Positions 1 through 64,000 of a DNA stretch of 64,000 nt are shown one piece after another. The stretch's first letter is position 1. Each line of letters begins with the position of its first letter. The notes beneath the pieces were generated by a model. It was not told the origin of the DNA and searched no databases. It worked only from the letters and a program-made list of their open reading frames with translations. The translations under genes and the position numbers were made by a program. The stretch is from Deltaproteobacteria bacterium (GTDB taxonomy: Bacteria > Desulfobacterota > DSM-4660 > Desulfatiglandales > Desulfatiglandaceae), in assembly GCA_019309145.1 (NCBI GenBank), contig JAFDGR010000004.1, positions 1-64,000 on the forward strand. The letters are read 5' to 3'.

Positions 1-18
1 GTGAGAAAAGGAAGGCTC

Positions 19-47
19 TTGACAGGTTTTCCCTGGATGTGTATAGT
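19..47 (+). promoter_or_regulatory. sigma70-type promoter for the hdr cluster
   Basis: TTGACA (19-24), 17-bp spacer, TATAGT (42-47), upstream of the first gene. Confidence 0.6.
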
Positions 48-165
48 CCCACCCTGAAGCTATAATGTAACTGTTATGTAATTATTTTCGGCAATGGTCG
101 GGCCTTCGAGCCTGACGTGGCAAGCCTTAATGCTTGAGGTCTTGTGTCGGTAGAGGGGAGGAAGA

Positions 166-642
166 GTGCCTGAGTTTCAGATGGAAAAGAGCTCGTCCGG
201 TTTTGCCGCCCTGGTGGTCCGGGAACCGGGGGCCGAAGGGATTCGATCCTGCTACGCCTGTGGCACCTGTACAGCGGGCTGCCCGGTCAGGAGGGTCACC
301 CCTGCATATAACCCGAGGAAACTGATTCGCATGGTCCTGCTGGGGATGCAGGATGAAATCCTGGCGGGAAAAGAGATCTGGCTGTGTTCGAGCTGTTATA
401 CCTGCCAGGAGCGGTGTCCCCAGGGAATCAGGATCACGGACACCATTATTGCACTCAGGAACCTGGCCGTCCGGGAAGGTCACGCGCCGTCGGGCATCTC
501 CATGCAGGCAAATCTCATCAAAGGCCAGGGCAGACTCTATGCGCTCGATGCATTTGACGACAAGAAACGGAAAAAAGCAGGCCTTCCCAGTTTGCCTTCT
601 GAGGTTGAGGGGGCCAAAAAGCTCTTGGAAAAGAAAGAATGA
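166..642 (+). CDS. hdrC: HdrC-like heterodisulfide reductase iron-sulfur subunit
   Basis: CYACGTCTAGCPV and CSSCYTCQERCPQG ferredoxin motifs; GTG start after ggggagg. Confidence 0.85.
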   Translation: MPEFQMEKSSSGFAALVVREPGAEGIRSCYACGTCTAGCPVRRVTPAYNPRKLIRMVLLGMQDEILAGKEIWLCSSCYTCQERCPQGIRITDTIIALRNLAVREGHAPSGISMQANLIKGQGRLYALDAFDDKKRKKAGLPSLPSEVEGAKKLLEKKE

Positions 643-1523
643 AATACGCCCTTTTTTTAGGATGCACCATACCTGCACGATCACGCAACTATGAACTGTC
701 CGCACGGGTCGTTGCCCACAGGCTGGGCATTGAGTTCGCGGATATTTTCGATTTTTCCTGTTGTGGTTTTCCCCTGAAATCCTCGGATATGAAGCAGGCG
801 GGCCTCCTGGCGGCTCGAAACCTGGCCCTGGCGGAGGCGCAGGGGCTTCCCATCTGCACGCTTTGCAGTGCCTGCACATCCATGCTTGCCGAAGAAGCGC
901 ACCAGCTCAAGCAGGACAAGGCCCTGCTCGATGAAGTGAACGCTGAACTCGAAAAGGTGGGTCTTTCCTATGGCGGTCATGCAACGGTTAAGCATTTTGC
1001 CAGGGTCCTGCTGGAAGATGTGGGCCTGGATCGCATCAGGGAGGAGGTGCGGGTCGATCTCAAGGGCCTGCCCGTGGCCACGCATTACGGGTGTCACTAC
1101 CTGAAGCCGTCTGAAATCTATGAAGGGGTTGAAGATCCTGAAAATCCGTCTTCCCTGGAAGAGCTTGTCAATGCTGCCGGAGCACGGTCTGTGGAATACG
1201 CGCACAAGAAAGATTGCTGCGGTGGTGCGGTTCTGGTGGCCGATGAAGAAACGGCTCTTCGTATGGCCAAGAGGAAACTGGATCACGTGAAAGAGGCCGG
1301 TGCAAAGGCGATGAACGTGGTTTGTCCCTTCTGCAGTGTCATGTACGATGATAATCAGAAAAGTATAGAAAGCCAGTTTGAGGTGAGCTACCAGATCCCG
1401 GTCCTGTATCTCCCACAGATCCTCGGGCTTGCCATGGGGTTTGACCGGAAGGAACTGGGGCTCAATATGAATGTGGTGAAGACAAAAGATCTTACGGAAG
1501 AGATCATTGGTGGAAAAGAGTAA
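639..1523 (+). CDS. hdrB: HdrB-like heterodisulfide reductase subunit (CCG domains)
   Basis: FLGCTIPARSRNYE, CCGFPL, KKDCCGGAVL, NVVCPFCSVMYD. Confidence 0.88.
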   Translation: MKYALFLGCTIPARSRNYELSARVVAHRLGIEFADIFDFSCCGFPLKSSDMKQAGLLAARNLALAEAQGLPICTLCSACTSMLAEEAHQLKQDKALLDEVNAELEKVGLSYGGHATVKHFARVLLEDVGLDRIREEVRVDLKGLPVATHYGCHYLKPSEIYEGVEDPENPSSLEELVNAAGARSVEYAHKKDCCGGAVLVADEETALRMAKRKLDHVKEAGAKAMNVVCPFCSVMYDDNQKSIESQFEVSYQIPVLYLPQILGLAMGFDRKELGLNMNVVKTKDLTEEIIGGKE

Positions 1524-2529
1524 AAAAGTCCTGATTGTCGGTGCAGGCATCGCCGGTCTCACCGCCGCCCTTGAGCTCGGCAGAAGAGGTGTTTCTTCCT
1601 TGGTGATCGAAAAAGAGGGAAGCATCGGGGGGCACGCCGGCACCTACGCCTGCAAGGCAGTGGACGGCCGTTGCCAGAAATGCGGGGCGTGCCTGATCCG
1701 GGACGCCATACGGGACATCAAGGAAACCCCGGAGATCGGGATATCCCTGGAGACAAGTCTTGCTGCCCTCCATCGGGAGGAAAAAGGGATTGTCGCCCGC
1801 CTCAAAAAAGGTGAAAAAGAGACTCCAGCCCGTTTCTCCGCGCTTGTCCTGTGCCATGGGTTTCAGCCTTTTGATCCGGCGAAAAAATCCAATTTCAGGT
1901 ACGGCGAGATTCCCAATCTCATCACGGGTGTTGAGCTCGAGCAAATGATGAAAGAAAAAGGGAATGTGTTTCGTCCCTCTGACGGGAAGCCCGTGAAAGA
2001 CATGGCGTTTGTCCAGTGTGTGGGAAGCCGGAATCCCGCCCTGGGACGGCCGTATTGCTCCCAGGTATGCTGTGGCTATGCCCTTCGCATGGCCAGGCAG
2101 ATAAAGACCGGGAACCCTTCTACCAGCATCACCTTTTTTTACATGGACGTGCAGACCTTCGGTCGGGATTTTGATCGTATGTTGTGGGAATTCAGGGACG
2201 CCTTCTACTGGATACGGGAAATCCCCGGGGATTTTTTCAATACAACCGGGGACCGGGTGGGTGTGGTCGTAGAGGATGAAGGGGAAATAGAAGAGATGAC
2301 CTTTGACCTCATGACCCTTTCAGTGGGCATGGGACCTTCCTCTGATCAGCCGGTTTTTGAGGAATGGCTGGATTTGAGCCTGGGCCCTGAGGGGTTTCTG
2401 GTTTCACCCAACCAGCATGGCGTATTCGTCGCCGGCAGTGCCACGGGTCCCATGAGCATCCCGGATACCGTTGCCAATGCGCGAGCAACCGTCGCCCACG
2501 TGATGGACTACCTGGAGGAAACCTCATGA
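1507..2529 (+). CDS. HdrA/QmoA-like FAD protein
   Basis: VLIVGAGIAGLTAALELGRRG Rossmann motif; FVQCVGSRNPALGRPYCSQVCC. Confidence 0.82.
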   Translation: MVEKSKKVLIVGAGIAGLTAALELGRRGVSSLVIEKEGSIGGHAGTYACKAVDGRCQKCGACLIRDAIRDIKETPEIGISLETSLAALHREEKGIVARLKKGEKETPARFSALVLCHGFQPFDPAKKSNFRYGEIPNLITGVELEQMMKEKGNVFRPSDGKPVKDMAFVQCVGSRNPALGRPYCSQVCCGYALRMARQIKTGNPSTSITFFYMDVQTFGRDFDRMLWEFRDAFYWIREIPGDFFNTTGDRVGVVVEDEGEIEEMTFDLMTLSVGMGPSSDQPVFEEWLDLSLGPEGFLVSPNQHGVFVAGSATGPMSIPDTVANARATVAHVMDYLEETS

Positions 2530-4091
2530 ATCCTTTGCCTGCGGAGAAAAAGGTCGCAGTCCTTGGAAATGGGGGAACCGCTTGCCGGGTAAGCGAGGAG
2601 TTCCTCAAGAGGGGCTTTCCGGTCCTGCTGGTCATGCCTCAGGAAACGGATGCCAACGAAGTCCCTCCAGGCACGGAGTGTATGCAGGGTGCCGCCCTTG
2701 GTTCCGTGAAAGGGCAGGTGGGTGATTTTTCCCTTACAATCCAGGTTGAGAACAAAAGAGAGGAACATCGTGCCGGTTTCATCGTGGTCGCTTATGAGTC
2801 CGTCCGCGAACCGGTGTATGATATCCTTGGGATGCCTCCGCACGATCGCATCTGGAGTCTTTCCCGTCTTGAAAAGCAACTGGCTGATGATGGTTTCCCG
2901 GAAAAATACGGGAAAGTCCTTTTCCTTGACCGGCTGGATGGGGTGAATACCGTGGCAGGGAGCGAGCGCCTCCTGAACCTGGTAGGAACGCTCCAGGAAG
3001 AATACGAGACCGCGTGCTGTCTTCTTACCTGCCAGGTGAAAGTGGCGTCACCCGGGCTTGAAATGCTGTACGGAAGGATACGGGACAATGGGTGTTTTGT
3101 TGCCAGGACAGATCTCTTGAGCCTGGAAGTGGGCTCGAAAGGAGTGCGCGTCCGGTTTGATGATATTGTGTTGGACGAGGTCCTGAATGTGTCCGGGGAC
3201 CTGCTCGTTGTGGCGGAAAGGGAACGCCCCGCACCGGAGCTGGAAAGGCTGGCTGAAGTCCTCAGGCTGGAAACGGATCAGGAGGGATACCTCCAGGGAG
3301 ACAACCTCCTGCGGGTCCCCTGCCTGACCAATCGTCGCGGGGTTCTCGTGGCGGGTGGGAGCGTTGCCGGATTGAGCGAATGGGAAAGAGCGCAGAATAT
3401 CCCGTCCGTGGTTGAGGAGGTGAGTAGTCTTTCCAAGTGGCTCGATGAAGTAATTCCGGTTGAGCAGATCATTTATGACCGGGACCGTTGTGCCACCTGC
3501 CTCACCTGTTTCAGGGTATGCCCCCATGGGGCCATCCTTTTTACGGACAAACCGCACTTCCAGCACCTGGCCTGCCAGCGGTGCGGAATCTGTACGAGCC
3601 TGTGCCCCAATGAAGCCATCGAGCTTTCAGGATTTGAAAAGCCGTCCTTTTTTGAGCGGTTATTTCCCGAAAAATCCGCCGCCGAACAGGCAGGGTCTAC
3701 GGCATTGACCGGATTCGTGTGCCAAAGATCTGTTGACCTGGTGCGCCAATACCTGGAGGAGGATGATCCGGTATTTCATGCTGTTCGATGGATCGAGGTG
3801 CCGTGCGCCGGGACCCTCCGGAGCCAGTATGTCCTTGAGACCCTGGCCAGGCCGGAAGGTGCTGACGGAGTACTGGTGGTTTCGTGCCACCGGGACAACT
3901 GCCGGTCCGGCGATGGAACCATCAGAGCGGCAAATATAGTCCAACAGGTGAAGGGCCTCTTGAAAACCCTGGAAATGGACGAGGGGCTGGTGGAGCATAT
4001 CCTCCTGGCCCCGAACGAGGGGGAAAGATTGAAACGGGAAGTGACGCGGATTCAAGGGGAAGCGAAAAAAAGCTTGACAGATCGGAAATAG
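2526..4091 (+). CDS. QmoB-like fusion: degenerate HdrA flavin domain, 2x[4Fe-4S] ferredoxin, MvhD-type C-terminal domain
   Basis: CATCLTCFRVCPHGAI / CQRCGICTSLCPNEAIE; C-terminal CQRSVDLVRQYL..VPCAGTLRSQYVLETL..VLVVSCHRDNCRS. Confidence 0.78.
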   Translation: MNPLPAEKKVAVLGNGGTACRVSEEFLKRGFPVLLVMPQETDANEVPPGTECMQGAALGSVKGQVGDFSLTIQVENKREEHRAGFIVVAYESVREPVYDILGMPPHDRIWSLSRLEKQLADDGFPEKYGKVLFLDRLDGVNTVAGSERLLNLVGTLQEEYETACCLLTCQVKVASPGLEMLYGRIRDNGCFVARTDLLSLEVGSKGVRVRFDDIVLDEVLNVSGDLLVVAERERPAPELERLAEVLRLETDQEGYLQGDNLLRVPCLTNRRGVLVAGGSVAGLSEWERAQNIPSVVEEVSSLSKWLDEVIPVEQIIYDRDRCATCLTCFRVCPHGAILFTDKPHFQHLACQRCGICTSLCPNEAIELSGFEKPSFFERLFPEKSAAEQAGSTALTGFVCQRSVDLVRQYLEEDDPVFHAVRWIEVPCAGTLRSQYVLETLARPEGADGVLVVSCHRDNCRSGDGTIRAANIVQQVKGLLKTLEMDEGLVEHILLAPNEGERLKREVTRIQGEAKKSLTDRK

Positions 4092-4103
4092 TAGCAGATT
4101 GTA

Positions 4104-4256
4104 ATGCGAAAATTCAATATTGAACGCCTTTTTGAAAAAAATATGAAAAACGTGGTGAACAACATTATCGTCATTATCAGCGCAACAGGGATACTCCTGC
4201 CCCTGTTGCTCCTTGTCGTCGTGGGACTCAAACCTCCCGGCCTGATAATGACTTAG
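4104..4256 (+). CDS. Putative branched-chain amino acid attenuator leader peptide (50 aa)
   Basis: Read directly: MRKFNIERLFEKNMKNVVNNIIVIISATGILLPLLLLVVVGLKPPGLIMT; below the ORF-track cutoff; Ile/Leu/Val runs just upstream of alternative hairpins and the cimA-leu-ilv operon. Confidence 0.75.
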   Translation: MRKFNIERLFEKNMKNVVNNIIVIISATGILLPLLLLVVVGLKPPGLIMT

Positions 4257-4290
4257 TTTTTTTACGTTTCGCTAAATCCGTTATCAGGCC
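4239..4290 (+). promoter_or_regulatory. Putative antiterminator pairing
   Basis: GGCCTGATAA (4239-4248) is the exact reverse complement of TTATCAGGCC (4281-4290); the second arm is shared with the terminator. Confidence 0.7.
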
Positions 4291-4314
4291 TGACCTGATA
4301 ACGGATTTTTTTTT
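4274..4314 (+). terminator. Intrinsic terminator (attenuator) upstream of cimA
   Basis: 15-bp perfect stem AAATCCGTTATCAGG / CCTGATAACGGATTT, 5-nt loop, 9-T run. Confidence 0.88.
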
Positions 4315-4342
4315 GGGGAAACAGCAAAACCGGAGATCTGAC

Positions 4343-5917
4343 ATGCAAAGAAAAATCATCCTTTATGACACCACATTGCGAGACGGCACCCAGGGTGAGC
4401 AGGTGAATCTCTCGGCCGAAGACAAGCTCAGGATCGTTCAGAAGCTTGACGCTTTCGGTATCCCCTATGTTGAAGGGGGCTGGCCGGGCTCCAACCCCAA
4501 GGATGCCAGGTTTTTCGAGCTTGCCCGAAACACCCGTTTCACGAATACCCGCCTCACAGCGTTCGGGAGCACCCGCAGACCCGGGACGACCCCGGAACGG
4601 GATGAGAACATCCAGGAACTGCTGAGAACGGGAACCGAAACGGTGTGCGTTTTCGGCAAATCCTGGGATCTCCATGCACGGGAGATCCTCGGGGTTTCCC
4701 TGGAAGAAAACCTGGCCATGATAGAAGAGAGCGTGGCGTATTTGAAAGAAAAAGGCCTTGAAGTGATCTATGATGCGGAGCATTTTTTCGACGGATACAA
4801 GCGAAACCCCTCCTATGCCATGGAAACGGTGCATGCCGCCGAGCGAGCGGGAGCGGACATCATCGTTCTGTGTGATACAAACGGAGGATGTATGCCCCGG
4901 GAAATGGAGGAGATCCTGCAGCAGACCATGCCGGCGGTTACATCCCCGGTGGGCATTCATGCCCACAACGATTGCGGATTGGCCCTGGCAAACTCCCTGG
5001 TGGCCGTTGAATCGGGAGCGACCATGGTCCAGGGAACCATCAACGGGTACGGGGAACGGTGTGGAAACGCGGATTTGATTGCAGTGATCGGCAACCTCCA
5101 GGTGAAAATGGGGTGCCCCTGTCTTGCAGAGGATAAACTGAAGCAACTGACCGAATTGTCACGCTACGTGAGTGAAGTCGCGAATATCCCTCCCCTGAAC
5201 CAGCGTCCCTTCGTGGGAAAGAGCGCATTTGCCCATAAGGGGGGCGTTCATGTCAGTGCCATTATGAAAAACCCGGCGGCCTACGAGCACATGGACCCGG
5301 AAGCGATTGGAAACCGCAGGCGGGTTTTAGTTTCAGATCTCTCCGGCAAGAGCAATATCGCGTACAAGAGCAGTGAGATGGGGCTCCGGCTTGGGGGAAA
5401 CGGGTATACCAGCCAGAAAATTGTAAACGAGATCAAGCGTCTCGAGAACCTGGGCTACCAGTTTGACGCGGCAGAAGGATCGCTCGAGCTGCTCATCAAA
5501 CGGGTGACGGGTCAATTTGAAGATCCTTTCAGGTTGGAATCGTTCCGGGTCACCATTGAAAAGAATCATGCGGGACCCAGCACCTCCCAGGCGACCATCA
5601 AGATCTCCGTGGGGAATGAGGAGGAGATTACGGCAGCGGAAGGAGACGGGCCCGTGAACGCCCTGGACAATGCTTTGCGGAAGGCCCTGACCAAATTTTT
5701 CCCGCAGGTCGAGGAAATGGGGCTGGTGGACTTCAAGGTGCGGGTTATTGATGCCGGCGGCGGAACCGCGGCCAAGGTCAGGGTGCAGATTGAATCCAGG
5801 GATGCAAAAGAGATCTGGTCGACCATCGGGGTGTCTGAAAACGTTATTGAGGCGAGCTGGCAGGCCCTGGTGGACAGTGTGCAGTATAAGCTGTCCAGGG
5901 AATCCAGTGGTGGATAG
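4343..5917 (+). CDS. cimA: (R)-citramalate synthase
   Basis: ILYDTTLRDGTQGEQVNLSAEDKLRI; two LeuA-like domains; first gene of leu/ilv operon; start moved to ATG 4343 after ggag. Confidence 0.88.
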   Translation: MQRKIILYDTTLRDGTQGEQVNLSAEDKLRIVQKLDAFGIPYVEGGWPGSNPKDARFFELARNTRFTNTRLTAFGSTRRPGTTPERDENIQELLRTGTETVCVFGKSWDLHAREILGVSLEENLAMIEESVAYLKEKGLEVIYDAEHFFDGYKRNPSYAMETVHAAERAGADIIVLCDTNGGCMPREMEEILQQTMPAVTSPVGIHAHNDCGLALANSLVAVESGATMVQGTINGYGERCGNADLIAVIGNLQVKMGCPCLAEDKLKQLTELSRYVSEVANIPPLNQRPFVGKSAFAHKGGVHVSAIMKNPAAYEHMDPEAIGNRRRVLVSDLSGKSNIAYKSSEMGLRLGGNGYTSQKIVNEIKRLENLGYQFDAAEGSLELLIKRVTGQFEDPFRLESFRVTIEKNHAGPSTSQATIKISVGNEEEITAAEGDGPVNALDNALRKALTKFFPQVEEMGLVDFKVRVIDAGGGTAAKVRVQIESRDAKEIWSTIGVSENVIEASWQALVDSVQYKLSRESSGG

Positions 5918-5962
5918 TGGTGATATGCTTCTGAGAAAATGTGAGAAAAGTGAGGGATCGTA

Positions 5963-5998
5963 CGCCGCAGGGTTCGGGATAACCGGAACCCTGCGGCG
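5963..5998 (+). other. Intra-operonic GC-rich hairpin between cimA and leuA
   Basis: CGCCGCAGGGTTC / GAACCCTGCGGCG perfect 13-bp stem, no T tract. Confidence 0.7.
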
Positions 5999-6133
5999 AG
6001 TGCTTGTGGAAAAGCCGCCCTTGAGGAGGGCATTGCGGGTTGCCGGGTGCTGGTGCAAGTGAGCCGTTCATAGGATCAACCGGCAAACGGGCAATCGGAT
6101 CAACCATGAAAGAACAAGGAGGGAGGTTATTCC

Positions 6134-7678
6134 ATGAGTGAACGAGTCATAATCTTTGATACAACGCTCCGGGACGGAGAGCAGTCTCCGGGCGCAAGCA
6201 TGAATGTGGCGGAAAAAATCCGTCTTGCCGTCCAACTGGAGAAACTGGGGGTGGACGCCATTGAGGCGGGCTTTCCTGCGGCCTCGGCAGGCGATTTCGA
6301 GGCGGTAAAACTCGTCTCTGAGAAGATCCGCAATGCCCAGGTCACGGCCCTGGCCCGGGCAGCCGGCAGGGATATCGACCGGGCATGGGGGGCCATCAAA
6401 AAGGCCGCTCATCCAAGAATTCATACCTTTATCGCAACCTCAGACATCCACCTTGAACATAAGCTCAGGATGACCCGTGAACAGGTGATCGAAGCGGCTG
6501 TGGATGCCGTACGGCATGCTGGAAATTATACGGAAAACATTGAGTTTTCAGCAGAGGATGGTTCCAGGAGCGACCCTGATTTTCTCTGTCGCGTTTTTGA
6601 GGCCGTGATCGATGCAGGGGCCACAACCGTGAACATCCCGGATACAGTCGGCTATGCACTCCCTGATGAGTTTTTCAGGCTCGTAAGTCATGTGAGAAAC
6701 AATACGTCGAATATTGAAAAAGCGGTTTTGAGTATCCACTGCCATGACGACCTTGGCCTGGCAACGGCAAACACCCTGGCCGGTCTGCGGGCAGGGGCCC
6801 GCCAGGCGGAAGTGACCGTAAACGGGATCGGTGAGCGGGCAGGCAATACTTCTCTGGAAGAAGTGGTCATGAGCCTTTATACACGCAAGGACATGGTGGG
6901 CCTTGAAACAGGCATTGATACCCGCCAGATCCATCCCACGAGCCGGCTTGTGAGCATGGTTACCGGGATCGTGGTACAACCCAACAAGGCTGTGGTGGGG
7001 GCAAATGCCTTTGCCCATGAGGCGGGCATTCACCAGGACGGTGTGCTCAAGAACAGGATGACTTACGAAATCATGGATCCCGAGACAGTGGGGCTTTCAA
7101 AAAACCGCCTCGTGTTGGGCAAACACTCCGGGAAGCATGCTGTGCAGAAGAAACTCGAGAACCTGGGGCATGAGCTTTCTACAGAGGAACTGGCGAGATT
7201 TTTCCAGAAATTCAAGGAGCTGGCGGACAAACGCAAGGAAATCCTGGATGAGGATATCGAGGCCCTTGTGGCGGAGGAGATCTTACGGGTACCGGATACT
7301 TACGAACTGGATTACCTGAATGTGGTGAGCGGCACGGTTGCCGTTCCCACCGCCACGGTGAAACTGAAAATCAGGGGTGAAGAGGTCCAGGGGGCCGGGT
7401 TTGGTGTGGGACCCATTGATGCTGCCTTTAACACCATTGCCAAGATGACCGGGTCCAGGTGCAAGCTCATGCGGTTCTCGGTCAATGCCATAACCGGCGG
7501 TATGGATGCCCAGGGCGAGGTCACCGTGCGGCTCCAGGAAAACGGGCTCCTGGCCCTGGGAAAAGGGACCGACCCCGATATTATTACCGCCAGCGCCAAG
7601 GCATATATTAACGGTCTCAATCGCCTTGAGTATATGAAGAAAAACCCGGTGCTGTCACCCACGGACAACGTTGTTTGA
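6134..7678 (+). CDS. leuA: 2-isopropylmalate synthase
   Basis: [32 protein letters not shown]-terminal regulatory domain. Confidence 0.95.
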
Positions 7679-7740
7679 TGAGAAGGGCAATTGAGATCGC
7701 AGCGCATGGATTAGGAGAAAATGGAGGGTTTTGAAAAACG

Positions 7741-9006
7741 ATGCCCATGACAATTACAGAGAAGATCCTGGCAGCGCACGCGGGAAAGGAATCGGTCCGC
7801 CCCGGTGATCTGGTCCAGGTGGATGTGGACCTGGCCCTGGCAAATGATATCACTGCCCCGCTGGCTATTGGGGTGTTCCAGGAGCTTGGTTGGAAAAAGG
7901 TTTTTGACCGGGAAAAGATCGCGATGGTCCAGGACCATTTTGTGCCGAACAAGGATATCCAGTCCGCCCAGCAGGTCAAGCTCATGAGGAGATTTGTGCA
8001 GGAGCAGGGAATCAGGCATTTTTTCGAGCTGGGGGAGACTGGTATTGAGCATGTGATCCTGCCGGAAAAGGGTCTTGTTTGCCCCGGTGACCTGGTTATC
8101 GGCGCTGACAGCCATACGTGCACCTATGGGGCATTGGGTGCCTTTTCCACCGGGATGGGGAGTACTGATCTCGGGGCTATCCTTGCCACCGGCTCAACGT
8201 GGCTGAAGGTGCCCGAGTCCATACGACTGGTGTATGAGGGAAATCTTGGCCCCTGGGTGGGCGGAAAGGACCTCATCCTGCATACCCTGGGGATTCTCGG
8301 GGTAGCAGGGGCGGTCTACCGATCGCTGGAATTTACGGGTGAAGGTGTTCGGCACTTGTCCATGGCGCATCGGTTTACCATGGCGAACATGGCCGTGGAG
8401 GCGGGTGCGAAAAACGGGATTTTCGGCGCGGACGACATTACTGCGGGCTATATGAAAGACCGGAGCAATCGCACCGGCTCTTTTCTCCGGAGCGATCCGG
8501 ACGCAGCGTATGTGCAGGAGATCCACGTGGCCCTGGACACCCTGGAACCGCAGGTGGCGATACCTCATTCGCCGGACAACGCCAGGCCCATCTCCGAAAT
8601 AGGTTCGGTCCGGCTGGACCAGGTCTTTCTGGGTTCGTGCACCAACGGGCGCCTGGATGACCTGCGGGAAGCGGCCGCTCTCCTGAAAGGACATAGGGTG
8701 GCGAGCGGCATCCGGTTCATCGTCATCCCGGGATCTCCGGCCATTTATCGGGAAGCCCTCCGGGAAGGGTTCATCGAGGTGTTCCTGGACGCGGGGGCGG
8801 TGATCGGTCCTCCGTGCTGCGGGCCCTGCCTGGGAGGGCACATGGGTATCCTGGCGGCCGGAGAAAAGGCGCTTTCCACGAGCAACAGGAATTTTGTGGG
8901 CAGGATGGGGCACCCGGAGAGTGAAGTCTATCTCGCGGGTCCCGCGGTTGCGGCGGCTTCTGCCATTGCAGGAGAGATTATTTCCCCGGCGGAAATAGGG
9001 TCGTAG
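7741..9006 (+). CDS. leuC: 3-isopropylmalate dehydratase large subunit
   Basis: MTITEKILAAHAG; GADSHTCTYGALGAFSTGMGSTD; FLGSCTNGR; GPPCCGPCLGG. Confidence 0.93.
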   Translation: MPMTITEKILAAHAGKESVRPGDLVQVDVDLALANDITAPLAIGVFQELGWKKVFDREKIAMVQDHFVPNKDIQSAQQVKLMRRFVQEQGIRHFFELGETGIEHVILPEKGLVCPGDLVIGADSHTCTYGALGAFSTGMGSTDLGAILATGSTWLKVPESIRLVYEGNLGPWVGGKDLILHTLGILGVAGAVYRSLEFTGEGVRHLSMAHRFTMANMAVEAGAKNGIFGADDITAGYMKDRSNRTGSFLRSDPDAAYVQEIHVALDTLEPQVAIPHSPDNARPISEIGSVRLDQVFLGSCTNGRLDDLREAAALLKGHRVASGIRFIVIPGSPAIYREALREGFIEVFLDAGAVIGPPCCGPCLGGHMGILAAGEKALSTSNRNFVGRMGHPESEVYLAGPAVAAASAIAGEIISPAEIGS

Positions 9007-9170
9007 GGAAAGCATGCTTCGTCAGGCACGAAAAAAGGTATCATATGCTGTGCCCTTATAGGTAGCCGTTGATTGAAGCATTTTGTGCCGGGGAATCAAG
9101 TTTTTTCATTTACTGAAGGATCCGGCAAGAGCTAGGGCGGGATTTTGGAATTTTTGGAGGTTGTTGGTTG

Positions 9171-9707
9171 ATGAAAATACAGGGAAGGGCATGGAAGGTC
9201 GGAGATCACGTGGATACAGACCTGATTATCCCCGCGAGATTTCTTAATATATCTGATAAGAACGAATTAGCAAAACACTGTTTCGCGGACTTGAAACCGG
9301 ATTTTGTTGAAAGGGTATGTCCCGGGGATATCCTGGTTGCCGGGGTCAATTTCGGGTGTGGATCCTCAAGGGAACATGCGCCATGGGCCATGAAGCAAGC
9401 CGGAATAGGCGCGGTCATCGCCAAGAGTTTCGCGAGGATTTTCTACCGGAACGCTTTTAATATCGGGCTGCCCATCCTCGAGTCGGAAGAAGCACCGGAT
9501 CAGATTGAAGAAGGTGACGCACTGGCCCTGGATTTCTCCACCGGGGAAATCGTAAACGAAAACAGTGCAAAAAGATTCCAGGCAAGGCCGGTTCCCGCGT
9601 TCATACGTTCCATCATAGATGCGGGTGGCCTAGTGGAGTATGTGAGAAAGACGCAGGGCCAAGGGGCTATCCGCCGCAGTAGATTGCCTGTGAGAAATGC
9701 GGGCTAA
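9171..9707 (+). CDS. leuD: 3-isopropylmalate dehydratase small subunit
   Basis: GRAWKVGDHVDTDLIIPARFL; NFGCGSSREHAPWAMKQAG. Confidence 0.94.
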   Translation: MKIQGRAWKVGDHVDTDLIIPARFLNISDKNELAKHCFADLKPDFVERVCPGDILVAGVNFGCGSSREHAPWAMKQAGIGAVIAKSFARIFYRNAFNIGLPILESEEAPDQIEEGDALALDFSTGEIVNENSAKRFQARPVPAFIRSIIDAGGLVEYVRKTQGQGAIRRSRLPVRNAG

Positions 9708-9720
9708 AAAGGAGATTGGC

Positions 9721-11409
9721 ATGAAAACGTTCACAGGAGCGGAGATCCTGCTCAAAAGTTTGAAGGAAGAAGGGGTTGATACCATTTTCGGGTATCCCGG
9801 GGGAGCAGTCATTGATATTTATGATCAGCTCGCCAAAAGCGACATACGTCATATCCTGGTTCGTCATGAACAGGGAGCCGTCCACGCAGCCGACGGGTAT
9901 GCGCGGGCATCGGGGAAAGTGGGAGTGTGCCTGGCCACGTCCGGTCCAGGTGCTACCAATACGGTGACCGGCATTGCCACGGCCTATTCGGATTCCATCC
10001 CCATTGTCGTGCTGACCGGACAGGTGCCGAGGACACTCATCGGGAACGACGCATTTCAGGAGGTGGATATTGTTGGGATCACCCGGCCCTGTACCAAGCA
10101 CAACTACCTCGTGACCGATGTCAATGACCTGGGGAGGGTGATCAGAGAGGCCTTCTACCTGGCCCGGTCGGGAAGGCCGGGCCCGGTCCTGGTGGACCTT
10201 CCAAAGGATCTTATGAGCATGCAGGGGCCATATCATCAGGGCAGGGATGTCACCCTGAAATCCTATCAACCAACGTATAAACCGCACCTGAAACAGCTCT
10301 CCAAGGTGATCGACCTCATAAAAGAGGCCAAAAGGCCCATGATACTCGCGGGGGGAGGTGTGGGGCTCTCAAAGGCATCCGACGGATTGAGAAAACTGGC
10401 AAGAAAGATCGTGGCGCCCGTCAGCACGACACTCATGGGCCTGGGCACTTTCCCGGCCAGTGATCAACTCTGGCTGGGTATGATAGGAATGCACGGGACC
10501 TACCGGGCCAACATGTCCACTGGGGCATGTGACCTGCTTATCGCCGTGGGTGTTCGGTTTGATGATCGGGTAACGGGAAAAACCGATGCCTTTGCTTCCC
10601 AGGCGAAGATTGTTCATATCGATATTGATCCCACCTCCATCAGGAAAAATATCCCGGTCACCATCCCTGTGGTCGGTGATTGCGGGTTGACCCTAGAGAT
10701 CCTGAATGATTTGCTTGAGAAAGAGACCATGAACGGGATCAGGAAGGTGCGGGAGCCCTGGCTTCAGCAGATCGAGGAATGGAAGAGCACGAATCCTCTC
10801 GCGTATGAACAACAAGAGGTCACCAAGCCCCAGTTTGTGATTGAGAGGCTTTACCGGCTTACCAGGGGGGAGGCGATCGTGGCAACAGAAGTGGGGCAGA
10901 ATCAGATGTGGGCGGCCCAGTATTACCACCTGGACGCTCCCCATTCATTCATTACCTCGGGAGGGCTGGGATGCATGGGTTTTGGTCTCCCCGCGGCCAT
11001 CGGCGCCCAGGTCGCGAACCCGGGAAAGCTGGTGGTGGATATCGCCGGAGACGGGAGTATCCAGATGAACATCCAGGAATTGGCCACGGCAGTACAGTAT
11101 AAACTGCCGGTCAAGGTGGTGATCCTCAATAACCAGTACCTGGGCATGGTGAGGCAGTGGCAAGAGCTCTTCTACGAAAAATGCTACGCATGCACCCACA
11201 TGGAGCATGCGCCCGATTTCGTAAAACTGGCCGAGGCCTATGGGGCGGCAGGATTGCGGGCCACAACACCGGACGAGGTGGAACCGGTACTGAAGGAGGG
11301 GCTTGCCCTGGAAGGACCCGTGCTGATGGATTTTCACGTGGAAAAGGAAGAAGGGGTTTATCCGATGGTTCCGGCGGGTGCCCCCATTACGGAGATGCTG
11401 CTGGTGTAG
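9721..11409 (+). CDS. ilvB: Acetolactate synthase large subunit
   Basis: FGYPGGAVIDIYD; VRHEQGAVHAADGYARASGKVGVCLATSGPGATN; ThDP motif GDGSIQMNIQELATA; start ATG 9721 preferred. Confidence 0.95.
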   Translation: MKTFTGAEILLKSLKEEGVDTIFGYPGGAVIDIYDQLAKSDIRHILVRHEQGAVHAADGYARASGKVGVCLATSGPGATNTVTGIATAYSDSIPIVVLTGQVPRTLIGNDAFQEVDIVGITRPCTKHNYLVTDVNDLGRVIREAFYLARSGRPGPVLVDLPKDLMSMQGPYHQGRDVTLKSYQPTYKPHLKQLSKVIDLIKEAKRPMILAGGGVGLSKASDGLRKLARKIVAPVSTTLMGLGTFPASDQLWLGMIGMHGTYRANMSTGACDLLIAVGVRFDDRVTGKTDAFASQAKIVHIDIDPTSIRKNIPVTIPVVGDCGLTLEILNDLLEKETMNGIRKVREPWLQQIEEWKSTNPLAYEQQEVTKPQFVIERLYRLTRGEAIVATEVGQNQMWAAQYYHLDAPHSFITSGGLGCMGFGLPAAIGAQVANPGKLVVDIAGDGSIQMNIQELATAVQYKLPVKVVILNNQYLGMVRQWQELFYEKCYACTHMEHAPDFVKLAEAYGAAGLRATTPDEVEPVLKEGLALEGPVLMDFHVEKEEGVYPMVPAGAPITEMLLV

Positions 11410-11446
11410 CACTACGGTGAGAGGACGGGTAAAGGAGAAGAAAGAG

Positions 11447-11944
11447 GTGAATAGGGAAGAAGGCGAAAGGCATATCCTGTCCATCCTGGTGGAAAACCAG
11501 CCCGGCGTGCTGTCCAGGGTGGCGGGACTTTTCAGCGGGAGGGGCTTTAATATTGAGAGTCTGTGTGTGGCAGAGACAATGGACCCCGATGTCTCCAGGA
11601 TTACCCTGGTGACCATTGGGGATATGGGGGTGGTGGAACAGGTAAAGAAACAGCTGAACAAGCTGGTTGATGTGTTGAAGGTTGTTGATTTTACCGGTGA
11701 AAATTTTGTGCAGCGGGAAATGGCCCTGATCAAGGTTCGTGCGAAGCCTGAAAACCGTGCCGAAATTCTCCGGATGGTGGATATTTTCAGGTGCCGGATC
11801 GTGGATGTGGGGGCTGAATATTACACGGTCGAGCTTACCGGTGATGAAGGGAAGATGCGGGCATTCTTGAATCTCTTGAAGCCCATGGGAATGAAGGAAA
11901 TAGCAAGGACCGGGGCGTTGGCCCTGGCCCGGGAAAAAAAGTAA
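11447..11944 (+). CDS. ilvN: Acetolactate synthase small subunit
   Basis: HILSILVENQPGVLSRVAGLFSGRGFNIESL ACT domain; GTG start after aaaggag. Confidence 0.9.
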   Translation: MNREEGERHILSILVENQPGVLSRVAGLFSGRGFNIESLCVAETMDPDVSRITLVTIGDMGVVEQVKKQLNKLVDVLKVVDFTGENFVQREMALIKVRAKPENRAEILRMVDIFRCRIVDVGAEYYTVELTGDEGKMRAFLNLLKPMGMKEIARTGALALAREKK

Positions 11945-11954
11945 AGGAGTAATT

Positions 11955-13010
11955 ATGGCAGAAATAGATTTTGGTGGAGTGGTGGAAGAGGTCGTAACGT
12001 CGGAGGAATTTCCCCTTGCAAAGGCCCAGGAAGTCCTCAAGGATGAAACGGTTGCGGTCCTGGGATACGGCGTGCAGGGACCGGGGCAGGCCCTGAACAT
12101 GCGTGATAACGGCATCAGGGTGATCGTGGGTCAGCGCGAGGGAGGCAGTTCGTGGCAGCGGGCCATGGATGACGGCTTTATTCCCGGAGAGACACTCTTC
12201 CCGCTTGAAGAGGCGGCGAAAAAAGGCACCATCATACAATACCTGGTCTCAGACGCGGGACAGGTTGCCACGTGGCCGGCCATAAAAACGTGCCTGCAGT
12301 CGGGCGATGCGCTGTATTTTTCGCACGGATTCTCAATTGTCTACAAGGAGCAAACAGGGATCATCCCGCCTGCTGATGTTGATGTGATCATGGTGGCCCC
12401 GAAAGGTTCCGGTCGTACGGTCCGGGCCAACTTTCTAGAGGGAAGCGGCATCAACTCCAGTTACGCGGTTTTTCAGGATGCTACCGGCCGTGCTGAAGAA
12501 AGGACCCTGGCGCTTGGCATAGCGATCGGGTCAGGATATCTTTTTCCCACGACGTTTGAGAAGGAGGTACACAGCGATCTGACCGGGGAGCGGGGCGTCC
12601 TGATGGGGTGCCTGGCCGGCGTGATGGAGGCGCAGTACGAACTTCTTCGAAGGCACGGGCACAGCCCGAGCGAGGCATTCAACGAGACGGTGGAAGAGTT
12701 GACCCAGAGCCTGATCAGGCTGGTGGCGGAAAACGGGATGGATTGGATGTTCGCGAACTGCAGTACCACGGCACAGCGGGGCGCACTGGACTGGAAAGAC
12801 CGGTTCAAGGAGGCGGTCAATCCTGTTTTCGAAGAACTCCACCAGCGTGTTGTGTCCGGAGAGGAAACAAGGATTGTGCTTGAGGCCAACAGTGCACCCG
12901 ATTACCGCGTAGGACTTGAAAAGGAACTGGAAACCATAAGAAACTCCGAGATGTGGCGCGCAGGGGCGGCGGTCCGGGCACTCAGGCCGGAAAACCGGAA
13001 GAGGACCTAG
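11955..13010 (+). CDS. ilvC: Ketol-acid reductoisomerase
   Basis: VAVLGYGVQGPGQALNMRDNG; APKGSGRTVR; follows ilvN. Confidence 0.9.
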   Translation: MAEIDFGGVVEEVVTSEEFPLAKAQEVLKDETVAVLGYGVQGPGQALNMRDNGIRVIVGQREGGSSWQRAMDDGFIPGETLFPLEEAAKKGTIIQYLVSDAGQVATWPAIKTCLQSGDALYFSHGFSIVYKEQTGIIPPADVDVIMVAPKGSGRTVRANFLEGSGINSSYAVFQDATGRAEERTLALGIAIGSGYLFPTTFEKEVHSDLTGERGVLMGCLAGVMEAQYELLRRHGHSPSEAFNETVEELTQSLIRLVAENGMDWMFANCSTTAQRGALDWKDRFKEAVNPVFEELHQRVVSGEETRIVLEANSAPDYRVGLEKELETIRNSEMWRAGAAVRALRPENRKRT

Positions 13011-13013
13011 CCG

Positions 13014-14096
13014 GTGGAAAGGGAAACGAAGAAGGATAGAACCTATGCCATCGGCCTTATCCCCGGCGACGGGACCGGACCGGAAGTGGTGACCGAAGGC
13101 GTTAAGGTACTGGAGGCGATCTCAAATAGATTTGGAGTGGGATTTCAGTTCACAGCCTTTGACCTGGGAGGAGAAACCTACATGAGGGATGGGACCTTGC
13201 TGCCGGACCCGGTTGTTGAACAGTTGAGATCCCTGGATGCACTCTTTCTCGGCGCCATCGGACACCCCGATGTGAAACCCGGTATCCTGGAAAGGGGAAT
13301 ACTGCTGCAACTGCGTTTCGCACTGGATCTCTATATCAATCTGCGGCCGGTCGTCCTTTTTCCCGGGGTTTTTACTCCGTTGAAGAACAAAATGCCTGAA
13401 GATATTGATTTCATCGTCATACGGGAAAACTCTGAAGGGATGTATGCGGGGGGTGGTGGTTTTTTCAAGAAAGGCACCCCTGATGAAGTGGCTCTCCAGG
13501 AATCCGTCAATACCAGGAAAGGGGTGGAGCGGTGTGTCAGATATGCTTATGAATACTGCCGGAAAAGGGATCGGAAAAAACACCTCACCCTCTGCGCCAA
13601 GACCAATGTCCTGGCCTACGAATCTGACCTATGGTACAGGGTATTCCAGGAACTGCATGATTCCTATCCTGACGTGGAAATTGATTACCAGCACGTGGAT
13701 GCCCTCTGCATGTGGATGATAAAAAATCCTGAGCAGTTTGATGTGATCGTGACAAATAATCTTTTTGGAGATATTATCACGGATATCGGGGCTATTATCC
13801 AGGGTGGAATGGGAATCGCGGCCGGAGGGAACATCAATCCTGAAGGCAATGCCATGTTCGAGCCCATTGGCGGGTCGGCACCCAAGTATACGGGCCTTGG
13901 GAAGATTAATCCCATGGCCGCCATCTCGGCTGTGCAGATGATGCTCGATTACCTGGGAGAGGACACTGCTGCTCAAGCGGTTTTAGCGGCGATCAAGAAG
14001 GTTGTGAAAAATGATCTCCAGAGCCTCAGCGCCGGCAGGATGGGATATTCTACCAGCGAGGTTGGGGATCTGGTGGTAAGGGCCCTCACGGGGTAA
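13014..14096 (+). CDS. leuB: 3-isopropylmalate dehydrogenase
   Basis: IGLIPGDGTGPEV; NLFGDIITDIGAIIQGGMGIAAGGNINPEG; could be an isocitrate-dehydrogenase-type paralog but operon context favours leuB. Confidence 0.8.
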   Translation: MERETKKDRTYAIGLIPGDGTGPEVVTEGVKVLEAISNRFGVGFQFTAFDLGGETYMRDGTLLPDPVVEQLRSLDALFLGAIGHPDVKPGILERGILLQLRFALDLYINLRPVVLFPGVFTPLKNKMPEDIDFIVIRENSEGMYAGGGGFFKKGTPDEVALQESVNTRKGVERCVRYAYEYCRKRDRKKHLTLCAKTNVLAYESDLWYRVFQELHDSYPDVEIDYQHVDALCMWMIKNPEQFDVIVTNNLFGDIITDIGAIIQGGMGIAAGGNINPEGNAMFEPIGGSAPKYTGLGKINPMAAISAVQMMLDYLGEDTAAQAVLAAIKKVVKNDLQSLSAGRMGYSTSEVGDLVVRALTG

Positions 14097-14109
14097 TGAT
14101 CGGGGAACA

Positions 14110-14922
14110 ATGGAAGACGTGACCATCGGAGCCGTGTGCATGCATGCAGAGCCGGGTCAGGTGGATGAGAACCTGGCTGTGATTGCCCGGTTCACTGCCG
14201 AAGCAGCAGCAAAAGGTGCAGGTATCGTCTGTTTCCCGGAATGCAGCCTGACCGGCTATTCCCTGGATCCCGGGCAAGCGAATGCCTGTGCCATTTCCCT
14301 TGATCGGGCAGGATCCCTTCTGAACGCTGTTGCCAGGGATTCCGGCGTTGTGGTCATTGCCGGGCTGGCAGAGGATTCCGGGGATGCAGGATTCTTTATC
14401 ACCCAGGTTGTTGTGGACCCTGAAGGACTCATCGGTGTGCACAGGAAATCGCACCTGGGTCCACCGGAAAGAGGTCTTTACCAGGCGACCGGTACAATAG
14501 GAACGGTCTCTTTCCGTGGTATTACTGCCGGGATACAGCTCTGTTACGAGACCCACTTCCCCGAGATCAGTACTACCATGGCCTTGAGCGGGGCCGAGGT
14601 GCTCTTTTGCCCCCATGCATCACCCCGTGGGACCGGGGAAGAAAAGCTCTTAAGCTGGCTCAGGCATCTGCCTGCCAGGGCCTTTGACAACGGTGTCTTT
14701 GTGGTGGCATGCAACCAGGTGGGGAAGACATCAGCAGGATTTTCTTTCCCGGGCGTTGCCGTGGTCATTGGGCCCGATGGACGGGTCGATGCCACGTACA
14801 CCGGAAACGAGGAAAGGATTCTTCTCGCTTCGCTTCAAGCTACAAAACTCATCAATATCCGGGAAAATCGCATGGCGTATTTTCTCCCCCACAGAAGGCC
14901 GCCCCTTTACAAAACGGAATAA
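14110..14922 (+). CDS. Carbon-nitrogen hydrolase (nitrilase/omega-amidase-like)
   Basis: GIVCFPECSLTGY (Glu), HRKSHLGPPERGLY (Lys), GIQLCYETHFPE (Cys). Confidence 0.85.
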   Translation: MEDVTIGAVCMHAEPGQVDENLAVIARFTAEAAAKGAGIVCFPECSLTGYSLDPGQANACAISLDRAGSLLNAVARDSGVVVIAGLAEDSGDAGFFITQVVVDPEGLIGVHRKSHLGPPERGLYQATGTIGTVSFRGITAGIQLCYETHFPEISTTMALSGAEVLFCPHASPRGTGEEKLLSWLRHLPARAFDNGVFVVACNQVGKTSAGFSFPGVAVVIGPDGRVDATYTGNEERILLASLQATKLINIRENRMAYFLPHRRPPLYKTE

Positions 14923-14984
14923 TGCACCGGCGCATCCTGGGGAGCTCTGTTCTTCTCTTGGTTTTTGTAGTGGGTTCCTGAAAT

Positions 14985-15030
14985 AGAAAAGGCACACGAG
15001 GCCGGATTTCGGTCTCTTGCGCCTTTCTTG
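14985..15030. terminator. Hairpin between convergent nitrilase-like gene and dsrC
   Basis: AAAGGC..(imperfect CACGAG/CTCTTG)..GCCTTT in the convergent gap. Confidence 0.45.
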
Positions 15031-15055
15031 TTTCGGATTATCCCGATTGGACGGG

Positions 15056-15373
15056 TTATACGCAACCGGTTGGTTTGGGAAGGCCTGCCATTTTACAGGC
15101 GCCTTTACCCGGTCCACTTGGAAACAGCTCGTAGATGTACTTCAGTTTGTAGCCGGTGACTTTGGAGAGAATCCGCACCATGGGGGCAATTCCATTTTTC
15201 TTGTAGTAGTCCTGGAGAACTTTGATCACCTTCCAGTGCTCATCGGTCAATTCCTCGATTCCCTCGGTGGTCTTGACGTGTCTGACCCAGGCTTCATTCC
15301 AATTGTTGAAATCATCGATGAAACCATCTTCATCAACATTGAAGGTCTGTCCTTCAAATTCCACTGTTGGCAT
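15056..15373 (-). CDS. dsrC: DsrC sulfur carrier / DsrAB substrate protein
   Basis: 105 aa; C-terminal arm GPGKGACKMAGLPKPTGCV keeps both redox Cys. Confidence 0.96.
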   Translation of the reverse strand: MPTVEFEGQTFNVDEDGFIDDFNNWNEAWVRHVKTTEGIEELTDEHWKVIKVLQDYYKKNGIAPMVRILSKVTGYKLKYIYELFPSGPGKGACKMAGLPKPTGCV

Positions 15374-15441
15374 ACCTTTTACCCTCCTTTTTTTAGAAAT
15401 AATGCTACCTTAGATAGCTTTAGTCCCCATTTAGAAGATTG

Positions 15442-15470
15442 AATATAGGACATATTTTTCATGATGTCAA
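15442..15470 (-). promoter_or_regulatory. sigma70-type promoter of dsrC
   Basis: Minus strand TTGACA, 17 bp, TATATT. Confidence 0.65.
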
Positions 15471-15483
15471 TTATTGTTTTTGC

Positions 15484-16893
15484 TCATTTGTGAATTTTTT
15501 CTATTTTTCTTTTCAGAGCCGCACCACAGAAGGTCCTGGCCCAGGTGGGATCCCCGGCCCCGTGAATATGAGTATAGGTGGCAAGGAGATTATGCTTTAC
15601 GATGCCGTCATGGACCCCGTCAACGCCATGGCCTCTTTCTACGCGAAAAGCAAAGTGGAGGTCTTCCTCTGACATCAGAACGGCCCTTGAATAGTGAAAC
15701 TCATGGCCGCGGAGGCTTTTGCCGATGGGATAGAAGGGGTTTGGCGCTGTTACTCGCATCACGGTATAACCATGTCCCTGGGGTTTCTTCTCAAGGAGAA
15801 ACTGGATGGGGAGCGCTCCAACCATTGGGTAGGACCGCTGATCCACGACAAGCGTTTCGCCCAGGTACATGAGCCCGCCGCATTCCGCGTACACCGGCAA
15901 CCCCTGGTTGATGGATTCTTTCAGGGAATGCCTGAACCCCGCGTTCCCGGCAAGGAGTTCAGCCTGCGTTTCAGGGAATCCGCCACCAATGTAAAGTGCA
16001 TCCAGATCAGGCAGACAGGGGTCGGAAACGGCATCCACCTTCACCAGGGTGGCACCGAGCCGTTCCAGTTGTTCCAGGTTTTCGGGATAGTAGAACCAGA
16101 AAGAGCGATCCAGGATATAGCCGATTCGCGGGCTGTCACCCTGTAACGTCGAGAGCTCTTTCGGAAATATCCCGGAGGAGGGAACGGCCAGCGGTTCCAC
16201 CTTTCGTGCCAGCTTCAGAATGCTGTCCATTTCGAGATGTTCATGTACGGCATCCCTTGCCCAGCGAATCGCCTTTTCGGAATGGTCTCTTTCCTGGTAG
16301 GGGACGAGTCCCATATGACGTTCCGGGAAGATGTTGCCGGCCAGTTTCGGGATCACGCCCAGTACGGGAATTTGACAGTATTCTTGAATGGCTCCGGTGA
16401 TCAGCGCGATTTGCCGGGGACCGGCGGCCCGGTTGAGTATCACTCCCGCGATGGTGAGGTCCGGATCAAAAGCCTGGCATCCCTTGACAATGGCCGCGAT
16501 GGTCCTGGTTGCCATGGAAACGTCCACGATCAGTATAACCGGGGCTTTCAGGACCTTGGCCAGTTCCGCGGTGCTGCAACGCCCGTGGATGTCAAGGCCG
16601 TCATAGAGACCACGGTTCCCTTCTATGAGCGAGATATCTGCCCCCCGGGACCGGGAGGCGAATGATGACAGGATCTGCTCATGGGTCATGAGGAAAGAAT
16701 CAAGGTTATAGCACTGCCGTCCGGCGGCGAAACTGTGCCAACCCGCGTCAATAAAGTCGGGCCCTTTTTTGAACGGGGCAACATCATATCCCATCTCCCG
16801 CCACGCGGCAATAAGCCCGAGGGTCAGGAATGTCTTGCCGGAGCCTCCTCGCAATCCCGCAAGAATCAGCCTTGGTTTATCGAACATTTTCAT
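15484..16893 (-). CDS. dsrN: Cobyrinate a,c-diamide synthase family / DsrN (siroheme amidase)
   Basis: KPRLILAGLRGGSGKTFLTLGLIAAW; GATase domain VYAECGGLMYLGE; divergent from dsrABD. Confidence 0.85.
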   Translation of the reverse strand: MKMFDKPRLILAGLRGGSGKTFLTLGLIAAWREMGYDVAPFKKGPDFIDAGWHSFAAGRQCYNLDSFLMTHEQILSSFASRSRGADISLIEGNRGLYDGLDIHGRCSTAELAKVLKAPVILIVDVSMATRTIAAIVKGCQAFDPDLTIAGVILNRAAGPRQIALITGAIQEYCQIPVLGVIPKLAGNIFPERHMGLVPYQERDHSEKAIRWARDAVHEHLEMDSILKLARKVEPLAVPSSGIFPKELSTLQGDSPRIGYILDRSFWFYYPENLEQLERLGATLVKVDAVSDPCLPDLDALYIGGGFPETQAELLAGNAGFRHSLKESINQGLPVYAECGGLMYLGETLVVDQRSYPMVGALPIQFLLEKKPQGHGYTVMRVTAPNPFYPIGKSLRGHEFHYSRAVLMSEEDLHFAFRVERGHGVDGVHDGIVKHNLLATYTHIHGAGDPTWARTFCGAALKRKIEKIHK

Positions 16894-16987
16894 TTTTCAA
16901 TACCTTGTTCCGACACATGGTGAATCATTTTTGCGTCCAGGTTTTACAATATGGCAATGCGCTTGTGAAAACTTTCATTTTTTTTTA

Positions 16988-17017
16988 TTGACAATGTCAA
17001 GAATTTTTTATTATAAA
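16988..17017 (+). promoter_or_regulatory. Putative dsrABD promoter
   Basis: TTGACA (16988-16993), 18 bp, TATAAA (17012-17017); -35 lies in palindrome TTGACAATGTCAA. Confidence 0.55.
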
Positions 17018-17345
17018 ATAAATGTTAATGCGGGTTAACTATTTGAAAATTGAACTAATTACAATATTCACAAATAGTTAGTGTCTGTTCGCAACCGGAA
17101 TTCAGGCACGCAAGCGTTTCCAGGCCGGGAATGGACTATTTTTGGAATGGAAACAAGGAAATGACCCTGCTTTCTCATCAACACTGGCGAATGCGCCTCG
17201 GGACCGGAGAAAACAGGTGAAGAGAATGAAAAAGGAATAGTGATTTTTATGCAGGGAGGAGGTGAGGAGAGCGGCTTTTTTTATGTTTGTGTGATTTACT
17301 CCTTATAGGGAACGACTCTTCAAATAGCAAAAGGAGGCAATAATA

Positions 17346-18764
17346 ATGGCTTTTGAACCAAAAGAGGAACAGAAAGAGCTAAAGTACGATGAGCTCCGCA
17401 TATATAGCGATGAGGAACTCAATAACTACACGGAAGAAGAGCTCAAGAACTTCAAAGTAAAGCATGATATCCCGGATGTGGAGGAACTGGAAAAAGGTCC
17501 GTGGCCCAGCTTTGTGGCGGATGCCAAGCGGGAAGCCCTGCATCGGCACAAGCTGGCTGATGACCGCATGTTGATTGATCGAGACGTGGTTGAAGATATG
17601 CTGGGGCAGCTCCAGATCTCTTTTGACGAAGGAGAAACCCACTGGAAACACGGCGGTATTGTCGGTGTATTCGGGTATGGCGGGGGTGTTATCGGGAGGT
17701 ATTCCGATCTCCAGGAAAAATTTCCCTCAATTGCCCATTTCCACACGCTGCGGGTGAATCAACCAGCCAGCAAATTCTACAACACCGATTACCTGCGAAG
17801 CCTTTGCGACCTGTGGGAGTACCGCGGAAGCGGTCTGATGAACATGCACGGCTCCACCGGTGACATTGTTTTCCTCGGGACGTTTACTGAACAGCTTGAG
17901 CCTATTTTTTATGAACTCGGCCATGTGCTTCAACAGGACCTTGGCGGATCAGGGTCCAATCTCAGGACCCCGTCCTGCTGTCTCGGCAGGGCACGCTGCG
18001 AGTGGGCGTGCTATGATACCCAGCAGATGTGCTACGAGTTGACCCACTACTACCAGGACGAACTCCATCGACCTGCCTTTCCGTACAAGTTCAAATTTAA
18101 GTTTGACGGATGTCCCAATTGCTGTGTCGCGTCCATTGCCCGGTCCGACATGTCCTTCATCGGCACCTGGCGTGATAATATCAGGATCGACCAGGAAGCT
18201 GTCCAGGCTTATATCGGCGGCGAGATTGCGCCAAACGGTGGCGCGCATGCCGGCAAGGACTGGGGGAAATTTGACATCCAGAAAGAGGTCATTGATCTCT
18301 GCCCGACCGAATGCATGTGGATGGAAGACGGGAAACTGATGATCGATGACAAGGAATGCACCCGCTGCATGCACTGCATCAATGTCATGCCCCAGGCCCT
18401 GAGGCCGGGCACGGATACGGGAGTAAGCATTCTCTTTGGTGCCAAGGCGCCTATTCTCGAAGGGGCCCAGATGGCCACGCTCACCGTTCCCTTCATGAAG
18501 GTCGAGGAACCATACGACAATGTGAAGGAACTCGTTGAAAAAGTCTGGGATTGGTGGATGGAAGAAGGGAAGAACCGGGAGCGCCTTGGTGAGCTGATCC
18601 AGCGCTACGGTATTCCGAAATTCCTGGAAATGCTCGATCTGCCGCCCATGCCGCAGATGGTGAAGGAGCCCAGGAGCAATCCCTACATCTTCTGGAAAGA
18701 AGAGGATGTCCCAGGCGGATTCAAGCGTGATATCAACGACTACAGAGCCAGGCATAAGAGATAG
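17346..18764 (+). CDS. dsrA: Dissimilatory sulfite reductase alpha subunit
   Basis: TPSCCLGRARCEWACYDTQ..CPNCCVASIARSD siroheme/4Fe4S motifs; ferredoxin insert CTRCMHCINVMPQALRPG. Confidence 0.98.
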   Translation: MAFEPKEEQKELKYDELRIYSDEELNNYTEEELKNFKVKHDIPDVEELEKGPWPSFVADAKREALHRHKLADDRMLIDRDVVEDMLGQLQISFDEGETHWKHGGIVGVFGYGGGVIGRYSDLQEKFPSIAHFHTLRVNQPASKFYNTDYLRSLCDLWEYRGSGLMNMHGSTGDIVFLGTFTEQLEPIFYELGHVLQQDLGGSGSNLRTPSCCLGRARCEWACYDTQQMCYELTHYYQDELHRPAFPYKFKFKFDGCPNCCVASIARSDMSFIGTWRDNIRIDQEAVQAYIGGEIAPNGGAHAGKDWGKFDIQKEVIDLCPTECMWMEDGKLMIDDKECTRCMHCINVMPQALRPGTDTGVSILFGAKAPILEGAQMATLTVPFMKVEEPYDNVKELVEKVWDWWMEEGKNRERLGELIQRYGIPKFLEMLDLPPMPQMVKEPRSNPYIFWKEEDVPGGFKRDINDYRARHKR

Positions 18765-18776
18765 GAGGGACCAACG

Positions 18777-19964
18777 ATGGCATTATCTACTGAAAGATTG
18801 GGACTTTATAATCCGGACAAACCAATGGAGAACAGGTTGACGGACCTCGGTCCGCGGCATTTCTGGCAGTATTTTCCCCCGATTATTCAAAATAATTACG
18901 GGAAATGGAAGTACCATGAGATCCTGGAGCCGGGAATCCTGGTCCATGTATCCGAGACCGGGGACAAGGTTTTTACGATCCGCTGCGGCGGCTGCCGGTT
19001 CATGACCGTGGAGAACGTCCGGGAGATTTGCGAGATAGCTGATAAGTATTGTGAGGGGTATGTGCGCTTCACCACCAGGAACAACATTGAATTCATGGTG
19101 GACAGCGCTGATAAGATGGAGGCCTTGAAAAAAGACCTGCAGAGCAGAAAGCATGTCTCCGGCAGTTACAAGTTCCCCATCGGGGGGACCGGAGCAGGTG
19201 TGACCAACATCGTTCATACCCAGGGCTTTCTCCATTGCCATACACCGGCCACGGACGCGTCCTCCATGGTCAAGGCGGTCATGGACGACCTTTTCGAGTA
19301 TTTCCAGGGCATGACCCTGCCCGCGCAGGTACGGGTCTCCATGGCGTGCTGCCTCAATATGTGCGGTGCCGTGCATTGTTCGGATATCGCGCTTCTGGGG
19401 TACCACCGGAAACCCCCGGTGATTGACCATGAGGTGATCGATAAACTCTGTGAGATCCCCCTGGTTATCGCCGCGTGTCCCACCGGGGCCATTTCACCTG
19501 CAAAAAAGGAAGACGGCGGAAAGACCGTGAAGATCAAGGAAGAACGGTGCATGTTCTGCGGGAACTGCTATACCATGTGCATGGCGGTGCCCCTGGCGGA
19601 CAAAGAAGGCGATGGTGTGACCATCCTGGCGGGCGGCAAGATCTCCAACCGGATCAGCACTCCGAAATTTTCCAAGGTGGTCGTTCCTTTCCTGCCGAAC
19701 AACTTCCCGAGGTTTCCGGAAGTATGTGCAACGGTGAAAAAGATCATCGAGGCCTATGCTGCTGATGCCAAGAAATATGAGCGGCTCGGTGACTGGGCCG
19801 AGAGAATCGGCTGGGAAAAATTCTTTGAAAAGTGCGACCTGCCGTTCAGTGATCATCTGATCGATGATTACAGGCTGCAATACGATACGTACCGGACGAC
19901 GAGCCAGTTCAAGTACACCGAGGCGGCCTGGGAAGTATCGAGGGCAGCCGGCGGCATCGACTAA
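18777..19964 (+). CDS. dsrB: Dissimilatory sulfite reductase beta subunit
   Basis: [53 protein letters not shown]; follows dsrA. Confidence 0.98.
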
Positions 19965-20001
19965 CTGTTTTTCTAAACCATCTTCGTAAAGGAGCAAACA
20001 G

Positions 20002-20232
20002 ATGGAAGACATAAAAAAGGCCATTTTGGATTTTGCCGAGAACAGCAAGAAGACCAAGTTTTACTTCAAAGACCTGGAAAAAGCAGTGCAGAAGACTATC
20101 CCGGACGCAAAGGCCAGGATGATCAAAAAGGCTGCTACCGCCCTGATCAATGAAGAAAAGTTGATCTACTTCTCGACCGGCAGCAGCACCATGTATGGCC
20201 TGAAAGGAAGAGGTGTTACCGAGGATCACTAG
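20002..20232 (+). CDS. dsrD: DsrD
   Basis: 76 aa winged-helix-like protein immediately after dsrB; LIYFSTGSSTMYGLKGRG. Confidence 0.95.
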   Translation: MEDIKKAILDFAENSKKTKFYFKDLEKAVQKTIPDAKARMIKKAATALINEEKLIYFSTGSSTMYGLKGRGVTEDH

Positions 20233-20279
20233 CATCTGTTTGCAGTGATTTTTGTGTACCAAGAAATGTGTTCTCTTGC

Positions 20280-20321
20280 AGAAGAGGTCGCTGTTCCTGT
20301 TGGATCGCGGCCTCTTCTTTT
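20280..20321 (+). terminator. Terminator after dsrD
   Basis: AGAAGAGGTCGC / GCGGCCTCTTCT then TTTT. Confidence 0.6.
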
Positions 20322-20427
20322 CTCATTCATGCCCATCAGAAAGTGAAAAGAGGTGAGAGCTCAATACGCCGGGGCATGAGAAGATTGAGAAACGAGGAAA
20401 CAGAAAGAGAGTGTGTAGAGGAAAAGA

Positions 20428-21054
20428 ATGAAAGAACCACAGGGAGCTGAAGAATTTATTGCGCAGCAGAAGGCAATACTGGCAGAGAATTCCGAGTGTG
20501 CCAGTTCGAGCTACAACCTTGGGGTCGGCCTGATGGGCCAGGGAAAGCTGGACGAGGCAATAGAGGCGTTCAACGAGGCCATCAGGAACAGCGGCCGGAT
20601 GTTTGAGGGATATGTAAATCTTGGGTATATCTATTTCAAGAAAGGGGATCTCGAGCAGGTCATCGAGGTCAACAAAAAGGCCATCGAGATAGAACCACGG
20701 TATGCCAGAGGATATGCCAACCTGGGATTCGCCTACCTGCAGCTTGCAAGGACTGAAGAGGCTATTGAGGCCCTTGAAAAGGCCATTGCATTGAACCCGG
20801 ATATTGTGCAGGCCTGGAGCAACCTGGTAAACGCCCACCTCCAGAAGGGCGATGTGTCCAAGGCCATCGAGACAGGCGAGAAACTCGTTGAGAAGGCCCC
20901 GGATTTTGCCCTTGGCCAGAACAATCTCGCCTTTGCGTACTATAGCAATGAAGAATATGAAAAGGCGATCGCCCACTTGGACAAGGCTGTTTCCCTTGGA
21001 TTCCAGGTCCATCCTGAATTCCTGGAAAAACTGGAGCCTCATCGCACGAAATGA
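20428..21054 (+). CDS. Tetratricopeptide-repeat protein
   Basis: Several TPRs, e.g. NLGFAYLQLARTEEAIEALEKAIALNPD. Confidence 0.85.
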   Translation: MKEPQGAEEFIAQQKAILAENSECASSSYNLGVGLMGQGKLDEAIEAFNEAIRNSGRMFEGYVNLGYIYFKKGDLEQVIEVNKKAIEIEPRYARGYANLGFAYLQLARTEEAIEALEKAIALNPDIVQAWSNLVNAHLQKGDVSKAIETGEKLVEKAPDFALGQNNLAFAYYSNEEYEKAIAHLDKAVSLGFQVHPEFLEKLEPHRTK

Positions 21055-21690
21055 TGGTCACACCTCTTTTCGAGAAATACGAGGTTCTGGTTGCGACGGC
21101 GGATCTCGCATTCAGAGAAATGCGCAGTCAATATCCTTCCTGCGTCAAGTGCGAACCTCTGTGTTCTGATTGCTGTCATGCTGTGTTCGGCCTGTTCCTG
21201 ATCGAAGCGGCCTATCTGAGATCCCAATTCGAGATCCCAATTCGAAAAGCTTGACAGGAAAGAGAGACGCCAGGCCGTTTCCAGGGCCGCCAGGGCTGAA
21301 AAGGAAATGGGAAGAATGGTAAGCACGGCGCAAAAAGGGGGAGAACCCCAGGGTTCCTATTCCCTTGAAAAAGCGCGTGTCCGGTGTCCGCTCCTGAATG
21401 AGGTCGATGCGTGTGTGCTTTATCAATACCGCCCCATCACCTGCCGGGTGTATGGCATTCCAACTGCGATTCAGGGAAAGGCCCATGTTTGCTGGAAGGC
21501 GAAGTTTGAAAAGGAAAAAGCATATCCCGCGTTTAATCTCGACGAGGTAAACAGGAAACTTTACTATTTATCCAGGGAGTTCCTGCAGGGGATGGGGGGA
21601 AGCGATCCATCAAAGGCAACTTTTCTGGTCAGTGTTTCCAAGGTTATTGCGACCAGGACACCCGATTTGATAAGGGAAATTTTTCTGTAA
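21051..21690 (+). pseudogene. YkgJ-like CxxC cluster-binding protein, frameshifted by a 13-bp tandem duplication
   Basis: CVKCEPLCSDCCHAVFGLF.. then frame loss at GAGATCCCAATTC x2 (21218-21243); the 3' part resumes in the other frame with CPLL..CVLYQYRPITCRVYG. Confidence 0.75.
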
Positions 21691-22816
21691 TAGAAGAGAG
21701 TTCTTCCACGTGACCCGGCAGATGTTCTATGATGAGCCCCAGTTCTTCCGGGTCTCCCTCCCGGTAGATTTCCACGAGTGGTTCGAAGGCGGCAATCAGT
21801 TCTGCCGGGGAAAAGGAGGTGAGGAGAGCAAGAAAATCCCGGGCAACGGTTTCCGTGAAATACCCTTCATCGGTCATCGTCTCGATTGCCGAGAAAAAAC
21901 CCTCCGTCACCGCCGGCAGGATATTCCCTTCAATCCAGGTCACCTGTCCCTCCCCGTCGAGCCGGTCAAGCCGCATTCTCAGCCCCATATCAAGAAAGAA
22001 AAAGAGGAGATTCCCTAGTATCTTTTTCGGACCCTGCCCGGGGAGCCTGAGCAATGGTTCATATCCCCGGGCAGTGGTGAGTCTGGCAGTGGGTGCATCT
22101 GCCAGGTTCCCGATGACGAAATCGCCTGCAGCGTGATGCCACGGACGAACCTGGCGTGAAGTCTCAGGGTCATAGAGGAGGGTCAGGATCCGGGCGGCCT
22201 GCCGGAAGAGTTGAAAAAAGAGTTTCTCCGAAGCAGTGTAATACCCCTTTTCCTGGTCCCAAACGCGGAGGCACTGTTTGCCTGTGCCATCCCGGGAAAC
22301 ATGCCACTCATGATACCCTTCCAGCCATTCTTCGAGCAGGAAGGAAAGGCTTTCCGTTTGCCTGCCGTGGACAATATCCTGGTTTCCCTTGCAATAGGCG
22401 TTTGGAAGGCCGCAGGATGGATGCATTTTGTTTAGGAAGGTCAGGGTGTTATATTCCCGTTCCAATGCCTCCCTGCTCTTTTCGGTCATGGCCGCGACCA
22501 GGGAAAATTTGGCGGAAACGCTCTTTCCTTCAATTTCAACACTGGCCACATGGTACAGTGCCCCCTGTTTCTCACTGCGTATCAGAAGCTTCCTGATCCG
22601 TTCCTCGGGGGAACGCTTTTCCTCCCGGGGTTGGAGTGTGTTCAGGAAAGATTCAAGGTTATGCTCAAGCAGGAATGCCTGTGCGGCATTGAAATAATCC
22701 CCGAGTTTGAGAAACGGGTGTTGCATTGAAGGGAAGAGGAACAAAGGCTTTTCAAGGTCTTTCGGGGTGAGAAAAATGTCCCCGTCCGGCGAAGAAAAAA
22801 GGAAAAGGATGTTCAT
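21644..22816 (-). CDS. Conserved hypothetical, possible divergent kinase/phosphotransferase fold
   Basis: VSAKFSLVAAM..EREYNTLTFL; WHHAAGDFVIGNL; FFFLDMGLRMRLDRLDG resemble kinase/APH motifs. Confidence 0.6.
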   Translation of the reverse strand: MNILFLFSSPDGDIFLTPKDLEKPLFLFPSMQHPFLKLGDYFNAAQAFLLEHNLESFLNTLQPREEKRSPEERIRKLLIRSEKQGALYHVASVEIEGKSVSAKFSLVAAMTEKSREALEREYNTLTFLNKMHPSCGLPNAYCKGNQDIVHGRQTESLSFLLEEWLEGYHEWHVSRDGTGKQCLRVWDQEKGYYTASEKLFFQLFRQAARILTLLYDPETSRQVRPWHHAAGDFVIGNLADAPTARLTTARGYEPLLRLPGQGPKKILGNLLFFFLDMGLRMRLDRLDGEGQVTWIEGNILPAVTEGFFSAIETMTDEGYFTETVARDFLALLTSFSPAELIAAFEPLVEIYREGDPEELGLIIEHLPGHVEELSSITEKFPLSNRVSWSQ

Positions 22817-23907
22817 AACCGTGCGTAGGCCTCGGCAGCAACCTGTGCCACCGTCTTTTTTTCAAGAACACCGTGTTCGTATATTTCTATCCGGGTTGTT
22901 TCGGCCCGAAGCCCTTCCAGGTCTTTCTTTATTTCAGTTGCGCCGAGGTTGCCGAGAAGGCGGGCGGCATACCCTCTTACCGCAGGGTCCTGGTCTTTCA
23001 GGTAGGGAATGAAGTGAAGGGTATACTTTCGCAACAGATCAGGCCGTTCCCCGGCAATGGATCCGAGGGTACGAAGGGTTATGGCTCTCCTGGTTTCATC
23101 GCCGAGAAACTGGTAAAGCTCAGGGATATATCCGGCGAAAAGGTCTATCTTGTGGCGTATGATTTCTCCGATGGCCTCGAATGCTCCCCAACTGGATGCG
23201 GCGGTATCGGAAATGGCGGTGAAGAGGCGCTGGAGGAGTTTGGAAATGCTGGCGGGCTTGTCCACGGCGATCCTGGCGGCTACACACCCGAGCGCTTCTG
23301 CTGCGCGGTGCCGGAACTGCGGGTCCGCTGAATAGAGGAGTCGCATCAGGTTTCTCTCCATCTTCCTGTCTGTTTCTGCAGCCTCAATCAATGGGTCCAG
23401 CCGGTAAGACCTGACCAGCGCTTCCACTTCCTCTTTTGTGAAGGACTTTCCTTTGACCGGTGGCCTCTTTTTCCCTGGAACGGGCTTGGCGGTTTCCAGT
23501 TTTTTCCTGACCCCATCCGCGGTGACTTCCAGCACATCCTCGTGAAATCGCACGAAGAAAAGGGCACCGGAAATCCTTCTGCCTTCGAAGACACCACCCG
23601 GGACAATAAGGTGATTCACATAATCGTAATTGTCGATTTGCTCTTCCTGGTAATCTTCATCCGGTGCCAGGTTCCAGGCCAGATCCCAGTCCATGTTGCA
23701 TCCGAACACCAGTGCTTCTATCTGGGCCGAACCCAGGTTGTGGCCGGTGACGTCGCAGGCATAAACAGCCCCGCAAGAACAGGCTCCTACCGGCATCTCG
23801 CCGGGTCGGCGGAGGTTCAGTTCTTTGGGCTTTTCTATCATCATCCCACAGAAGGGGCACGTGGGCCTCTTTATGAAGTCTCTCCCGAGGAGTTTATTCT
23901 CACGCAT
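22813..23907 (-). CDS. HEAT-repeat-containing conserved protein with N-terminal zinc-ribbon-like Cys cluster
   Basis: CPFCGMMIEKP..CSCGAVYACDVTG; C-terminal HEAT-like helices; overlaps next gene by 4 nt. Confidence 0.65.
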   Translation of the reverse strand: MRENKLLGRDFIKRPTCPFCGMMIEKPKELNLRRPGEMPVGACSCGAVYACDVTGHNLGSAQIEALVFGCNMDWDLAWNLAPDEDYQEEQIDNYDYVNHLIVPGGVFEGRRISGALFFVRFHEDVLEVTADGVRKKLETAKPVPGKKRPPVKGKSFTKEEVEALVRSYRLDPLIEAAETDRKMERNLMRLLYSADPQFRHRAAEALGCVAARIAVDKPASISKLLQRLFTAISDTAASSWGAFEAIGEIIRHKIDLFAGYIPELYQFLGDETRRAITLRTLGSIAGERPDLLRKYTLHFIPYLKDQDPAVRGYAARLLGNLGATEIKKDLEGLRAETTRIEIYEHGVLEKKTVAQVAAEAYARL

Positions 23908-23930
23908 ACATGTCTTCCATGGTTTCCGCT

Positions 23931-24167
23931 TCAGGTCCGGACTTTCAGGTCCAGGTCCCGCGAATCTTCATCGTATTCGAATGCAGTGATCTCGAAATCG
24001 GAGCGGGTTTCCCGGAAGTAGATGAGCCAGTTGCTGTATCGGGGACCGGCGAACGCGCAATTGAGCGTCCCGATTCGCGCGTTCAGTTTTTTCAGTTTCG
24101 GGACCACTTCCTCTGAGAACGCGGTCATGATCTGGAATTTTTCGTCTTCTGTCAGTTCTTCTGTCAT
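23931..24167 (-). CDS. Small conserved hypothetical protein
   Basis: MTEELTEDEKFQIMTAFSEEVVPKLKKLNARIG; in line with flanking minus-strand genes. Confidence 0.5.
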   Translation of the reverse strand: MTEELTEDEKFQIMTAFSEEVVPKLKKLNARIGTLNCAFAGPRYSNWLIYFRETRSDFEITAFEYDEDSRDLDLKVRT

Positions 24168-24222
24168 GGCTAATCCGATCAAACGCAAGCGCCATTGATG
24201 ATCTGCGTTGAACCCTGTTTTT

Positions 24223-24468
24223 CTACTTGCTTGGACCGGGGAGATCAAGGGTCATGCACTGGCTGGAAGGGCCACACGACTTGGCGGTGATCTTCGGCTG
24301 GTTCCCGCCGGGGCCGGCACCAATGGTATAGTTTGTTCGGCTCACGACTCGTTCAAAGGAATCCGATTGGCATGCAGGGCAGGTTATCTCTTCTTCCTCC
24401 CCGGCACTCGTGAACAGTTTCTCAAAAATGTTGCCGCATTTCAGGCATCTGAACTCAAATATGGGCAT
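24223..24468 (-). CDS. FmdB-family zinc-ribbon protein
   Basis: MPIFEFRCLKCGNIFEKLF..ITCPACQSDSFERV. Confidence 0.88.
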   Translation of the reverse strand: MPIFEFRCLKCGNIFEKLFTSAGEEEEITCPACQSDSFERVVSRTNYTIGAGPGGNQPKITAKSCGPSSQCMTLDLPGPSK

Positions 24469-24521
24469 TGCAATGCTCCTTGGTTTGGAAATATAATACA
24501 ACAACTACTCAGGTTGACTGG

Positions 24522-24580
24522 TTCACGGTTCACAGTTGGCTTTTTGCTCGCCAACCTTGAACTGTGAACCACGGAACTTT
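24522..24580. repeat. Imperfect inverted repeat of GGTTCAC type
   Basis: GGTTCACGGTTCACAGTTGGC vs reverse complement GGTTCACAGTTCAAGGTTGGC (18/21 by eye), between divergent genes. Confidence 0.6.
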
Positions 24581-24626
24581 GAACCTCAATAATTTAATAT
24601 ATAGCCATATATGGGGACAAAGTCAA

Positions 24627-25487
24627 ATGACGATTCTCTCGTTTCATCCCTGTTTCGGGGCAGACAAACAGATAATCCTCGGCGCCAGGTCTCTCAGCCG
24701 GGAAGACCGAATGTCCATTGACCGGGCAGACGCTATTCTGCTGCCCCAGGGGTGTTCCGAGGAACTCTACCATGCCTGCGCTCAGTCAGGGGCGCCCGTT
24801 TTCCCGGAATATGGGGTCCGGTTTCAATATCCGGGAAAAACCGGCCAGGCGCAACTTTTCCGGGAATTGTTACTCCCCCATCCCGAAACATATTGCTGGA
24901 AGAATGTCGCTGACTTCAGGTTGTTTTTGGAAAAGAGAGCATCCCCATCCCACAGGTTTCCTTTTTTTGTCAAAATCGACGGGGCCCATGAAGGGGAGGG
25001 AGTGTTTTTCATTGAAGACGAAACTCACCTTCAGGATGTTCTTGGGCAATTGAAGCAAAGGGAGGCGTCAGGTACTTCCGGTTTTCTGACGCAGGCTGCT
25101 GTGCCCACTCGTGGAAACGTCCTTCGCGCAGTGATTATCGGGAATGACATTTTTTCGTTTTGGAAACGGCCGTCCGAAAAGGGCGGGATGATCACCAACA
25201 TTAGCAAAGGAGGCCTTCTCGACAGGAAATGGCGGCCCGATCTCCAGGAAAAGGCGGTCGTGGAGACAAGGAATGTATCCCGGAAGACGGGACTCAACCT
25301 GGCAGCCATCGATTTTGCCGTGGCGGTGGACGAATCGGATCCGCGACCGCTCTTTCTTGAGATCAATTACTTTTTTGCGCGCAGGGGCCTGGGAGGAACA
25401 ATGCCCTATTACCGGTACCTTTATCGTGCCATACGGGAATGGCTTGCGCAGAAGAATCTTGACCCTGATCGGATCGTCCTCTATTGA
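24627..25487 (+). CDS. ATP-grasp family protein (RimK-like)
   Basis: FFVKIDGAHEGEGVFFIEDE; RPLFLEINYFF metal-binding E/N motif; start ATG 24627. Confidence 0.7.
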   Translation: MTILSFHPCFGADKQIILGARSLSREDRMSIDRADAILLPQGCSEELYHACAQSGAPVFPEYGVRFQYPGKTGQAQLFRELLLPHPETYCWKNVADFRLFLEKRASPSHRFPFFVKIDGAHEGEGVFFIEDETHLQDVLGQLKQREASGTSGFLTQAAVPTRGNVLRAVIIGNDIFSFWKRPSEKGGMITNISKGGLLDRKWRPDLQEKAVVETRNVSRKTGLNLAAIDFAVAVDESDPRPLFLEINYFFARRGLGGTMPYYRYLYRAIREWLAQKNLDPDRIVLY

Positions 25488-25490
25488 ACC

Positions 25491-25883
25491 CTACTGAATT
25501 TTTAGAGCAACCTTCCTGCTCCGGGGGCCGTCAAACTCGCAGAAAAAGATCTTCTGCCAGGTGCCGAGAACCAGCCGGCCGTTCTCAATGAGGACGAGTA
25601 CCGAACTGCCCATGAGGGATGCCTTTATGTGACTGTCGGCGTTCCCTTCGAGATGACGGTAGCCGGCCCCCGCGGGAACAAGCTCGTTTAATTTCGTCAG
25701 GATGTCCTTGCAGACCGCAGGATCTGCGCCTTCATTGATAGTAATACCGGCGGTGGTATGGGGCACATAGACAACGCACATGCCGTCTTGCGTGCCCATT
25801 TTTGATACCTCTTCCTGGACTTTCGCCGTTATGTCGATCATTTCGATCCTGGTTCCTGTCTTCACCGATACAGAGATAGGCAT
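25491..25883 (-). CDS. YjbQ/UPF0047 family protein
   Basis: [40 protein letters not shown]. Confidence 0.92.
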
Positions 25884-25969
25884 CGTGACCTCCTTTGAAT
25901 CAACTCATCAGCGGAACTCGTGACATGAAGAAGCTCTCCGAGAGGGAGGAATGCGAGGAGCTTCATCAA

Positions 25970-26148
25970 TATAAATTCGAATATCGAAGCACGAAATACG
26001 AAACAATACTCAATGACAGAAATTCAAATGACAAAAACGCCTTTCAAATCAATTTGTACCTACAATCTTCCTCGGTTTTTTATTTGGAGCATTATAACAT
26101 TCGGATTTTGAATTTGTTTCGGAATTCGATATTCGGATTTTGAATTTA
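25970..26148. repeat. AT-rich MITE-like element with inverted termini
   Basis: Left AAATTCGAATATCGAAGCACGAAATACGAAACAA; right end reverse complement AAATTCAAAATCCGAATATCGAATTCCGAAACAAATTC. Confidence 0.55.
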
Positions 26149-26231
26149 GTTTGTTTCATAATGCGCCTTGAACAGGAGGCCTCATCAATGCTCAATCCGA
26201 TGTTGGGGGGCATTATTTGCGGGCCACTCTT

Positions 26232-27425
26232 TCAAGGCTGGATAATCAGGGGTGACTCATCCTTCAAAGGCTCGGCCTCTCCCTGCGCTTCGTCCCTGAG
26301 TTCTTCGTAATGGGCGATGGTTTTTTCCAGGAGAAATGCAAGAACCGGGCTCATGCCCTGCAAGGCGTCTCCTTCAAGCCCCCGGCAAGCTGCTGAAAGG
26401 GCCAGGATGGCGTAATCTGTTTCATCCCGTTTGTGGAACACATAAGCCATCTCTTCCAGCCGATGTTTCAAGATCGTCAACCTTGCATCCGGGAAGTGCT
26501 CTTCAGCCCATTTTTTCTTGATGCCCTGGATCCGTTCCTCCTGCTGCGCTTCTGAGAGCAAAAGAGGGCCTTCCTCAAGGTTCTCCAATGCAAGCAAGAG
26601 AGGTTCCATTTCGGCAGGGTCGATGAACCATGTTTCCATGGCGGGATGTGAGAATAATTTCTCGAGCTGTGAGGGGGTGAGAACCTCAGGGGAATCAGGA
26701 AAATCAGGCAGAATATCGTAGATTGGCCGTCGTTCCAGGACGTTCCAGCGGGAAAGCATCAAGGACCTGAACGAAAGATAATCCTCGGGCACCTGGAGGG
26801 AGCCTCCCAGGGATTTTTCATAGGCATCTTCCGTCACCGTGAGGGCGTGGGAAATGGATGCGGGCACGTTTACTCCCATTTCTTCCTGGACAGCGGTTTT
26901 CAATTCTTTCATTCTTTTTTTGCTGTAGGAGGCCGCATGGAATTCAATGATCCCGGATTCATCATTCACCAGGCCGATTCCTATGTCGTACCCGGAAGGT
27001 ATTCTGGGGAGTGACAGGTACACCCCCCGGGAACCGTGGCCGTCAATCAGTCCGAGAAACGCCTCTGCTTCGTCTCTGATTTTCGTTCCCTGAGAAAAAG
27101 AAGGACCGGGGCTTTCAAGAGTGAAAGAGGGCACGTCGAAGCCGTTCTGTCTGAGCTTGAAGGCGGTACGCCGGATTGCCTTCCGGACCGTGTTTTGATC
27201 GTAGGCGTTGTGGAGGGATCGAAGGAGATCAACGCTTCGCTTGTCATCGATGGGGAGGCGTTCCGCAAGGGCAAGGGCAAGCGCTGGTGTTGAAATCCGG
27301 GGAAGTATTTGTTCGGGAGATTCGTGTTTGCACTTTTCGAGGAGTGCATCAAGAAGCGCCTTGTCTTCAGGGGGCATCGGTATGGACGGACCCGATTTTT
27401 TCTTTTTCCTCTTTTTTTGCCGCAT
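26232..27425 (-). CDS. Conserved hypothetical protein (397 aa)
   Basis: Long ORF, 2-bp gap to pyrR, same strand. Confidence 0.6.
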   Translation of the reverse strand: MRQKKRKKKKSGPSIPMPPEDKALLDALLEKCKHESPEQILPRISTPALALALAERLPIDDKRSVDLLRSLHNAYDQNTVRKAIRRTAFKLRQNGFDVPSFTLESPGPSFSQGTKIRDEAEAFLGLIDGHGSRGVYLSLPRIPSGYDIGIGLVNDESGIIEFHAASYSKKRMKELKTAVQEEMGVNVPASISHALTVTEDAYEKSLGGSLQVPEDYLSFRSLMLSRWNVLERRPIYDILPDFPDSPEVLTPSQLEKLFSHPAMETWFIDPAEMEPLLLALENLEEGPLLLSEAQQEERIQGIKKKWAEEHFPDARLTILKHRLEEMAYVFHKRDETDYAILALSAACRGLEGDALQGMSPVLAFLLEKTIAHYEELRDEAQGEAEPLKDESPLIIQP

Positions 27426-27427
27426 CC

Positions 27428-27976
27428 TCAGGCAGCCTTTTTTTGCTCAATGGCCACGTGGTCCAGGTACCCGGCTTCTTTCAGGTAGACGTTTATTGTT
27501 TGCTCAGGAGCTGTTTCCCAGGTTCCTCCGGTGTAATTGGCCGTGATGGGCAGTTCCCGGTGCTCATCTCCCCGATCCACGAGAATGGCCAGTTCGATTT
27601 TTTTGGGGCGCCCGAAATCCATGAGAGCGTCCATGGCGGCGCGCACGGTCCTGCCGGTAAAAATGACATCATCCACGAGGACGATGGCCTTGTCATCTAT
27701 GGAGAAGGGAAGTTTTGTCTTGCCGACAGACGGGGCCGGGCCAATCCGCGTCCAGTCATCCCGGTAAAGGGTGATATCCAGAATTCCGAGAGGGACATCG
27801 AAACCCTTTGATCCTCGAATGACGTCTTGAAGACGAGCTGCCAGGAACGCTCCACCAGTCCGAATTCCCACGAGAACAAGGTCTTCCAGGTTCCCATTGT
27901 TCTTGACGATCTGTTCCGCGATTTCCCGGATTTTCTCGGAGATCTCTTTCTCTTTTAAGATGACTGTTTTTCCCAT
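27428..27976 (-). CDS. pyrR: Bifunctional pyrimidine regulator / uracil phosphoribosyltransferase
   Basis: LVGIRTGGAFLAARL; VLVDDVIFTGRTVRAAMDALMDFGRP PRPP loop. Confidence 0.93.
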   Translation of the reverse strand: MGKTVILKEKEISEKIREIAEQIVKNNGNLEDLVLVGIRTGGAFLAARLQDVIRGSKGFDVPLGILDITLYRDDWTRIGPAPSVGKTKLPFSIDDKAIVLVDDVIFTGRTVRAAMDALMDFGRPKKIELAILVDRGDEHRELPITANYTGGTWETAPEQTINVYLKEAGYLDHVAIEQKKAA

Positions 27977-28178
27977 TGTCTTTTCCCAGGATCTCTTTTA
28001 TAGAAAAACTTCATTTATAGTCAATAAAAGCAGTCAAGTCAATAAAAAAGCAGACAAAAGCATTCATGCGTGATTCCCTGGTGTGCTATGATCAAATTTA
28101 TGAGGACCCAGGGTTGAAAAAATGTCTTTGCTCAGGTAATCTCGCAGAAAAAGAGGAAAAGAGACAGGAAAGTAAAAA

Positions 28179-28901
28179 ATGAAGGATCCATCCGCCAAAC
28201 ATCGTTTCCACGAACTCCAGGAACAACTTGGTTACCGGTTCAAGGACACCTCCCTGTTGCAGCAGGCATTCCAGCACGCTTCGTATGTGAACGAAAACGT
28301 TGCTGACAAACTGGAAGATAATGAACGGCTCGAATTTTTAGGAGATGCCGTGCTGGATCTCGCCATAAGCCATCTCTTGATGGATCGTTTCCCTGATGCC
28401 GACGAAGGAACCCTTTCCCGGTTCCGGTCCATGCTCGTGGATGAACAGGGCCTGTGTACTGTTGCATCTCGCTTGAGCCTCGGAGACTATGTTCTCCTGG
28501 GAAAAGGAGAAGAGCAGACCGAAGGGAGAAAGAAGCCCTCCATCCTGGCAAATACCGTGGAGGCTCTCCTCGGGGCCATGTACCTGGATGGGGGTTATGA
28601 GTCCGCTTTCCAGGTGATTCAAGGAATTTTTTCCATGCCGCTGGAACGAATCAATACCCCCGAAATGGTCCATGATTTCAAGAGCAGGCTCCAGGAGTTT
28701 ACGCAAAAAATGAACAGGATGATGCCCAGGTATCGACTGGTGGATGAAAAAGGCCCCCCCCACGACAGGCGCTTTGTGGTGGAAATAGCGTATAACGGAA
28801 GGGTCCTTGCCCGGGGTGAGGGCAGGAGTAAGAAAGAAGCGGAACAGCATGCAGCCAGGGAGGCACTTTTGTGTCTGGAGGCCGACGAAAAACGTTCATA
28901 G
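28179..28901 (+). CDS. rnc: Ribonuclease III
   Basis: NERLEFLGDAVLDLAIS signature; dsRBD at C-terminus. Confidence 0.96.
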   Translation: MKDPSAKHRFHELQEQLGYRFKDTSLLQQAFQHASYVNENVADKLEDNERLEFLGDAVLDLAISHLLMDRFPDADEGTLSRFRSMLVDEQGLCTVASRLSLGDYVLLGKGEEQTEGRKKPSILANTVEALLGAMYLDGGYESAFQVIQGIFSMPLERINTPEMVHDFKSRLQEFTQKMNRMMPRYRLVDEKGPPHDRRFVVEIAYNGRVLARGEGRSKKEAEQHAAREALLCLEADEKRS

Positions 28902-29902
28902 TCCCTGTTTTTATCCCCAATCAGGGATGTCCGCACCGGTGTGTTTTCTGTGAGCAGGAGAAAATCACCGCGCAACAGCAAGGTCCTGTGGACGCGCGTC
29001 GGGTCACCCGGATCATCGAGACGGCAATCTGTTCACGGAGATTTGATCCCGCGCACGCTGAAGTGGCTTTTTACGGGGGGACGTTTACCAATCTGAATCT
29101 CCAGGTGATGGAAGAACTCCTCGGGTCGGTTTCGCCCTTCCTCAAGAAGGGAATTTTTACGGGCATCAGGGTCTCCACGCGTCCGGATTCCCTGGATCCT
29201 GAAAAACTCGCACTCATGAAACGCAGGGGGGTCAGAACCGTGGAACTGGGTGTCCAGTCCATGGATGATCACGTGCTCGCGCTGTCGGGAAGAGGACATT
29301 CTGCACGGGATTCAGAGAAGGCTGTGGGCCTTCTGAAGAATCTTGGATTTCTGGTGGGGATCCAATTGATGCCCGGACTTCCCGGGGATTCCAGGGAAGT
29401 TTTTCTGTCCACCGTGGAGAAGGTGATCGGACTTCAACCGGCTATGGCACGGCTCTATCCTGCCCTGGTCATAAAGGGAACAGCTCTTGCCCGGATGTAT
29501 GAAAAAGGGGATTATGTGCCCCTGGGGCTTGCTGAGGCCGTGGAAATATGTGCAGAGAGCTGCAGAATGCTCGAAAAAGCCGGTATCCCTGTGATAAGAA
29601 TGGGGCTTATGTCGTCGCCAACGCTTTTGCTGCAAGGCCAGATCCTGGCAGGGCCGTGGCACACGGCCTTTGGGTTCCTGGTAAGATGCAGGATGTATCA
29701 AGAAGCTATTGCGTCACAGCTTCCTTCCCGTGGCCGCCTGGAAAAGGTCAGCATACGGGTTCGCGACAGGGATGTCCCTCTTCTGCGAGGGTACAGGAAT
29801 GAGGGGATTCAGTGGGTCTCCATGATGACCGGAGCGGAAGTCCTGGCGGTAGAAGGAGATTGCTCCCTTCCCCCGGGCAGGATAGAGGTCTTGGAAACAT
29901 GA
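28871..29902 (+). CDS. Radical SAM protein (Elp3-like)
   Basis: PNQGCPHRCVFCEQEKI CxxxCxxC; FYGGTFTNL; VELGVQSMDDHVL. Confidence 0.85.
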   Translation: MSGGRRKTFIVPVFIPNQGCPHRCVFCEQEKITAQQQGPVDARRVTRIIETAICSRRFDPAHAEVAFYGGTFTNLNLQVMEELLGSVSPFLKKGIFTGIRVSTRPDSLDPEKLALMKRRGVRTVELGVQSMDDHVLALSGRGHSARDSEKAVGLLKNLGFLVGIQLMPGLPGDSREVFLSTVEKVIGLQPAMARLYPALVIKGTALARMYEKGDYVPLGLAEAVEICAESCRMLEKAGIPVIRMGLMSSPTLLLQGQILAGPWHTAFGFLVRCRMYQEAIASQLPSRGRLEKVSIRVRDRDVPLLRGYRNEGIQWVSMMTGAEVLAVEGDCSLPPGRIEVLET

Positions 29903-30783
29903 CGTTCGTGAGCGGATTCATCGCGATTCTGGGTCCTCCCAATGTGGGGAAGTCTACACTCCTGAACAGGATCATTGGGGCCAAGCTCGCAATTGTCTCC
30001 CCAAAACCCCAGACAACCCGGAACAGGATATTGGGAGTCCATCACGGGGAGGGATTTCAAATGGTTTTTATGGACACTCCCGGGATCCACAAAACGCGAA
30101 CGCTGCTTCACAAGAGCATGGTGGATTCGGCACGCTCCGCATTTCAGGAGGTGGATATCCTGCTTTTGATGGTTGATCTGAACCATCCTGATGCTCCGGA
30201 AATTCCCTCTCTCATCGGGGCGGCGAGGCATTCCGGAAAACCCGCTTTTCTGGCCATCAATAAGATCGACCGGGGGACCAGGTCTGAAATACTTCCTGTT
30301 ATCGGCAGATTCAGTGATGAACAGCTCTTTGAAGCCATCATCCCTGTTTCCGCGTTGCAGGGGGATGGGGTCTCGGAATTGCTGAAGGCGGTCAGGGCGG
30401 AACTCAAGCCGGGCCCCCCGTTTTTTCCGCCGGACATGAGAACGGACCAACCTGATACCTTCCTGATGTCGGAGATTATCAGGGAAAAGATCTATGTTTT
30501 TGCCCGGCAGGAACTTCCTTATTCCTCAGCCGTGGTGGTTGAAAGAACGGAAGAGGTTGCGGAGAAGAGTCTCCTCAAGATCTTTGCCACGGTGCATGTG
30601 GAGACGCAGTCACAGAAGGGAATTCTGGTAGGGCGACAGGGGAATATGGTAAAAAAGATAGGCAGGGCGGCACGCATGGAACTGGAACGGCGTTTCAATG
30701 TGCAGGTTTACCTGAAGCTGACGATCAAGGTGAGTAAAAACTGGAGCAGGGATACTCGAGCCCTGCGGCGTTTGGGATACTAG
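29899..30783 (+). CDS. era: GTPase Era
   Basis: GPPNVGKSTLLNRIIG; PQTTRNRILG; MDTPGIH; C-terminal KH domain. Confidence 0.95.
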   Translation: MTFVSGFIAILGPPNVGKSTLLNRIIGAKLAIVSPKPQTTRNRILGVHHGEGFQMVFMDTPGIHKTRTLLHKSMVDSARSAFQEVDILLLMVDLNHPDAPEIPSLIGAARHSGKPAFLAINKIDRGTRSEILPVIGRFSDEQLFEAIIPVSALQGDGVSELLKAVRAELKPGPPFFPPDMRTDQPDTFLMSEIIREKIYVFARQELPYSSAVVVERTEEVAEKSLLKIFATVHVETQSQKGILVGRQGNMVKKIGRAARMELERRFNVQVYLKLTIKVSKNWSRDTRALRRLGY

Positions 30784-30796
30784 TGAAGTCCGGCGG

Positions 30797-30833
30797 AAAT
30801 AAATCAACCGCTCGTTGAGCGGCTGATTTATTT
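30797..30833. terminator. Hairpin after era
   Basis: AAATAAATCAACCGCTC / GAGCGGCTGATTTATTT, one mismatch. Confidence 0.6.
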
Positions 30834-31078
30834 AGGAGAAAAGAGTAATTTGCTTTTGTCCTCTATTCCTGCAAAATGCTTGCCATATCTTTTCATCTGC
30901 CATAAAAAGCATATAACAAATTGAAATAACAATATGTTTCATGAAAAAGGCCTCGCTATCCATTGCGGAAGGAAGCCCGCAAAAGTACAAGATATTGTAC
31001 CGCGGAATGACAATTTACGGAGCGATTGTGATAACATACTGAAATAACTGTATAAAAATAGGTACAAGATTTTGACTC

Positions 31079-32443
31079 TTATACAACTATTTGATATTTC
31101 TTCATTTTATGCTGCATGAGACTCTTGGTGATCCCAAGCATTCTTGCCGCATGCGCTTGAACATTGTCGCTCTGGAGCAAGGCTCTCCTGATCATGGTTT
31201 CTTCTATCTGGCTCAGCGCCTCCTGGAGGGGTACGTTTGGAGGAATGAAACGGTCTATGTCGAAATGCGACTCGGCCGCTTCGATCTCTTCGGGCAGGTC
31301 CTGGGGCGTGATCACGCCGCCCGAACTCAGGACCAGGGCGCGTTCGATCACATTTTCAAGCTCCCGCACGTTTCCCGGCCAGGGATACCGGTAAAGCAAC
31401 TTCCAGGCCTCTGGAGTCAACTCGATCTTCTTGCCTGCTTTCCCTTCCGTGTATTTGTCAATGAAGGCTTTCACGAGCAGGGGAATATCATCGGCTCGTT
31501 CCCGGAGCGGGGGAACCTCGATGTGAATGACGTTCAATCGATAGTAAAGATCTTCACGAAATGTCCCTTCTTTGACATCCTCTCTGATATTCCTGTTCGA
31601 CGCCGAGAGGACCCTGACATCCACCTTGATGGTCTTGGTGCCGCCGACCCGCTCAAATGCCATCTCCTGCAGGACACGGAGGAGTTTCACCTGGAGGGAT
31701 GGGGGCATATCCCCCACCTCGTCCAGGAAAAGGGTCCCGGAATCGGCCAGTTCAAAACGGCCCTTTTTCATGGAAACCGCCCCGGTGAAAGCGCCCCTTT
31801 CATGCCCGAAGAGTTCGCTTTCAAGGAGTGTCTCCGTGAGCGCGGCGCAGTTCATTGATACAAACGGTCCCTTTCTTCTTGTGCTCCCGTAATGGATGGC
31901 TTTGGCGATGAGCTCCTTGCCGGTCCCGGAAGGTCCTGTAATGAGGACTGAGGCCTTGGATTGAGCCACCTTTTCGATCATGTCATAGATTTTCAGCATG
32001 GGCTTGCTCTTTCCAATGATATTTCCATACCTGAAACGATCTGAAAGGGCTTCACTCAGCCTTCGGTTTTCTTTCACAAGGCGGTATTTTTCCAGGGCCT
32101 TTCTGATGGTCAGCTTGAGTTGCTCATTCTGAAAAGGCTTGGTGATGTAGTCGTAGGCATGCTGTTTCATTGCCTCTACGGCCATTTCTATGGTGCCATA
32201 GGCCGTCATAATGATGACGGGGAGATCAGGCTTCATTTTCCCGCACTCGGAGAGCAGTTCCATTCCGCTCATGCCGGGCATCTTGACGTCCGTTATGACG
32301 AGATCCAGGTCCGCATTCCGGATGCAGTGGAGTGCGTTCCGGGCATTGTCCGCCGTCATGATTTCGTACCCTTCGGAACTCAGGAGGGCTTCCAGTACCA
32401 CGAGGTAATTTTTTTCATCATCAACAATCAATATGGTTTCCAT
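31079..32443 (-). CDS. NtrC-family sigma54-dependent response regulator
   Basis: Receiver ILIVDDEKN; GPSGTGKELIAKAIH; GAFTGA; C-terminal HTH. Confidence 0.94.
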   Translation of the reverse strand: METILIVDDEKNYLVVLEALLSSEGYEIMTADNARNALHCIRNADLDLVITDVKMPGMSGMELLSECGKMKPDLPVIIMTAYGTIEMAVEAMKQHAYDYITKPFQNEQLKLTIRKALEKYRLVKENRRLSEALSDRFRYGNIIGKSKPMLKIYDMIEKVAQSKASVLITGPSGTGKELIAKAIHYGSTRRKGPFVSMNCAALTETLLESELFGHERGAFTGAVSMKKGRFELADSGTLFLDEVGDMPPSLQVKLLRVLQEMAFERVGGTKTIKVDVRVLSASNRNIREDVKEGTFREDLYYRLNVIHIEVPPLRERADDIPLLVKAFIDKYTEGKAGKKIELTPEAWKLLYRYPWPGNVRELENVIERALVLSSGGVITPQDLPEEIEAAESHFDIDRFIPPNVPLQEALSQIEETMIRRALLQSDNVQAHAARMLGITKSLMQHKMKKYQIVV

Positions 32444-32469
32444 AGGTTTTGATCCCTCAATCCGTCATA

Positions 32470-33897
32470 TCATGAGGCCCTGGGCAGTTTGATCATGATC
32501 GTAGTGCCGCTCCCTTCCCTGCTCTTGACCGTGATGTCACCCCCGTGACCCTCAACGATTTTTTTCACAATGGAGAGCCCTAAACCGCTCCCCTTGTCCT
32601 TTGTGGTAAAGAAGGGGTTGAAAATGGTCTTCAGGTGTTCCTGGGGGATTCCGCAACCCGAATCTTCTATCTCCACGATGAAATGTGCCTTTTCTTCGCC
32701 GATTTTTACCCGGAGAAGGCCCCCGCTGTTCATGGATTGAATCGCGTTGACGAAGATGTTGAGGAATGCACGGTAAAGCATCTCCGGGTCGGCCTTGATT
32801 TTAAAGGATCGCCCCCTGATGTTGTGTGAGACCGTGATATGCCTCTTTTTCAGCTCAGGCTGGAGGAAGGAAATATTCCTTTTGACCACTTCTTCGAGCA
32901 GGCAGTCCCGGAGGGCGGGCTCTTGGGGCCTGGCAAAATCAAGAAATTCGGTCACGATACTATTGAGGCGCCTGGACTCATCGGTGATCACCGTAGACAG
33001 TTTTTTCTGGCTTTCATCAGCATTCGGCATTTGCCCAAGCAACTCGGCCGTACTTTGAATAATCCCCAGGGGGTTCCGTATTTCATGGGAGACCCCTGCC
33101 ACCATCTGGCCCAGTGCCGCCAGGCGTTCCGCTTGGTTTAACTGCTCCTCGAGCTCCCGCTGTTCCCGGGCTCGTTCATCTATGATTTTCTCGGCCTTGT
33201 GGACGATGAGCAACAAGGCGATAAAAATGAGGGCCATAATACCGGCTGAAAGGGCGAAAATAGTATACTGGAATCTTGTAATGGAACCATATTCCTCTGT
33301 CAAATCCTGAATCAGTTCGAATACGCCGAGGATGAATGCAGGTTTGTCTGAATAGAATACTTCTCCCCGGAAGGGAATGTACGTCCTGAGTTTCTTCTGT
33401 CCACCGATTTCCAGGCCCAAACCCCACAAATCTTTTCCCATGGACAAGAGGCCCGAGGAATGGTCCCCCCGGACCGCACTGAAATACCCGGCGGTTTTTT
33501 CTCCCTTTTTCCCCACCAGCTTCGGGTCCGTGCTGTACGCTATAACCCCCTTTTCAATATCGTATATATTGACCAGATCGATCTTGAAGCTGTGGATGGT
33601 ATTCTTGACGATCCGGTCCATGATCGCATACTGGTCCTGGTCTCGCAGTCGAATTTTCCCGTACCGTCTGCTCACGGGGAGGACGAAATTTTGAAAGACC
33701 TGGTGATTGAGATTCTCTCCCAGGAGAAGCGCGTAGTTCTCATAGCTCTTCATGAGAATGTTCTTTGCTTTCTGCGCGATGATCACGGAAAAGGGAAAGC
33801 TGAACAGGATCAGGATAACGAAGCTGGTATACGCGAAGAACTTCACCAGCCTGAACTGACTTGTCCGCAGGGATATATCTTGTGACGGAGGGTTCAT
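32470..33897 (-). CDS. Membrane sensor histidine kinase
   Basis: VAGVSHEIRNPLGIIQ H-box; GSGLGLSIVKKIVEGHGG. Confidence 0.93.
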   Translation of the reverse strand: MNPPSQDISLRTSQFRLVKFFAYTSFVILILFSFPFSVIIAQKAKNILMKSYENYALLLGENLNHQVFQNFVLPVSRRYGKIRLRDQDQYAIMDRIVKNTIHSFKIDLVNIYDIEKGVIAYSTDPKLVGKKGEKTAGYFSAVRGDHSSGLLSMGKDLWGLGLEIGGQKKLRTYIPFRGEVFYSDKPAFILGVFELIQDLTEEYGSITRFQYTIFALSAGIMALIFIALLLIVHKAEKIIDERAREQRELEEQLNQAERLAALGQMVAGVSHEIRNPLGIIQSTAELLGQMPNADESQKKLSTVITDESRRLNSIVTEFLDFARPQEPALRDCLLEEVVKRNISFLQPELKKRHITVSHNIRGRSFKIKADPEMLYRAFLNIFVNAIQSMNSGGLLRVKIGEEKAHFIVEIEDSGCGIPQEHLKTIFNPFFTTKDKGSGLGLSIVKKIVEGHGGDITVKSREGSGTTIMIKLPRAS

Positions 33898-34868
33898 CCT
33901 TGCATCATCCTGTTCTTCCTCTCCCAGGGAAGGGTTGAAAGGTCCACGTTTCCGCCTGACAGAATAATCCCCACCCTGTGCCCGGGCAATGCCTTTCGAT
34001 GAGCCAACAGGGCCCCAAGCGGCACCGCTGATGAAGGTTCAACGATTATTTTCATCCTTTCCCAGATCAAGCGCATGGCCCTGAGGATGTCTTCTTCGCT
34101 TACTCTCACAATATCGCGCACCAATGCCTGAATGATCGGGAAAGTGAGATCTCCAAGCGAGGTGAGGAGCCCGTCTGCAATGGTGTCAGGGTTTTCCGAG
34201 GGAATAATTTTTCCCGCCTTCAGGGATCGGTACGCGTCATCGGCGTTTTCAGGCTCAGCACCGAAAACAGGGATTGCTGCTGTGGCGCCGGAAACAGCGA
34301 TGGCGGTCCCACTCAGGAGACCTCCGCCACCAACCGGTACAATCACAACGTCCAGGTCAGGGACTTTTTCACAAAGCTCAAGCGCAGCGGTGCCCTGTCC
34401 CGAAATTACCATGGTATCGTTGTAGGGATGAATAAAACGAGCACCGGTGCGATTGACGACCTGGGCGAGAGCCGTTTCACGTCCCCGGAGGGTAGGTTCG
34501 CAGAACGTGATTTCCGCCCCGTACCCGGCCACCGCCTCTTTTTTCACCCGGGGGGCGTTTTCAGGCATCACCACATGGGCCTTGATCCCCCGCCAGCCGG
34601 CGGCAAGGGCAAGGGCGGCCGCGTGGTTTCCTGAGGAATGAGTGGCCACTCCCTTTCCGGCCTCTTCTTCTTCGAGAGAGAATACGGCGTTGGTAGCCCC
34701 CCGGATCTTGAAAGCGCCTCCCCGTTGGAAATTTTCGCACTTGAAAAAGATTTCAGCATCACACAGGTCATTTAATGTGGAGCTGGTGAGCACCGGGGTT
34801 TGATGCACCCATGGCTGAATCCGTTTGGCTGCCTCCCGGATATCACGTATGGTTGGTCGCGTTGCCAT
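33894..34868 (-). CDS. Threonine ammonia-lyase / serine-threonine dehydratase
   Basis: KCENFQRGGAFKIRGATNA PLP motif; SSGNHAAALALAA. Confidence 0.88.
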   Translation of the reverse strand: MATRPTIRDIREAAKRIQPWVHQTPVLTSSTLNDLCDAEIFFKCENFQRGGAFKIRGATNAVFSLEEEEAGKGVATHSSGNHAAALALAAGWRGIKAHVVMPENAPRVKKEAVAGYGAEITFCEPTLRGRETALAQVVNRTGARFIHPYNDTMVISGQGTAALELCEKVPDLDVVIVPVGGGGLLSGTAIAVSGATAAIPVFGAEPENADDAYRSLKAGKIIPSENPDTIADGLLTSLGDLTFPIIQALVRDIVRVSEEDILRAMRLIWERMKIIVEPSSAVPLGALLAHRKALPGHRVGIILSGGNVDLSTLPWERKNRMMQG

Positions 34869-34963
34869 CAGTGAAATCCCCGGCCGCTTTCCCCGGCATT
34901 TTCCGAACGGTCCCTGTTCTGCAAAGGCGTTCGGGTTCTATCACGCATGGATGGAGAGACCTC

Positions 34964-35278
34964 CTACTTCTTTACCTTGATGAGATTGTGGACCTTTTGC
35001 ACCCCGAGGACGGAGTTGGCGAGCCTTGTCGCCCGTTGCTTGATTTCTTCAGAGGTGACCGCACCGGTGAGGGTGACTTCCCCTTCAAAGGTCTGGACGG
35101 AGATGGCGAACCCGCTCATGATGGAATCCCTTAACAGTTTTGTTTTTACCTTGGTGGTGATCGTGGCATCATCCACCACCTGTCCCGCGGTACGGCCGGC
35201 AGGTGTCTGGCACGAGCACAACGCGAAAAAGAAGCAAAGGAATACGGTAAGCGCTGTAAGGGTTTTTATGTTTTTCAT
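34964..35278 (-). CDS. BON-domain lipoprotein
   Basis: Start MKNIKTLTALTVFLCFFFALCSCQT (signal with lipobox-like Cys); BON-like VQTFEGEVTLTGAVTSEEIK. Confidence 0.82.
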   Translation of the reverse strand: MKNIKTLTALTVFLCFFFALCSCQTPAGRTAGQVVDDATITTKVKTKLLRDSIMSGFAISVQTFEGEVTLTGAVTSEEIKQRATRLANSVLGVQKVHNLIKVKK

Positions 35279-35578
35279 TTTTCTAACCTCCTTGGGCTGA
35301 TTGAGTCCTTTTTTGAAAACAGGGGAAAAAGGTTTTGTGTTGCATTTCCGCTCTTTTCTTCGTATGAACGGAGAAGAGGCTCCCCGTGCAAGGGCTTCCC
35401 CTGTTGTTCCCTCACGGAAACATGCAGGTTTTCCCCCATTTGTAAACGGATACCGGGGTGCCGTCAAGTTATCTTTTTTGTCTCTTTTGTCCCGCCGCTC
35501 GCGCGCAGGAGAGCGGAAGAAGAGAAAAGGAAAAAGAGCATTGAATCCCCGAGAGACATTTTTTTTGAGGAAGAGCAC

Positions 35579-37006
35579 ATGGCAAACAAGACCAAGATAG
35601 TGGCGACCATAGGACCATCATCGAGCAGGAAGGCGGTTTTGAGAAAGATGATCTCGGCGGGGATGAATGTTGCGAGGCTCAATTTTTCACACGGGGGGTA
35701 CACGGAACATGAAAAGGTGATTAAACATATCCGCTCCCTTTCAGAACAGATGGGCAAACCAGTGGGAATTCTCCTGGACCTCCAGGGCCCGAAAATCAGG
35801 ACCGGGAAGCTGGTAGAGGGGAAACCTGTTTTTCTGAAAAGAAATGCAACCATTGAAATAACCACCAGGGATGTGGATGGAGGACCGGACGGCCTTATTT
35901 CCACGACATACAAGAGGCTCCCAAAGGATGTCGGTGAAGGAGATACCATCCTGATCGACGACGGGATGATCGAGTTGCGGGTCCTTTCCGTTACAAAGAA
36001 TGCAGTGAACTGCAAGGTCATCCAGGGAGGTGTTTTGAAAGAGCACAAGGGGATCAACCTCCCGGGTATCCCTGTTTCCGTCCCTTCCCTGACCGAAAAA
36101 GACAAGAGGGACCTTGCTTTCGGGATCCGGGCCGGCGTGGACTATATTGCCCTTTCCTTTGTGCGGAGAGCCAATGATGTCAAACGGATAAAGTCAGAGA
36201 TTGAGGAGCGCGGATCCGAGATCCCGGTGATCGCAAAGATTGAGAAACCGGAAGCTGTTTCCAACCTGGACAGGATAATGGAAATTGCCGATGGGGTGAT
36301 GATTGCCCGGGGGGACCTCGGCGTTGAGATAAAGCCCGAAGAAGTCCCAACAATCCAGAAACGGATCATCCGGAAAGCGATTTCATCGAATAAGCCGGTG
36401 ATCACCGCGACCCAGATGCTTGAGACCATGATTGAGCACCCTGTCCCCACCAGGGCGGAGGCATCGGATGTGGCCAACGCGATTATTGACGGGACCGATG
36501 CGATCATGTTGTCCGGTGAAACCGCGGTGGGCAGATACCCGTTGAAGGCCGTCAGGATGATGTCCAGAATTGCGGCCGTGGCGGAAGGCTCCCCGTTCAT
36601 GCACTATAACCTGCCTTTCAAGCGGGATCCGAAGGATTTGGTGCCTCATGCGGTGGCCCAGTCCGCAGTGGATATGCTGCATGAGTTGAACGCAAAGGCC
36701 ATTATCGTGTTTTCCGTATCAGGGAAGACGTCCAAGCTCATTTCCAAACAGAGGCCCGCCAAGCCCGTGTTTTCCTTTTCTCCCTCCATGAAGGTCTACA
36801 ACAGGCTTTCGCTGATCTGGGGTATCACGCCGTTCCTGATCCCTTCCATCAGCGATGCCAAAAAGATAATCCAGGCCGGCGAGGATATCCTGGTTGAAAA
36901 ACGGTTTTTGAAGCAGGAAGATCTCATCATTATCGTCACCGGTCTTGCCCTCAAGAAGGGCTCCACGAACATGATCAAGATCCACCGCGTGGGGCATGAT
37001 GATTAG
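35579..37006 (+). CDS. pyk: Pyruvate kinase
   Basis: KIVATIGPSS; MIARGDLGVEI; TATQMLETMIEHPVPTRAEASDVANAI. Confidence 0.97.
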   Translation: MANKTKIVATIGPSSSRKAVLRKMISAGMNVARLNFSHGGYTEHEKVIKHIRSLSEQMGKPVGILLDLQGPKIRTGKLVEGKPVFLKRNATIEITTRDVDGGPDGLISTTYKRLPKDVGEGDTILIDDGMIELRVLSVTKNAVNCKVIQGGVLKEHKGINLPGIPVSVPSLTEKDKRDLAFGIRAGVDYIALSFVRRANDVKRIKSEIEERGSEIPVIAKIEKPEAVSNLDRIMEIADGVMIARGDLGVEIKPEEVPTIQKRIIRKAISSNKPVITATQMLETMIEHPVPTRAEASDVANAIIDGTDAIMLSGETAVGRYPLKAVRMMSRIAAVAEGSPFMHYNLPFKRDPKDLVPHAVAQSAVDMLHELNAKAIIVFSVSGKTSKLISKQRPAKPVFSFSPSMKVYNRLSLIWGITPFLIPSISDAKKIIQAGEDILVEKRFLKQEDLIIIVTGLALKKGSTNMIKIHRVGHDD

Positions 37007-37021
37007 AGGGGCGAATAAAGA

Positions 37022-37058
37022 AACGGGCATCCCAACACCATTGGCTGGGATGCCCGTT
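37022..37058. terminator. Bidirectional terminator between pyk and csp
   Basis: AACGGGCATCCCA / TGGGATGCCCGTT 13-bp stem. Confidence 0.8.
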
Positions 37059-37076
37059 CTTGATTGTGGAAAGGGA

Positions 37077-37277
37077 CTAAACGACGGTAACATTGACGGC
37101 AGAGGGGCCTTTTCGTCCTTCCTCTACGTCAAACGTCACTGATTCGCCTTCTCTGAGAGACTTAAAACCGTTCCCGTTGATTCCCGTATGATGAACGAAT
37201 ACATCAGGCCCGTCTTCCTGCTCGATGAAGCCGTAACCTTTTCGATCATCAAACCACTTCACAGTTCCATTAGCCAT
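37077..37277 (-). CDS. Cold-shock protein
   Basis: [33 protein letters not shown]. Confidence 0.96.
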
Positions 37278-37594
37278 AGCGGCAACCTCCTTTCAAAAGA
37301 TACTCATGGTTCCGGACTTCAGGTTGCCACTTCTGACAAATAAAACATGCCCTGAATGGAAACCAGGACGCCAAAAAAGCTTCCTTTTTATTGGCTAAGC
37401 AAGAATCATAATCAATTTTGAGAAAAAATCAAGATAAATTTTGATGATTTCCTATGCAGCTCCCTGATCCCGGAAGAATGTTCCCAGATCTTTCTAGTAG
37501 CGGAGAGGGCGGGAAAGTTTTATGATGGTGCTGAATTCGCAGCAATGACGGGATGGTGAGCAAGAAAGAAGATTGCAGAGAAAAGGAGACGGTG

Positions 37595-38632
37595 ATGGGG
37601 AATATGAAGGCCCTGGTAAAGGCGGAACCAGAAGTCGGGCTTTGGATGAAAGAGGTCCCAATACCCGAAATGGGGATAAATGATGTCCTGATCAAGATCC
37701 AGAAAACCGCCATATGCGGGACGGACATCCACATCTATAACTGGGATGAATGGGCCCGGAAAACCATTCCCGTTCCCATGACCATCGGCCATGAATTTGT
37801 GGGCGTCATCGCGGAGATGGGGTCCAATGTGCATGACTTCCAGGTAGGAGACCTGGTGAGCGGGGAAGGGCACCTCGTCTGCGGGCGCTGCCGCAATTGC
37901 CTGGCGGGACGGCGGCACCTGTGCATGCACACCATGGGCGTCGGGGTGGATCGTCCCGGGGCATTTGCAGAATATCTTTCCATCCCGGTCACCAATGTCT
38001 GGTATTGCGATCCCGGCATCTCCCGGAATGTGCTTGCCTGTTTCGACCCCTTAGGCAATGCGACCCATACGGCCCTTTCTTTCGACGTGCTCGGGGAAGA
38101 TGTCCTGATAACGGGAGCAGGCCCCATCGGCTGTATGGCAGCGGCCATTGCCAGGCATGCCGGCGCGCGGTATGTGGTGGTAACGGATGTCAATCCGTAT
38201 CGGCTGAATCTGGCGAAAAAGATGGGCGCCACCATGGTCCTCAACGTGGAAAAGGACCCCATAGAAAAGGCCCAGGAAGACCTGGGCATGAAGGAGGGCT
38301 TTGACGTGGGGCTGGAAATGTCGGGCAGCCCGGAGGCGCTCCGTGCCATGTTGTCGAACATGTGCCACGGAGGAAAGATCGCGCTCCTGGGAATACTGCC
38401 TGATCAAACCCCCATAGACTGGAACCTGGTGGTGTTCAATGGGCTGACCATCAAGGGCATCTATGGGCGGGAAATGTATGAGACCTGGTACAAGATGACG
38501 GTGATGATTCAGTCCGGTCTTGACATTAACCCCGTCATTACCCACCAGTTTCACTATACTGAATACCAAAAGGCCTTCGAGATCATGCGCTCGGGAAAAT
38601 CCGGCAAGGTTATCCTCGACTGGAGTGAATAG
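37595..38632 (+). CDS. tdh: Zinc-dependent dehydrogenase, L-threonine 3-dehydrogenase-like
   Basis: [52 protein letters not shown]. Confidence 0.85.
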
Positions 38633-38666
38633 TAATTGCCGGTCTTGGAAGCATTGGAAAGGAGAA

Positions 38667-39950
38667 ATGATCATCGCCTACCGCTACTTCATCTGTCTTC
38701 TTATTTTTCTGTGCTACGTGCTCGTCTTTTTTCATCGTCTGTGTCCCGCGGTCATAGCCCTTGATATCCAGTCGTCTTTCGGGATCAGCGGGACCCTGCT
38801 GGGTCTGTTGGGATCGGCATATTTCTATTCCTACGCCTTCATGCAGTTGCCCACCGGCCTTATGGCAGACTCATGGGGCCCCCGAAAGACGGTAGCAGTC
38901 TTTTTTGTCCTGGCCGGGATCGGGTCTATCCTCATGGGTATCTCTCCGAACCTGCCTCTGGCCATCGTGGGGCGTATTCTCGTTGGTGTCGGGGTTTCAA
39001 CCGTCTTCGTCTGCAACTTCAAGCTCCTTTCAGAATGGTTTAGCGTCCGTCAGTTCGTTATCATGGGCGGGGTGTTTATGACCATGGGTGGTATTGGTGC
39101 GCTTATTTCCAGTGCTCCCCTTGCGTGGATCAGCAATATGATCGGCTGGAGAATGACGCTGATAGCGGTCGGGAGTGTTACGCTGGTCATGGCCGTCCTC
39201 GTCTATGCCTTCGTGCGCAACCGGCCATCCGACAGGGGCCTTCCTCCCATTACTGAGACGCGGGGAGAAACCGAAACAAGCATCGGATTGGTGAAAAGCC
39301 TCAGCATGGTCATTACGTCCGTTCGATTCTGGCCCATCGCTGCCTGGGCCTTTTGTGTGGTGGGGATGTCGTTTGCCGTTGGAGGATTGTGGGGTGGCCC
39401 TTATCTTATGGAGGTCTACGGTCTGAGCAAAACGGCGGCCGGGGGTGTGCTCTCCACGTTTGCCTTCGCACTCATACTGGGCAGCCCCCTCCTGAGCTGG
39501 CTTGCCAATCGGTTTGGCAGGAAACCTGTTCTTCTAGGCTGTAGCGTGCTCATGCTGATAGTTTCTGTTCTCCTCAGCTGGTTCGTGGACCGCATGGCCG
39601 TGCCTGTCCTCTATGTGTTGTTTTTCTGTTTTTTTCTCTCGGGCGGAGCGGTTGGCCCGATCCTTGCGACGGTCGCCAAGGAATCGTTTCCCATTGTCAT
39701 TTCGGGGACTTCTGTCGGCATGGTCAATATTTTTCCTTTTATTGGGGCGGCCGTGTTCCAGGTGCTCATGGGGGCGGTGTTGAGTGGTGGAAACCACGGA
39801 CAGATCATTTACAGCGTGACGGGCTTTCGCCACATGTTCCTGATCTGTTTGGCCGGTGCCGTTGTGTCACTTGTGGTTGCATTCTTTGTGAGGGAGACAC
39901 TGCTGCACGCGGGCGCCAAGGGAAAGACCGAACAGAGGGGAGCGCGGTGA
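38667..39950 (+). CDS. MFS transporter
   Basis: About 12 hydrophobic segments; GLMADSWGPRKTV and SWLANRFGRKPV loops. Confidence 0.88.
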   Translation: MIIAYRYFICLLIFLCYVLVFFHRLCPAVIALDIQSSFGISGTLLGLLGSAYFYSYAFMQLPTGLMADSWGPRKTVAVFFVLAGIGSILMGISPNLPLAIVGRILVGVGVSTVFVCNFKLLSEWFSVRQFVIMGGVFMTMGGIGALISSAPLAWISNMIGWRMTLIAVGSVTLVMAVLVYAFVRNRPSDRGLPPITETRGETETSIGLVKSLSMVITSVRFWPIAAWAFCVVGMSFAVGGLWGGPYLMEVYGLSKTAAGGVLSTFAFALILGSPLLSWLANRFGRKPVLLGCSVLMLIVSVLLSWFVDRMAVPVLYVLFFCFFLSGGAVGPILATVAKESFPIVISGTSVGMVNIFPFIGAAVFQVLMGAVLSGGNHGQIIYSVTGFRHMFLICLAGAVVSLVVAFFVRETLLHAGAKGKTEQRGAR

Positions 39951-39967
39951 AGGACCTCTGTCGGAAT

Positions 39968-40780
39968 TTAGAGGATCTCCTGGTCCAGCTTTTTGCTCAG
40001 CGCCTGGATTTCAGGTGAGACCCTGGGCTTCGTGAGGACCACCACGAGGTCAAACTCCTGGTTTTCGTCCTCTCCGTTCCGGGAGAACGTTACCGTAAGG
40101 GGTTTCCCTTCTTCTTCTCTTTCCACGAACCTTGCCTCTCCATCCACGATCTCGAGGCCGGAGACGCCTTGCGCTTCTCCCAGAAACTGCTCTTTGAAGG
40201 TGCTGGTGAGGGGGGATACGAGGGTTACCTGGAGTCCGTCCGTGTTGTGGAGGGCGAGGATGGCTTCGTTTACGCCCAGGACTGTGGAGGAAAGGAGATG
40301 GCCTTCGTCTCCCCGGCCGTCACCCTGCACGATGGCGACCCGGGTAGGAATTTCGCCGTTCAGCGGGGAGACAACCAGCCCGTCAGTTGGACCGGTGGGG
40401 GAGAGCATCCGCTCAAACTGCAGATCGGTGATAACATCGGCATAGACACCATAGCCGAGATTTTCATCAAAAGGCTCAAAATCATTGTCCTGGCCCCTGG
40501 TCAGGATCACTTCATCAAATTCCAGGTCCAGATTTTCATCAGGGATGCTGAAATCGATGGCTTCCGGCTTGCATTCGGCCCAGCAGAGGGCGCACCCGAG
40601 GCAGCGGCGGCAACTGAGGCAGCGTTTTGCTTCCTGCACGGCCATGTCCTCCGGAAACCCGGTTTCAACCTCGACAAAATTCCCGCGCCGATCGTCCACG
40701 GAAATCTCCGGCATCACCGCCCGTGGCGAAGGCACGTCGTCAAACGGAATGATGTAGCGCTTTTCCTTCTCGTAAATCAT
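39968..40780 (-). CDS. HdrA-like iron-sulfur accessory protein
   Basis: CLSCRRCLGCALCWAECKPEAIDF; last gene of the Hdr operon. Confidence 0.7.
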   Translation of the reverse strand: MIYEKEKRYIIPFDDVPSPRAVMPEISVDDRRGNFVEVETGFPEDMAVQEAKRCLSCRRCLGCALCWAECKPEAIDFSIPDENLDLEFDEVILTRGQDNDFEPFDENLGYGVYADVITDLQFERMLSPTGPTDGLVVSPLNGEIPTRVAIVQGDGRGDEGHLLSSTVLGVNEAILALHNTDGLQVTLVSPLTSTFKEQFLGEAQGVSGLEIVDGEARFVEREEEGKPLTVTFSRNGEDENQEFDLVVVLTKPRVSPEIQALSKKLDQEIL

Positions 40781-42454
40781 CTACTTGCTCCTCAGGTAGT
40801 CGTGTATGCCCAGGGCGGCACGCTTTCCCGCCGCGATGGCACGAATGGCAATATTCGGACCGGAGACCACGTCTCCGCCGGCAAACACGCCGGGGACATT
40901 GGTGGCCCCTGTGTCTTCATCTATCTCAAAGGTGTTCCAGCGTGTTATATCGAACCTATTGTCCTGGCCCAGGAAGTCCAGGTTTGTGGCCTGGCTGATG
41001 GCGGGCACAATGGTTTCCGCATCAATGACGTATTCCGAGCCTTCGATGGGTACAGGCCGTCTTCTTCCGGAGGCATCCGGTTCACCCAGTTCCATCTTGA
41101 TGCACTTCATGCCGGTCACCTTGCCGTCTTTCCCCAGGATTTCCACAGGCGCGGCAAGGTACTGGAGAATCACCCCTTCATGCTCGGCAGCATCGATTTC
41201 CCACGGGTTGGCGGGCATCTCCTTGCGGGTCCTTCGATAGAGGATGTAGACCTCATCAAACCCCATTCTCCAGCCGACCCGGGCAGAGTCAATGGCCGCG
41301 TTTCCTCCGCCGATGACAATGAGCTTGCCCTTGGCTTCCGGTGCTTCGCCCAGGGCCTGCTCCCGCAGGAAGGTCACGCAGTCTACAATACCCTTGCCTT
41401 CGTATTCGTCCTCTCCCGGAACCCGCAGCTTCAGTCCTTTGTGGCACCCTGCCCCGATAAAGACGGCGTCGTTGTTTTTCCTTAGGTCGTCGAAAGAAAC
41501 ATCCTTTCCCACGCGGGTATTGTACTTGATGTCGATGCCCATGTTGGCGATGAGGTCAACCTCGCGCTTCAGGAGTTCCTTTGGAAGGCGGTATTCAGGA
41601 ATACCCACCCAGAGATATCCTCCGGGTACCGGCAGGGCTTCATAGATCGTGATATTTTCGTAGCCTTCCCTTGCCAGGTCGTGCGCGCACGTCAGACCCG
41701 CGGGACCGGCACCGATAATGGCGATTTTTTCAGAATATTTCTTTTCTGGAGTATCGTAAACAGGTTCTATGCCTTCTTTGATCTCCGCATCGGCGGCGAA
41801 TCTCTTGAGGAAACAGATGCTGATGGGCTCATCAAGGTACTGCCGGTTGCAGGCGGTTTCGCAGGGGTGGGGACACACCCTCCCGATACTGCCGGGAAGA
41901 GGAAGCCGGTCCCTTATGGTGGCCAGTGATTCCAGGGGCTTGCCGTCCGCAATCTGCGCAACGTAAGTCCTGATATTCAGGTGGGCGGGGCAAGCCCGCT
42001 GGCACACGGGCTGGTCTTCCTTGAATATATTGTATTCCCCGGTCCCGGGATTGAAGTAATCCACCGCGGTCCTGAAACCGAACCCCTCGTTGAAATCATC
42101 AAACATGTTTACCGGGCAAACCCGTATACATGCCTTGCAGTCATTGCACTTGGAGTTATCCACGCGCAGGCTGTGTTTCAGGATGTGCGCCTGGACTTTT
42201 CCATCATCTTTTTTGATTTTCTTGAGGTCACTGTAAGGCAGGATCTTGACCTTGTCATGATTGCGCACCCTGTCCAGGGCCGGGTTTACAAAGGCCTTTT
42301 CCGGTTTCACAATCCGGTCCCTCGGTATTCTCTCCGCGCCCAGGGAGGGGAATTTTTCAACGAGGGTAACCTCTGCACCTGCCTCAGCTTTCTCAAGGGC
42401 GGCCTGGATCCCTTGCAGGCCGCCTCCGACGATCAACACATTCTTCTTTTCCAC
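40781..42454 (-). CDS. GltD-like FAD/NAD(P) oxidoreductase with ferredoxin domain
   Basis: CNDCKACIRVCPVNMF; CPHPCETACNR; IAIIGAGPAGLTCAHDLAREG; VIGGGNAAIDSARVGWRMG. Confidence 0.85.
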   Translation of the reverse strand: MEKKNVLIVGGGLQGIQAALEKAEAGAEVTLVEKFPSLGAERIPRDRIVKPEKAFVNPALDRVRNHDKVKILPYSDLKKIKKDDGKVQAHILKHSLRVDNSKCNDCKACIRVCPVNMFDDFNEGFGFRTAVDYFNPGTGEYNIFKEDQPVCQRACPAHLNIRTYVAQIADGKPLESLATIRDRLPLPGSIGRVCPHPCETACNRQYLDEPISICFLKRFAADAEIKEGIEPVYDTPEKKYSEKIAIIGAGPAGLTCAHDLAREGYENITIYEALPVPGGYLWVGIPEYRLPKELLKREVDLIANMGIDIKYNTRVGKDVSFDDLRKNNDAVFIGAGCHKGLKLRVPGEDEYEGKGIVDCVTFLREQALGEAPEAKGKLIVIGGGNAAIDSARVGWRMGFDEVYILYRRTRKEMPANPWEIDAAEHEGVILQYLAAPVEILGKDGKVTGMKCIKMELGEPDASGRRRPVPIEGSEYVIDAETIVPAISQATNLDFLGQDNRFDITRWNTFEIDEDTGATNVPGVFAGGDVVSGPNIAIRAIAAGKRAALGIHDYLRSK

Positions 42455-42458
42455 TTTG

Positions 42459-43241
42459 TTACACCTCTTGGGGAACTCGTTGAAACAGGGGTGACCGATC
42501 TGAAATCCCTTCCACCGCGACCATTCCTTTTCGTTTCAAAGCGGTGATGTAGCGGAAGACCCGCTCAGCCGGGATGGCCAGGGAAGCGGCCAGGTCTTTT
42601 ACTGATTGTGCCCCTTCTTTTAACGCGAGGAGGATCTCCTGCACCTCTGTCTCCTCAACAATAATCATGTCTATTGCACGGCTGAACTCGTGTTCGGTGA
42701 AAATCTCGCCGTACATGTTTCCGGTTGTGAGAAACGGGGTCCTTTTACCGATCACCCATCGGATTTTTTCCCCGGCGAGAACAGCCTCCGCCACCTCCAG
42801 CTTCTTGAAGATGTCTGGGGCATTCAGCCGGTCACCTCCCTGGCCGATGGGACCAAGTTCCCTGATGGTGGCATCAAATTCGGAGATAATCTCCACGAAG
42901 ACAGAAGCTTCACCGGATGAACACTGTCTGAATGCCAGGCGCTCTTCGTTGACACCGATATGCTTCAAGAGTTTTCTCGTCATGTTCATCCTGGCCTGGG
43001 CCTGGTAATTCCCACTAATATAATGGCAGTCTCCGAAATAGCAGCCGACCACCACCAGGCCGTCGAGCCCGTTTTTAAAGGCTTTGGCAATAAGAGCAGG
43101 ATCGAGCCGGCCCGTACACATGAGCCGCACTATCTTGATATCAGGGGTATACTGTAGTCTGGAAACTCCAGCTAGATCAGCAGCTGAGTATCCTCACCAG
43201 GTACAGCAAAAGGTCAGAATCTTGGGGACGAATTCAGCCAA
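42459..43241 (-). CDS. MvhD-like hydrogenase delta subunit, predicted selenoprotein, with C-terminal wHTH-like extension
   Basis: TTG start after AAAGGAGG; reads LAEFVPKILTFCCTW[U][32 protein letters not shown]; in-frame UGA at 43196-43194; frame continuous with the 43130 ORF; hairpin 43171-43159. Confidence 0.82.
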
Positions 43242-43340
43242 TGGAAACCTCCTTTAAGGTCTGTTGCGTGTCGATTGTTGTATGTTGCCCATTGCATCAT
43301 TACATTATTTACCTGATCGAACATTCGACTGCTCGACGAC

Positions 43341-45050
43341 TCAGCCGCCCAGGAACGCGTCGAGTTCGGCGGTTATCTGCTGGTCGGTAAAGGAATTAAT
43401 GGTCAGGGCATGCTGGTAGCAGGTGGCCGCGCATACGCCACATCCTTTACACGCCACATCAATAACATGCACTTTTCTGCCCTTCTCGGTCTGGTGTATT
43501 TCAAGGGCGCCGTACGGGCAGAGGGCCACGCAGAGGCCGCATCCCCTGCAGGCGTCTTCATTTGCCAGCACAGAGATAACCGGCTCCACCACCACTGAGC
43601 CCTTGGAGAGGGGGATGGAGGCACGGGAGGCCGCACCAAGTCCCTGGGCTATAGTCTCTCGGATATTTGCCGGGAAGTGAGCACTGCCACAGATAAAAAC
43701 ACCGTCCGTGGCAAAATCCAGGGGCCGCAACTTGACGTGCGCCTCCAGGAAGAAGCCGTTGTCATCTATCGGGACCCTGAGAAGTTGCGAGGTCTCGTGT
43801 GCGTCCTCATTGGAAACCAGGGGGGTGGAGAGCACCACCAGGTCAGCAGGGAGATCCATATCCCTTCCAAGCAGGGCATGGTGCACCTTGACGCCTTCAG
43901 GGCCCACTTCCGGCGGGTTCGCAGGATCGTAATTGATGTAGCGGACGCCCTTGGCCTTTGAATCCCGGAACATCTCCTCATTTTCAACGCCGTACATCTG
44001 CATGTCGCGGTAGAGAATAGAAACCCGTGCATCGGGAAGGGCATCCCGGATGAGCATGGCATTTTTCACCGCGGTCTGGCAGCATATCCTGGAACAGTAA
44101 GGTCTTTCTTCATTCCGGCTGCCAACGCACTGGATCATCACGACGTTTTTTATCTTGGAGTCCAGGCCCTTCTTGAGGAGACTCTCAAGTTCGATTTGCG
44201 TGATGACCCTCTTTCCGTCGTAACCGTACATGCCCGTGGGGACAAACGGGGTGGCGCCGGTGGCAACCACGATGACGCCGATGTCTATATTCTTTACGCC
44301 CGTCGCGGTCTCAACATCCACCTTGTATTTCCCGATAAAGCCGTCCACGTGTTTTATGTTGGCCTTGGTGAAGACGGTGATTTTGGAATGATCGTTCACA
44401 GCCTTAATCTTTTCAAGGGCAAATGCTTCCGCGCTGTTCATGCCGGGTCCCAGCTTGTGGAGATTGTTGAGCATGCCTCCGAGGTTTTCCTCTTTCTCTA
44501 CTAGCACGACTTCATAGCCACGGTTCCCAAGGGCCAGGGCCGCAGTCATACCGGCAATCCCTCCTCCAATCACCAGCCCGCGGGGACAGACTTCCGACAT
44601 AATGGGTTCCTTGGGTTCCAGCAGGGCCGCCTTGGCAACCCCCATGCGTATGAGGTCCTTGGCCTTGGCGGTGCCCGCCTCTTTTTGGTGCATGTGTACC
44701 CAGGAGCACTGGTCCCTGATATTGGCCATTTCAAAGAGGTAGGGATTCATGCCCGCTTCCGCACAGGAACTCCGGAAAAGGGGTTCATGTGTCCTGGGCG
44801 TACAGGATGCCACGACCACCCGGTTGAGATTCTGCTCCTTGATTCCTTTTTTTATTTCATTGATTCCCGTCTCGGAGCAGGTGTAAAGGTTCCTCTGCAC
44901 GAAAGTCACATGGGGCAGGGTCTTGGCGAACTCCTCAAGTTCCTCCATCTCCAGATACCCGGCAATATTGGACCCGCAGTGGCAGATGAATACCCCAATC
45001 CTGATGTCTTGATCATTGTTCTCAGGCAACGGCTTTCTCCTTTTCTCCAT
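43341..45050 (-). CDS. HdrA-like flavoprotein (C-terminal-half type)
   Basis: [52 protein letters not shown] / CKGCGVCAATC. Confidence 0.85.
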   Translation of the reverse strand: MEKRRKPLPENNDQDIRIGVFICHCGSNIAGYLEMEELEEFAKTLPHVTFVQRNLYTCSETGINEIKKGIKEQNLNRVVVASCTPRTHEPLFRSSCAEAGMNPYLFEMANIRDQCSWVHMHQKEAGTAKAKDLIRMGVAKAALLEPKEPIMSEVCPRGLVIGGGIAGMTAALALGNRGYEVVLVEKEENLGGMLNNLHKLGPGMNSAEAFALEKIKAVNDHSKITVFTKANIKHVDGFIGKYKVDVETATGVKNIDIGVIVVATGATPFVPTGMYGYDGKRVITQIELESLLKKGLDSKIKNVVMIQCVGSRNEERPYCSRICCQTAVKNAMLIRDALPDARVSILYRDMQMYGVENEEMFRDSKAKGVRYINYDPANPPEVGPEGVKVHHALLGRDMDLPADLVVLSTPLVSNEDAHETSQLLRVPIDDNGFFLEAHVKLRPLDFATDGVFICGSAHFPANIRETIAQGLGAASRASIPLSKGSVVVEPVISVLANEDACRGCGLCVALCPYGALEIHQTEKGRKVHVIDVACKGCGVCAATCYQHALTINSFTDQQITAELDAFLGG

Positions 45051-46560
45051 TCTCTTGAAAGGCGGTTTCAGCGGCACGCTCCGCGGCGCTCGAGGCCTGT
45101 GCTACGGATTCAGGAACATCCATGGGTGATTCCGCGCACCCGCACACGAAGACGCCTGGAGTCGTGGTATCCACCGGGGAAAGGGGGCTTGTCTTGACAA
45201 ACTGGTAGTCATCAAGCTCGAAACCCACAACCCTGGAAAGCTCGACGATACCCTTGGACGGCGCACAGGCAGTGGCCAGGATCACCATTTCAAACTCCTC
45301 GGCCTTCACTTTCCTCTCCCGTGTGTCTTCGTAAACGACCACCGGGTTATGATTGGGTCCCTCGGTAATTTCAGCCACCCTTCCGCGAACATACGTGATC
45401 CCCGATTGATTGCCGCCCCGGATCTTATACTCTTCGAAACCCTTTCCAACGGCACGGATATCCATCCCGAAGATAGTGGACGTGGTTTCCGGTTCGTGCT
45501 CGTTGGCAATGATCGCCTCCTTGATGGAGTGCATACAGCAGTACCCGGAGCAGAAGGGATAAAATCGAAAGTCCCGTGAGCCCACGCACTGGATAAAGGC
45601 AAGCTTTTTCGCCGGGGCAAAGGACTCCGCCTTTTTCTTCATGTCTTCCAGGGGTTCCACGATGGCCAGGTAAGCCTCGTATTTCTCAGCCCATTTCTTG
45701 TGGTCTTCATCATCGTATTCACCGGACTGAAATTTTCCGTAGAAGGTCTTTGAATCCTCGCCATGCTTTTCTTCGTACCGGGCCAGGGCCTTGGTGGATT
45801 TCTTTGCCTTCTTTTCCAATGCCTGGATTTCCGCTTCAACAGCCAGGTCTGAGGGCCTGTCCACGTGCCCGCCGGTCGGACCGCTGGCACTCAGGAGCCG
45901 TTCAAACTGGATAGCGGTCACCACATTGGGTATTTCCTGGAATCGGTATTCCGGGATCCGTGACGGGTCAAAGACATCGTATCCTATGGCCACAATAATG
46001 GAGGCAACGTCCAGCTCCAGGATCTGATCTTTCTGGTCAAAGTTGATGGCGTCAGCCTGGCAGGTCTTTGCGCAGATGCCGCATTTCTTGCCGTTTAACT
46101 GGCGGCAGTAGTCCGGATCAATCGTCCGGGTGGACGGGATTCCCTGGGCAAACAGGGGATAGATGGCTTTCCTTGTGCCCAATCCTTCCTCGTAGGCATC
46201 GGGAACGATTGTCGGACATGTCTCACTGCAGGCGCCGCACCCGGTGCACTTGTCCTCTTCAACATACCGTGCTTTCTTGCGTACCGTGACTTTGAAGTCG
46301 CCTGCCGCTCCCTCTACCTTTTCCACCTCGCTGTACGTCAGGAGATTTATGTTGGGATGTCGACCGACATCCAGCATCTTCGGCGAGAGTATTCAGATGG
46401 CACAATCGTTGGTGGGAAACGTCTTGTCCAACTGGGCCATCTTGCCGCCGATACTGGGGAGCTTTTCCACCAGGTGTACCTTGATCCCCATATCGGCGAG
46501 GTCAAGGGATGATTGCATCCCGGCGATTCCACCGCCAATCACGAGTATGTCCTTGCTCAC
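45022..46560 (-). CDS. hdrA: HdrA-like flavoprotein (N-terminal-half type), predicted selenoprotein
   Basis: [28 protein letters not shown][U][27 protein letters not shown] at 46395-46393; GTG start 46560 after gcggagg (46599 ATG alternative); hairpin 46372-46355 with GGUC loop. Confidence 0.85.
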
Positions 46561-46602
46561 AATGTTTTCCTCCGCTTTATGAATACCGAACCGGGGCATG
46601 CC

Positions 46603-47721
46603 TTATTTCATACGTTCCGCCACCAGGTCATACAGATCGTCAATTTCCATTTTTAGGTCAAAGGCCGATTTTGCACACCGGAAGTGGATCTGGCACTTGG
46701 GGCATGCCGTGATAAGGGTTCCCGCACCGGTGCCGCCCGCTTCGTTCAACCGCTGAATCTGGATTTCTTTGGAACAACTGGAGCAATTCATCCAGCCGCT
46801 GGTTCCGCAGCAGACCGCGTTTTCACGGGAGCGGGGCATTTCGACCAGTTCAACGCCGGGCAGGGCTTTCAAGATATCCCGGGGGGCATCGTAGATGCCG
46901 CTGAGCCGCCCCAGCCTGCACGGATCGTGATAGGTCACCTTTTTTTCCGATTCCTCGAACTCCACGGCCCCCTCCTGGATTTTTTCTGAAAGAAAGTCCA
47001 GGATATGGACCGGTTCGAATCCAAGCTCACCGAAATACTCGGGATAAATGTTTTTGAAGGTGTAGTACCCTTCCGGGCAACTGAAAACAACCCGTTTCGC
47101 GCCTGTATTCCTGATAATATCGATGTTCAATTGGGCCAGCTTTTTGAAGGTTTCTTCATCGCCGTTCCAGAGGGCGTCGTGGCCGCAGCATCGTTCATCA
47201 TTGCTCACCACCGGTTCAATACCGCACCCGTTCAGAATCTTCAGAACGTTCCGGGCGTTCTGGACGGAGCCTGCATCAATATCCCTGAAAATAACGTCGA
47301 AGTAAGGCCTGCACCCCACGAAGTAGAAGATATCTCCTTTTTCAACCGTCTTTCCGTCCTCGATCCAGAACGTCCTCTGCTGCGTGATGTCCTTGGTCTG
47401 GATGGCCCAGATACTGTGGAGCATCCCGTTGTGGGTTTGCATGCCGTCAAGTCCTGCGGCACGGGCCTCCCCTCTGATAAGGCGGATGAATTCCGGGAAG
47501 TTAATGTTGGCAGGGCACCGCACGCTGCACTGGGCACAGGTCAGGCAGTTCCAGATGGTGTCATCGGAGACCTCTTCCAGGCCGTAAAGCGACCGTTCGA
47601 TAATCTGCCTTGGCGAAAAATCAGGAAAGACCCTTGCCACGGGACAGCTCCCGGTGCAAACACCGCAGTCAAGACAGTAATAGGTCTGGGTCATATCAAT
47701 CAATTCAGGAATAGCAGTCAT
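46603..47721 (-). CDS. HdrD-like (HdrC+HdrB) iron-sulfur protein with CCG domains
   Basis: CLDCGVCTGSCPV / CLTCAQCSVRCP; HDPCRLGRLSGIY..VCCGTSGW..ITACPKC. Confidence 0.85.
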   Translation of the reverse strand: MTAIPELIDMTQTYYCLDCGVCTGSCPVARVFPDFSPRQIIERSLYGLEEVSDDTIWNCLTCAQCSVRCPANINFPEFIRLIRGEARAAGLDGMQTHNGMLHSIWAIQTKDITQQRTFWIEDGKTVEKGDIFYFVGCRPYFDVIFRDIDAGSVQNARNVLKILNGCGIEPVVSNDERCCGHDALWNGDEETFKKLAQLNIDIIRNTGAKRVVFSCPEGYYTFKNIYPEYFGELGFEPVHILDFLSEKIQEGAVEFEESEKKVTYHDPCRLGRLSGIYDAPRDILKALPGVELVEMPRSRENAVCCGTSGWMNCSSCSKEIQIQRLNEAGGTGAGTLITACPKCQIHFRCAKSAFDLKMEIDDLYDLVAERMK

Positions 47722-47747
47722 TACAAACCTCGAAATGTCGGCGTTTC

Positions 47748-48167
47748 TCAGGCCGCCTGTCTCAGGGTGGACGGTCCAAGAGCCTTGATTTTTTCAGTAA
47801 AAGAGGTGGCCAGTTCCGCGAAACGTGTCCCTTCAGCGGAGGAAACCCACTCCAGGCTCAGCCTGTCCAGGTTAATGCCGAGAACCTTTACCAGTTCCTG
47901 GGTCATTTGAAACATCCTTTCGGCCTTTACATTACCGTCCAGGTAATGACAATCGCCGATGTGTCACCCGGCCACCATCACGCCGTCGGCCCCCATTTGA
48001 AAGGCCTTGAGGATGAAGTTGGGATTCACGCGGCCGGAGCACATGACCCGGATGAGTTCCACATTGGGTGGATACTGAAACCGGCTCACGCCTGCCAGGT
48101 CGGCTGCTGAATACGCGCACCAGTTGCAGGCGAATATAACAATCTTGGGACTGAATTCTTCTCCCAT
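47748..48167 (-). CDS. MvhD-like hydrogenase delta subunit, predicted selenoprotein
   Basis: [58 protein letters not shown][U][25 protein letters not shown] at 47966-47964; hairpin 47948-47930. Confidence 0.85.
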
Positions 48168-48185
48168 ATCGACTCCTTCCTTTCC

Positions 48186-51100
48186 CTAGCCCGAGAATGC
48201 AGCTTCTACCATGGTAAGTATTTCCTGGTCATCAAAATGAAAAACCGATGCCGCGCCGGTGGGGCAGGCGACGGCGCAGGCCCCGCACCCCTTGCAGAGC
48301 GCCTCGTGCACAAAAGCCACTGTTTTCCCCGCTTCCTTTTCCTGCAAAACCACCGCATTGTACGGACAGACCTCCACGCATTTCCCACATCCCCTGCAGA
48401 GGATTTCATTCACATGAGAAACAACGCCTTCAGCTGTAATCTCATCCTGCGCGAGTGCTACAGAAGCCCTGGAGGCCGCGGCCTTGGCCTGGGCGATACT
48501 CTCTTCAATAGGTTTTGGGTAATGGGCCATGCCGGCAAGGAAGATCCCGTCCGTCGCAAAATCAACCGGGCGCAGCTTGGCGTGTGCTTCCATGAAAAAT
48601 CCATCCTCGTTCAGGGGGAGCTTGTACATTTGCGCAAGGGATTCATTGTCCCGGGGCACGATGGCGGCCGCGAGGACCAGGAGGTCTGCGCCAATCTTCA
48701 TATCCCGTCCAAGGATATGATCCCTGGCTGTCACGAAGATGTTTTCACCTTCCTTTTCCACCTTCGGTTTTTCATCAAATGAGTAGCGAATAAAGATAAC
48801 ACCCTGTTTCCTGGCTTCCCGGTACAGGGCCTCACGTTCCCCATATGTCCGAATGTCCCGGTAGAGGACATAGATATCCATGTCAGGGTTCAATTCCTTG
48901 AGTTCGAGGGCGGACTTCATGGTATGGGTACAGCAAACCTTGGAACAATAAGGCCTGTCCGGTTCTCTGGACCCGACGCACTGGATGAAGACGGCAGATC
49001 CCGCTCCTTTGACAGCCGGATCGCCCCGCCTGAGGGCATCGTCCAGGCCAAGATGTGTCATAATTCTGTTATCCTGGCCGAAGAGGTACTCGGTAGGCTG
49101 GTATTCTTCAGCGCCCACAGCAACCACTATGGCCCCATGCTCAATGGTTTTCTCGGAACCGTTGTGTGAAATGGTTGTTTCGAAGTTGCCTACAAAGCCA
49201 CTTGCCTCTTTCACCGTCCCACCGGTATAGACATCGATCCGGGGGTGATTTGTTACTGCTTCCACCATCTCCTTTATGTTGGCCGCAATATCTTCACCAC
49301 GCCAGGTTTGCAAGAGCCTGCGGGCGTTGCCCCCCAGTTCGTCAGATTGTTCCACCAGATGGGTGTGAAATCCCTGGTCGGCAAGGCCCAGGGCCGCGGT
49401 CATGCCTGAAATACCTCCGCCAATTACCAGGGCGTCGTGATTGACCGGGATAGAAGGCTGGGGAAGGGGCTGGATCAAATTGGCCCGTGCTATGGCCATC
49501 CGCACAAGGTCCTTTGCCTTTTCGGTAGCTTTCTCCTTTTCCTTGGAATGGACCCAGGAGCACTGGTTCCGGATGTTGGCCATTTCAAAGAGGTACTTGT
49601 TCAGGCCCGCATCCCGCAGTGTCTCCTGGAACAGGGGTTCGTGGGTCCGGGGAGTGCAGGCGGCCACCACGACCCGTGTCAGGTTTTCCCGTTTGATTGC
49701 CTCTTTCATCCTGTCCTGGGTGTCCTGGGAGCAGGTAAAGAGGTTTTCTTCCACGTACGTAACACCCGGCAGGCCTCTCGCGTATTCCGCGACGCCGGGG
49801 ACATCCACGATTCCGCCGATATTGGTCCCGCAATTGCACACAAAGACACCGATACGGGCTCCTTCTTCCGCCACATCTATTTCTTCGGGATAGGTCTTCG
49901 TCTTGACCATGCTGCCCCTTGCTTCTGACAACTCGGCCCCTGCATCACAGGCGGCAGCACTTGCTTCCATAACTGAATAAGGAATATCTTTCGGCTCCTG
50001 AAAGGCGCCGCAGACGTATATGCCCTCCCGGGATGTTTCCACGGGGTTGAACACACTGGTCTGGACAAAGGAATCCTCATCCATTTCGATCTCCAGGCGT
50101 TGAGCCATATCCAGGAGTTCTTGTGGTGTTTCAAGGCCAACTGAAAGGACGATCATGTTAAAGGTTTCGGTCTGCATATCACCGTTTTCATCGGCATAGC
50201 GGATGATGAGATCATGGGTTTCAGGATTCTCACCGATACTATGAATCCTGGAGCGAATGAACCGGACTCCCTGCTCTTCTTTCGCGCGGTCATAGTATCG
50301 CTCAAAATCTTTGCCGTAGGTCCTCATATCCATAAAGAATATGGCTGTGTCCACGTCATGATCCGCATGTTCTTTGGCAACCACGGCCTCTTTTATGGCA
50401 TACATACAGCAGACCGATGAACAATACGCATGATCACAGGTGTTTATATCCCGAGAACCCACACACTGGAAAAAGGCGATTTTCTGGGGTTCCTTTTGAT
50501 CGGAGGGTCTCTTGAGATGCCCCATGTAAGGGCCGGTCGCACTCAGAATTCGCTCGAATTCCATGCTCGTGACCACATTGAGGTAATGTCCATACTGGTA
50601 CGTCTCGTACCTGCCTGGGTCAAAGGGCTCAAACCCGGGTGCCAGGATAACAGAGCCCACATTGATAGAGAGGACTTCCTCTTTTTGGGCGTGTGTCTCC
50701 AGGGTAACTGCCTGGGCCTTGCAGGCCTTTACGCACTCGTAACATTCGCAGCAACCGCCGCAATTGAGGCACCGGGCTGCTTCCTTTTTCCCGGTCTCCT
50801 CGTCCACGAGAAGGTTGACTTCTTTGAACCCTGAAAATCTTTCCTCCACCGGCAAAGTAGGCACTTTCATGCGGTGCATGGTCGGTTCATCGTCGGGAAT
50901 TTCCAACCAATTCGTCCCCACCGGGGGCTCTTCCTGCCATTCTGAGGGGAGTTCTTCACCTTGGAGATACTTGGCCATGTATCTGGCGGCCCTTTTCCCT
51001 CCATCCACCGCTTCAATGACCGTGGCAGGACCGGTTATCGCATCACCGGCCGCAAAGATTCCCGGTATATTTGTCTGCAGGGTCTCCGGGTTTACTTTCA

Positions 51101-52643
51101 GGAGGTGCCATTTCGAAACTTCAATGTCTGTTTTTTCTCCGAGGAAATCAAGGTCGGGTTCCTGTCCGATAGCCGGGATAATATGCTCCGCCTCCACAAA
51201 AAATTCGGAACCTTCGACAGGAATGGGCTTGCGCCGCCCGGTGGTATCCGGTTCCGTCAGGCGTGTGCGAATGCACTCAATACCTTTTGTTTTTCCATTT
51301 TCATCTACAATATTGAGCGGTGCTACCAGGAAATGAATCTTGACGCCCTCTTTTTCCGCCTCTTCTATTTCTTCCGGCTCGGCCAGCATCTCCGTGCGGG
51401 AACGCCGATAAATGATGTGGGCTTCATCAGCACCCAGTCGAAGGGCCACACGGGCACCGTCCAGTGCGGAATGGCCTCCGCCGATAATAACCGCCTTTCC
51501 TTCAATTTTTTTCAGATTTCCTAAATGGACTTCTCTCAGGAAAGACGTTACATCACGGACTCCTTCAGATTCTTCTCCCCGTATGCGGAGCCTCAGACCC
51601 TTCCAGGCCCCGGGCCCCAGAAAAATTGCCTTGGCCCCGTGTTTCTGAAGTTCCTCGATCGTGATATCCCTGCCGACGGCTGTATTCGTAAATATCTCGA
51701 TACCGTATCTCTTGAGATTCTCTATTTCATTGTCCAGTACTGCTCGGGGAAGACGGTGCTCCGGGATGCCATATCGCATCATGCCGCCGGCCTCAGGCAT
51801 TGCCTCGTAAATACTGACCTTATATCCTTGAAGAGCGAGAAAATACGCTGCGGAAAGACCTGCCGGACCTGATCCTACAATAGCAACCTTTTCCTCTTTC
51901 GCCTCTCTTTCCGGTACCGGAATATCACTCAAATTCGTGTGATCGGCCGCCACCCTTTTGAGTTCCCGTATGGCAATCGGTTCATCCACCTCACCACGGC
52001 GGCAGCTTTTCTCGCAGGGATGCGGGCAGACCCGTCCCAGCACACCGGGCAGAGGCAGGTCTCTCATGATGATTTCGGTGGCCTCCCGGTACTTGCCTTC
52101 TTTGACCATCTGCACATAGCCCTGGACATTAATGTTGGCAGGACAGGCCATCCTGCAAGGGGCTTTGTCCAACTTTTCAATGGCGAAAGAACCGGGAATT
52201 GCCTGCGCATATGGTTTATAGGTAGCTTTTCGGATGGCGAGCCCGGTGTCATACTCGCTGGGCCGCACAACCGGACAGACTTCGGCGCAGTCACCGCACG
52301 CAGTACATGCATCAGGGTCTATATATCGCGGCCTTTTTCGAAGGCTTACCTGGAAGTTCCCTTTTTCCCCCTGGATATCTTCCACATTCGCGCAGGTATG
52401 GAGCTCAATGTTGATATGCCGGCCGACCTCGACCAGTTTCGGGGAGATAATTCACATGGCACAGTCATTGGTGGGGAAGGTCTTATCGAGCTGCGACATG
52501 ACCCCGCCGATCGCCGGTGTTTTTTCCACCAGGTGGACAAGAAAACCGGAATCCGCCAAATCGAGTGCCGCCTGCATGCCGGCAATCCCGCCGCCGACCA
52601 CCATCACTGATCCTTGAACATTCTTGGGTGCTTCTGCCTTCAT
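48186..52643 (-). CDS. Giant HdrA-GltD-HdrA fusion, predicted selenoprotein (about 1485 aa)
   Basis: [42 protein letters not shown][U][19 protein letters not shown]..; UGA at 52454-52452; GltD-like insert [12 protein letters not shown]; second HdrA module [16 protein letters not shown]-terminal ferredoxins. Confidence 0.85.
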
Positions 52644-52913
52644 TACTGGCTCCTCAATATTCCTGAAACAAAATGTTCGCTCCGTGTATGCTGGAAATAT
52701 ACCCTTTGCTTCTTATCACTTTCTCTTTTTCTAGCTGGTACCTTTACTCGCTTTCTGATGCAGGCCCTGTCACACCCATCAAAATTGATGGGCTTCGTAA
52801 GAAATCCAGGGGCGGGAGTCCTCACGAATTTTACAAAACCGTGACTATACCAAAGAAACCGCCGTTCTCAGCATCATCAGATACCAGACGTGAAAAAAGT
52901 CACAAGATATCCC

Positions 52914-52941
52914 TATATAGAAAATGGAGCCTTTTTGTCAA
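52914..52941 (-). promoter_or_regulatory. sigma70-type promoter of the Hdr selenoprotein operon
   Basis: Minus strand TTGACA, 16 bp, TATATA; about 270 nt upstream of the start codon. Confidence 0.55.
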
Positions 52942-53030
52942 GAGGTATTTCCGGAATTTGTTCTGGATTTTATTTCTTGATCCCCCATATATTTTGTGTT
53001 GTAATTACAGAAAAATGAATCCCTAACATA

Positions 53031-55265
53031 GTGAAAATAAGGCACACTTCAGATCCCCTATTGGCGTCGGGAAGAGATTTACAAACACGCCTGTTCCCGG
53101 GTTATGGAATCCTGCCGGTTTTTCAGACTCGTATTTCCTATGAATGGATGTATCGACAATCTCAAGCTATGACCACCGAAAAAAACTTCCAAAAACAGAA
53201 AGATTATCAAGCCCTTATCCAGAGTGTTACGGATTATGTGGTAGCCATCAACAGGAATTACCGCATTATTATGGCAAACGAGCTTTTTAAGAATCAGTTT
53301 GGGGTGCATCCTGGAGGCTTCTGTTTCAGGGGCTGGAAAAATAGAGAAACAAAATGCGAAAACTGCTTGGTAGAAAAATCCTTTCGCGATGGGCAAAATC
53401 ATTCGAATGAAGACACCGTTATTATGAAGGACGGGAGAGTAGCCCACATGCTGATAAAGTCCACGCCCGTGAAAGATGAAAACGGCGATATCTCCTATGT
53501 CTTGGAAACAGCAACGGATATCACAGAAAAGAAAAGGCTCGAAAATGAATTGAATAAGCTGACCGGCGATCTGGAGCACATTGTGGGGGACCGGTTGCAA
53601 AATTTGCAGAAATCAGAAGAACGGTATCGAACAATGTTTGAACGTTCACGGGATGCCATCCTTCTTACTGATGCTGCGGGAAATATTCTTGAAATCAACC
53701 AGGCTGGGGTTGAGATATTTGGTTACAGGAATAAGGAAGAATTGAGAGCGGAAAAAACGGCCAGAGACCTTTTTCAAGACCGGGAAGCGCTTCGCAGGTT
53801 CAGGAGAGAGATTTTTCGAGAAGGTTTTGTGACAGAATTCGAGGCGAAACTTACTGGAAAAGGGAACAGGGCGTTTGATGCGGCTATCACGTGCAATGTC
53901 ATGATCTTGGAAGAAATGGGGAAGGTTACCGGTTATGTGATGATCATCAGAGATGTCACTCAGAGGAACCAGTACCAGAAAAAAGTTGAGCAGCAAAATA
54001 CACAACTTGCCATCCTCAATGCTATTTCCACCACGGTAAGCAGCAGTCTCGATCTTCATGAGTTACTGAAATCGGTGTTGGAAAAGATCCTGGAAATTCT
54101 TGAATCAGACTCTGTCAGAATATATCTCCTTGAAAAGGCTAAGAAAAAACTTGTCCTGGTCGCCCACAAAGGCCTTTCGGAAACCTTTATCCAGGAACAC
54201 CACATACAGGCACGAAACGTTGGGGACGGAATGCTTGGCCAGACGGTGAAAAACGCCGAGCCAAAGGTCGTCAATAACCTTCAGCGCTCAAAAGACAGGT
54301 ATGTGGATTTACTTTTAAAGGAAGGCCTCAAATCTACGGCCTATATCCCGTTGCTTTCCAGGGAGGGGCCGGTCGGCATCATGGCCGTATCCAGTTTAAG
54401 CCCTTTCAGGTATTCACCTGACTATGTGGCATTTTTGTCAGGGGTTGGGAACCAGATCGGAATAGCAGTACACAACGCCCATCTCTATGAAAATCTGAAA
54501 AAGGCCTATAAAGATCTGAAGGATACCCAGGATCAGCTTATTCGCACGGAAAAACTGGCTTCGCTGGGAAAGCTGGCCGCCACCATCGCCCATGAAATCA
54601 ATAATCCACTTGCGGCGGTTTTGAACTATATTCGGCTCATGATAAAACTCACGGCACGGGGTCGTTTTAATGCAGCAAAACTTGATGATATCACGAGATA
54701 TTTATCCACCATGGAATCAGAAACCGCCAGATGCGGTGAAATCGTCAAGAATCTCCTCGCCTTTTCACGTCAGTCCAGGATGACCATGGCGAATCATAAC
54801 ATCAGGGAAATCATCGATAAAACAGTGGCGCTCATTTCCCATGATCTGGGGCTGAAGGAAATCAGCGTTGTCAAAAACCTGCAGGAAAATTTGCCCCCTG
54901 TTTTTTGTGACTTCAGGCAAATTCAACAGGTTCTGTTAAATCTCTTGAGTAATGCTTCTGAGGCTATGACCAATGGCGGGACCCTCACGATATCGGCAAA
55001 GGGCCAGGAGGATGAGGAGTTCCTGGAAATCTGTGTTTCTGATACCGGTTGTGGTATTCCTGAAGATCTCCTGGATAATATCTTCGAACCCTTTTTTACC
55101 ACCAAGGAAGAAGGGAAAGGGGTGGGTCTTGGTTTATCAGTGGTCTATGGTATTATTGCCCGCCATAACGGTTCCATTGAGGTGAAAAGTGAGCCTGGAA
55201 AGGGGACTTCATTCAGGGTGCTGCTCCCCTTCAGCCAAGAGGGCTTGGAAAATTTGAACACTTGA
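53031..55265 (+). CDS. PAS/GAF sensor histidine kinase
   Basis: PAS-like [62 protein letters not shown]; start may be 53169. Confidence 0.9.
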
Positions 55266-55299
55266 AACATAGCCCATACACAATGGGAGGGCGCATAAC

Positions 55300-56658
55300 A
55301 TGAGTAAGAAACCCCGTATTCTGGTTGTCGACGATGAAGCAGCTATGCGTGAGTCTTTGAAAGACTGGCTGATGGAGGATGGTTATAGAGTTGGTTCTGC
55401 CGAAAGCGGGGAGGTTGCCTTGAAAATGGCGCGCGAAAGCAATTGGGACATTGTCCTGATGGACCTGAAAATGCCCGGTATGGACGGGATTGAGACGATG
55501 ATAAAGCTGAAAGAGTGGCTTCCTGAGGCCGAGGTCCTGCTGATGACTGCATATGCCACCATTGATACGGCGGTTCAGGCTATGAAGGAGGGCGCCTTTG
55601 ATTACCTGGTCAAACCATTTGATCCGGACGAGGTGGAAATACAGATCAAGAAGATCATAGAGCACAAAAACCTGCTTTTACAAAATGTGCTGCTGAGAAA
55701 AAAGCTGGAAGAGAAATACCACTATGATGAGATCATCGGGAAAAGCGACGTGATGCAGGAGGTCTTTGATTTGATCAGCCGGGTCGCGCAGACTGACTCC
55801 ACGGTCCTTATTACCGGTGAGAGCGGAACAGGAAAGGAACTCATCGCCCAGGCCATTCATGGAAACAGTAACAGATGTTTTATGCCTTTCATTGCGGTAA
55901 GCTGTGGCGCATTGCCTGACACACTTCTGGAAAGTGAACTCTTCGGCTATGAAAAAGGAGCTTTTACCGGTGCGACACATACAAAACGCGGACGATTCGA
56001 GCTGGCTGACAAAGGGACCATTTTCCTTGATGAGATTGGAGATATCAGTTTAAAAACGCAGGTAGATCTCCTGCGGGTGTTACAACAGAAGGAATTCTCC
56101 CGATTGGGGAGTGAAGAAATACTAAAAGCGGATGTGAGAATTCTTGCGGCCACCAATCGCGACCTGCAAGCGGCGATCAGGGAGAAACGATTTCGTGAAG
56201 ATCTTTTCTATCGACTCAATGTCATTTCAATCCACGTGCCTCCCCTGCGGGAGAGGAAAGAGGACATCCCGTTGCTTGTCCAGGCCTTCATTCAAAAATA
56301 TTGCCTTGAGATGAACAAAGAAGAAAAGAAAATAGCGCCGTCCGCCTTGAAGTTGCTCATGGACTATGACTGGCCCGGAAATGTGAGAGAATTGGAAAAT
56401 ATCATTGAAAGAGCTCTGGTCATCGGACAAGGCAAGGAAATTGTGACGGATGACCTGCCTTTTTCGCGCAGAGACATGGCGCCGGTAGAATATCCAAAAT
56501 CATTGAAAAAAATGGAAAAGCTTCATATCCAAACGGTCTTAAAAGAGGCAAACTGGAACATAAGCAAGGCCGCGCGTGAATTGGGTATCGATCGGCAGAC
56601 CTTATATAACAAGATGGATAAGTATGAAATTAAAAAAGAGGAACCTAAATCAAGGTGA
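55300..56658 (+). CDS. NtrC-family sigma54-dependent response regulator
   Basis: ILVVDDEAAMRESLK; GESGTGKELIAQAIH; GAFTGATHTKRG; Fis-type HTH. Confidence 0.95.
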   Translation: MSKKPRILVVDDEAAMRESLKDWLMEDGYRVGSAESGEVALKMARESNWDIVLMDLKMPGMDGIETMIKLKEWLPEAEVLLMTAYATIDTAVQAMKEGAFDYLVKPFDPDEVEIQIKKIIEHKNLLLQNVLLRKKLEEKYHYDEIIGKSDVMQEVFDLISRVAQTDSTVLITGESGTGKELIAQAIHGNSNRCFMPFIAVSCGALPDTLLESELFGYEKGAFTGATHTKRGRFELADKGTIFLDEIGDISLKTQVDLLRVLQQKEFSRLGSEEILKADVRILAATNRDLQAAIREKRFREDLFYRLNVISIHVPPLRERKEDIPLLVQAFIQKYCLEMNKEEKKIAPSALKLLMDYDWPGNVRELENIIERALVIGQGKEIVTDDLPFSRRDMAPVEYPKSLKKMEKLHIQTVLKEANWNISKAARELGIDRQTLYNKMDKYEIKKEEPKSR

Positions 56659-57209
56659 TAAAATGTGTGACTATTTGTCCGCTCGGTTCAGTCGAGGACG
56701 AGATCCTGAGCCCGATTTCAACATGCATTGAGGAAAAATGCGGGCTCACGTGCAGGTTCTCTCCACAAATGGGAACTCCAAAATATGCCTATGATAAAGG
56801 GCGATTACAATACAATGCAAAGCTGATCTTACGCCGCCTTATCACGCAGGTTTCCCGGAATACTTTCAAGTTCATGGGAGTCACCCAGGTAGACCTCTTT
56901 ATTCCCATTCTGAAATATGTCTTCGGAGTGGCACAGATGGAAGGATCCTGTTCCGTTATTTCTACCCATCGTCTTCGTCCCCAGTTTTACGACCAGCCAC
57001 CGAATCAAGCCCTCTTTCTCGAGCGTGTTCAGAAGACAGCATTGCATGAACTCGGGCACTGCTTCGGCCTGACCCATTGTAGAAATAGGCATTGTGTTAT
57101 GTATTCTTCCACCCGAATTGAAGACACGGACTCAAAAAAGATTGACTTCTGTCCCTCCTGTAAAGACCTTTTTCAATGGCAACGGGAAAAGGAATGCAAT
57201 AGCCAATAA
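56655..57209 (+). CDS. amzA: Archaemetzincin-family metalloprotease
   Basis: HELGHCFGLTHCRNRHCVMYSSTRIEDTDSKKIDFCPSC matches HExxHxxGxxHCx4CVM..CxxC. Confidence 0.92.
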   Translation: MIKCVTICPLGSVEDEILSPISTCIEEKCGLTCRFSPQMGTPKYAYDKGRLQYNAKLILRRLITQVSRNTFKFMGVTQVDLFIPILKYVFGVAQMEGSCSVISTHRLRPQFYDQPPNQALFLERVQKTALHELGHCFGLTHCRNRHCVMYSSTRIEDTDSKKIDFCPSCKDLFQWQREKECNSQ

Positions 57210-57212
57210 ATA

Positions 57213-57330
57213 TTGCCGAAATATTCTACACCCGCCTTATTTTTCGGCAGAATAATTTTATTTCATTCATTTCAATATATTATGCGCATATTATTTTTTT
57301 TGATTGTCCTGTATGCCGATATTTTCGGCA
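57213..57330 (+). promoter_or_regulatory. Putative upstream activating sites
   Basis: TGCCGATATTTTCGGCA dyad (57314-57330) plus half-sites TGCCGAAA (57214-57221) and TTTCGGCA (57242-57249). Confidence 0.5.
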
Positions 57331-57431
57331 TGTCTTCGGCTTTCTGCCTGGAACTTTCGTGAGAGGCTAAACGGTTAATTGATTTGTGATTACAAGAGGT
57401 TACATTGCATTGTATAGTTGTTTGCTGCTCC

Positions 57432-57447
57432 TGGCACACCTCTTGCT
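57432..57447 (+). promoter_or_regulatory. sigma54 (-24/-12) promoter
   Basis: TGGCAC-N5-TTGCT, GG to GC spacing exactly 10 nt. Confidence 0.85.
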
Positions 57448-57519
57448 CTTCTCTAAGAGTAAAATGGAAACAAGGAAATCATTTCAGATAATAGCATCAT
57501 TTGCATAAAGGAGGAGAAA

Positions 57520-58449
57520 ATGGCAGCCAAGGCAAAAAGAGAGTCGATGAAGATCGTACCCCCGGGGAAAAAGAAATGTGTTTGGATGGAAGCGGGCGTT
57601 GTTTCTTATAAGCTCTGTGATAACAATTATGATTGTTCGACCTGCGTGTATGACCATGGCATGCAGTTGAAGGTCGCCAGGCAGAAAGAAGCTGCTCTGG
57701 CTATGCCTGAAGGTGGAGGAACTGAAAAGTTCACTGAGACGTGGGTGGAAAAGATGTTGAAACTGCCCTCGTCACAGCGCAAATGTCGTTATATGATCAC
57801 CGGGGAAATTGCACGAAAAATATGTCCAAATAACTACGAGTGCGGTAATTGTGCGTTCGACCAGATCATGCAGGAACGCCTGCAGGCGGAGACAAACCCT
57901 GTCCACGCCACGCAGGAAATTTCAGGATTTGATCTTGCCAAGGATATCTACTACCACGAAGGCCACACCTGGGCCAGGCCGGAATATGGCGGTCGTGTCA
58001 GAGTCGGGCTGGATGACTTTGCTCAAAAACTGCTGGGAAAACTGAAGAGGATTGAAATTCCTCATATCGGACATGAAGTAAATCAGGGAGATGTAGGCTT
58101 CAAGGTACGGCGGAACGGCGATATGGCGGAGGTCCTTTCCCCCATAGACGGTATTGTGGCACACATTAATGAAAAGCTCATTAATAACCCTGGTTTAATC
58201 AATGAATCCCCGTATGAGGAAGGATGGTTGTTTATTGTCGAGCCAACCAAGTTGCGGAAGAATCTAAAGGAGTTGTATTATGGTGAAGAAGCTGAGAAGT
58301 TCACCTCTGAAGAAAAAGAACGGCTCTTCGCCATTGCAAATGATGACCTGAGAATGGCGGCGGACGGGGGTATCTCAGTGGACGATCTCTCAAAAGAACT
58401 CAAAGGTGAGAACTGGAAAAAAGTGGTCAAGGCATTCCTGAGGACTTGA
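57520..58449 (+). CDS. GcvH-like (lipoyl-domain fold) protein with two N-terminal Cys-rich repeats
   Basis: KKCVWMEAGVVSYKLCDNNYDCSTCVYD and RKCRYMITGEIARKICPNNYECGNCAFD; then YYHEGHTWARPEYGGRVRVGLDDFAQKLLG. Confidence 0.8.
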   Translation: MAAKAKRESMKIVPPGKKKCVWMEAGVVSYKLCDNNYDCSTCVYDHGMQLKVARQKEAALAMPEGGGTEKFTETWVEKMLKLPSSQRKCRYMITGEIARKICPNNYECGNCAFDQIMQERLQAETNPVHATQEISGFDLAKDIYYHEGHTWARPEYGGRVRVGLDDFAQKLLGKLKRIEIPHIGHEVNQGDVGFKVRRNGDMAEVLSPIDGIVAHINEKLINNPGLINESPYEEGWLFIVEPTKLRKNLKELYYGEEAEKFTSEEKERLFAIANDDLRMAADGGISVDDLSKELKGENWKKVVKAFLRT

Positions 58450-58478
58450 TTCCAGGATCGTTTTCCTCCTGAAAGAGC

Positions 58479-58516
58479 AAAACCTCCCATTCCTGAACGG
58501 AGTGGGAGGTTTTTTT
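58479..58516 (+). terminator. Terminator after GcvH-like gene
   Basis: AAAACCTCCCA / TGGGAGGTTTT plus T run. Confidence 0.85.
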
Positions 58517-58649
58517 GTGAAAAATGGGAGTAGACTTGTGCAGGAAGAGTATTATATTGTCCGCAGTGCGATGCACTGATTGACGAGTTTTGTTGATCCG
58601 GGATGTACAGACAATTTACGCTCTATGATCTGTCGGAGAGGTGCGGCAA

Positions 58650-59105
58650 ATGGCTGATGATTTTGACGATTTTGTGCATGAATTGCAGGACCAGATTTTT
58701 GAAGAGACAAAAGCAGCCTACGGTGAAGTGGCGTTTCAGCGGTGGCTGAAGCCGCTGTACATGGGCAGGATAGATTTGGCGGACGGATATGGCCGTGTCA
58801 CCGGTTCATGTGGCGACACGGTGGAGATCTTTTTGCGGTTTGAAAAAGGGAAGGTGAAACAGGCCTCATTCCAGACCGATGGATGCGGATCAAGCACGGT
58901 CTGCGGGTCCTTTGCTGCAGAGCTTGCCCTCGGAAAGACACCGGATGAACTGGCAGAGATTTCGGGAGAAACCATCCTGGAAATTCTGGGGGGGTTGCCG
59001 GAAGAAGACCGGCATTGCGCGTTTCTCGCGGCGGATGCCCTGCAGGAATCCCTTGAAAATTACATGGCACACCAGAGCGGGAAAAAGAAGAACGCTGATG
59101 CATAA
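58650..59105 (+). CDS. NifU/IscU-like scaffold domain protein
   Basis: DGYGRVTGSCGDTVEIFLRFEKGKVKQASFQTDGCGSSTVCGSFAAELALGKT; HCAFLAADAL. Confidence 0.85.
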   Translation: MADDFDDFVHELQDQIFEETKAAYGEVAFQRWLKPLYMGRIDLADGYGRVTGSCGDTVEIFLRFEKGKVKQASFQTDGCGSSTVCGSFAAELALGKTPDELAEISGETILEILGGLPEEDRHCAFLAADALQESLENYMAHQSGKKKNADA

Positions 59106-59140
59106 AGAATGTTGTTGAACCTTGCATTCGAGTTGTTTTC

Positions 59141-60001
59141 ATGAAAACCTATCTTGACTGCTTTCCCTGTTTTTTGTCCCAGGCACTCCGGGCGGCAAGG
59201 ATTGCAACGGATGATGAGAAAAAGATAAAACAGGTCCTGGACGCGGTGGGAATGATGCTCAAGGATATCCCCCTTGAGAGTACTCCACCTGAAAGCGGGA
59301 GGCTGATCTACCGAAAAGTCAGCGAAGTCACGGGGATCCTGGATCCGTACAAGAAAATAAAGGCCGAGAGTACCGAGAAGGCCCTTGCTCTTTATCCCTC
59401 GCTGAAAAGCCTCGTTCAAAAATCTGACAACAGGCTCCTCACCGCCGCCAGGATCGCCATTGCCGGAAACGTCATTGATTTCGGTGCAAATTGGAACTTT
59501 GATCTGGAGGCGGAGATAAAGGAAATCTTGAAGAAAGAGTTTGCCATAGGTGATTTCCATACGTTTCAAAACAGCCTGGATGAGGCCGGAGAAGTCCTGT
59601 ATATCGGGGATAATGCGGGTGAATGTGTTTTTGACAGGATTTTAATAGAGGAAATCAAGAAGCCTGTGGTGTATGTTGTCAGGGATGCTCCTATTATTAA
59701 TGATGCCACCTATGATGATGCTGTTGCGGCGGGCATTGAGAGGGTGGCGACCATTCTGTCGTCCGGCACGGACGGACCCGGGACGATCCTTGAGACATGC
59801 AGCGCGGAATTTCTGAGTGTGTACCATAGTGCGGAATGTATCATCAGTAAAGGGCAGGGCAACTACGAGGCCCTTTCCAATGAGAACCGACCTCTTTTTT
59901 TCCTGCTGAAAACCAAGTGTCCTGTCATTGCAAAGGATATCGGGGTTGAGGAAGGGAGTATCATATTGAAAGGCGGAGATATCCCACATGAAGATTCTTG
60001 A
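59141..60001 (+). CDS. DUF89 family protein (damage-control phosphatase-like)
   Basis: MKTYLDCFPCFLSQALRAA; LYIGDNAGECVFDRILIEE; YVVRDAPIINDATYDDA. Confidence 0.85.
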   Translation: MKTYLDCFPCFLSQALRAARIATDDEKKIKQVLDAVGMMLKDIPLESTPPESGRLIYRKVSEVTGILDPYKKIKAESTEKALALYPSLKSLVQKSDNRLLTAARIAIAGNVIDFGANWNFDLEAEIKEILKKEFAIGDFHTFQNSLDEAGEVLYIGDNAGECVFDRILIEEIKKPVVYVVRDAPIINDATYDDAVAAGIERVATILSSGTDGPGTILETCSAEFLSVYHSAECIISKGQGNYEALSNENRPLFFLLKTKCPVIAKDIGVEEGSIILKGGDIPHEDS

Positions 60002-60713
60002 TGATTTGATAGCAACGTTGGATTTTGATGATACGGTGAAAGATATACGCCAGGGGGTGTTTCATACCGGCGTCATGACCAGATACTGCGGGCTCGCCGC
60101 GACCCTTCCCAGGGACGCCTTGCGCCAGAAGCCTCCCCAGGTGAGGGAACCCGGCCTCCTGCTGGAGAAAGACCCTCAGGAACTGGCGGCCCTGGCCTCC
60201 TCAGAAAGCATCCTCGAGGCGGCCATGGGCATGGCTACCATCAATTCCCTTCTTGAAGTGAATGAAGACACTTGCCGTGAGCTGAACGCTGCCGAACTCA
60301 TCGTGGAAAAGGGTGCGGGAAGGAATGTGGCAATTGTAGGTCATTTTCCGTTCATACCCCGGATTCGTGATCATGCAAAAAAGCTCTGGGTCATTGAAAA
60401 AAATCCAAGAGAAGACGATTTTCCTGAAGAGGAGGCAGACAACCTGATCCCCCTCGCAGATGTGGTGGCCATCACCGGTACCGCTTTTACAAATCACACC
60501 ATTGAGCACTTGCTCACTCTGTGCGACAAGAGGGCCTATGTGCTTATGCTGGGCGATACAACGCCCCTGTCGCCTGTCTTGTTTGATTACGGGCTGGATG
60601 CCCTGTCAGGCACCAGGGTAGTGAATCCTGAACTGGCGCTTTCCTGCGTCAGCCAGGGGGCAAATTTCAGACAAATCAGAGGGGTAAGGCGGCTTACCAT
60701 GACAAGGTCGTAG
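59988..60713 (+). CDS. DUF364/DUF4213 family Rossmann-like protein
   Basis: VAIVGHFPFIPRIRDHAKKLWVIEKNP; DVVAITGTAFTNHTIEHLL; overlaps DUF89 gene. Confidence 0.8.
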   Translation: MKILDDLIATLDFDDTVKDIRQGVFHTGVMTRYCGLAATLPRDALRQKPPQVREPGLLLEKDPQELAALASSESILEAAMGMATINSLLEVNEDTCRELNAAELIVEKGAGRNVAIVGHFPFIPRIRDHAKKLWVIEKNPREDDFPEEEADNLIPLADVVAITGTAFTNHTIEHLLTLCDKRAYVLMLGDTTPLSPVLFDYGLDALSGTRVVNPELALSCVSQGANFRQIRGVRRLTMTRS

Positions 60714-60753
60714 AAAAGCCGGTTTATGCCTCTAGCGGCATAAACCGGCTTTT
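60714..60753. terminator. Bidirectional terminator
   Basis: AAAAGCCGGTTTATGCC / GGCATAAACCGGCTTTT 17-bp stem. Confidence 0.9.
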
Positions 60754-60769
60754 TACAAGGTGATCGAGG

Positions 60770-61144
60770 TTACGCTTCCGAAGACTCCGATTCAAGCTCT
60801 TCGATGCGCTTGTTGATGGCATCCAGCTCGTTTTTCATGGCCTGGGCTTCTCCCTTGAGCATATTGACCTCTTCATCACGATTCATCTGGTATGGTACTC
60901 CATAGGAGGGCCCTCCATACCATGCGCCCTGGGCCGGATACGCACCGCGCCATCCGAAGCCTCTTCCGTATCCGCGGCCACGGCCGTAACCTGCGCCGTA
61001 ACCTGCGCCGAAACCTCTTCCGAAACCACGGCCGCCACCAAACCGAGGCCATCCATATGACCTTCCATAGGGGTTGCAATAGCCTCTTCCTCCACCGGTC
61101 ATGGGGCCTGCCCCCATGGGCCCTGTTCCATCAAATCCAGGCAT
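60770..61144 (-). CDS. DUF5320-like Gly/Arg/Tyr-rich protein
   Basis: MPGFDGTGPMGAGPMTGGGRGYCNPYG..; C-terminal coiled helix NMLKGEAQAMKNELDAINKRIEELE. Confidence 0.8.
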   Translation of the reverse strand: MPGFDGTGPMGAGPMTGGGRGYCNPYGRSYGWPRFGGGRGFGRGFGAGYGAGYGRGRGYGRGFGWRGAYPAQGAWYGGPSYGVPYQMNRDEEVNMLKGEAQAMKNELDAINKRIEELESESSEA

Positions 61145-61197
61145 AATGAACACCTCCTCATCTCGATTCTCCGCAATGAGCGGGATAAATATTCAGT

Positions 61198-61449
61198 TTA
61201 CCACGTTCCCCAACCGCGATAACCGCCTCTGCGACCAAAACCACCGCCAAAACCCCGGCCTCGGCCGAAGCCCCGGCCGTATCCTCTGGCAAAACCCCGA
61301 ACCCAGCCAAAAAATCGGGCCGGGCCCCAGTATCCGGATCTTGGCGGAGCAGCCGGTCCATACGCGGTCCTGGAGGGATTACAATAGCCTCGACCCCATC
61401 CTGTCATCGGGCCTCCGCCCGCAGGGCCTGTTCCATCAAATCCCGGCAT
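61198..61449 (-). CDS. DUF5320-like glycine-rich protein (paralog)
   Basis: MPGFDGTGPAGGGPMTGWGRGYCNPSR. Confidence 0.75.
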   Translation of the reverse strand: MPGFDGTGPAGGGPMTGWGRGYCNPSRTAYGPAAPPRSGYWGPARFFGWVRGFARGYGRGFGRGRGFGGGFGRRGGYRGWGTW

Positions 61450-61500
61450 GGCATTCACCTCCCTTCAAGGAACTTCAGTGTCCATCACCATGGATGAACG

Positions 61501-61572
61501 TTATGAGCTTGTGCTCATAATATAATAGCTCTTGTCAGGCAGTCAAGTATTTTTTTGAGCATGCGCTCTTTA
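61501..61572 (-). promoter_or_regulatory. Promoter flanked by two related dyads upstream of the DUF5320 genes
   Basis: TTATGAGC-TTGT-GCTCATAA (61501-61520) and TTGAGC-ATGC-GCTC (61555-61568); minus-strand TTGACT at 61546-61541. Confidence 0.55.
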
Positions 61573-61753
61573 AGACTCTCAACACATCTGCTGTTCGGAA
61601 TTCCTTGTTCGATATTCGATATTCAAAATGCGTCAAGAATCACCCGTTGTCTTAAGCTCATGTGGAACATCATTCCCGGCTTGCTTTTGGTTGCTTCTTT
61701 CGATAAGATACACACCACCAATGCGTCGTAGTGCATTCTAAAGGAGTGGCCCG

Positions 61754-63049
61754 ATGATCACCCGATATACCAGGCCCCGGATGGGGCGGATCTGGGAGGC
61801 TGAGAATAGATACGCCAAATGGCTGGAGGTGGAAATCGCCGCGTGTGAGGCCATGGCGGAAGAAGGTATCATCCCCCGTGAAGCAATTGAGAATATCAAG
61901 AAAAAGGCGAATTTTTCCGTCAAGCGCATCCTCGAGATCGAGGAAGAAACCAAGCATGATGTGATCGCCTTTCTCACCAATGTGGAGGAATACGTGGGAC
62001 CTGATTCACGGTATATCCACCTCGGTCTCACTTCTTCCGACGTCCTGGATACCAGTTTTGCTCTCCTGCTCAGGGAGGCCATGACCCTGATCATCAGTGA
62101 TGTAAGAGACTTCATGGCCATACTCCGGGAACGTGCCATGGAGCACAAGGAGACGATCATGGTAGGCAGGTCCCACGGAATCCATGCCGAGCCGATCACC
62201 CTGGGACTCAAGCTCGCCGTGTGGTATTCGGAGATGAAACGAAATTTAAAGCGGCTTGAAGAGGCCCTCGAAGTTATTTCATTCGGCAAGCTGTCCGGGG
62301 CAGTGGGCACCTTTGCCAATATCCCACCGGAAGTAGAAGCACGCGCCTGTGAAAAACTGGGACTCAGCCCCGCTCCCATATCAACCCAGATTATTCAGCG
62401 GGACCGCCATGCGGAACTCTTTACAACACTGGCCGTCCTGGCCGGGACTCTGGAAAAGATCGCGGTTGAAATCAGGCATCTGCAACGGACCGAGGTCCAC
62501 GAGGCAGAGGAGCCCTTTTCCAAGGGACAAAAAGGGTCATCGGCCATGCCCCACAAGAAAAACCCGATCGGATCCGAAAACATTTCCGGGCTGGCGCGGC
62601 TCGTGAGGACCAATGCCCTGGCAGCCCTTGAAAACATGCCGCTCTGGCATGAAAGGGATATCAGTCACTCTTCGGTGGAGCGGGTGATCGGCCCTGACAG
62701 CACCATTCTGATCGACTTCATGCTCCACCGGTTGGGCAATATTGTGCAGAACCTTGTGGTGTATCCGGAAAGAATGCTTGAAAATCTCCAGAAGACCGGC
62801 GGGCTCATTTTCTCCCAGCAGGTGCTCATGAGACTCGCGGAAAAGGGGCTGGAAAGGCAGAAAGCCTATGTCATGGTCCAGAGGAACGCCTTGCGGGTGT
62901 GGGAAGAGGGGACGCCTTTCAAGGATCTGTTACTGGCGGACCAGGAGATCAGGACGTATCTCGGCGAGGACGAGATCGAGAAGATTTTCGACCTTGCGTA
63001 CCATCTCAAACACGTGGATGATATTTTTGAGCGGGTTTTTGCCGAATAG
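61754..63049 (+). CDS. purB: Adenylosuccinate lyase
   Basis: HLGLTSSDVLDTSFALLLREA; GSSAMPHKKNPIGSENISGLAR signature. Confidence 0.97.
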   Translation: MITRYTRPRMGRIWEAENRYAKWLEVEIAACEAMAEEGIIPREAIENIKKKANFSVKRILEIEEETKHDVIAFLTNVEEYVGPDSRYIHLGLTSSDVLDTSFALLLREAMTLIISDVRDFMAILRERAMEHKETIMVGRSHGIHAEPITLGLKLAVWYSEMKRNLKRLEEALEVISFGKLSGAVGTFANIPPEVEARACEKLGLSPAPISTQIIQRDRHAELFTTLAVLAGTLEKIAVEIRHLQRTEVHEAEEPFSKGQKGSSAMPHKKNPIGSENISGLARLVRTNALAALENMPLWHERDISHSSVERVIGPDSTILIDFMLHRLGNIVQNLVVYPERMLENLQKTGGLIFSQQVLMRLAEKGLERQKAYVMVQRNALRVWEEGTPFKDLLLADQEIRTYLGEDEIEKIFDLAYHLKHVDDIFERVFAE

Positions 63050-63181
63050 ATTCGGCTTGCAGCAAGAGTGGTGGCTATTTTGATACAGGAGATGTCCTGT
63101 ATCTCGTTAAGTTTTTGCGGCGCATCAATCTACGCAAGGACCGGAGAAACTTTTTCTTCTCAGGATTGCAACGGGGTAGTG

Positions 63182-64000
63182 ATGGGCGGTGATCTCTCCA
63201 TTATGGTTGTCCGGGGTCTCGGCAAGGTCAGGCGTTTCAAGGCGTCTTTCTTCCTCCTCCTTGCGAGTGCCCTTTTTCTGGCCGTTTTTATCATTTTCTC
63301 CATCTTTGCCATCAACGAGTATTTTGCGGGGCGGCGGGAAAACGCTGACCTCAGAAAACAGCTTTCAGCGCTGGAACAGGGGCAAAGTCAAGCCCACCAG
63401 AGGTTATATCGCATGCAGCAAAAGGTTGCCCTGCTGGAAAGCTATATCCGCCTTCTGGAAAAGCCCTCTGCCAGGACCAAACCGGAGGCCTACTCCGAGC
63501 CGGCAGAAAAATCACCTGATGTCCCTGGAAATCCGCCGGAAGTGACAGCCCGGGAAAAGACCGCGGTACCCGTCGTCACCGGCAAACCTCCGAAAGTGAC
63601 AGAAAAAGAAAAAACACCAATATCCGAAGAGCCGAAAAAGGCACCGGCACTGGCAAAACAGGAAAAGGGGCAGGAACAGGCGAAACAGCAACAGGAACCG
63701 GAAACGGAAAAGCCATTGGTTTCGGTCCGGAACGTCACGTTTCAGCGCAAGAATACCCGGCTGATCGTTTCTTTCAAACTGGCAAAGACGGCCGAAGACG
63801 CCATTCCCCTGCGGGGGTATCTGCACATGATTATCGTGGACAAAAATGTTACCCCCCCACAGGTCCGCACCTTTCCTCACGAGGTGCTGAAAGACGGTAT
63901 TCCCGTGAGTTACAAGCGGGGACAACTTTTCGTCATCAAGCATTTCAGGGTCGTGCGCGGGAAATTCTTTCTCGGCGGAACAAAACAATCTCCCACTTCC
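63182..64000 (+). CDS. Membrane-anchored coiled-coil protein with Pro/Glu/Lys-rich linker (3' end outside window)
   Basis: Open to the window end; N-terminal TM FFLLLASALFLAVFIIFSIFAINEYF, coiled-coil, low-complexity linker, folded domain. Confidence 0.65.
   Translation, partial: MGGDLSIMVVRGLGKVRRFKASFFLLLASALFLAVFIIFSIFAINEYFAGRRENADLRKQLSALEQGQSQAHQRLYRMQQKVALLESYIRLLEKPSARTKPEAYSEPAEKSPDVPGNPPEVTAREKTAVPVVTGKPPKVTEKEKTPISEEPKKAPALAKQEKGQEQAKQQQEPETEKPLVSVRNVTFQRKNTRLIVSFKLAKTAEDAIPLRGYLHMIIVDKNVTPPQVRTFPHEVLKDGIPVSYKRGQLFVIKHFRVVRGKFFLGGTKQSPTS

Follow-up and report, generated by a model that had tools for sequence, protein, structure and literature searches.

The window, by which we mean the whole stretch of 64,000 nucleotides that was analysed, raises the question of how an operon for the synthesis of isoleucine, leucine and valine is controlled by the DNA in front of its first gene, cimA, which provides the pyruvate route to isoleucine. 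Leader-peptide attenuation of branched-chain amino acid (BCAA) operons is textbook knowledge for enteric bacteria (ilvGMEDA, ilvBN and leuABCD), and a preliminary description had placed an attenuator of this type before an operon starting with citramalate synthase. The NCBIfam assignments agree with that placement, as the operon reads cimA-leuACD-ilvBNC-leuB, and these downstream genes synthesise the very amino acids that would be sensed:

4343–5917, + strand: cimA, citramalate synthase, first operon gene (TIGR00977, 728 bits against a cut-off of 450)
6134–7678, + strand: leuA, above the NCBIfam equivalog cut-off
7741–9006, + strand: leuC, above the NCBIfam equivalog cut-off
9168–9707, + strand: leuD, above the NCBIfam subfamily cut-off and just below the equivalog cut-off
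9697–11409, + strand: ilvB, NCBIfam match above cut-off
11378–11944, + strand: ilvN (open reading frame), NCBIfam match above cut-off
11955–13010, + strand: ilvC, NCBIfam match above cut-off
13014–14096, + strand: leuB-like dehydrogenase, NCBIfam match above cut-off

On comparative sequence grounds, we consider it very probable that the region upstream of cimA controls cimA-leuACD-ilvBNC-leuB as a ribosome-mediated transcription attenuator, by sensing charged tRNA-Ile, tRNA-Leu and tRNA-Val. The features on which this reading is based are:

4074–4102, + strand: predicted sigma-70 promoter (TTGACA at 4074–4079, 17-nt spacer, GATTGT at 4097–4102), with a predicted transcript start at about 4109
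4104–4256, + strand: earlier, 50-codon version of the leader open reading frame (ORF), MRKFNIERLFEKNMKNVVNNIIVIISATGILLPLLLLVVVGLKPPGLIMT and stop, 50 aa; the extra 13 codons are probably untranslated
4143–4256, + strand: leader peptide ORF with the likeliest start, MKNVVNNIIVIISATGILLPLLLLVVVGLKPPGLIMT and stop, 37 aa; the start is aligned in the same genus and has comparable starts in relatives
4164–4178, + strand: control codons I, ATT ATC GTC ATT ATC (Ile Ile Val Ile Ile), mostly within arm 1
4170–4180, + strand: arm 1, GTCATTATCAG, the Val/Ile control codons themselves; pairs with 4242–4252 (protector helix 1:2)
4182–4209, + strand: inner hairpin, 4182–4190/4201–4209 (GCAACAGGG...CCCTGTTGC), enclosed by helix 1:2
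4191–4229, + strand: control codons II, rich in Leu and Val (ATA CTC CTG CCC CTG TTG CTC CTT GTC GTC GTG GGA CTC)
4239–4252, + strand: arm 2, GGCCTGATAATGAC; 4242–4252 pairs with arm 1 and 4239–4250 with arm 3; encodes the final leader codons, GLIMT
4279–4290, + strand: arm 3; pairs with arm 2 (antiterminator) or, within 4274–4288, with arm 4 (terminator)
4274–4314, + strand: intrinsic terminator, stem 4274–4288/4294–4308 of 15 bp, loop of 5, nine T at 4306–4314

Two elements of the preliminary description could be read directly from the DNA: GGCCTGATAA (4239–4248) is the exact reverse complement of TTATCAGGCC (4281–4290), and the 15-bp terminator with its nine Ts is present as it had been described. 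What that description missed were arm 1, the inner hairpin and the conserved promoter. Since arm 1 pairs with arm 2, the predicted protector (1:2), antiterminator (2:3) and terminator (3:4) helices make up the complete classical set of mutually exclusive pairings, which strengthens the classical attenuation logic. The calculated energies are −21.3 kcal/mol for the terminator and −20.9 kcal/mol for the antiterminator region. Control codons I are kept in relatives in the sequence alignment, and control codons II are placed between the 5' arm of the inner hairpin and arm 2.

The leader ORF at 4104/4143–4256 has never been annotated. A 50-codon reading frame is present as originally proposed; its start at ATG 4104 is doubtful, and ATG 4143, giving 37 codons, is the most likely start. 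We rejected ATG 4104 because it is located 5' of the predicted transcript start and therefore would not be transcribed, and because in the sister species of the same genus the first ATG is in another frame and TGA comes directly after it, while the second ATG (equivalent to 4143) opens MRNLVQNIIVIISATGILLPLLLLVVVRLKGPGLIMT and a stop. No strong Shine-Dalgarno sequence was seen before ATG 4143, and a BCAA leader lacking one has a precedent in C. glutamicum, according to a title cited in PMC10272879. The proposed overlap of the 10-mer at 4239–4248 with the end of the leader holds for the last codons (GLI) and fails for the stop, as the TAG (4254–4256) is located past the 10-mer.

The promoter was recognised by comparison of homologous leaders only; a sigma-70 consensus scan reported none, which we attribute to the weak −10 box (4097–4102), with only three of six consensus matches. 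TTGAC is present within 150 nt upstream of 122 of the 132 homologous elements, compared to 16.4 expected from shuffles, and most of the leaders that bear it have a −10-like box at a spacing of 16–18 nt. The 3' end of the ORF situated upstream (2526–4091) contains the predicted −35 box; the FlpD and 4Fe-4S domains of this ORF resemble those of heterodisulfide-reductase-type electron carriers.

Inferring from this layout where transcription starts, that the leader is translated, that ribosomes stall and in which direction the operon responds, we propose that RNA polymerase would start near 4109 and a ribosome would translate the 37-codon leader. If any of Ile, Leu or Val were short, the ribosome would stall either at the Ile/Val codons, where it would mask arm 1, or further on at the Leu/Val codons; the free arm 2 (4239–4250) could then pair with arm 3 (4279–4290) before arm 4 is made, the terminator would be blocked and transcription would enter cimA. 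With all three plentiful, a ribosome at the stop (4254–4256) would cover arm 2, and arms 3 and 4 would terminate transcription. If there were no translation, arm 1 would pair with arm 2 and the terminator would also form.

We compared this proposal with a footprint model in which the leading edge of the ribosome is 15 nt past the first P-site base. When the A site holds an Ile, Leu or Val codon at any position up to 4227, 9–10 of the 10 arm-2 bases are free in the model, and in this stalled state the antiterminator has a probability close to 1 as long as arm 4 has yet to be made. A ribosome at the codon at 4236, or at any later one including the stop, covers arm 2 and leaves no base free; only Lys and Pro codons are situated between these two positions. 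In folding equilibrium without a ribosome, helices 1:2 (0.98) and 3:4 (0.92) dominate the full transcript. Because the terminator beats the antiterminator at equilibrium, the antiterminator must win kinetically. The corresponding equilibrium at a point where arm 4 is still missing is ambiguous (P(1:2) 0.21, P(2:3) 0.78), so this state depends on helix 1:2 being the first to form. From the arrangement we predict multivalent control by Ile, Leu and Val, in line with an operon for the synthesis of all three. The originally suggested logic, in which stalling on Ile, Leu or Val codons favours the antiterminator, is thus supported by the footprint geometry, and also by the conserved pairings and by the agreement between codons and genes described below.

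Conservation of the ORF and of both pairings upstream of cimA in relatives had been named as a check, and this check was passed at the levels of both family and order. The family sample consisted of 46 genomes, with CimA homologues in 35 and readable cimA upstream regions in 30. A homologous terminator was found in 30/30 of these regions, and nearly all contain an I/L/V-rich ORF ending in ...PGLIMT and a stop, or similar; one region (L031) has diverged in sequence and retains the layout. In a MAFFT alignment of 29 family sequences from arm 1 to the T-tract, 95.7% of cells were paired for 1:2, the inner hairpin and 3:4 taken together, with 26 double-change cells compared to 7.2 in shuffled alignments, and for the antiterminator 91.2% were paired, with 11 double-change cells compared to 3.7. 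None of 500 shuffles reached either set of counts, these permutations ignoring shared ancestry, and when the helix registers were slid by 1–3 columns only 15–55% of cells paired. Taken singly, helix 1:2 had 93% of cells paired across the 29 sequences and the inner hairpin 96%, with double changes in 6 of its 11 pairs. Two pairs, 4239/4290 and 4240/4289, are exclusive to the antiterminator, being outside helix 1:2 and in the loop of the terminator, and they vary as GC, AU and GU. This covariation outside both 1:2 and 3:4 supports the antiterminator independently.

The order-wide set of 83 non-redundant elements gave a similar picture: paired cells amounted to 87.0% for 1:2 (25 double-change cells, 10.7 shuffled), 92.5% for the inner hairpin (41, compared to 11.3), 94.5% for the antiterminator 2:3 (15, compared to 4.5) and 97.7% for the terminator 3:4 (47, compared to 7.8). 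In the control in which 1:2 was slid by +1, the double-change count was as high as in the true register (27 and 25, respectively), but only 27.5% of cells paired. Since the Ile codons form arm 1, arms 2, 3 and 4 inherit the ATTATC/GATAAT pattern, and this sharing among the arms would explain the conservation of the terminator stem sequence across the phylum.

These data bear on the possibility that the leader acts mainly through cimA translation or mRNA stability, or through Rho, rather than through the intrinsic terminator. Such a route has a parallel in Streptomyces, in which candidate BCAA leaders, when mutated, did not behave as classical attenuators (PMC1262725). Here, a strong 15-bp stem followed by nine Ts is the best-paired helix order-wide, and the terminator ends 28 nt before the cimA start, with the cimA ribosome-binding region outside the structure. 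We therefore regard a non-terminator route as very improbable. If the terminator were controlled by an RNA sensor independent of translation (a riboswitch or T-box), with the ORF incidental, the leader would likewise be structured, with a terminator and an alternative pairing. Yet none of the 4227 Rfam families, T-box included, matched the window at the gathering threshold, on which basis known riboswitches, T-boxes and Rfam amino-acid leaders were rejected, and a permissive Rfam search of the leader (E up to 10) gave chance-level matches far below gathering, with no T-box among them. Moreover, there is no conserved single-stranded binding core beyond the coding arms, and the reading frame is open and I/L/V-rich in 118 leaders. 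An RNA sensor thus seems the least probable of the alternatives that we weighed, and an attenuator read by a translating ribosome is preferred.

The coding content of the leaders was analysed in a set of 132 distinct elements, of which 85 precede cimA, nine leuA and seven ilvB; another 12 precede genes read as ilvD, three of them confirmed by NCBIfam. The ORF is open from arm 1 to arm 2 in the 118 leaders, with a mean of 51% I/L/V compared to 14% in the other two frames, 170/236 of which contain a stop. Leader stops are mostly 2–9 nt past arm 2, and all six Leu codons occur. The mean codon numbers differ with the genes downstream: leaders before cimA with leuA have I 4.8, L 6.8 and V 2.9, those before cimA without leuA downstream have I 6.0, L 2.1 and V 1.2, leuA leaders have L 8.0 and ilvB leaders V 5.6. 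The Leu share is 0.46 before cimA with leuA and 0.24 before cimA without it (permutation P ~0.001, uncorrected for shared ancestry), and the Val share is 0.43 before ilvB and 0.15 elsewhere (permutation P ~5e-5, likewise uncorrected). Leader codons thus track the genes, with Leu before leuA, Val before ilvB and Ile before cimA alone. One genome (G037) is a natural experiment on this match, as its cimA leader is without most of the Leu run and its separate leuA has an attenuator of its own reading LLLSLLLGLLLL. Among codon differences in the Leu/Val run, 58% of single-base changes are synonymous, a moderate bias only, which we read as I, L and V codons interchanging and which we kept out of the main evidence.

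The codon–gene match also bears on whether the product of the ORF is a small hydrophobic (membrane) protein with a function of its own, with the terminator as the 3' end of its gene and the operon unattenuated. The peptide is hydrophobic, its core and C-terminus are conserved, and the terminator is directly 3' of the ORF, as would be expected for such a gene. However, the N-terminus is variable, the length and composition of the hydrophobic run vary according to which genes follow, and nearly all elements are directly before BCAA-related genes. The conserved C-terminal codons are those that arm 2 constrains, compensatory changes keep the competing helices, and Pfam and NCBIfam searches of the leader ORF gave no match. 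As what is conserved corresponds to the RNA arms and the gene content, and not to the core of a protein, a small membrane protein was rejected as the main role, and we would give this explanation very little weight relative to attenuation.

To follow the distribution of the element we used a covariance model, R1, as the search model. In the window's own genome it found one true copy, the remaining matches being the palindromic terminator and noise; minus-strand matches at the same locus were considered as a second element and rejected, as they also represent the palindromic terminator. In the order, probably Desulfatiglandales, 71 of 85 genomes and 45 of 47 genera carry the element (the class-level sample consists of the same 85 genomes), and in the phylum sample 44 of 395 genomes were positive, 28 of these outside the order. 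A terminator-pattern scan of named records gave 70 stretches, 69 of which have an R1 match at E <1e-6. Its carriers include strain NaphS2 (an unclassified deltaproteobacterium in NCBI), uncultured Desulfobacterium TRIP AH-1, a Desulfatiglandales MAG, Syntrophaceae/Syntrophales MAGs, one record labelled Aminicenantes and, from the window's genus, isolate B46_G9 (contig QMLQ01000065). The attenuator represents a conserved, previously uncatalogued family across largely uncultured sulfate-reducing relatives in the phylum Desulfobacterota. The record labelled Candidatus Aminicenantes (L128, DAOVIP010000061.1) has a typical attenuator of 132 bits before cimA, reflecting either transfer or a mislabelled or contaminated bin.

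This family, which is absent from Rfam, can be traced throughout the order and beyond it in other classes. With it, annotators can locate many leader peptides that have been overlooked, and BCAA operons can be predicted with DNA as the only input; the codon content of a leader can be taken to indicate the amino acids to which its operon would respond. Comparative predictions of the same element class, by similar reasoning, were reportedly made by Vitreschak et al. in 2004 and Lopatovskaya et al. in 2010. We found no description of the element in literature on attenuation in Deltaproteobacteria, Desulfobacterota, Geobacter or Desulfovibrio, although these two studies might list it, and nothing relevant in literature on citramalate with leader peptides.

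On every sequence-testable feature, the element belongs with the enteric BCAA attenuators, in keeping with the match to classical ilv/leu logic that had been noted for this locus. It shares with ilvGMEDA, ilvBN and leuABCD of E. coli and Salmonella an Ile/Leu/Val leader ORF and the 1:2, 2:3 and 3:4 helices with a T-run before the first gene, and with ilvGMEDA also multivalent control, which here is predicted. Unlike the enteric attenuators, it is of unrelated sequence and lineage, and its operon opens with cimA and gathers cim, leu and ilv genes. It also differs in that arm 1 consists of the Ile control codons themselves and arm 2 of the final codons, in that the terminator arms keep the ATTATC/GATAAT imprint of the Ile codons across the phylum, and in having a conserved inner hairpin within 1:2.

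Attenuation has also been considered in other lineages. PMC10272879, which cites E. coli ilvB attenuation, describes the ilvB-II (Corynebacterium), ilvB-OMG and Leptospira ilvB motifs, in which a BCAA-rich uORF before an ilv gene was read as attenuation. These are from other lineages and contexts (ilvB), and in our comparison, made through Rfam only, there was no match. In S. aureus, a combined ilv-leu operon has an Ile/Leu-rich leader peptide and a terminator, and mutants that lack the terminator or have a Leu codon changed to a stop were read as relieving repression (PMC5794164). The antiterminator proposed for S. aureus leaves the terminator stem intact and sequesters the U-tract (PMC5794164), whereas here arm 2 pairs with the left arm of the terminator, as in enteric attenuators.

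The family also points to unexpected regulon members, namely acyl-CoA dehydrogenase-Etf and VorB operons. In eight genomes (G001–G003, G056–G059 and G063), an attenuator with an I/L-rich leader (L118, L158, L083, L064, L184, L186, L190 and L191) is directly before an acyl-CoA dehydrogenase gene, which is followed by EtfB-EtfA wherever the contig was read further (operons L216, L217, L219 and L220). The two acyl-CoA dehydrogenases that were scored were both below all NCBIfam equivalog cut-offs. In a further genome, G046, two attenuators about 600 bp apart precede, in tandem, an operon for a 2-oxoacid:ferredoxin oxidoreductase of the VorB type (VorB scores 510 bits, with a cut-off of 399), the upstream leader being poorer in I/L/V:

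G046:C13, contig 5267–5431 and 6037–6201, − strand: tandem attenuators (L218 / L067)

IlvC above the TIGR00465 cut-off is missing in six of these nine genomes (G001, G002, G003, G046, G056 and G063, which are 63–89% complete), absences that could be explained by assembly gaps. VorB above its cut-off was found in six of the nine, all counts being from incomplete assemblies. Tentatively, and with more doubt than confidence, we suggest that the acyl-CoA dehydrogenase-EtfBA and VorB attenuators may mark a second BCAA route, in which branched acyl-CoAs would be reductively carboxylated when charged tRNA is scarce. If this is true, these anaerobes make valine, leucine or isoleucine from branched acyl-CoAs. 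In one of the acyl-CoA dehydrogenase attenuators (L083, G001:C109:1240-1455), arm 2 and the leader stop are tandemly duplicated, with GAAGCAAACTACCAGGCCTGATAATGTAATAGAGTTATAAAGTTAAT present twice, a possible intermediate in attenuator evolution.
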